Position numbers and translations under genes: made by a program
Part shown: positions 1 through 44,611 of the stretch, piece by piece
How the letters are laid out: every line of letters begins with the position of its first letter
Numbering within the stretch: position 1 is the first letter of the stretch
Source: Bacteroidales bacterium
GTDB taxonomy: Bacteria > Bacteroidota > Bacteroidia > Bacteroidales > UBA932
Direction: 5' to 3'
Length of the DNA stretch: 44,611 bases
Assembly (NCBI GenBank): GCA_017455065.1
Contig: JAFTBU010000053.1
Coordinates: forward strand, 1-44,611
The notes under the pieces: generated by a model
Told to the model about the DNA's origin: nothing
What the model saw: the letters and a program-made list of their open reading frames with translations, nothing else
The model's database searches: none

Positions 1-225
1 GTTAGTGAACCCCCTCCGCGACACCGGGTTCGCGTACGAAAACCGCCTTTTTTGTTCGTGAACCCCTTCCGTGACCCCGGGTTCGCGTACGAAAACCGCC
101 TTTTTTGTTAGTGAACCCCTTCCGCGACCCTGGGTTCGCGTACGAAAACCGCCTTTTTTGTTCGTGAACCCCTTCCGTGACCCCGGGTTCGCGTACGAAA
201 ACCGGCCTTTTTGTTCGTGAACCCT
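1..225. repeat. Tandem array A, about 4.2 copies of a 53-bp hairpin repeat
   Basis: Four consecutive 53-bp units start at 1, 54, 107 and 160, and a partial fifth unit starts at 213. The first unit begins at the window edge, so the array may extend further left. Each unit boundary carries an imperfect inverted repeat: in the first copy the arms are 29-42 (TTCGCGTACGAAAA) and 48-62, with a short GC-rich loop. In RNA form nearly all positions of the arms pair, allowing G-U wobbles. There is no unique spacer between units, so this is not a CRISPR array. No gene is seen in it. Function unknown. Confidence 0.9.
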
Positions 226-250
226 ACTTATTAACTTGGCGGAGGTACCC

Positions 251-450
251 TTCGGTAGCAAAAAGGGCTGTTTTTGCTACTGAACCCCTGCCCGACTTGA
301 CCTTCGGTAGCAAAAAGGGCTGTTTTTGCTACTGAACCCCTGCCCGACTTGACCTTCGGTAGCAAAAAGGGCTGTTTTTGCGACTGAACCCCCTGGCGGA
401 CCTACCCTTCGGTAGCAAAAAAGCCCGATTTCGCGACCGAACCCCCTAGC
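251..450. repeat. Tandem array B, four copies of a 52-53 bp hairpin repeat
   Basis: Units start at 251, 303, 355 and 408; the first two are almost identical and the last is degenerate. The core forms a hairpin with arms 251-264 (TTCGGTAGCAAAAA) and 271-284 and a 6-nt loop. The hairpin core is 34 nt long, the same as in array A, with the same TTCG start and TGAACCCC end, but the arms between them differ. The array lies just past the stop codon of the minus-strand TPR gene. No coding capacity is believable here. Confidence 0.88.
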
Positions 451-478
451 CGGGCCCACCGAACCCTGGCGGCCCGCC

Positions 479-1684
479 CTATTCCTCCATGAACAGCTCG
501 CCCTTGAGGTAGGCGACGCTCTTGGTGGCGAATTCGTAGCCGTCGGAGCCGGGGCGGGCGACGGCGAGGTAGCGCTCATACCATTGGAGCGCCTGGCGGT
601 AGTCTTTCTTCTGCTCGTAGCAGTAGGCGATGGTGGAGAGGGCAGAGATGAAATTGGGATTGTACCGGTAGGCTTCCTTGTAGTGCTCGATGGCCTGGTC
701 CCAGGAGTTCTGCCTCCCGTAGTAGGCCAATCCGTATTGCTGGTGCAGGCGGGACATTAGCGCGGGGTCGGGCTGTATCATTGCCATGGCCTTTTCCAGC
801 CAGGGACGGACTTCCCCCTCAAAGGAGCGGTAGTTTTCTCTCTTCACGGCGGCGATGGAGTATGCCAGATTGACGTCGCTCGAGTCGATCTGCCAGGCGG
901 CGACGAGCTCTTCCTCGGCCCGCCAGACCCTCTTGGTGCGCCAATACCCTTGGCCCAGGTAGTAATGGATGGCGTAGGAGTCATTGCCAATATCCTGCTG
1001 CCGCTGGAACACTTCCACGGCGGCGTCGTAGTCGCCCCGGCGGTACAGCGCCAGTCCCTTCAGCGGGGCAATGGTGGTATTGTCCGGGTCCTCGGCGAGG
1101 AAGGGCTCGGTGATGGCGATGGCGCCGTCGTAGTCCTCGCCGGTGATGAGGATATTGAAGGCCTTGGCCACCACGGACTCATTCATTGGCCTCAGGGCAA
1201 TGGAGCGGCGGTAGTACCATAGCGCGGAGTCGGGCTGCTCGATCTGGCGGAAGCCGTCGCCGATGTAGCTCACCACCGCGGGGATGGAGTCGAGTTTGAG
1301 GACCTCCCGGCCCGCCTCGATGCTCTGGGGGTAGTCCTTGAGGCGGAAGTACGCCTGCATCAGCCGTATCCGGTAGAGGATGTTCTCCGGCGCACGCGCG
1401 GTCAGCATGAAGTAGGTGCCGGCGGCGCTCTCGTAGTCGCCGCTCTGGAAATGGCAATCCGCCAGCTCCCCCAGCACCGCTTCATCCATTGCCCCCGGCT
1501 GCACCAGCTCCGACAGCATCTCAATGGCATCGTCGGTGCGGTAGATGCTCTTCAGGTACCGCGCCCGCGCCAGCACCGAGTCCCGCTGGGGCGCCTGGGC
1601 GGACGGCGCGGGCGGCTGGATGCCTTGCGCCCCCAGCTGCGCGGCTGTCGCCAGCCACAAAACCAGTAATATCGCTTTTCTCAT
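479..1684 (-). CDS. Secreted tetratricopeptide-repeat protein
   Basis: A protein of about 401 residues with an N-terminal signal peptide (MRKAILLVLWLATAAQLGAQ) followed by TPR helices over nearly its whole length. Typical TPR pairs are visible, such as ALYRRGDYDAAVEVFQ and AYCYEQKKDYRQALQWYERY. The start at 1684 is chosen because the signal peptide begins there; the open frame runs 15 codons further upstream but those residues look non-coding. TPR proteins are scaffolds, so the partner cannot be named from sequence. The gene stands alone, with hairpin-repeat array B directly downstream and the toxin-antitoxin promoter upstream on the other strand. Confidence is high for a secreted TPR protein and low for a specific role. 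Confidence 0.85.
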   Translation of the reverse strand: MRKAILLVLWLATAAQLGAQGIQPPAPSAQAPQRDSVLARARYLKSIYRTDDAIEMLSELVQPGAMDEAVLGELADCHFQSGDYESAAGTYFMLTARAPENILYRIRLMQAYFRLKDYPQSIEAGREVLKLDSIPAVVSYIGDGFRQIEQPDSALWYYRRSIALRPMNESVVAKAFNILITGEDYDGAIAITEPFLAEDPDNTTIAPLKGLALYRRGDYDAAVEVFQRQQDIGNDSYAIHYYLGQGYWRTKRVWRAEEELVAAWQIDSSDVNLAYSIAAVKRENYRSFEGEVRPWLEKAMAMIQPDPALMSRLHQQYGLAYYGRQNSWDQAIEHYKEAYRYNPNFISALSTIAYCYEQKKDYRQALQWYERYLAVARPGSDGYEFATKSVAYLKGELFMEE

Positions 1685-1763
1685 GGTAACTGTTTGTTGG
1701 TCGGTGTGAAGATAGGTATTTTTTAACAAATATCATTTTCCTCTCGAAGGAGAGATTTTCAAA

Positions 1764-1795
1764 TTTGGATACCAAAATGGTATTCATTATATTTG
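1764..1795 (+). promoter_or_regulatory. Promoter and probable operator of the toxin-antitoxin pair
   Basis: A Bacteroidales-type promoter: TTTG at 1764-1767 (-33 element), 20 bp, then TATATTTG at 1788-1795 (-7 element). Between the two boxes lies a perfect inverted repeat, ATACCA (1769-1774), AAA, TGGTAT (1778-1783). Phd/YefM antitoxins autorepress by binding palindromes in their own promoter, and this one sits where a bound dimer would block the sigma factor. The antitoxin ATG follows at 1812. Confidence 0.75.
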
Positions 1796-1811
1796 CAAAA
1801 AAGATATAATT

Positions 1812-2066
1812 ATGACTGTTGTTAGTATTCGTGATTTCAGGGCAAATCAAAGCAAATACCTTGGACTGGCGGCCAGAGGGGAAAGCGTAATCTTGACTTC
1901 CCGTACTGGTAGCTTCAAGATTGTGCCAATAACTGACGATGATAGCCTTGTCAGTAAGAAAGAATTCCTTGCTCGCATTGACGCTGCGCGCAAGAGCATT
2001 GCCGAAGGTTATGGCACTTCGGTCTCGGGGAAAGAGGAGTTGGATTCTTTGCTGGCCAATCTATAG
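1812..2066 (+). CDS. Antitoxin, Phd/YefM family
   Basis: This 84-residue protein matches the Phd/YefM (prevent-host-death) antitoxin family. Its N-terminal part (MTVVSIRDFRANQSKYL, then AARGESVILTSRTGSFKIVPI) is the DNA-binding and dimerisation domain, starting as usual with a short strand and an Arg/Asn-rich helix. The C-terminal third (about residues 48-84), rich in Lys, Glu and Leu, would be the flexible segment that wraps the toxin. The stop codon directly abuts the toxin ATG at 2067, so the two are cotranscribed and probably translationally coupled. Expected function: neutralise the toxin and repress the operon through the palindrome at 1769-1783. The codon composition is less GC-rich than the flanking genes, which suggests horizontal acquisition. 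Confidence 0.88.
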   Translation: MTVVSIRDFRANQSKYLGLAARGESVILTSRTGSFKIVPITDDDSLVSKKEFLARIDAARKSIAEGYGTSVSGKEELDSLLANL

Positions 2067-2339
2067 ATGTATTCACTAGTATTTGCCCCTCAGGCTTTGG
2101 AGGATTTGTCAAAGCTTAAAAGATCAGAACCGGCTGCATTTAAGAAAGCATCAAAATTGCTGGTGGAACTGCAGGAACATCCCAAGACAGGAACGGGCAA
2201 GCCAGAACCGCTCTCCAGTGACAGAACGGGGCAGTGGTCCAGGCGAATATCCCAAAAGCACCGATTGATCTACGAAATAGAAGAGACTGTTGTGAAGGTG
2301 GATGTGCTCTCTGCCTATGGTCATTACGACGATAAATGA
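2067..2339 (+). CDS. Toxin of the Txe/YoeB family (RelE superfamily mRNA interferase)
   Basis: A 90-residue protein with the YoeB/Txe layout: N-terminal helices followed by a four-stranded RNase sheet. Residues equivalent to the YoeB active site are present: Glu47 (GKPEPL), Arg66 (KHRLIYEI), and the C-terminal His86-Tyr87 in the family hallmark GHYDD. The block WSRRISQKHRLIYE (57-70) is also typical. YoeB toxins cut mRNA in the ribosomal A site when the antitoxin is degraded. The gene follows the antitoxin with no gap. Length and all key residues are intact, so it is probably active. It ends right beside a truncated reductase gene on the other strand, which suggests the module inserted there. 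Confidence 0.9.
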   Translation: MYSLVFAPQALEDLSKLKRSEPAAFKKASKLLVELQEHPKTGTGKPEPLSSDRTGQWSRRISQKHRLIYEIEETVVKVDVLSAYGHYDDK

Positions 2340-2498
2340 CCTGTCGGAGGGTATCCGCTTCCCGGCCAGCTCGAACAGCCGGTAAGTCTCGACTTCGACG
2401 TCCCCACCGGCGGACAATGCCCCTTCGGCGAATTTCTTCAGCATGGAGGCCGTGTTCATCGTTTTCCTCGGCCCTCCGTCAATGATGATTTTTTTCAT
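2340..2498 (-). pseudogene. N-terminal remnant of a flavodoxin-fold NAD(P)H-dependent reductase
   Basis: Reading leftward from an ATG at 2498, the first 43 or so residues (MKKIIIDGGPRKTMNTASM, then LKKFAEGALSAGGDVEVETY) match the N-terminus of the FMN-dependent NADPH reductase / flavodoxin-fold family, including the phosphate loop GGPRKTMNT. After RLFEL (about 2370) the similarity stops and the frame runs antisense through the toxin gene. Intact family members are about 180 residues or more, so most of the enzyme is missing. The break coincides with the 3' end of the toxin gene, which suggests that arrival of the toxin-antitoxin module deleted the rest. Confidence 0.7.
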
Positions 2499-2520
2499 TT
2501 TTCCCTTGAGTGAAAAAGCG

Positions 2521-2528
2521 TATATTTG
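2521..2528 (+). promoter_or_regulatory. Candidate -7 element for the small lipoprotein gene
   Basis: TATATTTG matches the Bacteroidales -7 consensus exactly and lies 25 bp before the ATG at 2554. No clear TTTG is seen at the expected -33 spacing, so the promoter may be weak or need an activator. Confidence 0.45.
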
Positions 2529-2553
2529 TTAAGAAACAATAAACTTGTTGCTT

Positions 2554-2937
2554 ATGAAAAGATTTCTTTACATCGCTTTTATCCTTCTTGGAGTAGGACT
2601 CCTGTCATCTTGTGAGAAAAATGGTGGAAGCCGTCTTTCCTTTGAGGGGACGTGGGATGTTGTTAAAACTGAAATGGAAACAGTTCAAGGGGATCGTACA
2701 CCCTGTTGGAATGAGTATGATAAGTTTTTGTTTTCTGATTCAGCCCTTAGTATTTACACAGAAGACCAAGTCTATACATTGGGATATACATACGATAGGG
2801 AGAACGAGACGCTTAATTGGGGGGCGAAATCATTCATCGTTGAAAAACATACATCAAAAGAACTTGTCCTTATTGATGATGCATCCATTTATCACATATG
2901 GGACTATTGGTATGTGGTGACCTTAAAAAAGAGGTAG
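2554..2937 (+). CDS. Small lipoprotein, possibly lipocalin-like
   Basis: About 127 residues. It starts with a lipoprotein signal peptide (MKRFLYIAFILLGVGLLSSC) whose lipobox LSSC predicts cleavage and lipidation at Cys20. The ATG at 2554 is preferred over a TTG three codons upstream because the signal peptide starts with MKR. The mature part is rich in aromatic residues and beta-strand patterns (FEGTWDVVKTEM, KFLFSDSALSIYTEDQVYTL), which resembles the small lipocalin-like lipoproteins common in Bacteroidota, though I cannot place it in a specific family. A candidate promoter lies at 2521. The base composition is more AT-rich than the surrounding housekeeping genes. Function unknown. Confidence 0.75.
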   Translation: MKRFLYIAFILLGVGLLSSCEKNGGSRLSFEGTWDVVKTEMETVQGDRTPCWNEYDKFLFSDSALSIYTEDQVYTLGYTYDRENETLNWGAKSFIVEKHTSKELVLIDDASIYHIWDYWYVVTLKKR

Positions 2938-3018
2938 CTTTCTTTTCCTGATCTTATCTATCTGAATAATAACCGATTCGCTAGGTGGTCAAGACATTTG
3001 CCGACAATAGGCCGATTA

Positions 3019-3112
3019 GCTTTTCTAAAAGTGCCGTTGTGGCTACAATTCACTTTTTCAAAAGTGTTTTTTCTTAATAATTTCGCTTTTCAAAAAGTGT
3101 TTTGTATATTTG
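3019..3112 (+). promoter_or_regulatory. Three-copy repeat with exact 33-bp spacing plus -7 box, upstream of the AAA ATPase
   Basis: Three near-palindromic elements of the form CnCTTTT(T)C-AAAAGTG occur before the ATPase gene. Their AAAAG guanines are at 3031, 3064 and 3097, so the copies are spaced by exactly 33 bp, about three helical turns. The middle copy (3051-3066) is a perfect inverted repeat, CACTTTT-TC-AAAAGTG. The third copy ends next to TATATTTG (3105-3112), a consensus -7 box 19 bp before the ATG at 3132. The spacing on one face of the helix suggests cooperative binding of a regulator; which one is not visible. Confidence 0.65.
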
Positions 3113-3131
3113 CGCCTAGAAAGATACTAAT

Positions 3132-4337
3132 ATGGAACTGACAGATATTCGCCCCATTGTTGAGTTTTACCATAGTAAACTCGCCCAGGTTACGCTGGAT
3201 TTCAAGCGCTACCTTTATCCCCGGATTAACTGGGACTCCCGCGTCATTGGTATCAAGGGAGAGCGTGGCGTAGGTAAAACCACCATGCTTCTGCAGCGGA
3301 TCAAGGAGAAATACAGCAATCCGGATGATACTTTCTACATCTCCCTGGACCATTACTGGTTCGGGACTCATCCGTTGCAGGATCTGATTGAATTCCTTTA
3401 CAAGAGGGGGATAACGGAGTTTTACATTGACGAAGTCCACAAGTATAAAGGGTGGAGCACCATCCTCAAAAACCTCGTTGACCAGTATAAGGATCTCCGG
3501 ATAGTTTATACGGGATCCTCCTTGCTGGAGATCGATAATGCCAAGGTGGATATGTCCCGCCGTCAAACATCTTATACGCTTAAGGGAATGTCTTTCCGGG
3601 AATACCTGGCCTATGAGGACATCCTTCACGTGGATGCGATCTCTTTGGAGAACCTCCTGAAGAATCATATTACCATCTCCATGGAGATTACCTCCAAAAC
3701 CAAGATTCTGGTGGCATTCGAGGCCTATTTGCGCTCGGGTGTATATCCTTTCTACAAAGAAGCAGGCTTGGATTTCTTAGTTCGCCTGAAGGCGGTCGTA
3801 GATACCGTGATTGAAAGCGACCTTCCCGCGGTGGAGAAGATCACCTACGATACCATCGAGAAGTGCAAGAAACTGCTGATGATCATAGCGGAGAATGTTC
3901 CCCTGCAGCCCAATGTGACTCGGTTATCCACCTCTCTCGGTACGACTCGGGATTCCCTGTTGAAACTCCTTTACAATTTGGATAAGGCCGAGATTCTGGA
4001 GCTTCTTACCGTAGAACTCAAGAGCTATAAAAAATTGGTGAATCCAAAGAAGATTTACCTTGGCAACACCAATCTTATGTATGCCCTTTCGCCCAAGATC
4101 GACGTCGGCACACTCCGGGAGACTTTCTTCATCGACCAGCTTTCCGCCGTCGGTACAGTTCAGATGCCACTTAAGGGTGATTTCCTGGTGAATGGGAAAT
4201 ACCTGTTCGAGGTTGGCGGCGAAAGCAAGGAATTCGATCAGATCGCCGGCATCCCCGACAGCTATCTGGCCATTGCCGGCATCGAAACCGGTTATAGCGC
4301 ACGCATCCCTCTGTGGATGTTCGGACTCCTTTATTAA
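3132..4337 (+). CDS. AAA family ATPase with DUF4143 C-terminal region
   Basis: A 401-residue protein of the AAA_14/DUF4143 type. The Walker A motif GERGVGKT is at residues 43-50 and Walker B (FYIDEVHK) at about 97-104; the sensor-like strand IVYTGSS follows. The rest is the helical winged region and a C-terminal DUF4143 segment (NGKYLFEVGGESKEFDQI) that resembles the core of the restriction-endonuclease-like fold seen in this family. These ATPases are widespread, often multicopy and patchy in Bacteroidota; their substrates are poorly known. The gene stands alone under the 33-bp-spaced repeats. Its composition is more AT-rich than the neighbours, in keeping with a mobile or accessory origin. 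Length is normal and the motifs are intact. Confidence 0.85.
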   Translation: MELTDIRPIVEFYHSKLAQVTLDFKRYLYPRINWDSRVIGIKGERGVGKTTMLLQRIKEKYSNPDDTFYISLDHYWFGTHPLQDLIEFLYKRGITEFYIDEVHKYKGWSTILKNLVDQYKDLRIVYTGSSLLEIDNAKVDMSRRQTSYTLKGMSFREYLAYEDILHVDAISLENLLKNHITISMEITSKTKILVAFEAYLRSGVYPFYKEAGLDFLVRLKAVVDTVIESDLPAVEKITYDTIEKCKKLLMIIAENVPLQPNVTRLSTSLGTTRDSLLKLLYNLDKAEILELLTVELKSYKKLVNPKKIYLGNTNLMYALSPKIDVGTLRETFFIDQLSAVGTVQMPLKGDFLVNGKYLFEVGGESKEFDQIAGIPDSYLAIAGIETGYSARIPLWMFGLLY

Positions 4338-4405
4338 CGAAATGTTAGTATACAAGGACTTCCTCTCCCTCAGAAACGGTCCGGGGGAGTTCTAGAGAAT
4401 TTCTC

Positions 4406-7291
4406 TCAGAATACCGTCATATTCCACGCCGCGTTCTGCGCCCTTGAGCTGTGGGCCGCATTCATCTTGCCGAAGTTCCACTTCACCCCAAAGAGGACGT
4501 ACCGGCCCATGATGAGGCGGTAGCTGTCTTCCACGTAGTTGTCCGTGACCGTATGCGTGAGATTGCGCGTCTGGTTCAAGATGTCGTGAACTGTGACACT
4601 CAGGTTGAAAGCGCCGATACTCTTGTTGATTTCTATATTCCACTGCCATTCCGGCTGTCCGTAGCCTTCTGCGTAGCCTTTGTAGAAGAAATAGGAAAGG
4701 TCCGTATTGAACTCATACTCGTGCTTGGTGGTGTAAGAGCCTCTTGCGCCCAATCTGGTATCCAGGGTTTTCATATTGGTGCTCGGATCGAGCGAATACC
4801 GTGAGATGCGGCCGGTGGTTCTGGCTATCATGCTGAACGAATAATGGTCCTGGTTGAATCTTACGCTGATACTTCCCGTGGGAGAAAAGACCTGGGTGTT
4901 GCTTTCTGCAAACCCGCTCTGGCCGCCGTAGAAGCGGCCTCCGTCCGAATCTCCCCAGAATTCGGCCATAAAGCTTGCGTAATCAAATGTATCTTTGTCC
5001 ATTCCGGGGAGGGTCGCCCTGGCTTGATAGCTGACAGACGAATTGATCGTTGCGGAACCGGTGAGGGTAAGTGACCATAACTTCTTGCTGTCAAGCGGGG
5101 TTGTATAGTTCGCAACAAGATTGCCTGTCAAGCGCGGTTTCCGGGAATTCACCGGGACGGAATACAGGATACCGTCCTTATCGTACCAGGTTGCATTGAC
5201 AAGGGGGTTCGTATTCATGGAGCCGTAGAGATACACCATCATATTGGAGAAACGCTCCCTGTTATTTCGCGTCCATTCGGCATTGAAGGACATCTGCGAT
5301 GAAGGCTTCAAATAGACATTACCAACGCTCAGACGGGAAGGGTTTGTAATGCTCAGGGCCGGCAACATCCTGGACTGGGACTGACGGTAGCTGTTACCGG
5401 AAGCCGACAGGGACAAGCGGTCCATATCCTTGCTATAAATGAAACGCAGGGTTGGTACGACATACCAGTTCCATTCGTCTTTTCCGCTTATAGCCTCTAT
5501 GCCGTAACTCTTCGAGTAAGTCTCGTTCAAAGAACCATATACGCGACCGCCAAGGGTAACATAACTCTGCTGACCAAACTTATACTGGGCGGTGAGGTCG
5601 TAGCGCTGCTCAACATAATCCGTGCGGCTTTCGGAAGAGTAGTAATCGTTTCTCCCGGCGGCGTCAAAGGCGTTGCGCACATTGCCCTGACTGCCCGCAA
5701 CACAATAGGCCGATGCAGACAGCGTCCACTTTTCTCCGAAGGACTCCGTAAAGCGCAAGGAACCGCTTATGTGTTTGGAGTTGCCGTCCGAGTCGTAGCG
5801 CATGCTACGGGTGTCTGTTCCGGCAGCGGTTGTGAGTACGGACAATTCTTCGCGCGTTCCGTCATTTGCGCCATATCCGACATCACTGCTTATACTGATG
5901 GAGCGCTGTTTTTTGCCCCAAAGCTCGCGGAAGGTAACATCGGCGTCCAAATCCACCCGATTATTGGAGTTGATTCCGTGAGACGTATTTTCCGACCTGT
6001 TTATCAAAGTGCCGTCCCTGGCTATTTCCGACTGCCCGTTACTTCGTGAATCCGATTTGTTGTAGCTGAAGGCAGGGCGCACGTGAAACCAAACTTTGCC
6101 TTTCTCCTTCTGGAACTCCATGTTGGCATTGGCCGAATGGGCATATTGCTTGCCGCTGTCCTGCGTGGACGAAGAAAGGTCTCCGTCTTCCTGGAAGGTG
6201 GTTCTGTCGGCCTTTGTCCCGGAATCCGTGTCCGAATACTTGTAGTTTACGCTCACCGTTGTCTCCGCATCCTTGATTCGGGAAGTATAGGCATTGACAC
6301 CAACCTGTCCGGCCGTAGAGAGTCCTTGGTTCAGATTGGTGCGCTGGTCTCCGCTCTCATCAATGATGACAACCACGGCATTCGAGTCGTTGATGTTCTG
6401 GCCGTTTGTAATGAGCGTAACCTGATCCTTTTCGGTGTAGGCCGATACCAGCGAATTCCCGCTCCAGAGGAGTCCCCGGTCGTCCCGGAGAGGATTGTCC
6501 TCCCCTTCCTTGGCGAGCGTAGTTCCGCCGTTCAGCCCCACGTTGCCGAACCAGCCCTGCTCGTATTCCTTCTTCAAGGCCACGTCCAGCACCTTTTCCC
6601 TGTTCCCATCCTGGATGCCGGAGGCGCGGGTTTCCTCCGATTCCCGGTCGATGACGCGGATCTTGTCCACCACTGCGGCCGGAAGGTTGTTCAGCGCCGT
6701 ACTCTGATCGTTGAAGAAGAAGGTACGCCCACCCACGGTGAGCTTGTCGATCGCCTGGCCGTTGAACTTCACTTTGCCGTCATCGGTGATTTCCATGCCC
6801 GGCATTCGCTGGAGCAGATCCTTGAGCATGGCATTGGCTCCCACCCGGAACGATGAGGCATTGAATTCCAACGTGTCTTTTTTGAGGACGATGGGATTGC
6901 CCACGTCGGTCACCGTCGCCGCCTGGAGGAACTGTTCGTCCACCTGCAGCCGGATCGTACCCATATCCACACGCTGTTCCCGGAAGTAGCGTTCTTTTAC
7001 AAACGGCTTGTAGCCCATCATCTCCACATGGAAGACGTAACTCCCGTAGGGAACTTCGTCCAGCTTGGCTTCGCCCTTGGCGTCCGTGATCGTAAAATTG
7101 GTGATGGTGGTATCCTTGGACGGAATCACATATACCGAGGCAAAGCCCACCGGCTCATTCGTGAGCGAATCCAGGACCGTGGTCTTGATCTCGCTCATCC
7201 GGCTGGTCATCACATTGTCGTTGAGGATGATTACCTGGGCCTGGGAGGAGATGCCAAGGCACATGAAAACAATTGCGAGAAACCGTTTCAT
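4406..7291 (-). CDS. Outer-membrane beta-barrel protein with carboxypeptidase-regulatory-like and plug domains
   Basis: A 961-residue protein with a signal peptide (MKRFLAIVFMCLGISSQAQ), a carboxypeptidase-D regulatory-like domain (about 35-115, e.g. VDSLTNEPVGFASV-like strands), a TonB-receptor plug-like region (about 135-230, ending in NLPAAVVDKIRVIDRES), and a long beta-barrel to the C-terminal strand. It belongs to the outer-membrane beta-barrel family related to TonB-dependent receptors. It is the last gene of the BlaI / M56-TonB operon, with only one base between the upstream stop (7293) and this ATG (7291). The co-location with a peptidase that ends in a TonB-like domain suggests a dedicated energised or sensing barrel; the ligand is unknown. 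No truncation seen. Confidence 0.85.
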   Translation of the reverse strand: MKRFLAIVFMCLGISSQAQVIILNDNVMTSRMSEIKTTVLDSLTNEPVGFASVYVIPSKDTTITNFTITDAKGEAKLDEVPYGSYVFHVEMMGYKPFVKERYFREQRVDMGTIRLQVDEQFLQAATVTDVGNPIVLKKDTLEFNASSFRVGANAMLKDLLQRMPGMEITDDGKVKFNGQAIDKLTVGGRTFFFNDQSTALNNLPAAVVDKIRVIDRESEETRASGIQDGNREKVLDVALKKEYEQGWFGNVGLNGGTTLAKEGEDNPLRDDRGLLWSGNSLVSAYTEKDQVTLITNGQNINDSNAVVVIIDESGDQRTNLNQGLSTAGQVGVNAYTSRIKDAETTVSVNYKYSDTDSGTKADRTTFQEDGDLSSSTQDSGKQYAHSANANMEFQKEKGKVWFHVRPAFSYNKSDSRSNGQSEIARDGTLINRSENTSHGINSNNRVDLDADVTFRELWGKKQRSISISSDVGYGANDGTREELSVLTTAAGTDTRSMRYDSDGNSKHISGSLRFTESFGEKWTLSASAYCVAGSQGNVRNAFDAAGRNDYYSSESRTDYVEQRYDLTAQYKFGQQSYVTLGGRVYGSLNETYSKSYGIEAISGKDEWNWYVVPTLRFIYSKDMDRLSLSASGNSYRQSQSRMLPALSITNPSRLSVGNVYLKPSSQMSFNAEWTRNNRERFSNMMVYLYGSMNTNPLVNATWYDKDGILYSVPVNSRKPRLTGNLVANYTTPLDSKKLWSLTLTGSATINSSVSYQARATLPGMDKDTFDYASFMAEFWGDSDGGRFYGGQSGFAESNTQVFSPTGSISVRFNQDHYSFSMIARTTGRISRYSLDPSTNMKTLDTRLGARGSYTTKHEYEFNTDLSYFFYKGYAEGYGQPEWQWNIEINKSIGAFNLSVTVHDILNQTRNLTHTVTDNYVEDSYRLIMGRYVLFGVKWNFGKMNAAHSSRAQNAAWNMTVF

Positions 7292-7292
7292 T

Positions 7293-9020
7293 TTATCTCA
7301 TCTTGAATGCAATAGGAATGGAAAGACACTGCACGACAGGGTCCCCATTGACGGTGGCGGGCTCCCATTTCGGAGACTGCTCGATGATTGAGGTGACCAT
7401 GGCGTCCAGTGATTCGCAGACGCTCTGCGTGACCTTGACGTCACGGACCTTGCCGTCGGTGCCGACTACGAACGATACCTTCATTTCTCCTTCGTGGGTA
7501 CACCCCTTGGGCCGACGGATCCGGACGTTCAGCCAGCGGGAGAACGTGTCCATCCCTTCCCCCTGGAACAGGGGCATTGTGTCGGGATTCGCCAGGAAGA
7601 ACGGAATCGGTCCGTCATCCTCTTCTGCATAACTGATTACGACGATTTCATCCAATTCCTGGGGGCGTTTCATGATATAGATGACGGCGCCGTTCACACC
7701 TTTTTCGCCATACTTTTCCCTGGCTTCGACAGCGTTCAGACACTCCACTCCGCGCAAACGGCTGTGGGGGATTCTATAGGTCTCTTCAAAAGAGACCTCC
7801 TTCTCCTTCCCCCATTCATCTCGCAGAATGTACAGCGGCTGGTTGCTCACGTCCACCATTTGAGCCATGGCGGGCACTTGTATCCTGAAAACCCCGGCTT
7901 GCCGGAGCAAGATTCCCACGTCATTGATGACTGTCAGTTCTTCTCTCGGCGTATTTTGATCGTAATGCAATTGAACGATAATATCTTCCGGATGGGTATC
8001 CATGGAACGGAAATACGACACAAGGTCCTTCTTTTCGACTTCCTTTCCTTCGACTGTGACGTTCCCTGCCGTATCGATGCTCAGATTCACGATTTTCTTC
8101 GGATTGTCCGGATTTACTTCGCCGACAGCGAGATTATTGCTATCTTTGTCCGACGGGACATAGACCGTCCGGGCCTGCAGGCCGATGGCCAGGCAGACGA
8201 GCGGGAGCGCCCAGAGCACCCGCAGCCCTCTCGCAAGAGGGGATTTGGATTTTGACATCATAGTAATACGATTTTTAAGGATACTGTGATTAAAGCTGTT
8301 GGCAACTGAGTAGCCGCTCTTGCCGACAGCTTTTCTTATAAGTAAATATTGATACTCTTTGATATCGACACCACTGCGGAGTACGGCATCATCGGCCTCA
8401 TACTCATGGAGTTCCCGCAGGTCGGAGCGAAGCATCCAGATGGCCGGATTGAACCACTGGAGGGCAGAGAAAATGTCCACCAGCAGCAATTCCACGGAAT
8501 GCCGGTAGCCGACGTGCGCTTTCTCATGGGCAATGATGGTTTCGTGCGGACCCTCCCAATCCTTCCGGGGCAGGACGACGTACCGCATCCAACTGAAAGG
8601 GGCGATGTCGTGGTCCGTGACGACGACCTTGCAGCCGTCATCCTCCCGGACCAGTTCCCCCTGACGGATGATTTTCAAGATGGACAGAATCAACGCAATT
8701 ACGCGCACAAGCACGAAAGCCGCGCCGGCCCAGAACAACAGGATGACCAATAGAACCGGCCAAGACGGAAACGTTTTCCCGACCACCGGCGCAAGTTCCC
8801 GCATCTGTGCCGTCATTTCCATGACCATCACCCCCGGTTCGGCAGGTTTACGGATTGTGATGACGCAGAGTGGCAGCAGGAACGACAGGATGGCCGTTCC
8901 CACCAGGACGATCCGATTGAACCGATGGAATGTCTCCTTTCTCAAAAGAAAACGATAGAACAGGTAGAAGACCAGCAGCACCACCGCCACCTTGCCTTCG
9001 TAGATAAGGAAGTCCATCAT
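7293..9020 (-). CDS. M56 (BlaR1/MecR1-type) membrane metallopeptidase with C-terminal TonB-like domain
   Basis: 575 residues. The N-terminal half is the BlaR1-like membrane zinc peptidase: several TM helices (about 1-20, 35-55, 88-116, 262-282), the zinc motif HEKAH (165-169) and a downstream Glu in ELHEYEADD (about 203-211). A periplasmic region follows, with a plug-like stretch (REKYGEKGVNGAVIYIM), and the last 75 or so residues form a TonB C-terminal-like domain (MKVSFVVGTDGKVRDVKV ... WEPATVNGDPV). In BlaR1 systems the peptidase inactivates the BlaI repressor after sensing. Here the sensor domain is replaced by a domain that could contact outer-membrane receptors. ATGA overlap with the BlaI gene (ATG 9020-9018, TGA 9019-9017) shows translational coupling. 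Confidence 0.88.
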   Translation of the reverse strand: MMDFLIYEGKVAVVLLVFYLFYRFLLRKETFHRFNRIVLVGTAILSFLLPLCVITIRKPAEPGVMVMEMTAQMRELAPVVGKTFPSWPVLLVILLFWAGAAFVLVRVIALILSILKIIRQGELVREDDGCKVVVTDHDIAPFSWMRYVVLPRKDWEGPHETIIAHEKAHVGYRHSVELLLVDIFSALQWFNPAIWMLRSDLRELHEYEADDAVLRSGVDIKEYQYLLIRKAVGKSGYSVANSFNHSILKNRITMMSKSKSPLARGLRVLWALPLVCLAIGLQARTVYVPSDKDSNNLAVGEVNPDNPKKIVNLSIDTAGNVTVEGKEVEKKDLVSYFRSMDTHPEDIIVQLHYDQNTPREELTVINDVGILLRQAGVFRIQVPAMAQMVDVSNQPLYILRDEWGKEKEVSFEETYRIPHSRLRGVECLNAVEAREKYGEKGVNGAVIYIMKRPQELDEIVVISYAEEDDGPIPFFLANPDTMPLFQGEGMDTFSRWLNVRIRRPKGCTHEGEMKVSFVVGTDGKVRDVKVTQSVCESLDAMVTSIIEQSPKWEPATVNGDPVVQCLSIPIAFKMR

Positions 9021-9382
9021 TTCTCCTGACCCTTTTCAACCATGTTTATCAGTTCCTTGAGCTCTTCCACCGTGATTTTCTCCTCCTCCACGAAGGCGGA
9101 GACGACCGCCCGGTAGGAGTTCCCGAAGTACTTGTCCACCAGGTTCGCCAACGATCCGCGGTGGTACTGCTCCTTCGTGATGAGCGGGTAATACTGGAAA
9201 CTGTTTCCGTATGCCGTATGGCCCAGGAATCCCTCGCTTTCGAGGATCCGCACCATCGTGCTCAACGTGTTGAAATGGGGTTTCGGGTCGTTGTACCGTT
9301 CCCGCAGTTCCCGCACGAACATGGGCCCGTTCTCCCAGAACAGGTCCATGATCTCTTCTTCCTTTCTTGTCAACCGTTTCAT
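9017..9382 (-). CDS. BlaI/MecI/CopY-family transcriptional repressor
   Basis: A 121-residue winged-helix protein with the BlaI/MecI layout: N-terminal DNA-binding domain (LTRKEEEIMDLFWENGPM, then VRELRERY, FNTLSTMVRILESEGFL) and a C-terminal dimerisation helix region (about 75-121). The family represses its own operon and is inactivated by cleavage through the partner M56 peptidase, which is the next gene and overlaps by 4 nt. The region upstream carries a candidate -7 box and an inverted repeat (9407-9451) that could be its operator. No beta-lactamase is nearby; the operon instead ends in an outer-membrane barrel gene, so the regulated output is probably the barrel itself. Confidence 0.92.
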   Translation of the reverse strand: MKRLTRKEEEIMDLFWENGPMFVRELRERYNDPKPHFNTLSTMVRILESEGFLGHTAYGNSFQYYPLITKEQYHRGSLANLVDKYFGNSYRAVVSAFVEEEKITVEELKELINMVEKGQEK

Positions 9383-9406
9383 GATTGCTATCCTTTATCC
9401 TGCCGG

Positions 9407-9451
9407 CAAATATAACTAATAATTTTCGTTACAACAACTAAAAATATTAGT
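9407..9451 (-). promoter_or_regulatory. Promoter and possible operator of the blaI-type operon
   Basis: On the minus strand TATATTTG (9414-9407) fits the -7 consensus, 25 bp before the repressor ATG at 9382. An inverted repeat flanks the upstream part: ACTAATA (9415-9421) and TATTAGT (9445-9451), separated by 23 bp. This is where a BlaI-type dimer would be expected to bind. The -33 element is poor. Confidence 0.5.
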
Positions 9452-9476
9452 TTTTATTTCTGACATCAAATAATAA

Positions 9477-9513
9477 CGAAAAATCCCTCACAGAACGCTC
9501 TGTAAGGGATTTA
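9477..9513 (-). terminator. Rho-independent terminator after tRNA-Ser
   Basis: A hairpin with arms ATCCCT and AGGGAT plus an inner CAGA/TCTG pairing lies just past the 3' end of the minus-strand tRNA, and the minus strand continues into a T-run. Confidence 0.75.
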
Positions 9514-9515
9514 TG

Positions 9516-9604
9516 CGGAGAGGACGAGATTCGAACTCGTGGTACGCCGTGAAGCGTACGTCGGTTTAGCAAACCGGTGGTTTCAGCCACTCACCCACCT
9601 CTCC
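9516..9604 (-). tRNA. tRNA-Ser(GCU)
   Basis: An 89-nt cloverleaf on the minus strand. The acceptor 5' arm GGAGAGG (9604-9598) pairs with CCTCTCC (9523-9517), with discriminator G at 9516. The anticodon loop reads TTTGCTAAA, giving GCU, which decodes AGC/AGU serine codons. The long type II variable arm (GTACGC paired with GCGTAC) and the T-loop GTTCGAATC confirm a serine tRNA. CCA is not encoded. A promoter (9636-9668) and terminator (9477-9513) flank it. Confidence 0.95.
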
Positions 9605-9635
9605 TGAAACCAGGTCCGTCAAACGGACGGGACTG

Positions 9636-9668
9636 CAAATATACGAATTTTCTTGGTTTCCCAGCAAA
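9636..9668 (-). promoter_or_regulatory. Promoter of tRNA-Ser
   Basis: On the minus strand: TTTG (9668-9665), 21 bp, TATATTTG (9643-9636). The start of transcription would fall about 25 nt before the tRNA 5' end. A small hairpin (GTCCGT/ACGGAC, 9614-9628) sits in that leader. Confidence 0.7.
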
Positions 9669-9715
9669 ACCGGATTCTTTTTTGGTGGACTATAGCAAAT
9701 ATCGCAATATCAAGA

Positions 9716-10858
9716 TCAAAGAATTGACGCCCGCATCTCGTCCATAAAGGGCTCGATGTGCCGGAAGAAGGCGCGCAGGCCATCGCAGAGGCGGTTCCGT
9801 CCGTCGGGGCCGCGTTGGGCGGGGCAGCCGCCGCGGCAGGCCCGCAGGTACTGGCAGCGAAGGCACTCTCCCGGCAGGGTGTTCCTTTTGACCAATGCAA
9901 ACCGCAGCCTCTCCGGGGAGTCGTAGATCTCTCCGAGGGGGGTGCGGGTGATGTTTCCCAGCAGATTTTCCGGAGCGACGAAGTGGTCGCAGGGATAGAC
10001 GTCGCCGTTGTGCTCGACGGCGAGGGAGTCGCCGCAGGTTTCATTGAAAGTGCAGATCCCGGGCTTGAGGCCGCACCAGCCGGCGACGGCGGCGTCGAAG
10101 CTGAGGACGAAACATCTGCCGATGTCGCCCTTTGACCATTCGTCGAAAACGTCGCAGAGCAGCTGTCCGTAGCCTTCGGGGCTGATGTTCCAGGGGGCGG
10201 GGCTGCCGTCGGGGAGGGTGTCCGAGGCGGGGAGGAACTGCATGTAGCGGCTGCCTACATTGTCCCTAAAGAAGCGGTAGATCTCGGCACCGCGACCTTC
10301 TGAGCGGGTCGTCAGCACGCTCAGGGTATTGAACTCCACCCCGTGCCGCCGCAGCATCGCCGCCGCCTCCATGACCCGCCCGAAGCTCGCCCGGCCTCCT
10401 TTATTGACCCGGTAGGCATCGTGGATGTCCTCGGGCCCGTCGAAGGACAGCCCCACGAGGAAGTGGTTGCGGGCGAAGAAACGGCACCATTCGTCCGTCA
10501 GCAAGGTGCCGTTGGTCTCCAGCGAATTGCGTATCTCCCGGCCTCCGGCGTACTTGCGCTGCAGCTCGAGGGCCTTTTTGAAAAAGCCGGTGCCGAGCAG
10601 CAGGGGCTCTCCACCGTGCCAGCAGAAATCCACCGGCCCGGTCTGCACGGCGTCTATGAATTGTCTTATGTAGGTCTCCAGCAGCTCCTCTGACATCACC
10701 GGCTCCCGGCCTCCGTAGAGCCCGGCCTTTTCCAGATAGTAGCAGTAGCCGCAGGCGAGGTTGCACGCGGAGCCACCGGGCTTGACCAGGGTCGAGAAGG
10801 CCCTGGGACCCAGGCGCCGCGCGGCGTCCTGCAGCGAAAATGTCTCGGTTTTATTCAC
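9716..10858 (-). CDS. Anaerobic sulfatase-maturating enzyme (radical SAM, SPASM)
   Basis: A 380-residue radical-SAM protein that converts the active-site Ser or Cys of sulfatases to formylglycine. The SAM [4Fe-4S] motif is CNLACGYC (Cys32, 36, 39), followed by the family feature WHGGEPLL and later LSFDG. The C-terminal SPASM region carries the cysteine-rich clusters for two auxiliary [4Fe-4S] centres (CGLKPGIC...C, then CLRCQYLRACRGGCP). I start it at the GTG at 10858, which overlaps the sulfatase stop (GTGAATAA), because residues further upstream in this frame are sulfatase antisense-quality sequence with no signal. It is the last gene of the C69 / sulfatase / maturase operon, and its obvious substrate is the Ser-type sulfatase next door. 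Confidence 0.92.
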   Translation of the reverse strand: MNKTETFSLQDAARRLGPRAFSTLVKPGGSACNLACGYCYYLEKAGLYGGREPVMSEELLETYIRQFIDAVQTGPVDFCWHGGEPLLLGTGFFKKALELQRKYAGGREIRNSLETNGTLLTDEWCRFFARNHFLVGLSFDGPEDIHDAYRVNKGGRASFGRVMEAAAMLRRHGVEFNTLSVLTTRSEGRGAEIYRFFRDNVGSRYMQFLPASDTLPDGSPAPWNISPEGYGQLLCDVFDEWSKGDIGRCFVLSFDAAVAGWCGLKPGICTFNETCGDSLAVEHNGDVYPCDHFVAPENLLGNITRTPLGEIYDSPERLRFALVKRNTLPGECLRCQYLRACRGGCPAQRGPDGRNRLCDGLRAFFRHIEPFMDEMRASIL

Positions 10859-12305
10859 CGGGCAGGAGGGGGAAGGTGTGGTTGGCGACGTGCTCCCTCT
10901 CCATGATGGCCTTGAGCTCCGCGACTTTTGCGGAGTGCAGCTCGGAGATGTCGTTCTCCTCGCCCAGGTCGGCCTCGAGATTGTACAGCTCGTAGCGCTC
11001 CTCGTCCGTGCCAATGCCGAGGTGAAGGAGCTTCCAGGGGCCCTTGCGCACTGCCTGGGCCTTGCTTTCCGCGAGCTCGAAGTAGATGAAGTCATGCTGT
11101 TTCTGCTCCTTGGGACGGCCGTCCAGCACCGGTGTGAGGTCGATGCCGTCGAGGCCCTCCGTGCCCCTCTCGCTGCCCATCAGGGTGCGGAAGGTGGGCA
11201 TCATGTCCCAGAAGGTGCAGACCAGGTCGGTCTTGATCCCGGCAGGGACGTGCCCGGGCCACTGCACTATGAAGGGCTCGCGCATGCCGCCTTCGTAGAG
11301 GTCGCGCTTGATGCCGCGCAGGGGTCCGTTGCTGTCGAAGAATTCCGGGTCGGCGCCGCCTTCCTTGTGGGGGCCGTTGTCGCTGGTGAAGATGACGATG
11401 GTGTTGTCATAGACGCCCAGTTCCTTGAGTTTGTCGATGATCTCACCGACGTAGCGGTCGAGCCGGCTTACCATCGCGGCGAAGGTGGCGTGGGGGTACT
11501 CCTGCGAGCAGTAGCCGCCGGTGCGGAAGCGCGGCATCCCCTGGTCGACTCCGGCGAAAGGCTCCTCGGGGAATTTCCCGCGGTATTTTTGTATGAGGTC
11601 GTCTTCGGGGACAATGAGTTCGGCGTGCGGGATGGTGGTGGGGTACCACATGAAGAAGGGTTTCCCCTGAGCCACAGCGTCCTCGAGGAATTCCAGGGAT
11701 TTGCGGTGTATCAGGTCGGCCGAATAGGTGCCCTGGCCGTAAGGAATCTCATCGACGTTGTCCTCGAGTATGACTTTGTCGTCATTGTCCCAGAGGTGGT
11801 CGGGATAATAGCTGTGGGCGAGGGTCTGGCAATTGTAACCGTAGAAGCGGTCCACGCCCTGCTGCAGGGGGTCGCCGGTGGAGCCGATGGGACCGAGGCC
11901 CCATTTGCCGAAGGCTCCGGTCATGTAGCCGGCGTCCTGGAAGTCGTGGAATATGGTGCTGGCGCCTTCCGGGAGGGGAAGCTGCCCCTCGGGGGGTACT
12001 TTGTGATTGCCCCGCACCCAGGAGTGACCCGTGTGGGTGCCGGTGATGAGGCAGCAGCGTGACGGGGCGCTCACCGCGGTGCCGGAGTAGGCCTGGGTGA
12101 AGAGCATGCCCCTGCGTGCCAATGCGTCGATGTTGGGGGTCTCGATGTACTGCTGCCCGTAGCAGCCGAGGTCTCCGTAGCCGAGGTCGTCGGCGAGGAT
12201 GAAGACAATGTTGGGCCGGGCGGGTGCCTTCTGCCCGGAGCAGCCTGCCAAGGCGGCGCCGGCGGCCACGAGGGCCCCTAGCTTGATGATTCCGTCTTTT
12301 TCCAT
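10851..12305 (-). CDS. Serine-type sulfatase lipoprotein
   Basis: 484 residues of the alkaline-phosphatase-superfamily sulfatases (S1). The N-terminus is a lipoprotein signal ending in the lipobox LAGC (Cys22), so the enzyme should be membrane-anchored. The metal site is at PNIVFILADDLGYGD (31-45). The formylglycine motif is SAPSRCCLITG, with Ser79 rather than Cys at the modified position; later motifs such as VIFTSDNGPHKEGG are intact. Ser-type sulfatases depend on the anaerobic radical-SAM maturase, and that gene follows immediately with an 8-nt overlap. The substrate (sulfated glycan or other sulfate ester) cannot be told from sequence. The upstream C69 dipeptidase gene ends 9 nt before this ATG. 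Confidence 0.92.
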   Translation of the reverse strand: MEKDGIIKLGALVAAGAALAGCSGQKAPARPNIVFILADDLGYGDLGCYGQQYIETPNIDALARRGMLFTQAYSGTAVSAPSRCCLITGTHTGHSWVRGNHKVPPEGQLPLPEGASTIFHDFQDAGYMTGAFGKWGLGPIGSTGDPLQQGVDRFYGYNCQTLAHSYYPDHLWDNDDKVILEDNVDEIPYGQGTYSADLIHRKSLEFLEDAVAQGKPFFMWYPTTIPHAELIVPEDDLIQKYRGKFPEEPFAGVDQGMPRFRTGGYCSQEYPHATFAAMVSRLDRYVGEIIDKLKELGVYDNTIVIFTSDNGPHKEGGADPEFFDSNGPLRGIKRDLYEGGMREPFIVQWPGHVPAGIKTDLVCTFWDMMPTFRTLMGSERGTEGLDGIDLTPVLDGRPKEQKQHDFIYFELAESKAQAVRKGPWKLLHLGIGTDEERYELYNLEADLGEENDISELHSAKVAELKAIMEREHVANHTFPLLPGE

Positions 12306-12314
12306 AGTTTGTGT

Positions 12315-14015
12315 TTATTGTTTCTGCTCGAGCACCTTGCCGTGGTCAGCTGCCACGGAGGCTTTCCAGCGGTCGGTGTATCCGGGCTGGGTGAGGCCTT
12401 CGGGGATGCCGGGGGAGTACTGCGAGTGCTTGAAACTGCCGTCGGGGTTCTGGGCTTTGACATTGCCGTCGATGAATTTGACGAGCAGCAGCTCTTCGAG
12501 CTTGGTCCATTCGGTGAACTGCTTCTGGGCGGTGTTGACGCTGTATTTGGTCATGAGGCGGCGGGCCCTGCGAAGGCGGCCTTTCTCCACCAGGCGGGCG
12601 AGTTTCTTGTCCATCTTGGGGATGCCGTCGTTCATCTGGGATTTCTCGAAGGCGTCGGCTGCCGCACGGGCCACCGGGGCCATCTGGTTGTACATGCGGT
12701 AGCAGGAGTTGGTCACCCTGTTGCACATCCAGAACTGGGAGGTGGGGCTGTAGTGGAGCATGTCGCCGTTGCCGACCTTGAGGCATTCGGGGACTGCCGT
12801 GATATTGGCATAGATGGGGGTGAGGTAGGAGGTGGCGGCGTCGTCGCAGCCAAACCAGATCAGGGCTCCGACCTCGTCGGGCAGGTAGCCGCGGGCCTGG
12901 GCCACGAACCAGAAGCCGGTCTGCTGGGTGGCGATGGCCCTCTCATTGACATAGGTCTTGCCTTCCCATTCGAAGGACATGGGCCTCCAGCGGTACGGGA
13001 GGGCGTTTCCGCCGGCTCCGATATCAGTGGTCATGTCCATGGGGGTGCCCTCGTAGTGGTCGCGCATCACGTCGGCGACGTCCTTGACGCTGATCTTGCG
13101 GGAGGGCTTCACGAACAGGGGCATCTCGCCGTCGAGCTTGTAGCCCATGGCGTACTCGAGCCAGGCGTAGGCGGGGTTGGAGACCTCGCGGCCGTCCTGC
13201 TCGTAGGTGAACACTCCGTCGCAGAGTATGTTGAAAGCGCTCCAGGCGCGGGCGTCGCAGGCGCGGGCTCCGCCGAAGTCGAGGGGATTGTAGGCGTCGC
13301 GGAAGCTGAAGTCCTCGTCGCTGCCGTTGTACCAGCCCTTGGAACGGGCGTAGCTGATGACGTCGGAGGAGAAAATGCAGTTTTCAGGGTCGTTCTGGGG
13401 GAAGCGGGTGATCCTCGCCTGGTTGGCGTGGGCGCAGATGTATCCGTCGGGGATGCGGCGTGCCACCCAGACTATGCCTTTCTCGTCGGTGCCTTTGCCC
13501 ACCAGGTCCATGATCCAGGCTTCCTTGGGGTCGGCGATGGAGAAGGTCTCTCCCTCGGAGGGGTAGCCGTATTCATTGGCCAGCTCCACGATGGTGGCAA
13601 TGGCTTCGCGGGCGGTGCGGGCCCTCTGCAGGGTGATGTAGATCAGGGAGCCGTAGTCCATGATGCCGGCGGGGTCGGCCTGCTCTTCGCGGCCTCCCCA
13701 GGTGGTCTCGCCGATGATCAGCTGGTACTGATTCATATTGCCAACGGTCTGGAAGGTCTGCGGAACCTGGTTGATGTAGCCCAGGGGACGGTTGGTGTCC
13801 CACTCGAAGATAGGCAGGCGCGTGCCTTTCTTCCAGTTCGCCGCCGGATGGAAGTACAGCTCTCCGAAGAGCATGTGCGAGTCGGCGGCGTAGGAGACGA
13901 TGCTCGAGCCGTCTGCGCTGGCTCCGGGGGTGATTATGATGTTGGTGCAGGCGTCCGTGGGGGCCGTGGCGAGCAGGCCGCAGATGCTCAGTGCGGTAAA
14001 TATCAGCTTTCTCAT
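12315..14015 (-). CDS. C69-family dipeptidase
   Basis: 566 residues, peptidase family C69 (PepD-like, an Ntn-hydrolase). The signal peptide MRKLIFTALSICGLLATAPT precedes DACTNIIITPGASADGSS; Cys23 would become the N-terminal nucleophile after processing, as in this family. The conserved downstream blocks (IGETTWGGRE, ITLQRARTAREAI, ADPKEAWIMDL) are present. The start at 14015 is chosen for the signal peptide; the frame is open for 29 more codons but these overlap the divergent promoter. It is the first gene of an operon with the sulfatase and maturase (9-nt gap). It probably cleaves dipeptides in the periplasm. Its functional tie to a sulfatase is unclear. Confidence 0.9.
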   Translation of the reverse strand: MRKLIFTALSICGLLATAPTDACTNIIITPGASADGSSIVSYAADSHMLFGELYFHPAANWKKGTRLPIFEWDTNRPLGYINQVPQTFQTVGNMNQYQLIIGETTWGGREEQADPAGIMDYGSLIYITLQRARTAREAIATIVELANEYGYPSEGETFSIADPKEAWIMDLVGKGTDEKGIVWVARRIPDGYICAHANQARITRFPQNDPENCIFSSDVISYARSKGWYNGSDEDFSFRDAYNPLDFGGARACDARAWSAFNILCDGVFTYEQDGREVSNPAYAWLEYAMGYKLDGEMPLFVKPSRKISVKDVADVMRDHYEGTPMDMTTDIGAGGNALPYRWRPMSFEWEGKTYVNERAIATQQTGFWFVAQARGYLPDEVGALIWFGCDDAATSYLTPIYANITAVPECLKVGNGDMLHYSPTSQFWMCNRVTNSCYRMYNQMAPVARAAADAFEKSQMNDGIPKMDKKLARLVEKGRLRRARRLMTKYSVNTAQKQFTEWTKLEELLLVKFIDGNVKAQNPDGSFKHSQYSPGIPEGLTQPGYTDRWKASVAADHGKVLEQKQ

Positions 14016-14046
14016 TTTGCCTTTTGTCTTTAAATGTGTAATTTTG
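14016..14046 (+). promoter_or_regulatory. Promoter of the small secreted protein / pheS operon
   Basis: TTTG (14016-14019), 19 bp, TAATTTTG (14039-14046), a full match to the Bacteroidales consensus. The ATG follows at 14068. Confidence 0.7.
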
Positions 14047-14058
14047 CCAAGTTTGGCA
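14045..14058. promoter_or_regulatory. Perfect 14-bp palindrome in a divergent promoter region
   Basis: TGCCAA-GT-TTGGCA lies between the C69 operon (minus, start 14015) and the pheS operon (plus, start 14068), overlapping the end of the plus-strand -7 box. It looks like an operator that could act on both operons. Confidence 0.5.
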
Positions 14059-14067
14059 TACAAATCT

Positions 14068-14478
14068 ATGAAGAAATATTTAATTATCGTCATATTGGGC
14101 ATGCTTCTACCGGTGGCTCTGAGGGCGCAGCAGCGGCCTCCCGAGGATCCTGAAAAGGCGGCTCAGGAGCTGTATGAAAACATACAGATCCAGGTGGAGA
14201 AATTCATAGAGCTGTACAAGCTCGACGACGTCCAGGCTTTCTACCTGGATTCCATCTTTGTTTACAATTACACCCACATGCAGGATGAGCTGAATGCCAT
14301 GTCAAAGGCCAAGGTGTCCAACACCGACCTTTACATCAGCGTGCAGGATGCATGGGAGGAGAAGAATTACCAGGCCGTGTGCGCCATCCTGGATGACAAC
14401 CAGAGGGCGAAGTACCTCAAGCAGGGTGCTGCCCGCGACAAGAAGGCCCGCGACAAGCGCATGGGCAAAACCAAATAA
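14068..14478 (+). CDS. Small secreted protein of unknown function
   Basis: 136 residues with a signal peptide (MKKYLIIVILGMLLPVALRA) and a highly charged helical mature part (e.g. KAAQELYENIQIQVEKFIEL) ending in a Lys/Arg-rich tail (RDKKARDKRMGKTK). I do not recognise a family. The ATG at 14068 is chosen because the signal peptide begins there. It is the first gene of a plus-strand operon and ends 5 nt before pheS, so it is cotranscribed with an essential gene. The periplasmic helical design recalls small chaperone-like proteins, but that is only an impression. Confidence 0.75.
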   Translation: MKKYLIIVILGMLLPVALRAQQRPPEDPEKAAQELYENIQIQVEKFIELYKLDDVQAFYLDSIFVYNYTHMQDELNAMSKAKVSNTDLYISVQDAWEEKNYQAVCAILDDNQRAKYLKQGAARDKKARDKRMGKTK

Positions 14479-14483
14479 GAGAT

Positions 14484-15518
14484 ATGAAAAGGGAAGATAT
14501 AGACAGGCTGCTGGCCGAGGTGCGTGACCTCAAATGCAAGAGCCAGAAGGAAGTGGAAGCCGCCAGGGTACGCCTGCTCGGCAAGAAAGGTGAGATCACT
14601 GCTCTGTTCGAGGAGTTCCGTACCGTGGCTCCCGAGCTCAAGAAGGAGTTCGGACGTCCTCTCAACGAGCTGAAACAGGCCGCCCAGGCCCGCATAGATG
14701 AATTGAAGGATTCCGTGGTCGAAGAGGCCTCCGACGGACCCGTCAACGACCTCTCCATGCCCGGCGAGCCCTTTGTGCTGGGTTCCCGCCATCCTGTGTC
14801 GATAGTCCGCCAGGAGATCGTGGATATTTTCCGCAAGTTCGGTTACGATGTGGCCGAGGGTCCGGAGATCGAGGACGACTACCATGTGTTCGAGGCTCTG
14901 AATTTCCCTCCCAACCATCCCGCCCGTGACATGCAGGACACCTTCTTCGTGTCCGCCGGCCATCTGAACCCCATCCTCCTGCGCACCCATACTTCCAGCG
15001 TGCAGGTGAGGTCCATGGAGACCATGGATCTGCCCATCAGGGTCATCTGCCCCGGCCGTGTGTTCCGCAATGAGGCCATCAGCGCCCGTGCGCACTGCAT
15101 CTTCCATCAGGTGGAGGGTCTCTACATCGATGAAAACGTGACTTTCGCCGACCTCAAGCAGGCCATCCTCCTCTTCGCCCGCGAGATGTTCGGTCCCGAC
15201 ACCCAGATCCGCATGCGTCCTTCGTACTTCCCCTTCACGGAGCCTTCCGCCGAGGTGGACGTCAGCTGCAACATCTGCCATGGCAAGGGTTGCAACATCT
15301 GCAAGGGCACCGGCTGGCTCGAGATCCTCGGCTGCGGCATGGTGGATCCCAACGTCCTGGAGGCCAGCGGCATCGACTCGAAGAAGTATTCGGGATTCGC
15401 GTTCGGCATGGGTCTGGAGCGTATCGCGATGCTCAAGTGGAGGGTCAACGACCTGCGCCACTATTTCGAGAACGACATGCGTTTCCTGCACGAATTCGAG
15501 ACGGCGACAGAGGTTTAA
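14484..15518 (+). CDS. pheS: Phenylalanyl-tRNA synthetase alpha subunit
   Basis: 344 residues, full length for PheS. The N-terminal coiled coil (about 1-85) binds tRNA; the class II catalytic core follows, with motif 2 (RVFRNEAISARAHCIFHQVEG) and motif 3 (FAFGMGLERIAMLK) intact, and a Cys-rich insertion (CNICHGKGCNICKGTGW) typical of bacterial PheS. It pairs with PheT in an alpha2beta2 enzyme that charges tRNA-Phe; pheT is not in this window, so the two genes are separated here. It is cotranscribed with the small secreted protein upstream (5-nt gap). tRNA-Gly follows from its own promoter. Confidence 0.97.
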   Translation: MKREDIDRLLAEVRDLKCKSQKEVEAARVRLLGKKGEITALFEEFRTVAPELKKEFGRPLNELKQAAQARIDELKDSVVEEASDGPVNDLSMPGEPFVLGSRHPVSIVRQEIVDIFRKFGYDVAEGPEIEDDYHVFEALNFPPNHPARDMQDTFFVSAGHLNPILLRTHTSSVQVRSMETMDLPIRVICPGRVFRNEAISARAHCIFHQVEGLYIDENVTFADLKQAILLFAREMFGPDTQIRMRPSYFPFTEPSAEVDVSCNICHGKGCNICKGTGWLEILGCGMVDPNVLEASGIDSKKYSGFAFGMGLERIAMLKWRVNDLRHYFENDMRFLHEFETATEV

Positions 15519-15528
15519 TGAAAAATAT

Positions 15529-15559
15529 TTTGCAGAATTAAAAATTCCGCTTATATTTG
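15529..15559 (+). promoter_or_regulatory. Promoter of tRNA-Gly
   Basis: TTTG (15529-15532), 19 bp, TATATTTG (15552-15559). The tRNA begins 13 nt further on at 15572. Confidence 0.8.
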
Positions 15560-15571
15560 CAGTCCCGATTT

Positions 15572-15644
15572 GCGGAAATAGCTCAGTTGGTAGAGCGTAA
15601 CCTTGCCAAGGTTAAGGTCGCGGGTCCGAGCCCCGTTTTCCGCT
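15572..15644 (+). tRNA. tRNA-Gly(GCC)
   Basis: A 73-nt cloverleaf. The acceptor arm GCGGAAA pairs with TTTCCGC, with discriminator T at 15644. The D-arm is AGCTCAGTTGGTAGAGC, the anticodon loop is CTTGCCAAG (anticodon GCC), and the T-arm is CGGGTCCGAGCCCCG. The bases after the discriminator happen to read CCA (15645-15647), so CCA may be encoded. A strong terminator follows at once. Confidence 0.95.
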
Positions 15645-15650
15645 CCAAAG

Positions 15651-15677
15651 CGCTTCAGATCCTGAAGCGTTTTTTTT
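15651..15677 (+). terminator. Rho-independent terminator of tRNA-Gly
   Basis: A perfect 8-bp stem CGCTTCAG (15651-15658) / CTGAAGCG (15662-15669) with a 3-nt loop, followed by eight T. Confidence 0.92.
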
Positions 15678-15761
15678 GTTTTCCCTTCGCCCGTCGCGGC
15701 TCCTTTGCGCCCGGCCTTCCCGGCCCCGAGCTGCCCCGGTACCGCCATTGCTTCGCGGAAT

Positions 15762-15796
15762 AGCCACCACCCCGCAGGAGAGCCACCACCCCGCAG
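15762..15796. repeat. Two-copy 19-bp tandem repeat
   Basis: AGCCACCACCCCGCAG occurs at 15762-15777 and again at 15781-15796, between the tRNA-Gly terminator and the next barrel gene. A degenerate third copy may follow (GCAGGCACCCCAC). The 15678-15886 stretch holds nothing else that I can recognise. Confidence 0.7.
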
Positions 15797-15886
15797 AACT
15801 GCAGGCACCCCACAAAAATGTATGCGGCGGGCGGGGAAAGCGGCGCGATTTTTGTAAGAAAACAGCGGAACAAATATCAATTGCAG

Positions 15887-18814
15887 ATGAAGAAAATAGC
15901 ACCTCTACTACTGGCGCTACTGCTATTTGCCCCGATGGCAAGCGCCCAGCAGCGTAACTCTCGCGGCGGTCAGACCGGCACGATCACCGGCACCGTCAGC
16001 CTGATCCCCGAAACTGAAGACGAAGAAGAAGCCCCCGGCGTGGGAGCTGCGGTCATTGCCGTCACCCCTGCCAAAGACACCCTCTTCGCCGTCGTCGGAG
16101 ACAAAGGCACCTTCACCATCCGAAATGTCCCCACCGGCAATGTCGACGTCACCATCAGCCTCCTAGGCTACGAAGAGATGCGCCGCACGATGTCCGTGAA
16201 GACAGGTGAAAACAAAGTCATTGTCCAATTGAACCCCTCCAACATCATGCTTGCGGAGGCTATCCTGCGCGAGACTGCCACTGCAATGGCGATCAAGGAG
16301 GACACCATCATATTCAACCCCAACGCCGTCAAATTTAACAAAGGCGAAATGGCCATAGACCTGCTGGAGCAGATGCCCGGCGTCAAGGTCAGCGACAACA
16401 GCGTCTCCATCCTCGACGAGCAGCTCGCGACGGTCTATATCGACGGTGCCCTGCTCTTCAGCAACGACCCCATGAGGGCCCTGGAGCAGCTCCCCGCGGA
16501 GGAAGTCTCAGGCATCAAGTCCTTTACCGAGTACGCCAACAAGGACCCCAACCACGTCATCAGCCTCAATGAAGAGAAGCAGCGCGTGATCGACATCGAG
16601 ACCAAGAGCAAGCCCCGCATGGTCGTCAACGGCAACTTCCTCGCCGGCGCCGGCTTCGACACCGACAGCGTGTACCATAAGTTCCGCTACACCGCCGGCG
16701 GCACCGTGAACCTCTCCTCCGAGAGCCTCCAGGTGGACTTCAGCGCCAATGTCAATAACATCAACAACGCTGCCTCCCGTATGCGTGGCAATGCCTTCCG
16801 CACCGCGGGCAGCGGCGGCGCAGCCGACCTCAGGGCCATCAGCATCAGCGCTGGCTTGACCCGCCGCTGGATGAGCAAGGAAGCCCGCAACTTCGTGCTC
16901 GGAAGCATCGGTGGATCGTACTCGTATTCAAACAATTACACCGTCAACGAATCCCGCTCCGAGCAGACCTACTTCCCCACCTCCGCCTACGACTTCCGCC
17001 AGTCGGTCAGCTCCTCTCACTCCGACCAGACCCAGGGCGTGCACCGCTTCGAGCTGAACGGCCGCAAGAGCCTCAAGGACGGAAACATCCGCCTGAGCGC
17101 CAACTACAGCATCACCGACGGACACACCAACTCATTGAACAGCAACTACAACTATCAGGATGCGCTGCCCCGCCAGGGTACTTCGTCGAGCAATGTCTCC
17201 GACAACCACAACAGCTCATTCTCATCAAATTTCAATATAAACAAAGGCTTCGGCGGCAAGGTCTACCTCGGCCTCGGGGCCAATTACAACATGGGTGATT
17301 CGGACGGTCTCTCCGCCAAGGTGGACACCACCACTTCGAACCTGGGCATCACGGTCCTCGACATCGACTCTGACGGCAGGAACCGCAGCTACGGATTCTC
17401 CCCCAGCATCACCTACCGGTTCTCCAACCGCAGCAGCATCGAACTCGGGTACAATCTCACCGACACCTACCGTGTCACCGACAGGGTGGCAATGGATGTG
17501 ACCGACCCCCTGAACCCCGTGCTCGACACCGTCAACACCGAGAGACTCACCAATGACAACCTCGTGCAGCGCGGTACCATCCGATACAACCAGTATTTCG
17601 AGAAGCTCCAGGCCAATCTCCGCGTCACCGTGGGATACGGCTCCACCAGGCTCGGCCGCACCGACCGTTTCCCCGAGGAGGACAGCTACAGCCGTCCTTT
17701 CAACGCCTGGACCGGCCAGGTCACCTTCGGTACCGACAAGATGATCAACGACTGGATGTTCAACTACAACCTCTCCAACAACACCCCGTCGCTGGAGCAG
17801 GTGCGCCCGAGGCTGGACAATTCCAACCTCTACTCCGTCTCCGCCGGTAACCCTTCGCTGGGACAGAGCACCTCGCACAGCTTCAGGATGAACTACAGCA
17901 CCGTCCTCGGAAAGGAGGCCCGCGAGACCCTCGCCAATGCCGGGAACAACCGCTGGAGGGCCGCCAACAACTTCTCCTCATTCTCCTTCTCGGCCGACTT
18001 CACGATGAACAACGACGTGATCGTGAGCCGCAGGACCTACTTCGCGGCGGACACTTACCTGCCCGAGTACGACTACACCATGCCTGCCCAGTCCACCCTG
18101 ACCTCCTACGAAAACGTGGACCACAGCTACAGCGCCTCCGCGAGCGCCGAGCTGGAGACACAGCTGAAGAAGATTAACAGCGTCCTGCGCACTTCGGTGT
18201 CGATGAGATGGGACAATTCCCCCTCGTACGTCAACTACAAGCTGACCACCACCGAGAACTACAGACCCACCGTGGCCCTCGGACTCAACAGCAACTTCTC
18301 CCGCAACTTCCGTTTCAACGTGCGCGCCACAGGCTCCTACATCTACTCCACCAACTCCGAGAAGGATGACGTCAAGTACTTCACCGAGCGCCTGACCGTG
18401 GGCTTCGAGCTGAACAACATACTCAAGCACCTCTACGCCGGCGGAAACTACAACAAAGTCTTCACCCAGGGCCTCTCGTACTCCCAGATCAACGACAACA
18501 TCCTCAATCTGAACATCGGCGCCCGCTTCGGCCCGCGCAACAACATAGACATCTCCATCAGCGCCAACGACATCTTCAACAAGAACACCGGATTCTCCAC
18601 CTCGATGGGCTCCGACTTCGTGCGCTACGCCTGGACCCACAACTTCGGGCGCCACATACTCTTCACCTTCGCCTACAGGTTCAACTCCATGAGCGGCCGT
18701 AGCGGCGGTGGCAATCAGGGCGGCGGCAACCAGCGAGGCGGCGGCTTCCAGGGCGGCGGTGGCTTCCAGGGAGGTGGAATGCAGGGCGGTGGCTTCCAGA
18801 GGGGCGGCCGGTAG
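15887..18814 (+). CDS. Outer-membrane beta-barrel protein with glycine-rich C-terminal tail
   Basis: 975 residues: signal peptide (MKKIAPLLLALLLFAPMASA), a carboxypeptidase-regulatory-like domain (about 30-115), a plug-like region (about 125-230; AIDLLEQMPGVKVSDNSV, EQLPAEEVSGIKSF) and a long barrel. The start at 15887 is chosen for the signal peptide; the open frame continues 23 codons upstream without coding character. The last 40 or so residues are a low-complexity tail rich in Gly, Gln, Asn and Phe (repeats of GGGF/GGGNQ), placed after what should be the final barrel strand (RHILFTFAYRFNS). Such tails are known in some Bacteroidota barrels but the role is unknown. It is in the same family as the 4406-7291 barrel but not a close copy. 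Ligand unknown. Confidence 0.85.
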   Translation: MKKIAPLLLALLLFAPMASAQQRNSRGGQTGTITGTVSLIPETEDEEEAPGVGAAVIAVTPAKDTLFAVVGDKGTFTIRNVPTGNVDVTISLLGYEEMRRTMSVKTGENKVIVQLNPSNIMLAEAILRETATAMAIKEDTIIFNPNAVKFNKGEMAIDLLEQMPGVKVSDNSVSILDEQLATVYIDGALLFSNDPMRALEQLPAEEVSGIKSFTEYANKDPNHVISLNEEKQRVIDIETKSKPRMVVNGNFLAGAGFDTDSVYHKFRYTAGGTVNLSSESLQVDFSANVNNINNAASRMRGNAFRTAGSGGAADLRAISISAGLTRRWMSKEARNFVLGSIGGSYSYSNNYTVNESRSEQTYFPTSAYDFRQSVSSSHSDQTQGVHRFELNGRKSLKDGNIRLSANYSITDGHTNSLNSNYNYQDALPRQGTSSSNVSDNHNSSFSSNFNINKGFGGKVYLGLGANYNMGDSDGLSAKVDTTTSNLGITVLDIDSDGRNRSYGFSPSITYRFSNRSSIELGYNLTDTYRVTDRVAMDVTDPLNPVLDTVNTERLTNDNLVQRGTIRYNQYFEKLQANLRVTVGYGSTRLGRTDRFPEEDSYSRPFNAWTGQVTFGTDKMINDWMFNYNLSNNTPSLEQVRPRLDNSNLYSVSAGNPSLGQSTSHSFRMNYSTVLGKEARETLANAGNNRWRAANNFSSFSFSADFTMNNDVIVSRRTYFAADTYLPEYDYTMPAQSTLTSYENVDHSYSASASAELETQLKKINSVLRTSVSMRWDNSPSYVNYKLTTTENYRPTVALGLNSNFSRNFRFNVRATGSYIYSTNSEKDDVKYFTERLTVGFELNNILKHLYAGGNYNKVFTQGLSYSQINDNILNLNIGARFGPRNNIDISISANDIFNKNTGFSTSMGSDFVRYAWTHNFGRHILFTFAYRFNSMSGRSGGGNQGGGNQRGGGFQGGGGFQGGGMQGGGFQRGGR

Positions 18815-18845
18815 TTTGAATTGACGGAATTATTGCATATATTAG
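18815..18845 (+). promoter_or_regulatory. Promoter of lysA
   Basis: TTTG (18815-18818), 19 bp, TATATTAG (18838-18845; one mismatch to TAnnTTTG). The lysA ATG is at 18867. Confidence 0.65.
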
Positions 18846-18866
18846 CGACCTCAAGGTTAGTTAGTT

Positions 18867-20024
18867 ATGCTTAGTAAGAAAGTCAAGGATGCTCTCAAGG
18901 GACTTGAGACACCGTTTTATCTCTATGACATGGACCTGCTGCGGGTGACCGTGGAGAGCGCTGCCACGATGGCTGCCCGCTACGGTTTCGTGCTCCATTA
19001 TGCAGTAAAGGCCAATGTCGACCCCCGCGTGCTCGCTCTGATCCAGAGCTACGGATTCGGCGCCGACTGCGCCAGCGGCAATGAGGTGCGCTGCGCCATT
19101 GAGGCCGGTTTCGACCCCGCCAAGATAGTCTATGCCGGCGTCGGCAAGCGCGACCATGAGATCCGTTATGCCATCGAGCAGGGTATCTTCGCCATCAACT
19201 GCGAGTCCCTCGAGGAGATGCAGGTGATAAACGACATCGCCGGCGAGCTCGGCAAGAAGGCCACCGTCGGCCTCAGGATCAATCCCGACATCGATCCCAA
19301 GACCAACAGCTGCATCGATACGGGCCAGGCGGACTGCAAGTTCGGTATCTCCTACGAGGAGGTGCTGCGCAGCGCCGACCAGATCAAGGCGATGAAGAAC
19401 ATCATCGTCAAGGGCATGCACCTGCACATCGGTTCCCAGATCAGGGAACTCCATGTGTTCGAGTATCTCTGCGAAAAGGTCAACACCATAGTCGCCAACC
19501 TCGAATCCCTGGGATTCAAGCTGGATTTCGTGGACGTCGGCGGCGGTCTCGGCATCAATTACGACGTGCCCGAGAATGAGCCCGTGCCCAATTTCGCATC
19601 GGTTTTCGCCATCATCAATTCGCATCTGAAGGTGGGCGGCAAGGAAGTGCACTTCGAGTTCGGCCGCGCCATCGTGGGCGAATGCGGCGAGCTCATCACC
19701 CGTGTCCTCTTCAACAAGACCACGGCCACCGGGCGCAAGCTCGTCATCGTGGACAGCAGCATGACCGAGCTCATCAGGCCCGCCCTGTACGGCTCCTATC
19801 ACAATATCGAGAACATCACCTCGGAGGAAACCCGCCAGGAGCGCTACACCATCGTGGGCACCGCCTGCGAGTCCACCGATGTGTTCGACGAAAACATCAC
19901 CCTGCCTCTCACCTCGCGCGGCGACCTGCTGACCATCAAGTCCGCCGGCGCCTACGGGCAGTCCATGGCATCGCGCTACAACCTGCACGACCTGCCCCGC
20001 TCGGTGTACAGCGACGAACTTTAA
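18867..20024 (+). CDS. lysA: Diaminopimelate decarboxylase
   Basis: 385 residues, fold-type III PLP decarboxylase that makes L-lysine from meso-diaminopimelate. The PLP lysine is Lys48 in HYAVKAN, the glycine loop is GGGLGI, and the substrate-binding motifs ECGELITR, SSMTELIRPALYGSYH and CESTDVF are present. The protein is full length. It has its own promoter (18815-18845). The GH43 gene follows after 17 nt and may be cotranscribed, which would be an odd pairing of lysine synthesis with arabinan breakdown. Confidence 0.95.
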   Translation: MLSKKVKDALKGLETPFYLYDMDLLRVTVESAATMAARYGFVLHYAVKANVDPRVLALIQSYGFGADCASGNEVRCAIEAGFDPAKIVYAGVGKRDHEIRYAIEQGIFAINCESLEEMQVINDIAGELGKKATVGLRINPDIDPKTNSCIDTGQADCKFGISYEEVLRSADQIKAMKNIIVKGMHLHIGSQIRELHVFEYLCEKVNTIVANLESLGFKLDFVDVGGGLGINYDVPENEPVPNFASVFAIINSHLKVGGKEVHFEFGRAIVGECGELITRVLFNKTTATGRKLVIVDSSMTELIRPALYGSYHNIENITSEETRQERYTIVGTACESTDVFDENITLPLTSRGDLLTIKSAGAYGQSMASRYNLHDLPRSVYSDEL

Positions 20025-20041
20025 CTTAACCATATAGCCAC

Positions 20042-21031
20042 ATGAAAAGAACACAGATTCTGGCGACACTCGTCGCCCTCGTCCTTCCGGTCATGACGGC
20101 CGGCGCCCAGGGCTTCAATGCCACCAATCCTTCCGCCCACGATCCCGTGATGGCCAAGGAAGGGGACACATGGTATGTATTCACCACCGGAATGGGAATC
20201 AGCTGCATGACTTCCCAGGACCTCAAGACATGGACTCCGGCCTATTCGATCTTCGACAAGGCCCCGACCTGGGTCACCGACCTGATGCCCGATTTCCGCA
20301 ATCACATGTGGGCCCCTGATGTGTTCTTCTACAAAGGCGAGTGGCATGTGTTCTACTCCTGCTCACGTTTCGGACGCAACACTTCAGTCATAGGACATGT
20401 CTCCAGCCCCAGCCTGGATCCCAAGAATCCCGCCTACAAGTGGACAGACCACGGCATGGTGGTCCAGTCTGTGCCCAACCGTGACATGTGGAACGCCATC
20501 GACCCCAACTTCGTGCTCGACGAGGATGGCAATCCCTGGATGGACTTCGGTTCTTTCTGGAACGGCATCATGATGGTCCGTCTGGATGAAAATCTCAAGG
20601 TGGCCGAGCCCCAGGAGTGGATCAATATCTGCCGTAGGGAGCGCAGCTTCGACCTCGACCCGGCCAATGCCGGCGACGGTGCCGTGGAGGCGCCCTTCAT
20701 CTACAAGAAGGGGGACTGGTACTATCTCTTCGCATCATTCGATTATTGCTGCCGCGGTGCTAACAGCACCTACAAGGTCGTCATCGGCCGCTCCAAGAGT
20801 GCCAAGGGTCCTTTCCTGGACAAGGAAGGCAAGGATATGGCCAAGGGCGGCGGCACCACCCTCATCGAGGGCAACAAGACCGACTATGTGGCCATAGGCC
20901 ATTGCGCAGCCTACACCATCGAGGGCAAGGACATCTTCGTCTCGCACATCTACATGGCGGGAAGGGGAGATTCGAGGCTTTTCGTGAGGGAGATGAGCTG
21001 GGAAGACGGCTGGCCCGTCGTCAAGTTTTGA
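20042..21031 (+). CDS. GH43 glycoside hydrolase, probable endo-arabinanase
   Basis: 329 residues with a signal peptide (MKRTQILATLVALVLPVMTA) and the five-bladed propeller pattern of GH43. The catalytic acids are Asp34 (SAHDPV, base), Asp154 (NAIDPN, pKa modulator) and Glu216 (VEAPFIYK, acid). Blocks such as MWAPDVFFYKGEWHVFYSCS and the C-terminal IGHCAAY fit the endo-1,5-alpha-L-arabinanase branch; the family also has exo-enzymes and xylosidases, so the exact substrate is inferred. It fits with the pectin genes downstream, as arabinan decorates rhamnogalacturonan. The 3' end overlaps tatC tail to tail by 11 nt. Confidence 0.88.
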   Translation: MKRTQILATLVALVLPVMTAGAQGFNATNPSAHDPVMAKEGDTWYVFTTGMGISCMTSQDLKTWTPAYSIFDKAPTWVTDLMPDFRNHMWAPDVFFYKGEWHVFYSCSRFGRNTSVIGHVSSPSLDPKNPAYKWTDHGMVVQSVPNRDMWNAIDPNFVLDEDGNPWMDFGSFWNGIMMVRLDENLKVAEPQEWINICRRERSFDLDPANAGDGAVEAPFIYKKGDWYYLFASFDYCCRGANSTYKVVIGRSKSAKGPFLDKEGKDMAKGGGTTLIEGNKTDYVAIGHCAAYTIEGKDIFVSHIYMAGRGDSRLFVREMSWEDGWPVVKF

Positions 21032-21767
21032 CGATCAGGATTGACAATTCGTAGAGGCCGTACAACGGCAGGAATACAATCATCAGCGAGAACGGATCCC
21101 CGGTAGGGGTGATGACCGCAGCAAGGACAAGCAGCACCACCGCGGCGTATTTGCGCCAGGCCCGGAGCTGCTTTTTATTTATTATCCCCAGGGCTGAAAG
21201 CAGCCAGGCGAGCACGGGGAGCTCGAACACCAGGCCCATCACGAAGATGATGGACAGGAAGTTGGATACGTAGGAGTTGAGGGAGATCTGGTTGGTGATC
21301 AGTTCACCTATCCTGTAGCCGGCGAGAAAACGGAAAATCACCGGGAAGACTACGCAGTAGCCGACGGCGCAGCCGGTGTAGAACAGCAGCGAGCCGCCCA
21401 GGAAGGCTCCCGCCACGCCTTTCTTTTCGTTAGGGTACAGAGCGGGGCTCAGGAATCTCCAGAGCTCGTACATCAGGTAGGGGAAGGCGAGCAGCAGAGC
21501 GAACCACAGCGAGAAGCTGAAGTGGGTGAGGAACTGGCTGGCGACGTTGATGTTGATGATGTCCGCCTGGAAATCAGTGGCTCCCAGCAGCTTGTAGGCG
21601 AAGAAATCGCCTCTGGTGGGGCCGAGCACGACCGGGTCGAAGATGTAGGGCATGGCTATGAAGCAGCCCACGATGAAGACCACCAGTACGATCAGTACAC
21701 GAAAAATCGACCACCTGAACACCTCCAGGTGGTCCCAGAAAGTCATTTCCTGGGGATCGGCAGACAT
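21021..21767 (-). CDS. tatC: Sec-independent protein translocase TatC
   Basis: 248 residues with six TM helices. The N-terminal signature MTFWDHLEVFRWSIFRVL contains the conserved Glu and Arg used in twin-arginine signal binding. The central part (FALLLAFPYLMYELWRFLSPALYPNEKKG) is a textbook TatC block. It forms the receptor of the Tat pathway with TatA. The start codon overlaps the tatA stop by one base (TAATG), so the two are coupled. It overlaps the GH43 gene by 11 nt at the 3' ends. Tat is absent from many gut Bacteroides, so its presence is a useful taxonomic hint. Confidence 0.95.
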   Translation of the reverse strand: MSADPQEMTFWDHLEVFRWSIFRVLIVLVVFIVGCFIAMPYIFDPVVLGPTRGDFFAYKLLGATDFQADIININVASQFLTHFSFSLWFALLLAFPYLMYELWRFLSPALYPNEKKGVAGAFLGGSLLFYTGCAVGYCVVFPVIFRFLAGYRIGELITNQISLNSYVSNFLSIIFVMGLVFELPVLAWLLSALGIINKKQLRAWRKYAAVVLLVLAAVITPTGDPFSLMIVFLPLYGLYELSILIVKT

Positions 21768-21970
21768 TATTCCTTGGGAGTGTCGGGCTTGTCTGCGGAG
21801 TTGATTTCGTCTTCAACTCCCTTGATGCCGTCCTTGAACTCCTTCACGCCCTTGCCGAGGCCTCTCATAAGCTCGGGTATCTTCTTGCCGCCGAAGATGA
21901 GCAGCACTACGAGGGCGATGATCAGGATTTCCCAGATGCCTATATTCTGGAGGAACAGAATGCTTTTCAT
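21767..21970 (-). CDS. tatA: Sec-independent protein translocase TatA
   Basis: 67 residues: one N-terminal TM helix (IGIWEILIIALVVLLIFGG), the conserved FGGKKIPELMRGLGKGVKEF amphipathic helix, and a short acidic tail, typical of TatA/E. I start at 21970 (MKSILFLQ); the frame is open 8 codons further but those codons overlap the promoter. With TatC it exports folded proteins. A two-component TatA/TatC system without a separate TatB is common in this phylum. Confidence 0.93.
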   Translation of the reverse strand: MKSILFLQNIGIWEILIIALVVLLIFGGKKIPELMRGLGKGVKEFKDGIKGVEDEINSADKPDTPKE

Positions 21971-21991
21971 GACAGAGTGTGTTAGTTTATG

Positions 21992-21999
21992 CAAATATA
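21992..21999 (-). promoter_or_regulatory. -7 element of tatA-tatC
   Basis: TATATTTG on the minus strand (21999-21992), 21 bp before the tatA ATG. The expected -33 element would lie inside the end of comF and is weak. Confidence 0.55.
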
Positions 22000-22008
22000 A
22001 AAAAATAA

Positions 22009-22758
22009 TTACGAAGTGGTGACGAATGCGAGGGTCGCCGCGCTGATGCGGACTTCCTCCCCGAAGGCGCTGCGCAGTGCCCTGTGGCAGGCGGCGAGGG
22101 TCGCACCGGTGGTGCAGACGTCATCGACCAGCAGGATGTGCTTGCAGGAGGGTTTTCCGACCACCCTGAAGGCGTCGCGGACGTTGCGCGACTTGCCCTC
22201 GACGCTCAGCCGCGTCTGCGTGCGTGTGCGCCGCGAGCGGCGCAGGACGCGGGCGTCCAGTCGCGCCCCCTCGAGCTCCCCCGCCACCTGCTCCCCGAGG
22301 ATTTCGGCCTGATTGTACCCCCTCTGAATCTTTCTGGTCCAGTGCAGCGGCACCGGCACCACCAGGTCCACATCGGCGTACAGGGGCGATGCCGCGAGGG
22401 CCTTCCCCAGCAGCCTCCCGAAGAACTTGCCGTCCCCGAAGCGGCGGGAATACTTGAGCGCCTGCGGGATGCGCCGGTAGGGCGATTCGGAATTGTAAAA
22501 GAACAGCGCGCAGGCCCTCATATATGGCGTCCAGGCCTCCAGGCCCCGCTCTATGACGGCATTGATGCGCTCGGACATGGGATTGCGCTCCAGGGTCTGG
22601 AAATAGGTCAGGGGCAGGTCGGCGAGGCATCCGGTGCAGATGTGCTCCTCGTCCCTTATCAGCCTGCGCCCGCACACAACGCAGGACCGCGGCATGGCCA
22701 GATCTGCTACTGACCTTGCCGCGGTCTTCAGTGTGAGATGCTGCAGGCGGGGGTCCAT
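22009..22758 (-). CDS. comF: ComF-family phosphoribosyltransferase-like protein
   Basis: 249 residues. The N-terminal four-cysteine zinc motif (CVVCGRRL...CTGC) is followed by the type I PRTase fold with the PRPP-binding loop ILLVDDVCTTGATL near the C-terminus and the ComF hallmark RGYNQAEILGEQVA. ComF proteins act in DNA uptake during natural transformation, probably with ComFA/PriA-like helicases. It starts one base after the fabG stop, so it is in the same operon. Confidence 0.92.
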   Translation of the reverse strand: MDPRLQHLTLKTAARSVADLAMPRSCVVCGRRLIRDEEHICTGCLADLPLTYFQTLERNPMSERINAVIERGLEAWTPYMRACALFFYNSESPYRRIPQALKYSRRFGDGKFFGRLLGKALAASPLYADVDLVVPVPLHWTRKIQRGYNQAEILGEQVAGELEGARLDARVLRRSRRTRTQTRLSVEGKSRNVRDAFRVVGKPSCKHILLVDDVCTTGATLAACHRALRSAFGEEVRISAATLAFVTTS

Positions 22759-22759
22759 G

Positions 22760-23497
22760 TCAGCACGCCATGGCGCCGCAGCACTGGATCACCTGGCCGC
22801 TGACATAGGAAGACAGCTCGCTGCCGAGGAACAGGGCCACTCCGGCCACTTCCTCGGGGGTGCCTCCGCGCCTCAGGGGTATGCTCTTGACCCATTGGGC
22901 CCGCACCTCCTCGCTCATGGCGGCGGTCATGTCTGAGATGATGAATCCGGGGGCGATGCAGTTGGCCCTGATGCCGCGGGGACCCATCTCCTTGGCTATG
23001 GACTTCGTCAGTCCGATCAGGCCCGCTTTCGATGCGGAGTAGTTGCACTGCCCGGCATTGCCCTGCACACCCACCACCGAGCTCATGCTGATGATGCTGC
23101 CGCCCCGCTGGCGGGACATGACGGGCACCACGGCGTGGATGTAGTTGAATGCAGACTTGAGATTGACCGTCAGCACGGCGTCCCACTGGGCCTCCTCCAT
23201 GCGGAGCATCAGGCCGTCGCGGGTGATGCCGGCGTTGTTGACCAGGATGTCGATGCGGCCGAAGTCGGCGAGCACCTGCTCCACCGTGGCCTGGGTCTGG
23301 GCGAAATCGGCGGCGTTGGACTGGTAGGCCTTGACCCTGTGTCCGAACGCTGCGATCTCTGCGGTCGTCTCCTCATTTATAACTATGTCGGTGAAGGCCA
23401 CGTCGGCGCCTTCGCTCGCGTATTTCAGGGCTATCGCCTTTCCGATGCCCTTGGATGCTCCCGTGATGAGAGCCACCTTTCCTTCCAAAAGTCCCAT
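22760..23497 (-). CDS. fabG: 3-oxoacyl-[ACP] reductase
   Basis: 245 residues, short-chain dehydrogenase. The cofactor loop is TGASKGIG (12-19), the NNAG motif is at 87-90, and the catalytic triad is Ser139 (SMSSVVG), Tyr153 and Lys157 (YSASK). The overall match, including NAGITRDGLMLRM and the IAPGFI segment, is with FabG of fatty acid synthesis, which reduces 3-oxoacyl-ACP using NADPH. The C-terminus (VSGQVIQCCGAMAC) has an unusual cluster of three cysteines where most FabG have a VNGGM ending. The gene lies 3 nt after the aminopeptidase gene and 1 nt before comF. Confidence 0.9.
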   Translation of the reverse strand: MGLLEGKVALITGASKGIGKAIALKYASEGADVAFTDIVINEETTAEIAAFGHRVKAYQSNAADFAQTQATVEQVLADFGRIDILVNNAGITRDGLMLRMEEAQWDAVLTVNLKSAFNYIHAVVPVMSRQRGGSIISMSSVVGVQGNAGQCNYSASKAGLIGLTKSIAKEMGPRGIRANCIAPGFIISDMTAAMSEEVRAQWVKSIPLRRGGTPEEVAGVALFLGSELSSYVSGQVIQCCGAMAC

Positions 23498-23500
23498 ATG

Positions 23501-24877
23501 CTATGCAGCCATTGCTTCTTCAACCTCGTCGGGGGAGGCGGGCAGCCTCTTGTCGCCCAGGCGGCGGGCGCCATCGGGAGTCACGAGCACGTCGTCCTCG
23601 ATGCGTATGCCTCCGAAGTCGAAATATGTTTCCAGTTTAGAATAATTGACGCAGCCTCCGTCCTTGGCTTCCTTCTTCCACTGCCCGATGAGGGCGGGGA
23701 TGAAGTAGATGCCGGGCTCGTCGGTGACGACGTTGCCGGGGACGAGGCGGCGGGCCATCCTGAGGCTGCGCAGACCCAGCTGCGTGGAGCGCTTCTGGTC
23801 GTCGTCGTAGCCCACCAGGTCTTCGCCCAGATCCTCCATGTCATGCACGTCCAGACCCATGTTGTGGCCGAGTCCGTGGGGCATGAAGAGGCCTGCGATG
23901 CCGTCAGCGACCATGCTGTCCACGTCTCCGCGGACGATGTCCAGGGCTTTCAGCCCCTCGAGCATCCTGGCAGCCACGGCGAGGTGCACCTCCCTGTAGG
24001 TGATGCCGGGACGGGTGAGGGAGAAGGCCAGCTCGTTGCAGTCATAGACCAGCTGGTAGATGTCCCTCTGGCGGGCACTGTAGCGGCCCGAGGTGGGGTA
24101 GGTCCTGGTGAAGTCGGAGGCGTAGTGGCTGTTGCTTTCGGCGCCGGCGTCGATCACCATCAGTTTGCCGGGCTCTATGATGCATTCGTGCGTGTGGCAG
24201 TGGAAGATCTCTCCGTGCTGGGTCAGGATGGTGGGGAAGCTGGGGCCCCAGCCCTTGGCCAGGGTGACGGCTTCCATCTCGCCCACGATTTCCTGCTCTA
24301 TGCGGCCGACCCGTATCCCGTTGCGGGCGGCGGTGTGCATCTCGTAGCCGAGATTGCAGGCTTTGTCTATCTCAGCGATCTCCAGGGCGTCTTTTACGAG
24401 CCTCTGGGAGACTATGGCGCGGATGAGCGGCTCGGAGGCCTGGTCTATGCCCAGGGAGCGCTGCTTCATCTCGTTGTAGTATCTCGCGGCGGGGATGGCG
24501 TGTATCTGGCGGCCTTTGGCCTTGGCTTCGGACACTGCCTGGTCCAGCGCGGCGTAGGGGGCGCTGTGGCTCACTCCCACGCTCTCGGCGAGCGACTTCA
24601 CCGAAGGCATCGGTCCCATCCAGATGATGTCGTCGATGGTGAAATCGTCGGCGTAGATGGTCTCTTCACCGCTCTCGAGGTCGACGGTGGCGGCGAAACG
24701 GGGCTCGTCTATTCCGAAATAATACAGCCAGGTGCTGTTCTGGCGCCATTTGTAGCAATTGTCACGGTACTGCGCGGGAGCATCGACGTTGCCTATGAAC
24801 ACAGCTATCCCGCTCTGGCCTTTGAGACGGGCGAGCAGCTCCGCGCGCCTTTTCAGATACACACTCTTTTCGAACAT
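23501..24877 (-). CDS. M24B Xaa-Pro aminopeptidase
   Basis: 458 residues: N-terminal creatinase-like domain (about 1-165) and the C-terminal pita-bread catalytic domain. The dinuclear metal ligands are visible in order: Asp in VIDAGAE, Asp in SDFTRTYP, His in GLGHNMGLDVHD, Glu in TDEPGIYF and Glu in RIEDDV. The enzyme removes N-terminal residues next to proline; no signal peptide is seen, so it should be cytoplasmic. It sits 3 nt after the DUF456 gene and 3 nt before fabG. Confidence 0.93.
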   Translation of the reverse strand: MFEKSVYLKRRAELLARLKGQSGIAVFIGNVDAPAQYRDNCYKWRQNSTWLYYFGIDEPRFAATVDLESGEETIYADDFTIDDIIWMGPMPSVKSLAESVGVSHSAPYAALDQAVSEAKAKGRQIHAIPAARYYNEMKQRSLGIDQASEPLIRAIVSQRLVKDALEIAEIDKACNLGYEMHTAARNGIRVGRIEQEIVGEMEAVTLAKGWGPSFPTILTQHGEIFHCHTHECIIEPGKLMVIDAGAESNSHYASDFTRTYPTSGRYSARQRDIYQLVYDCNELAFSLTRPGITYREVHLAVAARMLEGLKALDIVRGDVDSMVADGIAGLFMPHGLGHNMGLDVHDMEDLGEDLVGYDDDQKRSTQLGLRSLRMARRLVPGNVVTDEPGIYFIPALIGQWKKEAKDGGCVNYSKLETYFDFGGIRIEDDVLVTPDGARRLGDKRLPASPDEVEEAMAA

Positions 24878-24880
24878 TTT

Positions 24881-25366
24881 TCAGAGATAAATTATGGTAT
24901 AGTAACACATTATGCCGGATGCGACCAGCTTCATACCGGTGGTCAGGATGAAGCCGAGGAAGGCTCCCATCGAGGCTTTCATGGAGTCCCAGACGCCCCT
25001 CTGCTCCACCAGGAATTCAGCCAGGAAAGCTCCGAGCAGGGATCCGGCGAGTATACCTATGGGCGGGATGATCATGCCGGCGAACAGGCCTATGATGGCT
25101 CCTGTCGAGGCTGCCTTGTGCCCTCCTGTGGCCCTGGTGAACCATGCGGGCATGATGTAATCCAGCACGGTCACGATCACGGTGATCGCGAGCCAGATGA
25201 AGAGGAAGGTGGAGGTCATGGGTTCTCCGCCGCCGTCCACGCCTTTGGAGAGGTAGGCGAACAGCAGGCCAATCCAACTGATAGGAGGTCCCGGGATGCC
25301 CGGGACCACGCTACCTATGATTCCTATGATGGCGGCTATGACCGCCAGTACTGCCCAGACTGTCAT
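24881..25366 (-). CDS. DUF456 membrane protein
   Basis: 161 residues, with four to five TM helices and the DUF456 pattern: N-terminal GIIGSVVPGIPGPPISWIGL and the later Gly-rich IIGLFAGMIIPPIG, LAGSLLGAFLAE. Function of the family is unknown. It sits 3 nt after the pectinesterase gene and 3 nt before the aminopeptidase gene. Confidence 0.88.
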   Translation of the reverse strand: MTVWAVLAVIAAIIGIIGSVVPGIPGPPISWIGLLFAYLSKGVDGGGEPMTSTFLFIWLAITVIVTVLDYIMPAWFTRATGGHKAASTGAIIGLFAGMIIPPIGILAGSLLGAFLAEFLVEQRGVWDSMKASMGAFLGFILTTGMKLVASGIMCYYTIIYL

Positions 25367-25369
25367 CGG

Positions 25370-26419
25370 CTAAGGTTTCCAGGTGTTTTTGGGCTGGTTG
25401 AACACATTCTCGATGGTCACCTTGGCGGCTTCCCTCTTGCTGAGCTCATGTGTCCAAGGAGCGCGGGCCGAACGGTCGGCGCCCTTGCCGGTGCATTTGT
25501 ATTCGTAGTACCTCGCGGTGGCCTCCCTGGCGGGGTCGCCCCAGTTGTTCCAGCCGGCGGGGTTGAGGTCCACATCGATCTCGCACTCCTTCCAGAGCAC
25601 ATAGGCGTAGTTCCTCCAGGGGCGTCCGAGCCACTGGTTGGTCAGGCCTTCGGCTGCGGTCAGCTTGCATTTGTTGAACACGTAGCCGTAGGGATGGTCC
25701 TTGGGGGTGGAGGCGGCGGTGAAGTAGCCGGGCAGGATGAGGTGCACGTGGCACTGCTCAAACCACACGGTGGCGGGGCCGAACATGAAGTCCACCGCAC
25801 CCTCGATGTAGCAGTTTTCGAAGTACTCGCGTCCGTCGTTGTTGCCGGTGAACAGGGTGTCCTGGAAGCCTTTGATCTTGCAGTTGCGGAAGATGACGCG
25901 GTCACCTTCGATGTGCAGGGCTACGGCCTGGCCGACGTGGGCGTTGTTCCTGTGGTCCTTGACCCACTCGGGGTTGTGGTAGGTCATGGCGTCGTTGATG
26001 ATGGTGAAGTTCTCGCAGATGAAGTCCGGGGCGTCCACCTTCATCGTCCAGCTGTAGAATGTGCCTATGGTGCCGCCGCGGCCCAGCTCACTGGGGAGGT
26101 TGGCATGGTCGTGCCAGATGATGACGGTCTCGTCGCGGTCTTCGCCTATGAGGCTGACCTCGGTCTTGTAGGCGGGGATCAGGAGTTTCTCTTCATAGAC
26201 GCCTTTCTTGACATATACCCATGCGCGGCCTTCGGGTTTGTAGTCTCTCAGGGAGAAGATGGCCTGCTGTATGGTGGTGAACTGACCGCTGCCGTCCTTG
26301 GCCACGATCACGGCTCCTTCAGGGATTCCGGCGGGAGCTGATGAAGCAACGGCACTGGCCGGGGTCAGACCCAGTATCAGTGCCGCTGCTGCCAGGATAT
26401 GGAAAATCTGCTTTCCCAT
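25370..26419 (-). CDS. Pectinesterase (CE8)
   Basis: 349 residues with a signal peptide (MGKQIFHILAAAALILG) and a right-handed beta-helix. The CE8 catalytic set is complete: Gln164 (GQAVAL), Gln186-Asp187 (GFQDTLF), Asp210 (VDFMFG) and Arg266/Trp268 (LGRPW). It removes methyl esters from homogalacturonan so that the polygalacturonase can act. It is 5 nt after the GH28 gene and 3 nt before DUF456, so the pectin genes share a transcript with the housekeeping run. Confidence 0.93.
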   Translation of the reverse strand: MGKQIFHILAAAALILGLTPASAVASSAPAGIPEGAVIVAKDGSGQFTTIQQAIFSLRDYKPEGRAWVYVKKGVYEEKLLIPAYKTEVSLIGEDRDETVIIWHDHANLPSELGRGGTIGTFYSWTMKVDAPDFICENFTIINDAMTYHNPEWVKDHRNNAHVGQAVALHIEGDRVIFRNCKIKGFQDTLFTGNNDGREYFENCYIEGAVDFMFGPATVWFEQCHVHLILPGYFTAASTPKDHPYGYVFNKCKLTAAEGLTNQWLGRPWRNYAYVLWKECEIDVDLNPAGWNNWGDPAREATARYYEYKCTGKGADRSARAPWTHELSKREAAKVTIENVFNQPKNTWKP

Positions 26420-26424
26420 ATCGG

Positions 26425-27822
26425 TTATTTTGCTTTTGCCTCAGGCTCCCAGGTGTAGGGTTTGCCGTTGACGGTGACGTTCTTGAAGACGACGTTCTCT
26501 GCGCCTACGATGTGGCTGAGTTCAGGCTCGGTGACACCGTCGATGTTGCAGTTGCGGAAGGTGATGTTATGTACTCCGATGGCGTCGTCGGTGCCGTCCA
26601 CATGGACCACGTAGCGGCTCTTCTGGCTGGTGACGTTCTCGATGGTGATATCTCTGAAGTCAAGAGGGAAGGGTCCTTCGGGAGTACGGCCGTAGCGGAG
26701 CTCGATGCCGAGGATGGCGAGGTCGCACTCACCCACGGTGATGTTGCGGGCGTTGATGTTCTGCACGGTGCCGCCTCTCTGAGGGTTGGACTTCACGCGG
26801 ATGATACGCTGGAGGTGAGGGGAGTTCATGTTGCAGTTTTCGACCCAGAGGTTCTTGAAACCGCCGCTGATCTCACTTCCGATGGCGACTCCGGCGTGGC
26901 CGTCGCGCATGGTGCAGTTGCGTACGATGATGTTGCTTGAAGGGATGTTCCAGCGGCGTCCGTCGGCGTCACGGCCGGACTTGATGGCGATGCAGTCGTC
27001 ACCGGTGTCGAAGACGCAGTCCTCGAAGAGCATGTCGGTGCAGGACTCGGGGTCGCAGCCGTCGTTGTTGCCCATGTGGCTGTCCATGGTCACGCGGCGA
27101 AGGGTGATGTTGGTGCAGAGCACGGGGTGGATGTCCCAGAACGGTGAGCGGTGGATGGTGATGTCCTCGAGCAGCACGTTCTTGCAGGTCATGAAGTTGA
27201 TGGACTGGGGACGTGCGGGGCACTCCTTGGTGAGGTGACGCTCGGAGACAGGGGTCTCAGCGGCCACCCACTGGTACAGGAGGGACCTTCCGTTGATGAA
27301 CCTGCCGTCCTCACCCATGTAACCGCGGGTGAGAGGGCCGTACCAGTTCTCGCGGCTGGCCTGTCCGTCGATGATGCCCTTGCCGGTCACGGCGATGTTC
27401 TCGCAGTCCTCGGCGTAGATGAGGGGCTGGACGTTGTAGCACTCGATGCCTTCCCAGCGGGTGTGGACGATGGGGAACAGGTTCACGTCATCGGAGAAGA
27501 GCAGGGTGGCGCCGTCCTCGAGGTGGAGGTTGACATTGGACTGGAGACGGATGGGACCGGTCTTCCAGGTGCCGGTGGGGATGATTACGCGGCCGCCGCC
27601 GTTTTCGGTGCAGGCCTTGATGGCAGCGTGGATGGCCGCCGTGTAGAGGGTGTCGGTGCCGTTGTAGTAGTCAGTGATGTCATAATCCTTGTCGGCGAAG
27701 ACAGGATCTGAAATCCTGGCGAGGACGACTTCCATCTCTTTCCAGGGATTCTTGGTGCATGAGGAGCATACGACCAGAAGGGCCGCGGCTACCATTAAAC
27801 AGTTGGTGAACAGTCTTTTCAT
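26425..27822 (-). CDS. GH28 polygalacturonase lipoprotein
   Basis: 465 residues. The lipoprotein signal peptide ends in the lipobox CSSC (Cys22). The GH28 beta-helix carries the active-site motifs NNDGCDP (Asp254, replacing NTDGID), FDTGDDC (Asp275-Asp276), GHAG (His309, usually GHG) and RVK (about 342-344, usually RIK). The small motif variations are known in exo- and rhamnogalacturonan-acting branches, so the exact bond cleaved (polygalacturonan, rhamnogalacturonan or a terminal residue) is uncertain. It is the first gene in a tight minus-strand run with CE8; a -7 box lies at 27855. Confidence 0.9.
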   Translation of the reverse strand: MKRLFTNCLMVAAALLVVCSSCTKNPWKEMEVVLARISDPVFADKDYDITDYYNGTDTLYTAAIHAAIKACTENGGGRVIIPTGTWKTGPIRLQSNVNLHLEDGATLLFSDDVNLFPIVHTRWEGIECYNVQPLIYAEDCENIAVTGKGIIDGQASRENWYGPLTRGYMGEDGRFINGRSLLYQWVAAETPVSERHLTKECPARPQSINFMTCKNVLLEDITIHRSPFWDIHPVLCTNITLRRVTMDSHMGNNDGCDPESCTDMLFEDCVFDTGDDCIAIKSGRDADGRRWNIPSSNIIVRNCTMRDGHAGVAIGSEISGGFKNLWVENCNMNSPHLQRIIRVKSNPQRGGTVQNINARNITVGECDLAILGIELRYGRTPEGPFPLDFRDITIENVTSQKSRYVVHVDGTDDAIGVHNITFRNCNIDGVTEPELSHIVGAENVVFKNVTVNGKPYTWEPEAKAK

Positions 27823-27854
27823 ATAGTGGTTATTGAATGGGTTTGCGTATTTTA

Positions 27855-27862
27855 CAAATATA
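27855..27862 (-). promoter_or_regulatory. -7 element upstream of the GH28-CE8 run
   Basis: TATATTTG on the minus strand (27862-27855), 32 bp before the GH28 ATG. It lies in the short gap after GH105, so the GH28 run can be transcribed on its own. The -33 element (TTGT-like at about 27882-27885) is poor. Confidence 0.5.
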
Positions 27863-27870
27863 GTGAATAA

Positions 27871-29034
27871 CTATTTCTCGCACAATAGGCGGCATATCCA
27901 CATCATAGGCGCCTGGCCGTGGGAATCGCCGTTGTAGCGGGGCCTGTTGATGTAGTAGTCGTGGTCGTTGAAACGGCCGGTGCCGACGCAGACTTCGGAG
28001 AGGTTTGCGTGGTCGTCGAGCCTGCCGCAGAGGGCGATCCAGGCTTTGCGGGCTGCGGGGCCGTAGGTCTTGGCATCCAGCCAGCCGTTCTTGACGCCCT
28101 CGAGGAAGCCGTAGGCGAACATGGCGGAGCAGGAGGACTCGTCCCAGCTCTCGGGATCGTCCACCAGCTGGCCCCAGAGGCCGCTCTCGTGCTGGTATCC
28201 GAGCAGGGCGGACATCATCTTGCGGTAGCCTTCCATGATGACATCGTAGTATTCGTTGTCCTTGGGGAGGTATTTCAGGATGGTGGGCATGCCGGCGGCC
28301 ATCCAGCCGTCACCGCGGCCCCAGATGAAGTGGGCGTCGGTGGAGTGGTAGAAGAGTCCGTCGGGGTTCTGGATGTTGTCCAGGTAGAGGACCATCTCCT
28401 TGGCGGCCCTTTCCATGTATTTGAGGTCGCCGGTAGCCCTGTAGGCCTGGGTCTGGAGGAGGTTGATCATGTACATGTCATCGATCCAGAGCCTGGTCTG
28501 GGGAGTGTAGCCCTCTTCCCAGTATTTCATCTGGGCTTTGTAGATGGGGCTCTCCGCTCCTCCGAGCTCGGTGGAGTCGGGCTCTGCCCACTGGTGGTCG
28601 GCGTACTTGAGGCCGAGCTCCAGGCAGCGCTTGTCGCCGTTGAGGATGTAGATTTCCAGGGGGACGGAGCCGAATATCGAGTGGTCCACATGGTTGTCGC
28701 GGTTTCTGAGGCCCTGCTTCTCGCCGAAGAAGGGTTCGAAGGTGTCGATGAGTCTCTTTTCGAGGGATTCGTTGCCGGTGAGGCGGGCGAATTCGAGGGA
28801 GTTGGTCCAGAGGCTGGTGACGGAGTAATGTACGTATTGGCCGTGTCCGTACTCGGATTCAAATCCTACGGGGCTGTATCTTTCGGGTACTGTGCTGAGG
28901 AATTGCTCGGTGACGCGGTTACCGATGGTTACGGGGTCCATGCCTTCAGGGAGATTCTTGAAATCCCTGAGAGGATCTCTGTTGCATGCAACGATGGCCG
29001 AAGCGGCCAGAATCAAAAGAAAAATTCTTTTCAT
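27871..29034 (-). CDS. GH105 unsaturated rhamnogalacturonyl/galacturonyl hydrolase
   Basis: 387 residues with a lipoprotein signal (lipobox IVAC, Cys17). The alpha/alpha-barrel pattern matches GH105: TRLWIDDMYM (the Asp pair at 185-186 includes the catalytic acid), HFIWGRGDGWMAAGM and the C-terminal RFNDHDYYI segment. The enzyme hydrates and removes the 4,5-unsaturated uronic residue left by pectate or rhamnogalacturonan lyases. No lyase gene is visible in this window, so the substrate must come from enzymes encoded elsewhere. It has its own -7 element (29056) and ends 48 nt before the GH28 gene. Confidence 0.9.
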   Translation of the reverse strand: MKRIFLLILAASAIVACNRDPLRDFKNLPEGMDPVTIGNRVTEQFLSTVPERYSPVGFESEYGHGQYVHYSVTSLWTNSLEFARLTGNESLEKRLIDTFEPFFGEKQGLRNRDNHVDHSIFGSVPLEIYILNGDKRCLELGLKYADHQWAEPDSTELGGAESPIYKAQMKYWEEGYTPQTRLWIDDMYMINLLQTQAYRATGDLKYMERAAKEMVLYLDNIQNPDGLFYHSTDAHFIWGRGDGWMAAGMPTILKYLPKDNEYYDVIMEGYRKMMSALLGYQHESGLWGQLVDDPESWDESSCSAMFAYGFLEGVKNGWLDAKTYGPAARKAWIALCGRLDDHANLSEVCVGTGRFNDHDYYINRPRYNGDSHGQAPMMWICRLLCEK

Positions 29035-29055
29035 GGCATATTAAGTGGTTTAAGG

Positions 29056-29063
29056 CAAAGATA
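29056..29063 (-). promoter_or_regulatory. -7 element of the GH105 gene
   Basis: TATCTTTG on the minus strand (29063-29056), a consensus -7 box 22 bp before the ATG at 29034. Confidence 0.5.
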
Positions 29064-29086
29064 AGAAAAAATGCATAACTTGCGGC

Positions 29087-30109
29087 ATGAAACTTCGCGT
29101 ACTGACAGTCATCGCGCTTTCCGCGCTTTTCGCCGCCTCTTGCGGCACTCCCCTCAAAGTTGTGTTCGACCCCACCCAGGTGCCCCTTCCGAGCGCCCCG
29201 CAGGCTGATTCCATCGCCGCCGCCCTCATTGTCCCCGCTCCCGCGGGCACCGTCTCCCATATGACGGAAAAGGGCCCCGAGCTGCTGTGCTTCGCCATGG
29301 CGGACTCCGGCTATGTGCGGGTGAGCACTGTCACCCCCGTCTCCGGGGGCTGGGAAGTTTCGTCCGACGCCTCATTCCCCTGCTTCTCCGAGCTGGGTGA
29401 GGTGCCCCTGAAATTCGCCTCCTTCACCGAGGCGCCCAATATCCGCCAGTTCGGCGGCAGGGATTTCGTGGTAATGGGGACTCTGCGTACCCCTGACGGC
29501 AGCGATTCGCACGCTCCCGGCACCGCCGCTGCCCGTGATTTCGTCTTCTACTGCTTGGGCACCGGGCTCCTTGAGCACCTGAGTTTCGAAGGGAAATACC
29601 TCGCGGACGGCCGTCTGGAGGGTGTCAATGACCGCAATCTCGTCTCCGACCCCAATTCCGCGCAGATGCGCTGGGCGGTGGCCTCTTTCGCCGCCGACGA
29701 GACCCTGCTGGAGCTTTCCCAAGCCGACCTGCTGACCGACCAGGCCGTCCAGTGGTGGCTGCAGCGCAATCCGGATGTCTTCACCAGCGCCTCCCGAGTC
29801 ACTTTCGGGGCGCTTTCTGCCGAGAGTTCGCTGGTGGGCAAGTTCAAATCTGCTGGGAAGGAGGACGGCAACGGCTACAGGGCCGCCATGTTCGACTACC
29901 GCGGCTACACCGTGATCGTGGCGCAGCGCAAGTCCGGCGGGGACTATCTGCTGGCCTGGGCCGAGCCGGTGTGCGTCAACAAGAACCGCGACCGTCTGCT
30001 GAACAATATCTATTTCGAGAGCGGATCCAATCTGGTGCTCTTCTACTATCACGGTCGCAGGACCTACAAGTACCGCCTGAACCTCGCCCACACGAGGCTT
30101 ACGCGCTGA
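29087..30109 (+). CDS. Lipoprotein of unknown function
   Basis: 340 residues. It has a lipoprotein signal (MKLRVLTVIALSALFAASC, Cys19). The mature part looks like a beta-rich repeat protein (e.g. GYVRVSTVTPVSGGWEVSS, DRLLNNIYFESGSNLVLFYY), perhaps a propeller that binds ligand. I do not recognise a family. It lies between the divergent pectin genes and the SusCD pair, and so may belong to the same glycan locus. Its 3' end overlaps the HAD phosphatase by 11 nt tail to tail. Confidence 0.7.
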   Translation: MKLRVLTVIALSALFAASCGTPLKVVFDPTQVPLPSAPQADSIAAALIVPAPAGTVSHMTEKGPELLCFAMADSGYVRVSTVTPVSGGWEVSSDASFPCFSELGEVPLKFASFTEAPNIRQFGGRDFVVMGTLRTPDGSDSHAPGTAAARDFVFYCLGTGLLEHLSFEGKYLADGRLEGVNDRNLVSDPNSAQMRWAVASFAADETLLELSQADLLTDQAVQWWLQRNPDVFTSASRVTFGALSAESSLVGKFKSAGKEDGNGYRAAMFDYRGYTVIVAQRKSGGDYLLAWAEPVCVNKNRDRLLNNIYFESGSNLVLFYYHGRRTYKYRLNLAHTRLTR

Positions 30110-30758
30110 GTACTATCTCCGCGAGTTTGGAAAAATCGTCTATGAGGTAATCCGGCCCGGCTGTCTCGAGCATGCTGCGGCTGTGGTTGCCGTAGGTGAC
30201 TCCGCAGGTGCTGCATCCTGCCGATTTGCCCATCTGCAGGTCGAAAGTGGTGTCTCCCACCACCAGGGTCCGCTTCGGCGCCATCCCGGCTTCGGAGAGC
30301 ACCAGCAGGGCCATGTCGGGTGCGGGCTTGTGCCTTTTCACGCTCTCCGCCGTGTACACTCCTTCGAAATAGCCGTCGATGCCGAGGGACTGGCAGAGCA
30401 TGCCCACGGAACGGTTGCTGCGGGAGGTGGCGATGTACATCCGCACGCCGGCGCGGTGGAGGGCTTCCAGTGTCTCATTGACCCCGGGGAAACCGGTGAT
30501 GACCGGCAGGGCGGTGCTGTTGAAAAGCTCCCTGTACTTGACCACGCACTCGTCGGCGAGGCTTTCCTCTATCCCCGGCAGGGCGACGAGGAAGTTCTGC
30601 TTCAGGGGGAGGCCTATGGTGGCTTTTATCTCCTGGTCGGTGGGCCTGGGGATGCCCATCACGTCCAAAGTTTTGCGGAAAGTGGCGAGGATGCCCTCGG
30701 TGGTATCAGCCAGCGTGCCGTCGAAATCGAGGATCACGCAATCGAATTTCTTGTTCAT
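30099..30758 (-). CDS. HAD-family phosphatase, phosphoglycolate phosphatase-like
   Basis: 219 residues of the HAD superfamily with a helical cap. Motif I is DFDGTLAD, motif II the Thr/Ser in YIATSRSN, motif III Lys in KRHKPAPD, and motif IV GDTTFDLQMGK. The nearest relatives are phosphoglycolate phosphatase (Gph) and pyrophosphatase PpaX types; the physiological substrate cannot be named. The -7 box TAACTTTG (30770-30763) is only about 5 bp before the ATG, so the message may be leaderless or nearly so. Confidence 0.88.
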   Translation of the reverse strand: MNKKFDCVILDFDGTLADTTEGILATFRKTLDVMGIPRPTDQEIKATIGLPLKQNFLVALPGIEESLADECVVKYRELFNSTALPVITGFPGVNETLEALHRAGVRMYIATSRSNRSVGMLCQSLGIDGYFEGVYTAESVKRHKPAPDMALLVLSEAGMAPKRTLVVGDTTFDLQMGKSAGCSTCGVTYGNHSRSMLETAGPDYLIDDFSKLAEIVLSA

Positions 30759-30762
30759 GCTG

Positions 30763-30770
30763 CAAAGTTA
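30763..30770 (-). promoter_or_regulatory. -7 element of the HAD phosphatase gene
   Basis: TAACTTTG on the minus strand (30770-30763). Transcription would begin close to the ATG at 30758. Confidence 0.5.
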
Positions 30771-30785
30771 TTAAAATAAAAGTTG

Positions 30786-30793
30786 TATATTCG
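30786..30793 (+). promoter_or_regulatory. Candidate -7 element of susC
   Basis: TATATTCG, one mismatch to TAnnTTTG, 67 bp before the susC ATG at 30861, so the leader would be about 60 nt. It sits back to back with the phosphatase promoter. No TTTG is seen at -33, so an activator may be needed. Confidence 0.4.
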
Positions 30794-30860
30794 CGGCCCG
30801 AACTAGCTTACAGTTTTTTTGAACACACCTAATAATTCATTATTATTTTAAAATTTAACC

Positions 30861-33800
30861 ATGAAAACAAAAAGAATCAGTAGCTTCCTGCTGATGGTTG
30901 CCGTTTTCATGTGCTTCGGCGTTTCCGCCCTTGCACAGGAGAGGCACATCAGCGGTAAAGTTGTCGACAGCAATGGCGATCCCATCGCCGGTGCAGTCGT
31001 GATTGCCAGAGAAGGAGCTTTCACCGTGGGTCAGAGCACAGACCTCGACGGTAATTACTCCATCGACGTCCCCGCATCGGTCAGGACTCTGACCTTCTCC
31101 ATGCTCAGCTATGAGGACGTGACTGAGACCATCGGCGGCCGCAGCGTCATCAACGTGGTCATGCCCGATGCCTCCCTCTATCTCGAGGAGGCCGTCTCCA
31201 TCGGTTACGCCAAGGTCAAGAGGAAGGACCTCACCGGATCCTCCGTTTCCGTGGCCGGAAGCGAGATCGCCCAGGTCCCTGTGACCACCGCCGCCCAGGC
31301 CCTCACCGGTAAGGCTGCAGGTGTCAACATCACCACCCAGAGCGGCGCCCCCGGTGCCAGCGTCAACATCACCGTCCGCGGCGGTACCTCCATCACCCAG
31401 TCCACCTCTCCTCTTTATATCGTGGACGGATTTGCCATGGAGAACGGTCTGCAGAATGTCGACATCAATGATATCGAGAGCATCGACGTCCTCAAGGACG
31501 CTTCCGCCACCGCTATCTACGGTGCCCAGGGTTCCAATGGTGTAATCCTCATCACCACCAAGTCCGGCAAGGCCGGCAAGACCCAGGTCACCTACAACGG
31601 TTACGTGGAATTTGAGAAACTCGGCAAGAAGCTCGCCCTCCTCGGAGTCGAGGACTATGTCAAGTACCAGTATGAGTTCATGGAGATGGCCGGCAAGATG
31701 TCCAGCTGGATCAACATGTTCGGCGATTTCGGCGCTCCCAGCAACGCCTACAGCTACATTTCCAGCAAGTACGGCAACGCCACTCCCATCGACTGGCAGG
31801 ACGCTGTCTTCGGAGGCAATGCCATGACCCAGGCTCACAACGTGAACATCACCGGTGGCAACGAGCAGACCCGTTTCATGGTTTCCTACAACCATATGGG
31901 CCAGAACGGTATCATGGAGAAGCACGGTTACACCAAGAACTCCATCCGCGCCAAGATCAACCACGAGCTCTTCAAGGGTGTCCGCATGGACTTCAACATC
32001 AACTTCAGCGACACTGACGTGGAAGGTGGCGGCTCCCTCGGCGGAACCCTCAAGAAGACCATCCTCCAGCCTGTCACTGGCGGCGTCCGCTACACCAACG
32101 AGCAGATGCTTACCACCGACCTCGGCGACGAGATGCTCGCAATCGACTCCCAGTACGACCTGAACAACCCCATCCTTGAGAACAGGGCTGTGGACCAGCA
32201 CAACTACACCCGTCAGTTCGGTGCCAACGGAGGAATCGAGTTCGACTTCCTCAAGCACTTTACCTGGCGTACCGCCGGCAGCTATTCCTGGTATTCCACC
32301 CGCAATACCTACTGGGACAACGGTACCACCCGCAGTGCCCAGAACTACAAGACTGACACCCAGACCACAGGAGTCCATCCTTGGGGCCGTCTGAACCATG
32401 GCGAACGTCATTCTTACCAGATAACCAACACACTGAATTACGCCCAGCAGTTTGACAAGCACTCCCTCAACGTCCTCCTCGGACAGGAGACTCTGTTCAA
32501 CAACTCCATCAGCGACAACAATACCTACTACGGCTTCGCCGAGAACAACTTCGGCCTGAACGACATCAGCATGGCTCAGTCCTACAACCGTTCTTCCGGC
32601 TACAGCAGCAGCGCCCTGGTGTCCTTCTTCGGCCGCGTTATGTACAACTACGCCGACCGTTACCTGCTGACCGTCTCTCTCCGTGCCGATGGTTCCTCCA
32701 AGTTCGCCAAGGGCAACAAGTGGGGCTTCTTCCCCTCTGCTTCCGCAGCGTGGAGGATCTCCGAAGAGGATTTCTACAAGGACAGCGGCATCAAGAACGT
32801 CATGAACCGCGCCAAGCTCCGTATCGGTTACGGTACCTCCGGTAACTGCAACGTGGACAACAACATGTACGCCACCGACTACGGTTCCGGCCACTACGCC
32901 ATCAACAAGACCGACGTCTCCACCCTCAAGCCCGGCAACACCGTGGGCAACCCCAAGCTCAAGTGGGAGACCACCACTTCCTTCAACGTGGGTCTCGACC
33001 TCGGCTTTGCCCGCGACAGGGTCAACCTCAGCGTGGACTGGTACAACAATGAGTCCCAGGACCTGATCATCCGTAACAACATCCCCACCTCCACCGGTTA
33101 CAGCTACCAGTACCAGAACATCGGCGCCATCCGCAACCGCGGTGTCGAGCTCGTGCTCAACACTGTCAACGTCGAGACCCGCGACTTCCGCTGGACCACC
33201 GATTTCAACATTTCCTTCAACCGTTCGAAGGTGCTCGCCATTTACGGCGAGGGTGACAACGACTACTTCACCCGTTCCGAGGACGAGGGTCACTGCAACT
33301 ACATGATCCGCGTCAATGAGCCCATCGGCCAGTTCTACGGATATCAGTACGACGGTATCTACACCACCGACATGTTCGACCAGCTCGCCGACGGCTCCTA
33401 CCTCCTCAAGGACGGTATCGCTTATGACAAGAACCGCAAGCGCGCCGACATCAAGCCCGGTGACTTCAAGATCAAGCGTCAGAGCGAGCTCGTGGATGCC
33501 GACGGCAATCCTCAGTTCAGCACCACCGGCAACGACGACCGCGTCGTCCTCGGCAACGCAATGCCTCTGTTCACCGGCGGTCTCACCAACACCATCACCT
33601 GGAAGGGCTTCGACCTGAACGTGTTCATGAACTTCAGCTACGGCAACAAGATCTTCAACATGTCCACCCAGCGCTTCATCGGTCCCTACCTCCCCAACCA
33701 GACCATGGTGGCCGAGATGGGCAACCGTTTCACTCTCATCGACCCTGCTACCGGCAAGGAGACCAAGGACCTCGCCCGTCTGGCTGCCCTCAACCCCAAC

Positions 33801-34127
33801 CAGAAGGATGCGAACATGATGTGGAGCATCAACTCCGACAACAAGCTCGCCATCACCTGCCCTATGGACAAGTACATGGAGGATGGTTCTTTCCTGCGTC
33901 TGAACACCATCACCCTCGGCTACACCCTGCCCAAGCAGCTCACCAGCAAGTGCCACATCGACATGCTGCGCATCTATGCTACCCTGAGCAACATCCACAC
34001 CTTCACGAAGTACAGCGGATATGACCCTGAGGTCTCCAACTCCAGCAGCATCCTCGCCGCCGGTATGGACAACTCCGCATATCCCCGTGCCAAAGGTTGT
34101 GTCATAGGTCTCAATATCACTTTCTAA
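30861..34127 (+). CDS. SusC/RagA-family TonB-linked outer-membrane transporter
   Basis: 1088 residues. Signal peptide (about 1-26), carboxypeptidase-D regulatory-like domain (about 28-110, HISGKVVDSNGDPIAGAVV), a TonB-box-like segment (LEEAVSIGYAKVKRKDLTGS), the plug with the SusC signature (VNITVRGGTSITQSTSPLYI, IDVLKDASATAIYGAQGSNG), then a long TonB-dependent barrel to the terminal strand GCVIGLNITF. It imports large oligosaccharides together with SusD. It is the first gene of the pair, with SusD starting just 6 nt after its stop. The neighbouring GH28, CE8, GH105 and GH43 genes suggest a pectic or arabinan ligand; that is inference. Confidence 0.96.
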   Translation: MKTKRISSFLLMVAVFMCFGVSALAQERHISGKVVDSNGDPIAGAVVIAREGAFTVGQSTDLDGNYSIDVPASVRTLTFSMLSYEDVTETIGGRSVINVVMPDASLYLEEAVSIGYAKVKRKDLTGSSVSVAGSEIAQVPVTTAAQALTGKAAGVNITTQSGAPGASVNITVRGGTSITQSTSPLYIVDGFAMENGLQNVDINDIESIDVLKDASATAIYGAQGSNGVILITTKSGKAGKTQVTYNGYVEFEKLGKKLALLGVEDYVKYQYEFMEMAGKMSSWINMFGDFGAPSNAYSYISSKYGNATPIDWQDAVFGGNAMTQAHNVNITGGNEQTRFMVSYNHMGQNGIMEKHGYTKNSIRAKINHELFKGVRMDFNINFSDTDVEGGGSLGGTLKKTILQPVTGGVRYTNEQMLTTDLGDEMLAIDSQYDLNNPILENRAVDQHNYTRQFGANGGIEFDFLKHFTWRTAGSYSWYSTRNTYWDNGTTRSAQNYKTDTQTTGVHPWGRLNHGERHSYQITNTLNYAQQFDKHSLNVLLGQETLFNNSISDNNTYYGFAENNFGLNDISMAQSYNRSSGYSSSALVSFFGRVMYNYADRYLLTVSLRADGSSKFAKGNKWGFFPSASAAWRISEEDFYKDSGIKNVMNRAKLRIGYGTSGNCNVDNNMYATDYGSGHYAINKTDVSTLKPGNTVGNPKLKWETTTSFNVGLDLGFARDRVNLSVDWYNNESQDLIIRNNIPTSTGYSYQYQNIGAIRNRGVELVLNTVNVETRDFRWTTDFNISFNRSKVLAIYGEGDNDYFTRSEDEGHCNYMIRVNEPIGQFYGYQYDGIYTTDMFDQLADGSYLLKDGIAYDKNRKRADIKPGDFKIKRQSELVDADGNPQFSTTGNDDRVVLGNAMPLFTGGLTNTITWKGFDLNVFMNFSYGNKIFNMSTQRFIGPYLPNQTMVAEMGNRFTLIDPATGKETKDLARLAALNPNQKDANMMWSINSDNKLAITCPMDKYMEDGSFLRLNTITLGYTLPKQLTSKCHIDMLRIYATLSNIHTFTKYSGYDPEVSNSSSILAAGMDNSAYPRAKGCVIGLNITF

Positions 34128-34132
34128 TCAAC

Positions 34133-36013
34133 ATGGCCATGAAAAAGATAATTAACATACTTTCTGTCGCCATCCTGGGTCTCGGCCTTGTGGCCTGCAA
34201 CGATTTCCTTGAAATCCCTTCCCAGACCAAGTTCGACAGCGGCTCCATCTTCCAGACTGAGGGCCGTGCTGAAATGGCTGTCCTCGCCGCTTACCCGGCC
34301 GGATACAACCGTGAGATGTGGTACCAGCTCGGTATGGGCACCGACGAGGTGATCTCCACCGAAGGTCTCACCAACTCCAAGAACCAGATCGGCAACTACC
34401 TGCTTTCAGGTTCCGTCACCGGTACTTCCACCTACACCTCAGCATATTCCGCCATCGAGTACTCCAACGTGTGCATCGCCGGTCTCCAGGGCATGGAGCA
34501 GACTGACAATGTCCGCAGGATGCTGGGCGAGAGCTATTGCATCCGTGCCATGGCTTACCTGAACCTGGTCCGCTACTGGGGCGACGTGCCTTACACCCGC
34601 GACCCTGTGGCCACCCAGACCACTTTCGCTTCTTCCCGCGTGAGCCGAGACGTCATCCTCGACGACATGGTGGCCGACCTCCAGGAAGCAGTCGAACTGC
34701 TGCCTTGGAAGAGCGACATCATCAACTTCACCCCTGAGCGCTACTGCAAGGAGTCCGCTTACGCCCTGCTTGCAAGGGTTGCCCTGTACAATGCAGGCTA
34801 TTCCCTCCGTTGGGACCTGAACACCTATGCGGAGTCTTCCCTCAAGGTCGCCAGGCGTGACGATGCCGCCAAGGTGAAAGAGATGAACAAGATCGCCATG
34901 GATGCCTGCCAGGCTGTCATCAGCAGGGGTTCTTTCTCCCTGAGCCCTGACTACAAGCAGATCTTCCTCGATCTCGTGAACGGTGCATACAACCAGGAGT
35001 CCATCCTCGAGCAGGGCCAGTACGGCACCAACTGCAACGTGGAGACCGGTTACACCAACGGCGCTTTCAGCCACACCAGCTCGCTGTACGGCAAGAGCCA
35101 GCCGGCCATGAAGATCAACCCCGCCCTGTATTTCAACTACGGTGACGGTGACACCCGCCGCGACGTGGCCATCTGCACCTATGCAGTGGACAACAACGGT
35201 GACATCCACCTCCACCCTTACGGCGGATTCTACATCGGCAAGTTCCGTCCCAGCTGGAAGACCGCCATCGGCACCGCTGCCAACAAGCGCGACATCAACT
35301 GGCCTTGGTTCCGCTACAGTCACATCCTGCTGATGTACGCTGAGGCTGCCAATGAGTACTACGGTGCTCCTACCGCCGAGGCAATCGACGCTCTGAAGGC
35401 TATCCGCACCCGTGCATACGGCGGCGACGCCTCCAAGATCGGCACCATTCCCACCGACCACGACGACTTCCGCAGTGCTATCATCCTCGAGAACAAGCTC
35501 GAGTTTGCCGGAGAGGCATGGCGTCGCACCGAGCTCTGCCGCTGGGGTATCCTCCGCGAGACCCTCCTCGAGAACAAGCAGCAGATCCTCGACATTGTCT
35601 CCCACAGCGGAGCATATGCAAACTACGACCGCTACCGCATCTATACCCCCGTCGCCGGTTACTTCGGATTCAAGGATGCCACCATCCCTTACGAGTCCGT
35701 CACCAAGACCCAGCTGACCGCAGAGGAAATCGCCGCCTACACCGCTCAGGGCAAGATTGTGCTTGACATGAACGGCAAGGACGTCGCCAAGAACACCGAC
35801 AGCGCCAACCTCATGGGTATGTTTGAGAAGGCTGCCGACGGCACCATGATCTTCAAGGGCGCCGAAGGATTCGCTACTTCCAGCGATGCTTCCTGGTACT
35901 CCAGCCTTTTCCGCGGCCTGCGTACCATCGGTTCCGAGCTCTGCCCTCTGAACCAGACCAGCGTGATCGACATCAACCCCGGCTTGGAAGGACAGCAGCT
36001 GCCCGGATATTAG
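34133..36013 (+). CDS. SusD/RagB-family glycan-binding lipoprotein
   Basis: 626 residues. It has a lipoprotein signal (MKKIINILSVAILGLGLVAC) and the SusD layout: N-terminal TPR helices (SYCIRAMAYLNLVRYWGDVPYT), a middle ligand-binding region, and the RagB/SusD C-terminal block (GEAWRRTELCRWGIL). Two ATGs are possible, 34133 and 34139; the first is reported. It binds glycan at the cell surface and docks on SusC. A strong terminator follows at 36044, which isolates it from the convergent signalling operon. Confidence 0.95.
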   Translation: MAMKKIINILSVAILGLGLVACNDFLEIPSQTKFDSGSIFQTEGRAEMAVLAAYPAGYNREMWYQLGMGTDEVISTEGLTNSKNQIGNYLLSGSVTGTSTYTSAYSAIEYSNVCIAGLQGMEQTDNVRRMLGESYCIRAMAYLNLVRYWGDVPYTRDPVATQTTFASSRVSRDVILDDMVADLQEAVELLPWKSDIINFTPERYCKESAYALLARVALYNAGYSLRWDLNTYAESSLKVARRDDAAKVKEMNKIAMDACQAVISRGSFSLSPDYKQIFLDLVNGAYNQESILEQGQYGTNCNVETGYTNGAFSHTSSLYGKSQPAMKINPALYFNYGDGDTRRDVAICTYAVDNNGDIHLHPYGGFYIGKFRPSWKTAIGTAANKRDINWPWFRYSHILLMYAEAANEYYGAPTAEAIDALKAIRTRAYGGDASKIGTIPTDHDDFRSAIILENKLEFAGEAWRRTELCRWGILRETLLENKQQILDIVSHSGAYANYDRYRIYTPVAGYFGFKDATIPYESVTKTQLTAEEIAAYTAQGKIVLDMNGKDVAKNTDSANLMGMFEKAADGTMIFKGAEGFATSSDASWYSSLFRGLRTIGSELCPLNQTSVIDINPGLEGQQLPGY

Positions 36014-36043
36014 CAGTTGACTTCCTGAAAGGGATAATATGAA

Positions 36044-36077
36044 AGAGGCTGACCAGACCGGTCAGCCTCTTTTTTTA
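36044..36077 (+). terminator. Rho-independent terminator of the SusCD operon
   Basis: A perfect 11-bp stem AGAGGCTGACC (36044-36054) / GGTCAGCCTCT (36060-36070) with a 5-nt loop, followed by a T-run. It may also end the convergent minus-strand operon, whose last stop is at 36092. Confidence 0.95.
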
Positions 36078-36091
36078 TTGGGTACGGCGCA

Positions 36092-36520
36092 TTAAATATG
36101 TCCGCCGCCTTCTGCTTTGAGCTGCTCGTCCACTTTCTTCTTTTCGTCCATCAGCAGGACCAGCAGCCAGTCTTTCTGCTCTTCGCTCAGGCCCAGGTCG
36201 CGGCAGGCGCTCTCGTAGCGGTTGATGACCGCCTCCTGGTAGCGGTGGTACACCATCGATTTGCGGATTTCATCCTCGATGGCGTCGTGCTCGATCTCGT
36301 AACTGTCCTTGTAATAGTCTTTATAGGCCTTTTCAGAGGAATAGTTGAGGCAGAAGTAGAACATGCCCGTGGCCAGGATTATGATGCCTATGACGCCCAA
36401 TACGAAGGGTACTCTCTCTATCAGGGCCAGCATGCCCAGGGTGCCGCCGACGAAGAACAGCAGGAGGGCCAGCAATTCGTTCCGGTGGTATTTGAATATG
36501 TTCTTGGGATTCAGTTTCAT
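36092..36520 (-). CDS. Small membrane protein with charged helical tail
   Basis: 142 residues: two TM helices (about 17-37 and 40-60) and a charged, helical cytoplasmic tail (KAYKDYYKDSYEIEHDAIED, LGLSEEQKDWLLVLLMDEKK). I do not recognise a family. It is the last gene of the six-gene signalling operon, and its ATG overlaps the TGA of the TPR protein gene (ATGA, 36520-36517). The compact design suggests a modulator or partner of the membrane proteins encoded upstream. Confidence 0.75.
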   Translation of the reverse strand: MKLNPKNIFKYHRNELLALLLFFVGGTLGMLALIERVPFVLGVIGIIILATGMFYFCLNYSSEKAYKDYYKDSYEIEHDAIEDEIRKSMVYHRYQEAVINRYESACRDLGLSEEQKDWLLVLLMDEKKKVDEQLKAEGGGHI

Positions 36521-37845
36521 AACTTGATAGTGTTCGATTTGCGGTTCTGGAGTATCTTGATCTTCATGTCATTCTCGGCTTCCTTGGCGTCCAGGGCTTT
36601 CTGGTAGGCCTGGCGTGCCAGCAGGCTGTGGCCGTTCTGTTTCCTGAGGGTTTCGAGGTTTTCGCGCAGCTGCCACTGGGAGACCAGGATGGAGAAGAAG
36701 GCGATGGCAAACATCACCAGGAAGCCCAGCAGGATCGTGTTCTCGTTCTGGTGGCGCAGCCTTTCGGCGTCGGCGCGGAGCTGGGCGTTGTTCATCTCGG
36801 CATCGAGTATGGCCATGTCTTCGTTCTGCACTTTGATGTAGATCGAGTCTTTCACGTCCATGAGGCGGCTGAGCTCGCCGTAGGCGTCCGGAAAGGCGTT
36901 GAGGTCGGCGTAGATGCCGTGCTTGAGGGTGTGCCGGGCCTTGTCGGTCGACAGCGAATCGGCCACCGTCAGGGCTTCCCTGAAGAGGCGGCGCGAGCGC
37001 AGGTAGCACACGTCCATTTCGTAGCGGTCGTCGGCTTCAGCCTGCACTTTGTACAGGGGGTCGGCCACGAGCTTGTCGTAATTTTCCCAGAGACGGTCCC
37101 ATTCGTTCTCGGCGTAATACAGGAAGCAGCGCGTCATCAGGACTTTTATGCGCAGAGTGGGGAAATAGTCCTGGTAGTACTCAGCGCCGTTGCAGAATTC
37201 CACGGCCTTCCCGAATTCGCCCTGGCGTATGTATTCCTGGGCGATGAGGATGTAGAGGTTGGGCAGTTCCTGCTCCGCACGGGCTTCCTTGCAGAATTCG
37301 GCGGCTTTGGTGAAGTTTTCGACCGCCAGGTGGGGATTGGTCCTGTAGCTCTGTATGAGGCCCACTATGCGGTGGGAATACATCTTTCCGAGGGCGTTCT
37401 GCGCCTCTGTGGCGTCGCGCATCAGCTCCCGCGCTTCCAGCATGGCTTCGGACACCCTGCCGTCGTGGATCAGGAATTGGCAATACTCATGTACGGCCGA
37501 GTACAGGAAGGCCCTGTATTCCTTGTGGTCCTCGAGGGTGGACTTGATTTCCGCCATCACTGCGTCCATGCGGGCGGTGTCCCCCTGGGCGAAGCGCACG
37601 GGCATCTCCAGGGACAGCGCAAGGCACTTGAAGCGGTAGTCCAGCCTGGCCTCACCGACCCGGTACAGCGAGTCCGCGAGGGGCAGATTGTCAGGATTGT
37701 ACATCTGCATCCTGCCGTAGGCATAGCGCTCGAAGCTGTCGTGGTCCACCCGGAGGCGGTTCACGATCTGCGCCGTTCCGGTCAATGCCGGCAGGAGTGC
37801 CAATGCTGCGGCGAGGGCCGCTCTGAGCAAGGGACGGAGTGTCAT
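36517..37845 (-). CDS. TPR protein with TM helix and cytoplasmic coiled coil, sensor without kinase domain
   Basis: 442 residues: signal peptide (MTLRPLLRAALAAALALLPA), periplasmic TPR helices (to about 330), a coiled-coil stretch (about 335-368), one TM helix (about 369-390, TILLGFLVMFAIAFFSILVS) and a short cytoplasmic coiled coil (about 391-442). This is the layout of the TPR histidine kinase two genes upstream but with the HisKA and ATPase domains missing. It could pair with that kinase through its coiled coils, or be a scaffold. The start at 37845 is set by the ATGA overlap with the response-regulator stop and the signal peptide. Confidence 0.85.
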   Translation of the reverse strand: MTLRPLLRAALAAALALLPALTGTAQIVNRLRVDHDSFERYAYGRMQMYNPDNLPLADSLYRVGEARLDYRFKCLALSLEMPVRFAQGDTARMDAVMAEIKSTLEDHKEYRAFLYSAVHEYCQFLIHDGRVSEAMLEARELMRDATEAQNALGKMYSHRIVGLIQSYRTNPHLAVENFTKAAEFCKEARAEQELPNLYILIAQEYIRQGEFGKAVEFCNGAEYYQDYFPTLRIKVLMTRCFLYYAENEWDRLWENYDKLVADPLYKVQAEADDRYEMDVCYLRSRRLFREALTVADSLSTDKARHTLKHGIYADLNAFPDAYGELSRLMDVKDSIYIKVQNEDMAILDAEMNNAQLRADAERLRHQNENTILLGFLVMFAIAFFSILVSQWQLRENLETLRKQNGHSLLARQAYQKALDAKEAENDMKIKILQNRKSNTIKL

Positions 37846-38264
37846 TTTCCGGCTTTTGCCTCGATCAGCTGCATCTGGGTGTTGACGCAACTGAGCAGTT
37901 TTTCCATGATTATGGGCTTCATGATGAAGTCGTTGGCTCCCAGGTTGAAGCCCTTCACCACGTCATCGTTGGAGTTGAGGGCGGAGAGTATCACGATCTG
38001 TATGTCGGCAGTCTCGGGGTCCGCGCGGAGCCTGCGTATGACTTCGAAGCCGTCGATGCCGGGCATCATGATGTCGAGCAGGATCAGGTCGGGTTTCTGC
38101 TCTGCGACAGCTTCCAGGGCCTGCTGGCCGTTGGCTGCGGTGCGGAGCTTGAAATTGAATTTGGAAAGCATCTTCTGGACCAGCAGGAGGTTCAGGGGAA
38201 TGTCGTCCACTGCCAGCACGTTGAATCTGGAGTAGTCGTGGTCTTGTGCGTAGAATGGTACCAT
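37842..38264 (-). CDS. Stand-alone response-regulator receiver domain
   Basis: 140 residues with one REC domain. The acidic pair Asp20-Asp21, phospho-acceptor Asp64 (LILLDIMMPG), Ser94 and Lys116 (IMKPI) are all present. No output domain is attached: the C-terminus ends with a short helix at about 140. It is 3 nt after the histidine kinase stop, so that kinase should be its donor. As with CheY-type proteins the output must be by protein contact, and the TPR/TM/coiled-coil protein encoded next (ATGA overlap) is a natural candidate. Confidence 0.92.
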   Translation of the reverse strand: MVPFYAQDHDYSRFNVLAVDDIPLNLLLVQKMLSKFNFKLRTAANGQQALEAVAEQKPDLILLDIMMPGIDGFEVIRRLRADPETADIQIVILSALNSNDDVVKGFNLGANDFIMKPIIMEKLLSCVNTQMQLIEAKAGK

Positions 38265-38267
38265 TGG

Positions 38268-40223
38268 TTATGCGGTTTTTTCGTTTTTGTTCTCAGTCTT
38301 GGGGGTTACGGGGACGCTGAAAATGAATCTGGCGCCTGGCCCCTGCCATGTAGTGTCGAGATACACCTTGGCATCCATCCTGGAGGCGATGTCGCGGCAT
38401 ATGCTCAGTCCGAGGCCTGTGCCCTGGACGAATTCATTGAGCTTGGTGAAGCGGTTGAAGATGGCTTCGGCCTGGTCGGCGGGCACTCCCGTACCGGTGT
38501 CGGTGACGGATAAAGTGACGTAGCCGGGTTCTTTGGTGAGCGAGCTCCTCAGTACGATGGAGCCCTTCTGGGTGTGCTTGCAGGCGTTTGTGAGCAGGTT
38601 TATCAGGATCTGCTGCACGCGCCTGGGATCGGTCGTGAAATTGAACGGCTCGGGAGACTCGGGCTCGTAGCTCATGGTCACTCCGGGCTGGAGGCGGTGC
38701 TCGGTGCTGGAGATGGCGGCGTTGCAGATGAAGTGCAGCTCGCTGGGCTCGTAGGTGATGCGGTATTCTCCTGAATCCATCGCGGAGGCGTTCAGGATGT
38801 CATCCAGGAGCATCGTGAGCATCTTGGAGTTGTTGATGATGTGCCCTGCGAATTGTTCTTTCTCTTCTTCGGGGAAGGTGCCGTCGGGGAGGCTGAGGAG
38901 CTGGGAGAAGCCCACGATGGCGTTCAGCGGAGTGCGGACTTCATGGCTCATGTTCTGCACGAAGCGGGTCTTGGCGGCATTGGCCAGGGTCACCTTTTCA
39001 TTGGCTTCCGCGAGCTGTTTGTTATGTCTCACCAGGGACATCTGGTGCATGGCCAGGAAGGTGATTACGGCCAGCAGGATGATGAAGAGCAGGATGACGA
39101 TCGTGCGGCTGTTGCGCTGCACCTGTTCCGCCTTGCTGTCCAGCTCTGCGTGGAGGAGCTGGTTGCCTATCCTGGCGTCCATTTCGGCAGCCCTTGAATT
39201 GGCTTTGGCCGAAAGGAGCTGTTCCTGTCTCCGGACCAGGACCTTTTCGAGGTTGAAAGCTTCGTCCTTGTATCCGAAAGCTTCGGCTATATTGGCTACG
39301 AATTTGAATTCTCTCACGCTGGAGAAATCGTTCGGGGTGATCTTGGAGGCGTCGAAAGAGCCGTCGATGATGGCGTCCAAGGTCTGGAACAGCTGCACCG
39401 CGCTCTTGCTTATGGTTGTAAGGCCGGGGTCTGCCAGGCAGTATTCCTTATGTTTCTTGTAGGCTTCCTGGTCTCTTTCGAAGGCTGACAGCTTGGCCAT
39501 GTAGTACTCACAGCGCAGTGTGTCCATATGCAATTTCGAAGTGGCATAGGCCTTCTCCACGTTGATCCTGAGCGAATCATTACCGATGGTATAGGTGTCT
39601 GCGAGGTCACAGTACAGCCTGGTGGGGCTCTGCCGCCTGATGACCGAGTCTTTGCTGGTGTTGTAAATATCCAGGGCTTTCAGGATGTAGTCTTTGGCGG
39701 ATATATAGTCGTTTTCTGCCACATAGGCCGAGATCATGAATCTGTAGCCCTGCCACATCCCGTACTCGTCCTTCCGGCTCTGGGCTGTGTGCAGCATTTC
39801 ATCGACCAGCTCCACAGACCTCATCCTCTGGTTGTGGTTGTAGAAATAATTCTTGGTGACTTCGTAGGCGTAGTAATAATACTGGTAGAAGCCATTTTCT
39901 TTGGCGATTCCCTTGAGGTCCTCGAACATCTTGAGTATTACCTCATCCTGCGAAGGAGTGGTAGAGACTCCTGTGGGGATGGCCCGGGAGGCGTTTTTCA
40001 GGATTTCGACGTAGTAGATGGTCAGGGCCTTCTTGTCTTTCCTCTCCACCGCCATCTTGTACAGCATGTCGGCGTTTTCCTGGAATTGCGGCTTGCCGAT
40101 GTACTGTTCGCATCTGTTTAAATAGAAATAGCACGAGTCGTCTATGTCATAAGCGTTGTTCTGCGCCCGGGTGCCGACGGCCGCAAACAAGGTCAGGAAT
40201 ATGGCCAGAAGTGTTTTTTTCAT
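38268..40223 (-). CDS. TPR-containing sensor histidine kinase
   Basis: 651 residues: signal peptide (MKKTLLAIFLTLFAAVGTRA), periplasmic TPR-like helices (to about 340), a coiled-coil segment, one TM helix (374-392), HisKA with His427 (FVQNMSHEVRTPLNAIVGFS), and HATPase_c with N-box (Asn546, INLLTNACKH), G1 (DTGTGVPAD) and G2 (GTGLGLSI). It is a complete kinase but lacks a fused receiver; the receiver is the next gene after 3 nt. I start at 40223 for the signal peptide. The AraC gene ends 4 nt before it. Confidence 0.95.
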   Translation of the reverse strand: MKKTLLAIFLTLFAAVGTRAQNNAYDIDDSCYFYLNRCEQYIGKPQFQENADMLYKMAVERKDKKALTIYYVEILKNASRAIPTGVSTTPSQDEVILKMFEDLKGIAKENGFYQYYYYAYEVTKNYFYNHNQRMRSVELVDEMLHTAQSRKDEYGMWQGYRFMISAYVAENDYISAKDYILKALDIYNTSKDSVIRRQSPTRLYCDLADTYTIGNDSLRINVEKAYATSKLHMDTLRCEYYMAKLSAFERDQEAYKKHKEYCLADPGLTTISKSAVQLFQTLDAIIDGSFDASKITPNDFSSVREFKFVANIAEAFGYKDEAFNLEKVLVRRQEQLLSAKANSRAAEMDARIGNQLLHAELDSKAEQVQRNSRTIVILLFIILLAVITFLAMHQMSLVRHNKQLAEANEKVTLANAAKTRFVQNMSHEVRTPLNAIVGFSQLLSLPDGTFPEEEKEQFAGHIINNSKMLTMLLDDILNASAMDSGEYRITYEPSELHFICNAAISSTEHRLQPGVTMSYEPESPEPFNFTTDPRRVQQILINLLTNACKHTQKGSIVLRSSLTKEPGYVTLSVTDTGTGVPADQAEAIFNRFTKLNEFVQGTGLGLSICRDIASRMDAKVYLDTTWQGPGARFIFSVPVTPKTENKNEKTA

Positions 40224-40227
40224 CTTC

Positions 40228-41280
40228 TTATTTGTGAAGGGCATCCCAGTTGGTAACCCATTGCTTGGGGGGCATGCCGGTGATGTTCTTGAAAGTATTG
40301 TTGAATGTCGATGCGCTGAGGAAGCCGCATTCGCGGGCGATCTCTTCCTGTCTTGCGTCCCTGTGGCTCAGGATGTATTCCTCTGCGTAGTCTATCCTGA
40401 GGGTGTTTATGAGCTCTGGGAAGCCGACTTTGTAGTTTTCGTTGACCATCTTGGAGACGTAGGTCTTGTTTGAATGGAGCTTCTCGGCCACTTCGGTGAG
40501 GGTGATGCCCGGCTGGAGGAAGATTCTCTCTTCGAGCAGCAGATGCTGGAATCTCGAGAGCAGGCTGTTCTCGTCGCCGTCTTCCAGCAGAGGGACGCTC
40601 ATCACCGGGGTTTCCGCCACCTCCGGCTCCTCTTCGGCCTCCGGGGCGGCCTCTACCTCGGGTTCCTCCTCCTGCTCTTCGACGACAGATGCCGCCTCCG
40701 GGGCGGCATTGTACCTCATCACGGCTCCGAGGTCCTTCCAGCCGAGCGGCTCATCCGTGCTGAACAGCAGGAAGAAGCCCAATATGAGCAGCAAGGGGCA
40801 CATGGCCCATGAGGCCCCGGGCCATTTCAGGGACAATAGCGCCAGCAGTGCCAGCGTCAGCCATCCCACGATGATGCCGGAGCGGTTTCTCTTTTTGCCG
40901 TCGGCTTTTGCCTGGTAAATCAGCAGGAATACCGCCAGCGCTCCGCCGGTGGCATACAGCATGATGGGGTAGAGCTCGATGTACAAGAAATACTGCAGCA
41001 GGACGAATGCCGCGGGGATGATCAGCCAGGTGATCTGGAGAAGCAACGGTGCCCGCCCGTTTCTGAGGCGGAGCATCAGGAGTACGGCCAGCGGGGCGAT
41101 GCAGATGGCGGCGGTTTCCCTGAGGAGGGTGGAGTTTTCAGCCAGGAAGTAAACCCCGATGGCGATCATCAGGGCCAAAGCCTGCCTGAAACTTTTCGCA
41201 CGAAAGGCTGTCATCACTAGGATGGCAGCCCATGTAAGGCATATCGCAGCCGGCAAGGATATTGTCGGTAGTGGATTCAT
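40228..41280 (-). CDS. Membrane-anchored AraC-family transcriptional regulator
   Basis: 350 residues: about seven TM helices in residues 8-175, a low-complexity acidic linker (about 200-223, Glu-rich), and a C-terminal AraC-type DNA-binding domain (about 255-345) with helix-turn-helix 1 near 261-281 (LTEVAEKLHSNKTYVSKMV) and helix-turn-helix 2 near 309-331 (RQEEIARECGFLSASTFN). The regulator would bind DNA from the membrane. There is no receiver domain, so the kinase in the same operon does not phosphorylate it directly in the usual manner. Its ATG overlaps the stop of the fimbrillin-like gene by one base (TGATG). Confidence 0.9.
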   Translation of the reverse strand: MNPLPTISLPAAICLTWAAILVMTAFRAKSFRQALALMIAIGVYFLAENSTLLRETAAICIAPLAVLLMLRLRNGRAPLLLQITWLIIPAAFVLLQYFLYIELYPIMLYATGGALAVFLLIYQAKADGKKRNRSGIIVGWLTLALLALLSLKWPGASWAMCPLLLILGFFLLFSTDEPLGWKDLGAVMRYNAAPEAASVVEEQEEEPEVEAAPEAEEEPEVAETPVMSVPLLEDGDENSLLSRFQHLLLEERIFLQPGITLTEVAEKLHSNKTYVSKMVNENYKVGFPELINTLRIDYAEEYILSHRDARQEEIARECGFLSASTFNNTFKNITGMPPKQWVTNWDALHK

Positions 41281-42368
41281 CAGAAGTCTTCGTTATCTTC
41301 GTAAATCTTTGTTTCCCAGTCGCTTACTGAGGCCGTGAAAGTGATCTCCTGGTACACTGAGCTGAGGTCCAGGCCGATGTGGAAGGTGTACTGCTTGCCG
41401 TTGGCGAAGACATTGCCGGGCAGCAGGCCGTAGAGCGCGTATTTGGCTACCTGGTTCTTGAGAGGCGGATAGGGGAATCCGTTCAGGGTGAAGCCCTCCA
41501 CGTCGTAGATGACTTCCACGTACTGCTTGCCGAGCTTGATCTCGTCGGGGATGGAGTAGTAGCGGGAACTTGCGCTCATTTCATCCACGAGGGTCTCGGT
41601 GCCCACGAATTTCTCATTGGCAGAACCCACTCCCACCTTGGCGTCTCCCTCGAACACCACAACGTCGCGGTAGTAGCCGACATGGTGCCAGAAGCCCCTG
41701 GGGGCGTTGAGGTCGTTGACGAAGGTGCCGGCGGAAGCGACGTTGTACACAGTCATCTTGCGCAGGTGGATGAGGCCCTGGAGCACATCGGTGGGGGTCA
41801 CGTCGCAGACTTTGTAGCCTATGTCGTTGGTGATGTGCTGGAACTCGAGGGGTATCATGTTCAGCTGGTCCACAGCCCTCTGCATGGTCTTGGACACCAG
41901 GGGACCGGCCTCGGTCTCATCGGTGCTGAAGGGGATGGAGTAGCCTGTATTGTCCTTTTCGTAGGAGACCTTGGTCACGTAAGGGTAGTAGGCGCTCAGG
42001 GTCACGTTGGACTGTGCCTTCCAGAGGTCGCCGCCGAACCAGCCGCTGTAGGAGCTGCCGTTGTTGAACACCTGCTGGTTGTCCAGGAGCAGGGTGTTGG
42101 TCTCGCTGTCGATGCCGATCAGGCCGAAAGGCTTGTCGGGATCCATGGTGGCGAGCTTGTCGGAGGTGTTGACTTCTGCCTTGGTCTTGGTGCCCGGGCC
42201 GGAAGAAAGGGTCTTTCCGTCCCTGGTCACGGTGATGTCGAAGTCGATCTTCTTGGGTGCGGAATCTTCGACGGGTTTGGGCATGGAATTATCTTCGAGC
42301 ACGGTGCAACCGGTGGCGAGGATGGCTAGGATGGCTCCTGTCAGGAAGAATGATTTTCGGTTCATCAT
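41280..42368 (-). CDS. Fimbrillin-family (Mfa-like) lipoprotein
   Basis: 362 residues with a lipoprotein signal (MNRKSFFLTGAILAILATGC, Cys21 from the second Met) and the pattern of the fimbrillin-like family: long beta-rich domain with LSAYYPYV, YSIPFSTDETEAGPLVS and a later EVIYDVEGFTLNGFPYP. Mfa-like proteins form or cap surface fimbriae by strand exchange. It is the first gene of the signalling operon and overlaps the AraC ATG, so it may be a sensor ligand, a product, or both. ATG at 42368 or 42365 are equally possible. Confidence 0.85.
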   Translation of the reverse strand: MMNRKSFFLTGAILAILATGCTVLEDNSMPKPVEDSAPKKIDFDITVTRDGKTLSSGPGTKTKAEVNTSDKLATMDPDKPFGLIGIDSETNTLLLDNQQVFNNGSSYSGWFGGDLWKAQSNVTLSAYYPYVTKVSYEKDNTGYSIPFSTDETEAGPLVSKTMQRAVDQLNMIPLEFQHITNDIGYKVCDVTPTDVLQGLIHLRKMTVYNVASAGTFVNDLNAPRGFWHHVGYYRDVVVFEGDAKVGVGSANEKFVGTETLVDEMSASSRYYSIPDEIKLGKQYVEVIYDVEGFTLNGFPYPPLKNQVAKYALYGLLPGNVFANGKQYTFHIGLDLSSVYQEITFTASVSDWETKIYEDNEDF

Positions 42369-42393
42369 AAGGCTTCAAGTCTTTTTGCTATTG

Positions 42394-42422
42394 CAAAGAT
42401 AGCTATTTTTTTTGATTTCAAA
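42394..42422 (-). promoter_or_regulatory. Promoter of the six-gene signalling operon
   Basis: On the minus strand: TTTG (42422-42419), 17 bp, TATCTTTG (42401-42394). Spacing is slightly short. The surrounding 42402-42520 is AT-rich with no other feature recognised. Confidence 0.55.
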
Positions 42423-42524
42423 AATTTTTTTGAAGAAATCGAATAAATTTTTTATTCGTCAAAAAACTGCGCCCCACACCTATATAATATGATAAAACAG
42501 GCAAATCAAAAAAGTGAAAAATAA

Positions 42525-42556
42525 TTTGGTTTATAAAATAAACTTGTTTATATTTG
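42525..42556 (+). promoter_or_regulatory. Promoter of the membrane protein / winged-helix operon
   Basis: TTTG (42525-42528), 20 bp, TATATTTG (42549-42556): a perfect match to the Bacteroidales consensus. The ATG at 42622 leaves a leader of about 60 nt. Confidence 0.8.
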
Positions 42557-42621
42557 CGATGTGCTTCGGTCAGACTGCGCAGCTGAACCGTACCGCAAAG
42601 ATTATTTAATTATTAGCAAAA

Positions 42622-43197
42622 ATGGAACAGAACAAAGAAATGACGGCTCAGCAGAGCCTTCAGCTCATCACCGAAACCTTCAACAAAAGCCGCAAGGGCA
42701 TCCTCCGCAACAGCGCAAAGTACTTCATGCTCTGGGGTGTGCTCCTCACCGTGACTTCCCTTGCCATCTATCTGCTGTGGCATTGCACCGGAAAGCCCCA
42801 GTGGAATTTCCTGTGGTTCGCCATGCCCCTGCTCGGCTATCCGCTTGCCGCCGTGCTCGGTAAGTACAATGTGGCCGTCCCTCAAAATGAGGTGAGCAAG
42901 ATGCTCAGCGGCGTTTGGTCCGTCTTCGGCGCTTTCGCCATCACCCTCAGTGCCGTCGCGGTAACCTTGGTCCCCATGAACGTGACCCTCATCATTGTCA
43001 TCATCATGGGTCTGGCCGAGTGCATGTCCGGCGTTCTCCTGAAAAACTGGCCCATCATCATCGGGGGCTTCCTCCTCGGAGTCGGCGGCGCCGTATTCGC
43101 CATGCTGGTGAAAAGTGATGCGCAGCTGCTCATATTCACGCTCGGCGGAGTCCTGCTGCTCCTCACCGGCATTGTCATGAAACTTCAGTACAAGTAG
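42622..43197 (+). CDS. Multi-pass membrane protein of unknown function
   Basis: 191 residues. An N-terminal hydrophilic helix (MEQNKEMTAQQSLQLITETF) precedes about six TM helices (from about 35 to the C-terminus). I do not recognise a family, although pairs of such a protein with a small winged-helix regulator recur in Bacteroidota. The regulator gene follows after 3 nt. Confidence 0.8.
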   Translation: MEQNKEMTAQQSLQLITETFNKSRKGILRNSAKYFMLWGVLLTVTSLAIYLLWHCTGKPQWNFLWFAMPLLGYPLAAVLGKYNVAVPQNEVSKMLSGVWSVFGAFAITLSAVAVTLVPMNVTLIIVIIMGLAECMSGVLLKNWPIIIGGFLLGVGGAVFAMLVKSDAQLLIFTLGGVLLLLTGIVMKLQYK

Positions 43198-43200
43198 CCT

Positions 43201-43491
43201 ATGTTTCCCAAATTAGACCCGCTCCTCCATTCGGAGCTCCGGCTCGCCGTGATGTCCATACTGGCCGGGGTCGATGAGGCCGACTTCACTTTCATCAAAA
43301 ATGAAACAGGAGCCACCTCCGGGAACCTCAGCGTCCAGATCGACAAACTGACCGCCGCCGGATATATCACGGTCGAGAAGGGCTTCAAAGGCAAGATGCC
43401 ACGTACCGTCTGCCGTATCACCCCAGCCGGCCAGGAGGCCTTCTCCAACTATGTGGGGGCCCTGAAAGAATACCTTTCGGCTGGTAAATAA
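43201..43491 (+). CDS. Winged-helix transcriptional regulator (HTH_34-like)
   Basis: 96 residues with a winged-helix fold of the HTH_34/MarR-like type: HSELRLAVMSILAGVDEADF, TFIKNETGATSGNLSVQIDK (recognition helix) and the wing GYITVEKGFKGKMPRTVCR. It lies 3 nt after the membrane protein gene and probably controls this operon. Inducer unknown. Confidence 0.88.
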   Translation: MFPKLDPLLHSELRLAVMSILAGVDEADFTFIKNETGATSGNLSVQIDKLTAAGYITVEKGFKGKMPRTVCRITPAGQEAFSNYVGALKEYLSAGK

Positions 43492-43576
43492 TGAAGCTAT
43501 ACCCAGTCAAGGCAAGCGAATGAAAATCCGGAAGAATACCTCAAACGGAACGCAAAGTTTCACAAGTGGTGCTTAT

Positions 43577-43601
43577 GACTGTTTCCATTTTAGAAACAGT
43601 C
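43577..43601. other. Inverted repeat after the winged-helix gene
   Basis: GACTGTTTC (43577-43585) and GAAACAGTC (43593-43601), a perfect 9-bp inverted repeat with a 7-nt loop. No strong T-run follows on either strand, so it is a weak terminator candidate or an operator. Nothing else is seen in 43492-43649. Confidence 0.5.
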
Positions 43602-43649
43602 GCCCAGAAATATATACTTTTCGTTTAACGCGGGGCTTTTACAAGGGGA

Positions 43650-44343
43650 TCAGAGTATCTCTTTGAACTCCATGATATCCAGCATCGAGAATAGGATGCC
43701 GTCTATCTCGGAATTCCAACACTGGTGGAAGTGACCGTAATACCAGTGGGACACTGGATGCCCGGCTGATTTGAGATAATTGTGGATACGGTCCATCGTC
43801 TCGCGCTCTTTTGCGCAGTCGGAAGGGATATCAGGATCCAAAGTTGCCCATTCAGTCAAGCCACCTTTGGAGATCAACTCGCAAAAGGATGGTGCCGTGT
43901 GAGTGATGACCGTGTCGATCTTGAGTTCTTGGCAGATGCTGTCCAGCTTTTCCTTGTCATAGACGGGCATTTCATCGGTCCAGTATGATGCGACACCGGA
44001 GCGCAGATGCCGGGAATCATGCTTCTTCCGGTAATCCCGGTCTATGCTGACAGCTCCACCGACGCATAGGATGTTGTGTCCGCAAGTTTGGATGACACTG
44101 TAATCTGGAATGCAGCGGAATCGCTCGTGATGAATGCGTTCCTCCTGAAAATACGCTGGATCATCGTGGTTCCCCCGGCTTATCGAACCCAAAACCGCAG
44201 TCCCCAGCGATAATAAGCACGGTATCAGTCATCTGGTACTGGACACATAGCTTGTATATCACGACGTTGAATTCGCCGTGAATATCTCCACATACAACAA
44301 CGTTCTTTGCGTTAGGAAATGAGTATGTGTGAAATGAATTCAT
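43650..44343 (-). pseudogene. Metallophosphoesterase gene broken by internal deletion and frameshift
   Basis: The N-terminal part (44343-44161) reads MNSFHTYSFPNAKNVVVCGD and contains the calcineurin-like motifs GDIHGEF and GDCGFGFD. After DKPG the frame goes off and stops (EPR-stop). In another frame the sequence resumes with GNHDDPAYF and continues to the stop at 43650, including the later motifs THTAPS and WYYGHFHQ. In intact relatives some 25-30 residues lie between GDCGFGF and RGNHDD; they are missing here and the frame is changed. The gene overlaps the AbiEii-like gene upstream (ATGA, 44343-44340). It is probably not functional unless read by recoding. Confidence 0.82.
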
Positions 44344-44611
44344 TTATTCAGCGATAGCCAATATGGGGACAGTTTCTCCGTGATATAATTAACGACCTCA
44401 TTCAGAGGTAAAATTCCCTTGTATTTCATCTTTTTCAAAAATGCGTTCCATTGAGTCTGCTTGATAGGATCATTCTTGAATTCGCCATTGAAAAGCGGAT
44501 GATTTTCAGTATAGGTTGTCCCCCTATTGCTGAAAACTGAGGCAATTGCTTCAGTGAGAATTTCCTCGTTCACCTTGAGGTTTTCAGATTCTGACGAAAG
44601 AATGGAGTATA
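44340..44611 (-). CDS. AbiEii/AbiGii-type nucleotidyltransferase, C-terminal part (partial)
   Basis: The frame is open to the window edge, so only the 3' end (about 90 codons) is visible. The C-terminal stretch RGTTYTENHPLFNGEFKNDP followed by KQTQWNAFLKKM is typical of the C-terminus of the AbiEii/AbiGii nucleotidyltransferase toxin family (type IV toxin-antitoxin / abortive infection). The catalytic N-terminal part and any AbiEi antitoxin gene lie outside the window. The stop overlaps the ATG of the broken phosphoesterase gene. Its AT-rich composition differs from the core genes and suggests an accessory region beginning here. Confidence 0.65.
   Translation of the reverse strand, partial: YSILSSESENLKVNEEILTEAIASVFSNRGTTYTENHPLFNGEFKNDPIKQTQWNAFLKKMKYKGILPLNEVVNYITEKLSPYWLSLNK

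Follow-up and report, generated by a model that had tools for sequence, protein, structure and literature searches.

What does a two-component system control when its receiver carries no output domain and the AraC-type regulator encoded beside it lies in the membrane? This question is raised by six open reading frames (ORFs) in the window, i.e., the whole 44,611-nt stretch of DNA that was analyzed. All six are on the minus strand, running from 42368 to 36092 in the order FIM, AraC, kinase, receiver, TPR and SMP, and form a putative operon. The source of this six-gene set is a gut bacterium. The following features are referred to below:

42394..42424, minus strand: promoter-like site, TTTG + TATCTTTG, upstream of FIM, the first gene
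41280..42368, minus strand: FIM, fimbrillin-like lipoprotein, 362 aa (PF13149)
40228..41280, minus strand: AraC-type membrane regulator, 350 aa, with C-terminal HTH_18 and 7 predicted transmembrane (TM) segments
38268..40223, minus strand: sensor histidine kinase (P0003), HisKA + HATPase_c (Pfam), sensor region TPR-like
37842..38264, minus strand: stand-alone receiver, 140 aa, Response_reg only (Pfam)
36517..37845, minus strand: kinase-less TPR-like/TM/cytoplasmic-tail protein (P0005, the TPR protein), 442 aa, homologous to the N-terminal half and TM segment of the kinase
36092..36520, minus strand: SMP (P0006), 142 aa, two TM segments, charged tail highly conserved, with GGGHI as its last residues
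36041..36073, no strand assigned: hairpin of 14 pairs after SMP, between the operon and a convergent gene pair

The six genes and their products

An earlier note on this DNA had claimed six genes on one strand with five close junctions, all of which were confirmed from the ORF list and by reading the sequence. FIM and AraC meet at TGATG (41282-41278); the TAA of AraC is separated by 4 nt from the kinase ATG at 40223, and the TAA of the kinase by 3 nt from the receiver ATG at 38264. ATGA overlaps join the receiver to the TPR gene (37845-37842) and the TPR gene to SMP (36520-36517). Tight or overlapping junctions are found again in relatives, and a TPR-SMP core is present in 57 of 57 loci; thus, the arrangement is not a product of chance. 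The hairpin beyond SMP is terminator-like by the scan rule on the plus strand only, while the operon is on the minus strand.

FIM matches the fimbrillin family PF13149 Mfa_like_1 above its curated cut-off (37.3 bits vs 27; Pfam). Across 26 aligned rows, Cys21 is invariant and the C-terminus is conserved as WETxIyExNxxF; no sequence match was found in the PDB. The AraC protein, previously described as a membrane protein without a receiver, indeed combines HTH_18 (Pfam) with seven membrane segments predicted from hydropathy, two of them abutting, and is thus a predicted transmembrane transcription regulator. It is a shortened member of a family of about 440 aa.

The kinase has an N-terminus that resembles a signal peptide by eye, one TM segment by hydropathy, and H434, N-box and G-box residues that are invariant in 31 aligned rows. 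In the receiver, D20, D21, D64 and K116 are invariant (30 aligned rows). Response_reg is the sole Pfam domain in its 140 aa, in agreement with the earlier view of a receiver without an output domain; with its phosphorylation site intact and an output domain absent, it is a single-domain response regulator. Chains of DivK and Spo0F are among its PDB matches. Its N-terminal extension, MxPxYAQxxD, is conserved.

The TPR protein and the kinase align colinearly across 403 columns, with 18% identity (E 1.6e-8), and one genome (G030) encodes a single 694-aa protein that matches both. The claim that a kinase-less protein belongs to the system is borne out, this protein being homologous to the sensor half of the kinase. 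The TPR label fared less evenly: no TPR match above the Pfam cut-off was found in P0003 or P0005, but TPR models do match some relatives, namely TPR_1 in 4 of 29 relatives of the TPR protein (other TPR models in single members) and TPR_12 in 1 of 31 kinase relatives. Against the PDB, the TPR protein profile gave weak matches to RapF only (E 0.014). Shorter kinase-less copies occur in 11 loci and are related to the kinase; between these copies and the TPR protein, no mutual relation could be demonstrated (probability 6.3).

SMP, with two membrane segments by hydropathy, has no Pfam match above the cut-off, and even the best of its PDB matches is not credible (E 0.035). Some of its 30 relatives weakly match membrane-segment families (best E 2.8e-4). 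A search of 393 genomes of the order found SMP in no other genus. Given the invariant His78, a function as an HPt-like protein or a phosphatase was weighed, and no support for it was found.

Linkage and co-occurrence in relatives

A check for conserved neighborhoods, suggested in the earlier note, gave a divided answer. As a strict gene order, the operon is not a conserved unit and was rejected as such: the exact six-gene order was found in 3 of 57 loci, and all six kinds of part share a locus in 6/57, as in L112, where FIM is divergent. Two loci show the order FIM, receiver, TPR, SMP, AraC, kinase, with another kinase. In L117 and L128, ORF coordinates show a 4-nt overlap of AraC with SMP, followed by a kinase; in L020, FIM abuts AraC. 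The receiver is linked to the TPR-SMP core in 54 loci and the kinase in 46. In the 11 of 57 loci where the window-type kinase is missing near the core, a different kinase adjoins in L103, L117 and L128, while L021, L107 and L109 end at a contig end and L111 is on a 4.9-kb contig. These counts leave out L129 (same region as L022) and L131 (a split second SMP copy in G313).

Partnership among the parts, conversely, held. FIM is present in 51 of 300 genus genomes, together with the receiver in 51/51, SMP in 49/51 and the fimbrial marker DUF5119 in 49/51, although the associated p-values are inflated by kinship among these genomes. DUF5119 is likewise found in 55 of the 58 SMP genomes vs 140/300 overall; its match is absent in 3/58 SMP genomes and 10/70 receiver genomes. 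The 58 include G075, whose SMP fragment yielded no locus. Left out were G121 (SMP match E 5e-4), G101 (FIM match E 1e-43, the other 51 FIM genomes being below 1e-100) and, in the genus co-occurrence, AraC matches weaker than E 1e-75. Linkage and co-occurrence thus agree with the proposal of one signaling system, in that its parts stay together in evolution. Judged from these sequence comparisons, the six parts form one evolutionary unit.

A second locus type sheds light on how the window operon may have been put together. Outside SMP operons, 26 AraC loci were found, among which the FIM-AraC-receiver set is complete in 22, and fimbrial genes lie within the fetched stretch in 21. The receiver next to FIM and AraC is usually a paralogue (RR2) of the core receiver. 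In a tree of FIM, in which the convergent and divergent FIM genes of L094 and L112, respectively, were grouped as "in the SMP locus," the gene switched between the SMP locus and the second (AraC/receiver) locus at least four times. The window operon combines these two modules; no RR2 was found for it.

A probable fimbrial target and possible routes to it

The window genome carries its own fimbrial operon on contig C29, with DUF3575/OmpA-like, DUF5119 and three fimbrillin-like genes. A promoter profile of 66 positions was built from 18 FIM promoters; in the FIM upstream regions, an alignable site was present in 27/39, 10 had no TAnnTTTG match and 2 were too short. With a held-out profile from other loci, the promoter-like site of the window scored 25.1, which places it in the top 2% relative to 245 upstream regions used as controls. 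With the FIM profile, 17 of 18 fimbrial-operon upstream regions fell in the top 5% of the 245 controls, as did 0/25 kinase upstream regions. The fimbrial promoter of the window genome, which no FIM gene adjoins, was in the top 3.3%. A few control regions equal the FIM promoters in profile score; when each control is compared with shuffled versions of itself, 20% (p 0.02) to 27% (p 0.05) of 244 such regions do well too. In many cases, a FIM promoter and a fimbrial promoter share one intergenic region. With these caveats, FIM and fimbrial promoters look alike. The link to fimbriae, which is absent from the earlier note, points to a likely target of the system.

The best reading is a two-component system for fimbriae, FimS-FimR-like in function, in which the receiver has no output domain, a paralogue of the sensor has no kinase part and the AraC factor is a membrane protein. 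On sequence evidence, we put the probability that the operon is the signaling unit of a fimbrial control system at about 0.6. We infer the following order of events. A protein or peptide, with FIM and fimbrial subunits as candidates, would be sensed in the periplasm by the TPR-like domains of the kinase, either by themselves or paired with the kinase-less protein. The kinase would phosphorylate the receiver on Asp64, a step that is very probable. The phosphorylated receiver would work by binding, not on DNA, and would alter the activity of the membrane AraC, either directly or via the TPR/SMP pair; for this step from receiver to AraC, the odds are somewhat short of even. AraC would then drive both the operon that encodes it and the fimbrial one, here on C29, fimbriae being probable as the target. 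A fuller version, put forward tentatively, is a closed-loop fimbrial checkpoint in which FIM would report the state of fimbrial assembly to a mixed complex of the kinase with one or two kinase-less sensor copies, the output-less receiver would act on the polytopic AraC, and the kinase-less protein and SMP would form a hub in the membrane at which the receiver is held or released.

It is also conceivable, if rather unlikely, that the partner of the receiver is not AraC but the TPR/SMP pair, as in a CheY-like switch controlling surface-protein assembly or export, with AraC being an independent one-component membrane sensor. The receiver-TPR-SMP linkage is far stabler (receiver in 54/57) than that of AraC, which shares an operon with the core in 7/57 loci, and the SMP tail is strongly conserved. 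The receiver extension is present in 54/54 core-linked receivers and, judged by the same pattern, in 1/24 receivers adjoining AraC outside SMP operons. In five loci, lgt, a lipoprotein-maturation gene, lies between the receiver and TPR genes (identity tested by Pfam in 1/5). The long relatives of AraC have a conserved cytoplasmic linker; in the AraC of the window, L080 and L081, a shorter stretch that lacks the linker pattern stands in its place. If the linker contains a docking site for the receiver, these three proteins may therefore have lost it. Two observations count against this alternative: RR2 copies accompany FIM and AraC in operons from which TPR and SMP are absent, and L159 and L166 carry a kinase-receiver pair with the same extension in genomes without a sure SMP.

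Less probable still is an ordinary two-component system with an unlinked final regulator, in which TPR and SMP would be accessory sensors and FIM and AraC would have joined by chance. Kinase and receiver do look ordinary by Pfam, and kinase-receiver pairs without TPR and SMP occur in L154-L156, L159, L160 and L166; however, no searched genome has FIM without the receiver, and FIM moved between its two loci more than once. The idea of a hybrid two-component system (HTCS) protein recently split into separate genes was rejected as highly improbable: the window kinase and receiver share a frame with only TAA CCA between them, but frames agree in 16/50 neighboring kinase-type/receiver pairs (a count that takes in kinase-less copies), close to the one in three that chance predicts, and AraC lies upstream of the kinase with its own membrane domain, while the kinase has no HTCS-typical sensor domain (Pfam).

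Comparison with known systems

No description of the six-part set was found among the titles and abstract openings covered, largely those of freely accessible papers. If the fimbrial reading is true, the operon would show by what means an output-less receiver acts on a transcription factor bound to the membrane. It would also assign a function to the uncharacterized SMP family, as well as to the kinase-less copies of the sensor in Bacteroidales, here from MAGs.

Receiver-only proteins that keep the catalytic residues are familiar from CheY, DivK and Spo0F; unlike these, the present receiver carries the MxPxYAQ extension and has a kinase-less sensor and SMP as its constant partners. In the HTCS of Bacteroides, kinase, receiver and AraC-type DNA-binding domain are joined in one polypeptide. 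The operon shares these kinds of domain, but here they are on three separate proteins, and AraC has its own membrane domain. Transmembrane transcription regulators, reported as enriched in Bacteroidota (PMC10269533), similarly place a DNA-binding domain on a membrane protein; the AraC protein here is of a polytopic AraC type, and the terms AraC, seven and polytopic do not occur in the main text of that paper.

A close parallel, compared by description, is FimS-FimR of Porphyromonas gingivalis, in which the sensor of the membrane kinase is periplasmic and of TPR type and the system is tied to fimbrillin-type fimbriae; the kinase sensor here is TPR-like, and its tie to fimbriae is probable. In two reports, FimS is a TPR-sensor kinase controlling fimbriae, and FimR is a transcriptional regulator whose effect passes via a further regulatory protein (PMC11053733; PMC5706477), as is proposed for the receiver here. 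FimR acts on transcription, whereas the receiver here has no output domain, and the operon further encodes SMP with its two TM segments, FIM, the membrane AraC and the kinase-less paralogue. The signal of FimS was not known to the authors of one of these reports (PMC11053733). The present operon itself offers a candidate signal, the fimbrillin-like lipoprotein, and also encodes a kinase-less paralogue of the sensor, which makes the question of the signal testable. Whereas related systems combine these parts in one or two proteins, the operon encodes them separately.

Composition of the operon and its sensor proteins

Reading of the sequence bore out the six open reading frames and five junctions claimed by the earlier note. 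The genes, all on the minus strand, are listed starting at the 5′ end:

42368-41280, minus: FIM, fimbrillin-like lipoprotein (Pfam Mfa_like_1, 37.3 bits, cut-off 27)
41280-40228, minus: AraC, membrane AraC-type regulator (Pfam HTH_18)
40223-38268, minus: HK, sensor histidine kinase (Pfam HisKA and HATPase_c)
38264-37842, minus: RR, stand-alone receiver (Pfam Response_reg alone)
37845-36517, minus: TPR, kinase-less TPR-like protein with cytoplasmic tail (no Pfam match above cut-off)
36520-36092, minus: SMP, 142-aa small membrane protein (no Pfam match above cut-off)

A promoter-like site was read upstream of FIM, and a 14-pair hairpin (36041-36073) lies 3′ of SMP. Under the scan's rule, this hairpin qualifies as terminator-like solely on the opposite strand, where it scores as a terminator for a SusC-like/SusD-like pair (30861-36013, plus; named by sequence appearance) that ends convergently against the operon. 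The divergent neighbours (42622-43491, plus) encode a membrane-like protein of 191 aa, for which Pfam gave nothing above cut-off, and a winged-helix regulator of 96 aa (HTH_34).

Judged by their residues, the window proteins look like intact signalling parts. H434, N549 and N553 of the kinase, together with D582, G584, G586, G608, G610 and G612 of its G-box, are invariant in 31 aligned kinases, as are D20, D21, D64 and K116 in 30 aligned receivers. Alignment columns are on average 86% identical in the receiver, 80% in SMP, 63% in TPR, 59% in the kinase, 57% in FIM and 44% in AraC. The TPR label is borrowed from some relatives, the window proteins giving no strong match. An hhalign alignment of the TPR protein to the kinase runs colinearly through 403 columns, membrane segment included, at 18% identity (E 1.6e-8), and in genome G030 a single 694-aa protein matches both TPR (31%, 422 positions) and the kinase transmitter (50%, 269 positions). 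The simplest reading is that the TPR protein would be a sensor kinase that has lost its transmitter. In 11/57 SMP loci (L085, L092, L094, L096, L098, L099, L101, L102, L105, L114 and L122), the kinase gene is followed by a further copy of its sensor half that has no kinase part (~400 aa, cytoplasmic part almost nil).

Distribution and gene order of the core

Of 300 genomes searched in the genus, 58 carry SMP (a 59th hit, G121 at E 5e-4, was left out of the count); a search of 393 genomes of the order found it in the window's genome alone. Scanning a species-genome collection with SMP, a search whose reach is limited to close relatives, returned 25 loci with Bacteroidales or Bacteroidia titles, of which several came from the rumen or elsewhere in ruminants. 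Loci were read from 57 of the 58 genomes, G075 holding an SMP fragment only.

TPR adjoins SMP on one strand in all 57 loci. The receiver lies upstream in the same operon in 47, with lgt between in five and the kinase between in one (L112); it is convergent to the core in seven and absent from three, of which L107 and L109 are cut by contig ends and L111 lies on a 4.9-kb contig. The intervening lgt, a lipoprotein maturation gene, occurs between receiver and TPR gene in L088, L095, L097, L100 and L115 (PF01790 match in L097, the other four assigned by clustering). A kinase of the window's type is present in 46/57 loci. FIM lies inside the operon in 14, and adjacent with other orientation in two more; AraC is inside in seven. 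The exact six-gene order is confined to three loci (window, L080 and L081). Other arrangements include FIM-RR-TPR-SMP-AraC-HK with a different kinase (L117 and L128), AraC-RR-HK-TPR-SMP divergent from FIM-AraC (L112), and FIM-AraC-RR-TPR-SMP without a kinase (L020).

A second locus and its link to fimbrial genes

A search that used the alignment of receivers gave matches at E 1e-40 or better in 70/300 genomes, two matches in many of them. The usual setting of the second receiver, RR2, is a tight operon FIM-AraC(~440 aa)-RR2, and FIM-AraC-receiver is complete in 22 of the 26 AraC loci that were read outside SMP operons. DUF3575/OmpA- or DUF5119-family genes (calls for which one member per family was tested by Pfam) lie within the fetched stretch in 21 of the 26; of the others, four (L167, L169, L170 and L179) end a short distance away, while L174 has a DUF5119 match ~6.6 kb beyond. 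By coordinates, FIM and the TPR-SMP locus share a contig, ~5-35 kb apart, in 19 genomes, a count that omits G157, where both adjoin. In three genomes without SMP (L153, L157 and L158), a related receiver stands beside another AraC-like family (F60, ~410 aa, multi-TM-looking), and receiver plus membrane AraC may thus be a wider pairing.

Only one receiver of the window's genome reaches this threshold. The fimbrial operon of that genome, on contig C29, comprises a DUF3575-family homologue, an interrupted DUF5119 gene and three PF13149 genes, and is flanked by none of FIM, AraC and receiver; FIM and AraC therefore have their place next to the core instead, within the window operon. The DUF5119 gene (L191:3558-4631) is interrupted by an in-frame TAG in alignments, and relatives have intact copies.

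FIM occurs in 51/300 genomes, all with the receiver, and SMP, the AraC family (E below 1e-75) and DUF5119 are each present in 49 of these. DUF5119 is found in 55/58 SMP genomes, 60/70 receiver genomes and 140/300 overall, and AraC lacks the receiver in 8/63 genomes. Fisher p-values for co-occurrence, which ignore kinship, are ~1e-14 to 1e-47. The tree built from 39 FIM proteins requires four or more switches from one location to the other on well-supported branches. Because FIM appears to have moved repeatedly with the same partners retained, a pattern otherwise hard to explain, the two loci probably work together.

Upstream regions were also compared. A TAnnTTTG site is present in 27 of 39 FIM regions (none in 10, two too short). 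A profile was built from 18 FIM sites, with eight loci held out, among them the window, L080 and L081. These three ranked in the top 2% (window), 0.4% (L080) and 0.4% (L081) of 245 control regions, a few of which score as high as FIM promoters. The same profile placed 17/18 fimbrial-operon regions and 0/25 kinase regions in the top 5%. When the own locus was omitted and each region was scored against its own shuffles, none of the 20 fimbrial regions exceeded p 0.017, and 19 reached 0.003; ~20% of 244 controls also pass at p 0.02, because the profile includes the general promoter. These results suggest, short of proof, co-regulation of FIM and fimbrial operons.

Proposed pathway and known systems

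Sequence comparison establishes that the kinase and receiver residues are intact, that the kinase has a paralogue without the kinase part, and that the genes share their inheritance and are linked to those for fimbriae. Going by the protein families, the kinase would transfer phosphate to receiver D64, the receiver would act by binding, since it has no output domain, and AraC would be the DNA-binding end of the pathway. Two candidates can be named for the receiver's partner. TPR/SMP is linked to the receiver much more tightly, and the SMP tail is strongly conserved; AraC is the sole other likely cytoplasmic partner within RR2 operons. An N-terminal receiver extension is present in 54/54 core receivers vs 1/24 of those that neighbour AraC outside SMP operons; since L159, L161 and L166 have it too, it is not a mark of SMP binding alone. 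The conserved linker of ~75 residues that joins the membrane part of AraC to its DNA-binding domain gives way, in the window, L080 and L081, to a shorter one without the pattern; the membrane part is smaller too. In its working, the window operon may therefore already have diverged from the other loci.

Identity with a hybrid two-component system was rejected. Among the systems found, the nearest described is FimS-FimR of Porphyromonas. Eight TPR motifs are predicted in the periplasmic domain of FimS, and the gene that FimR activates, the first in the fim cluster, encodes a regulator (PMC11053733, PMC5706477). In outline the present set would work in the same way, but it differs in one tested feature, its response regulator having no output of its own. 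The set is best regarded as a new variation on an already known type of system.
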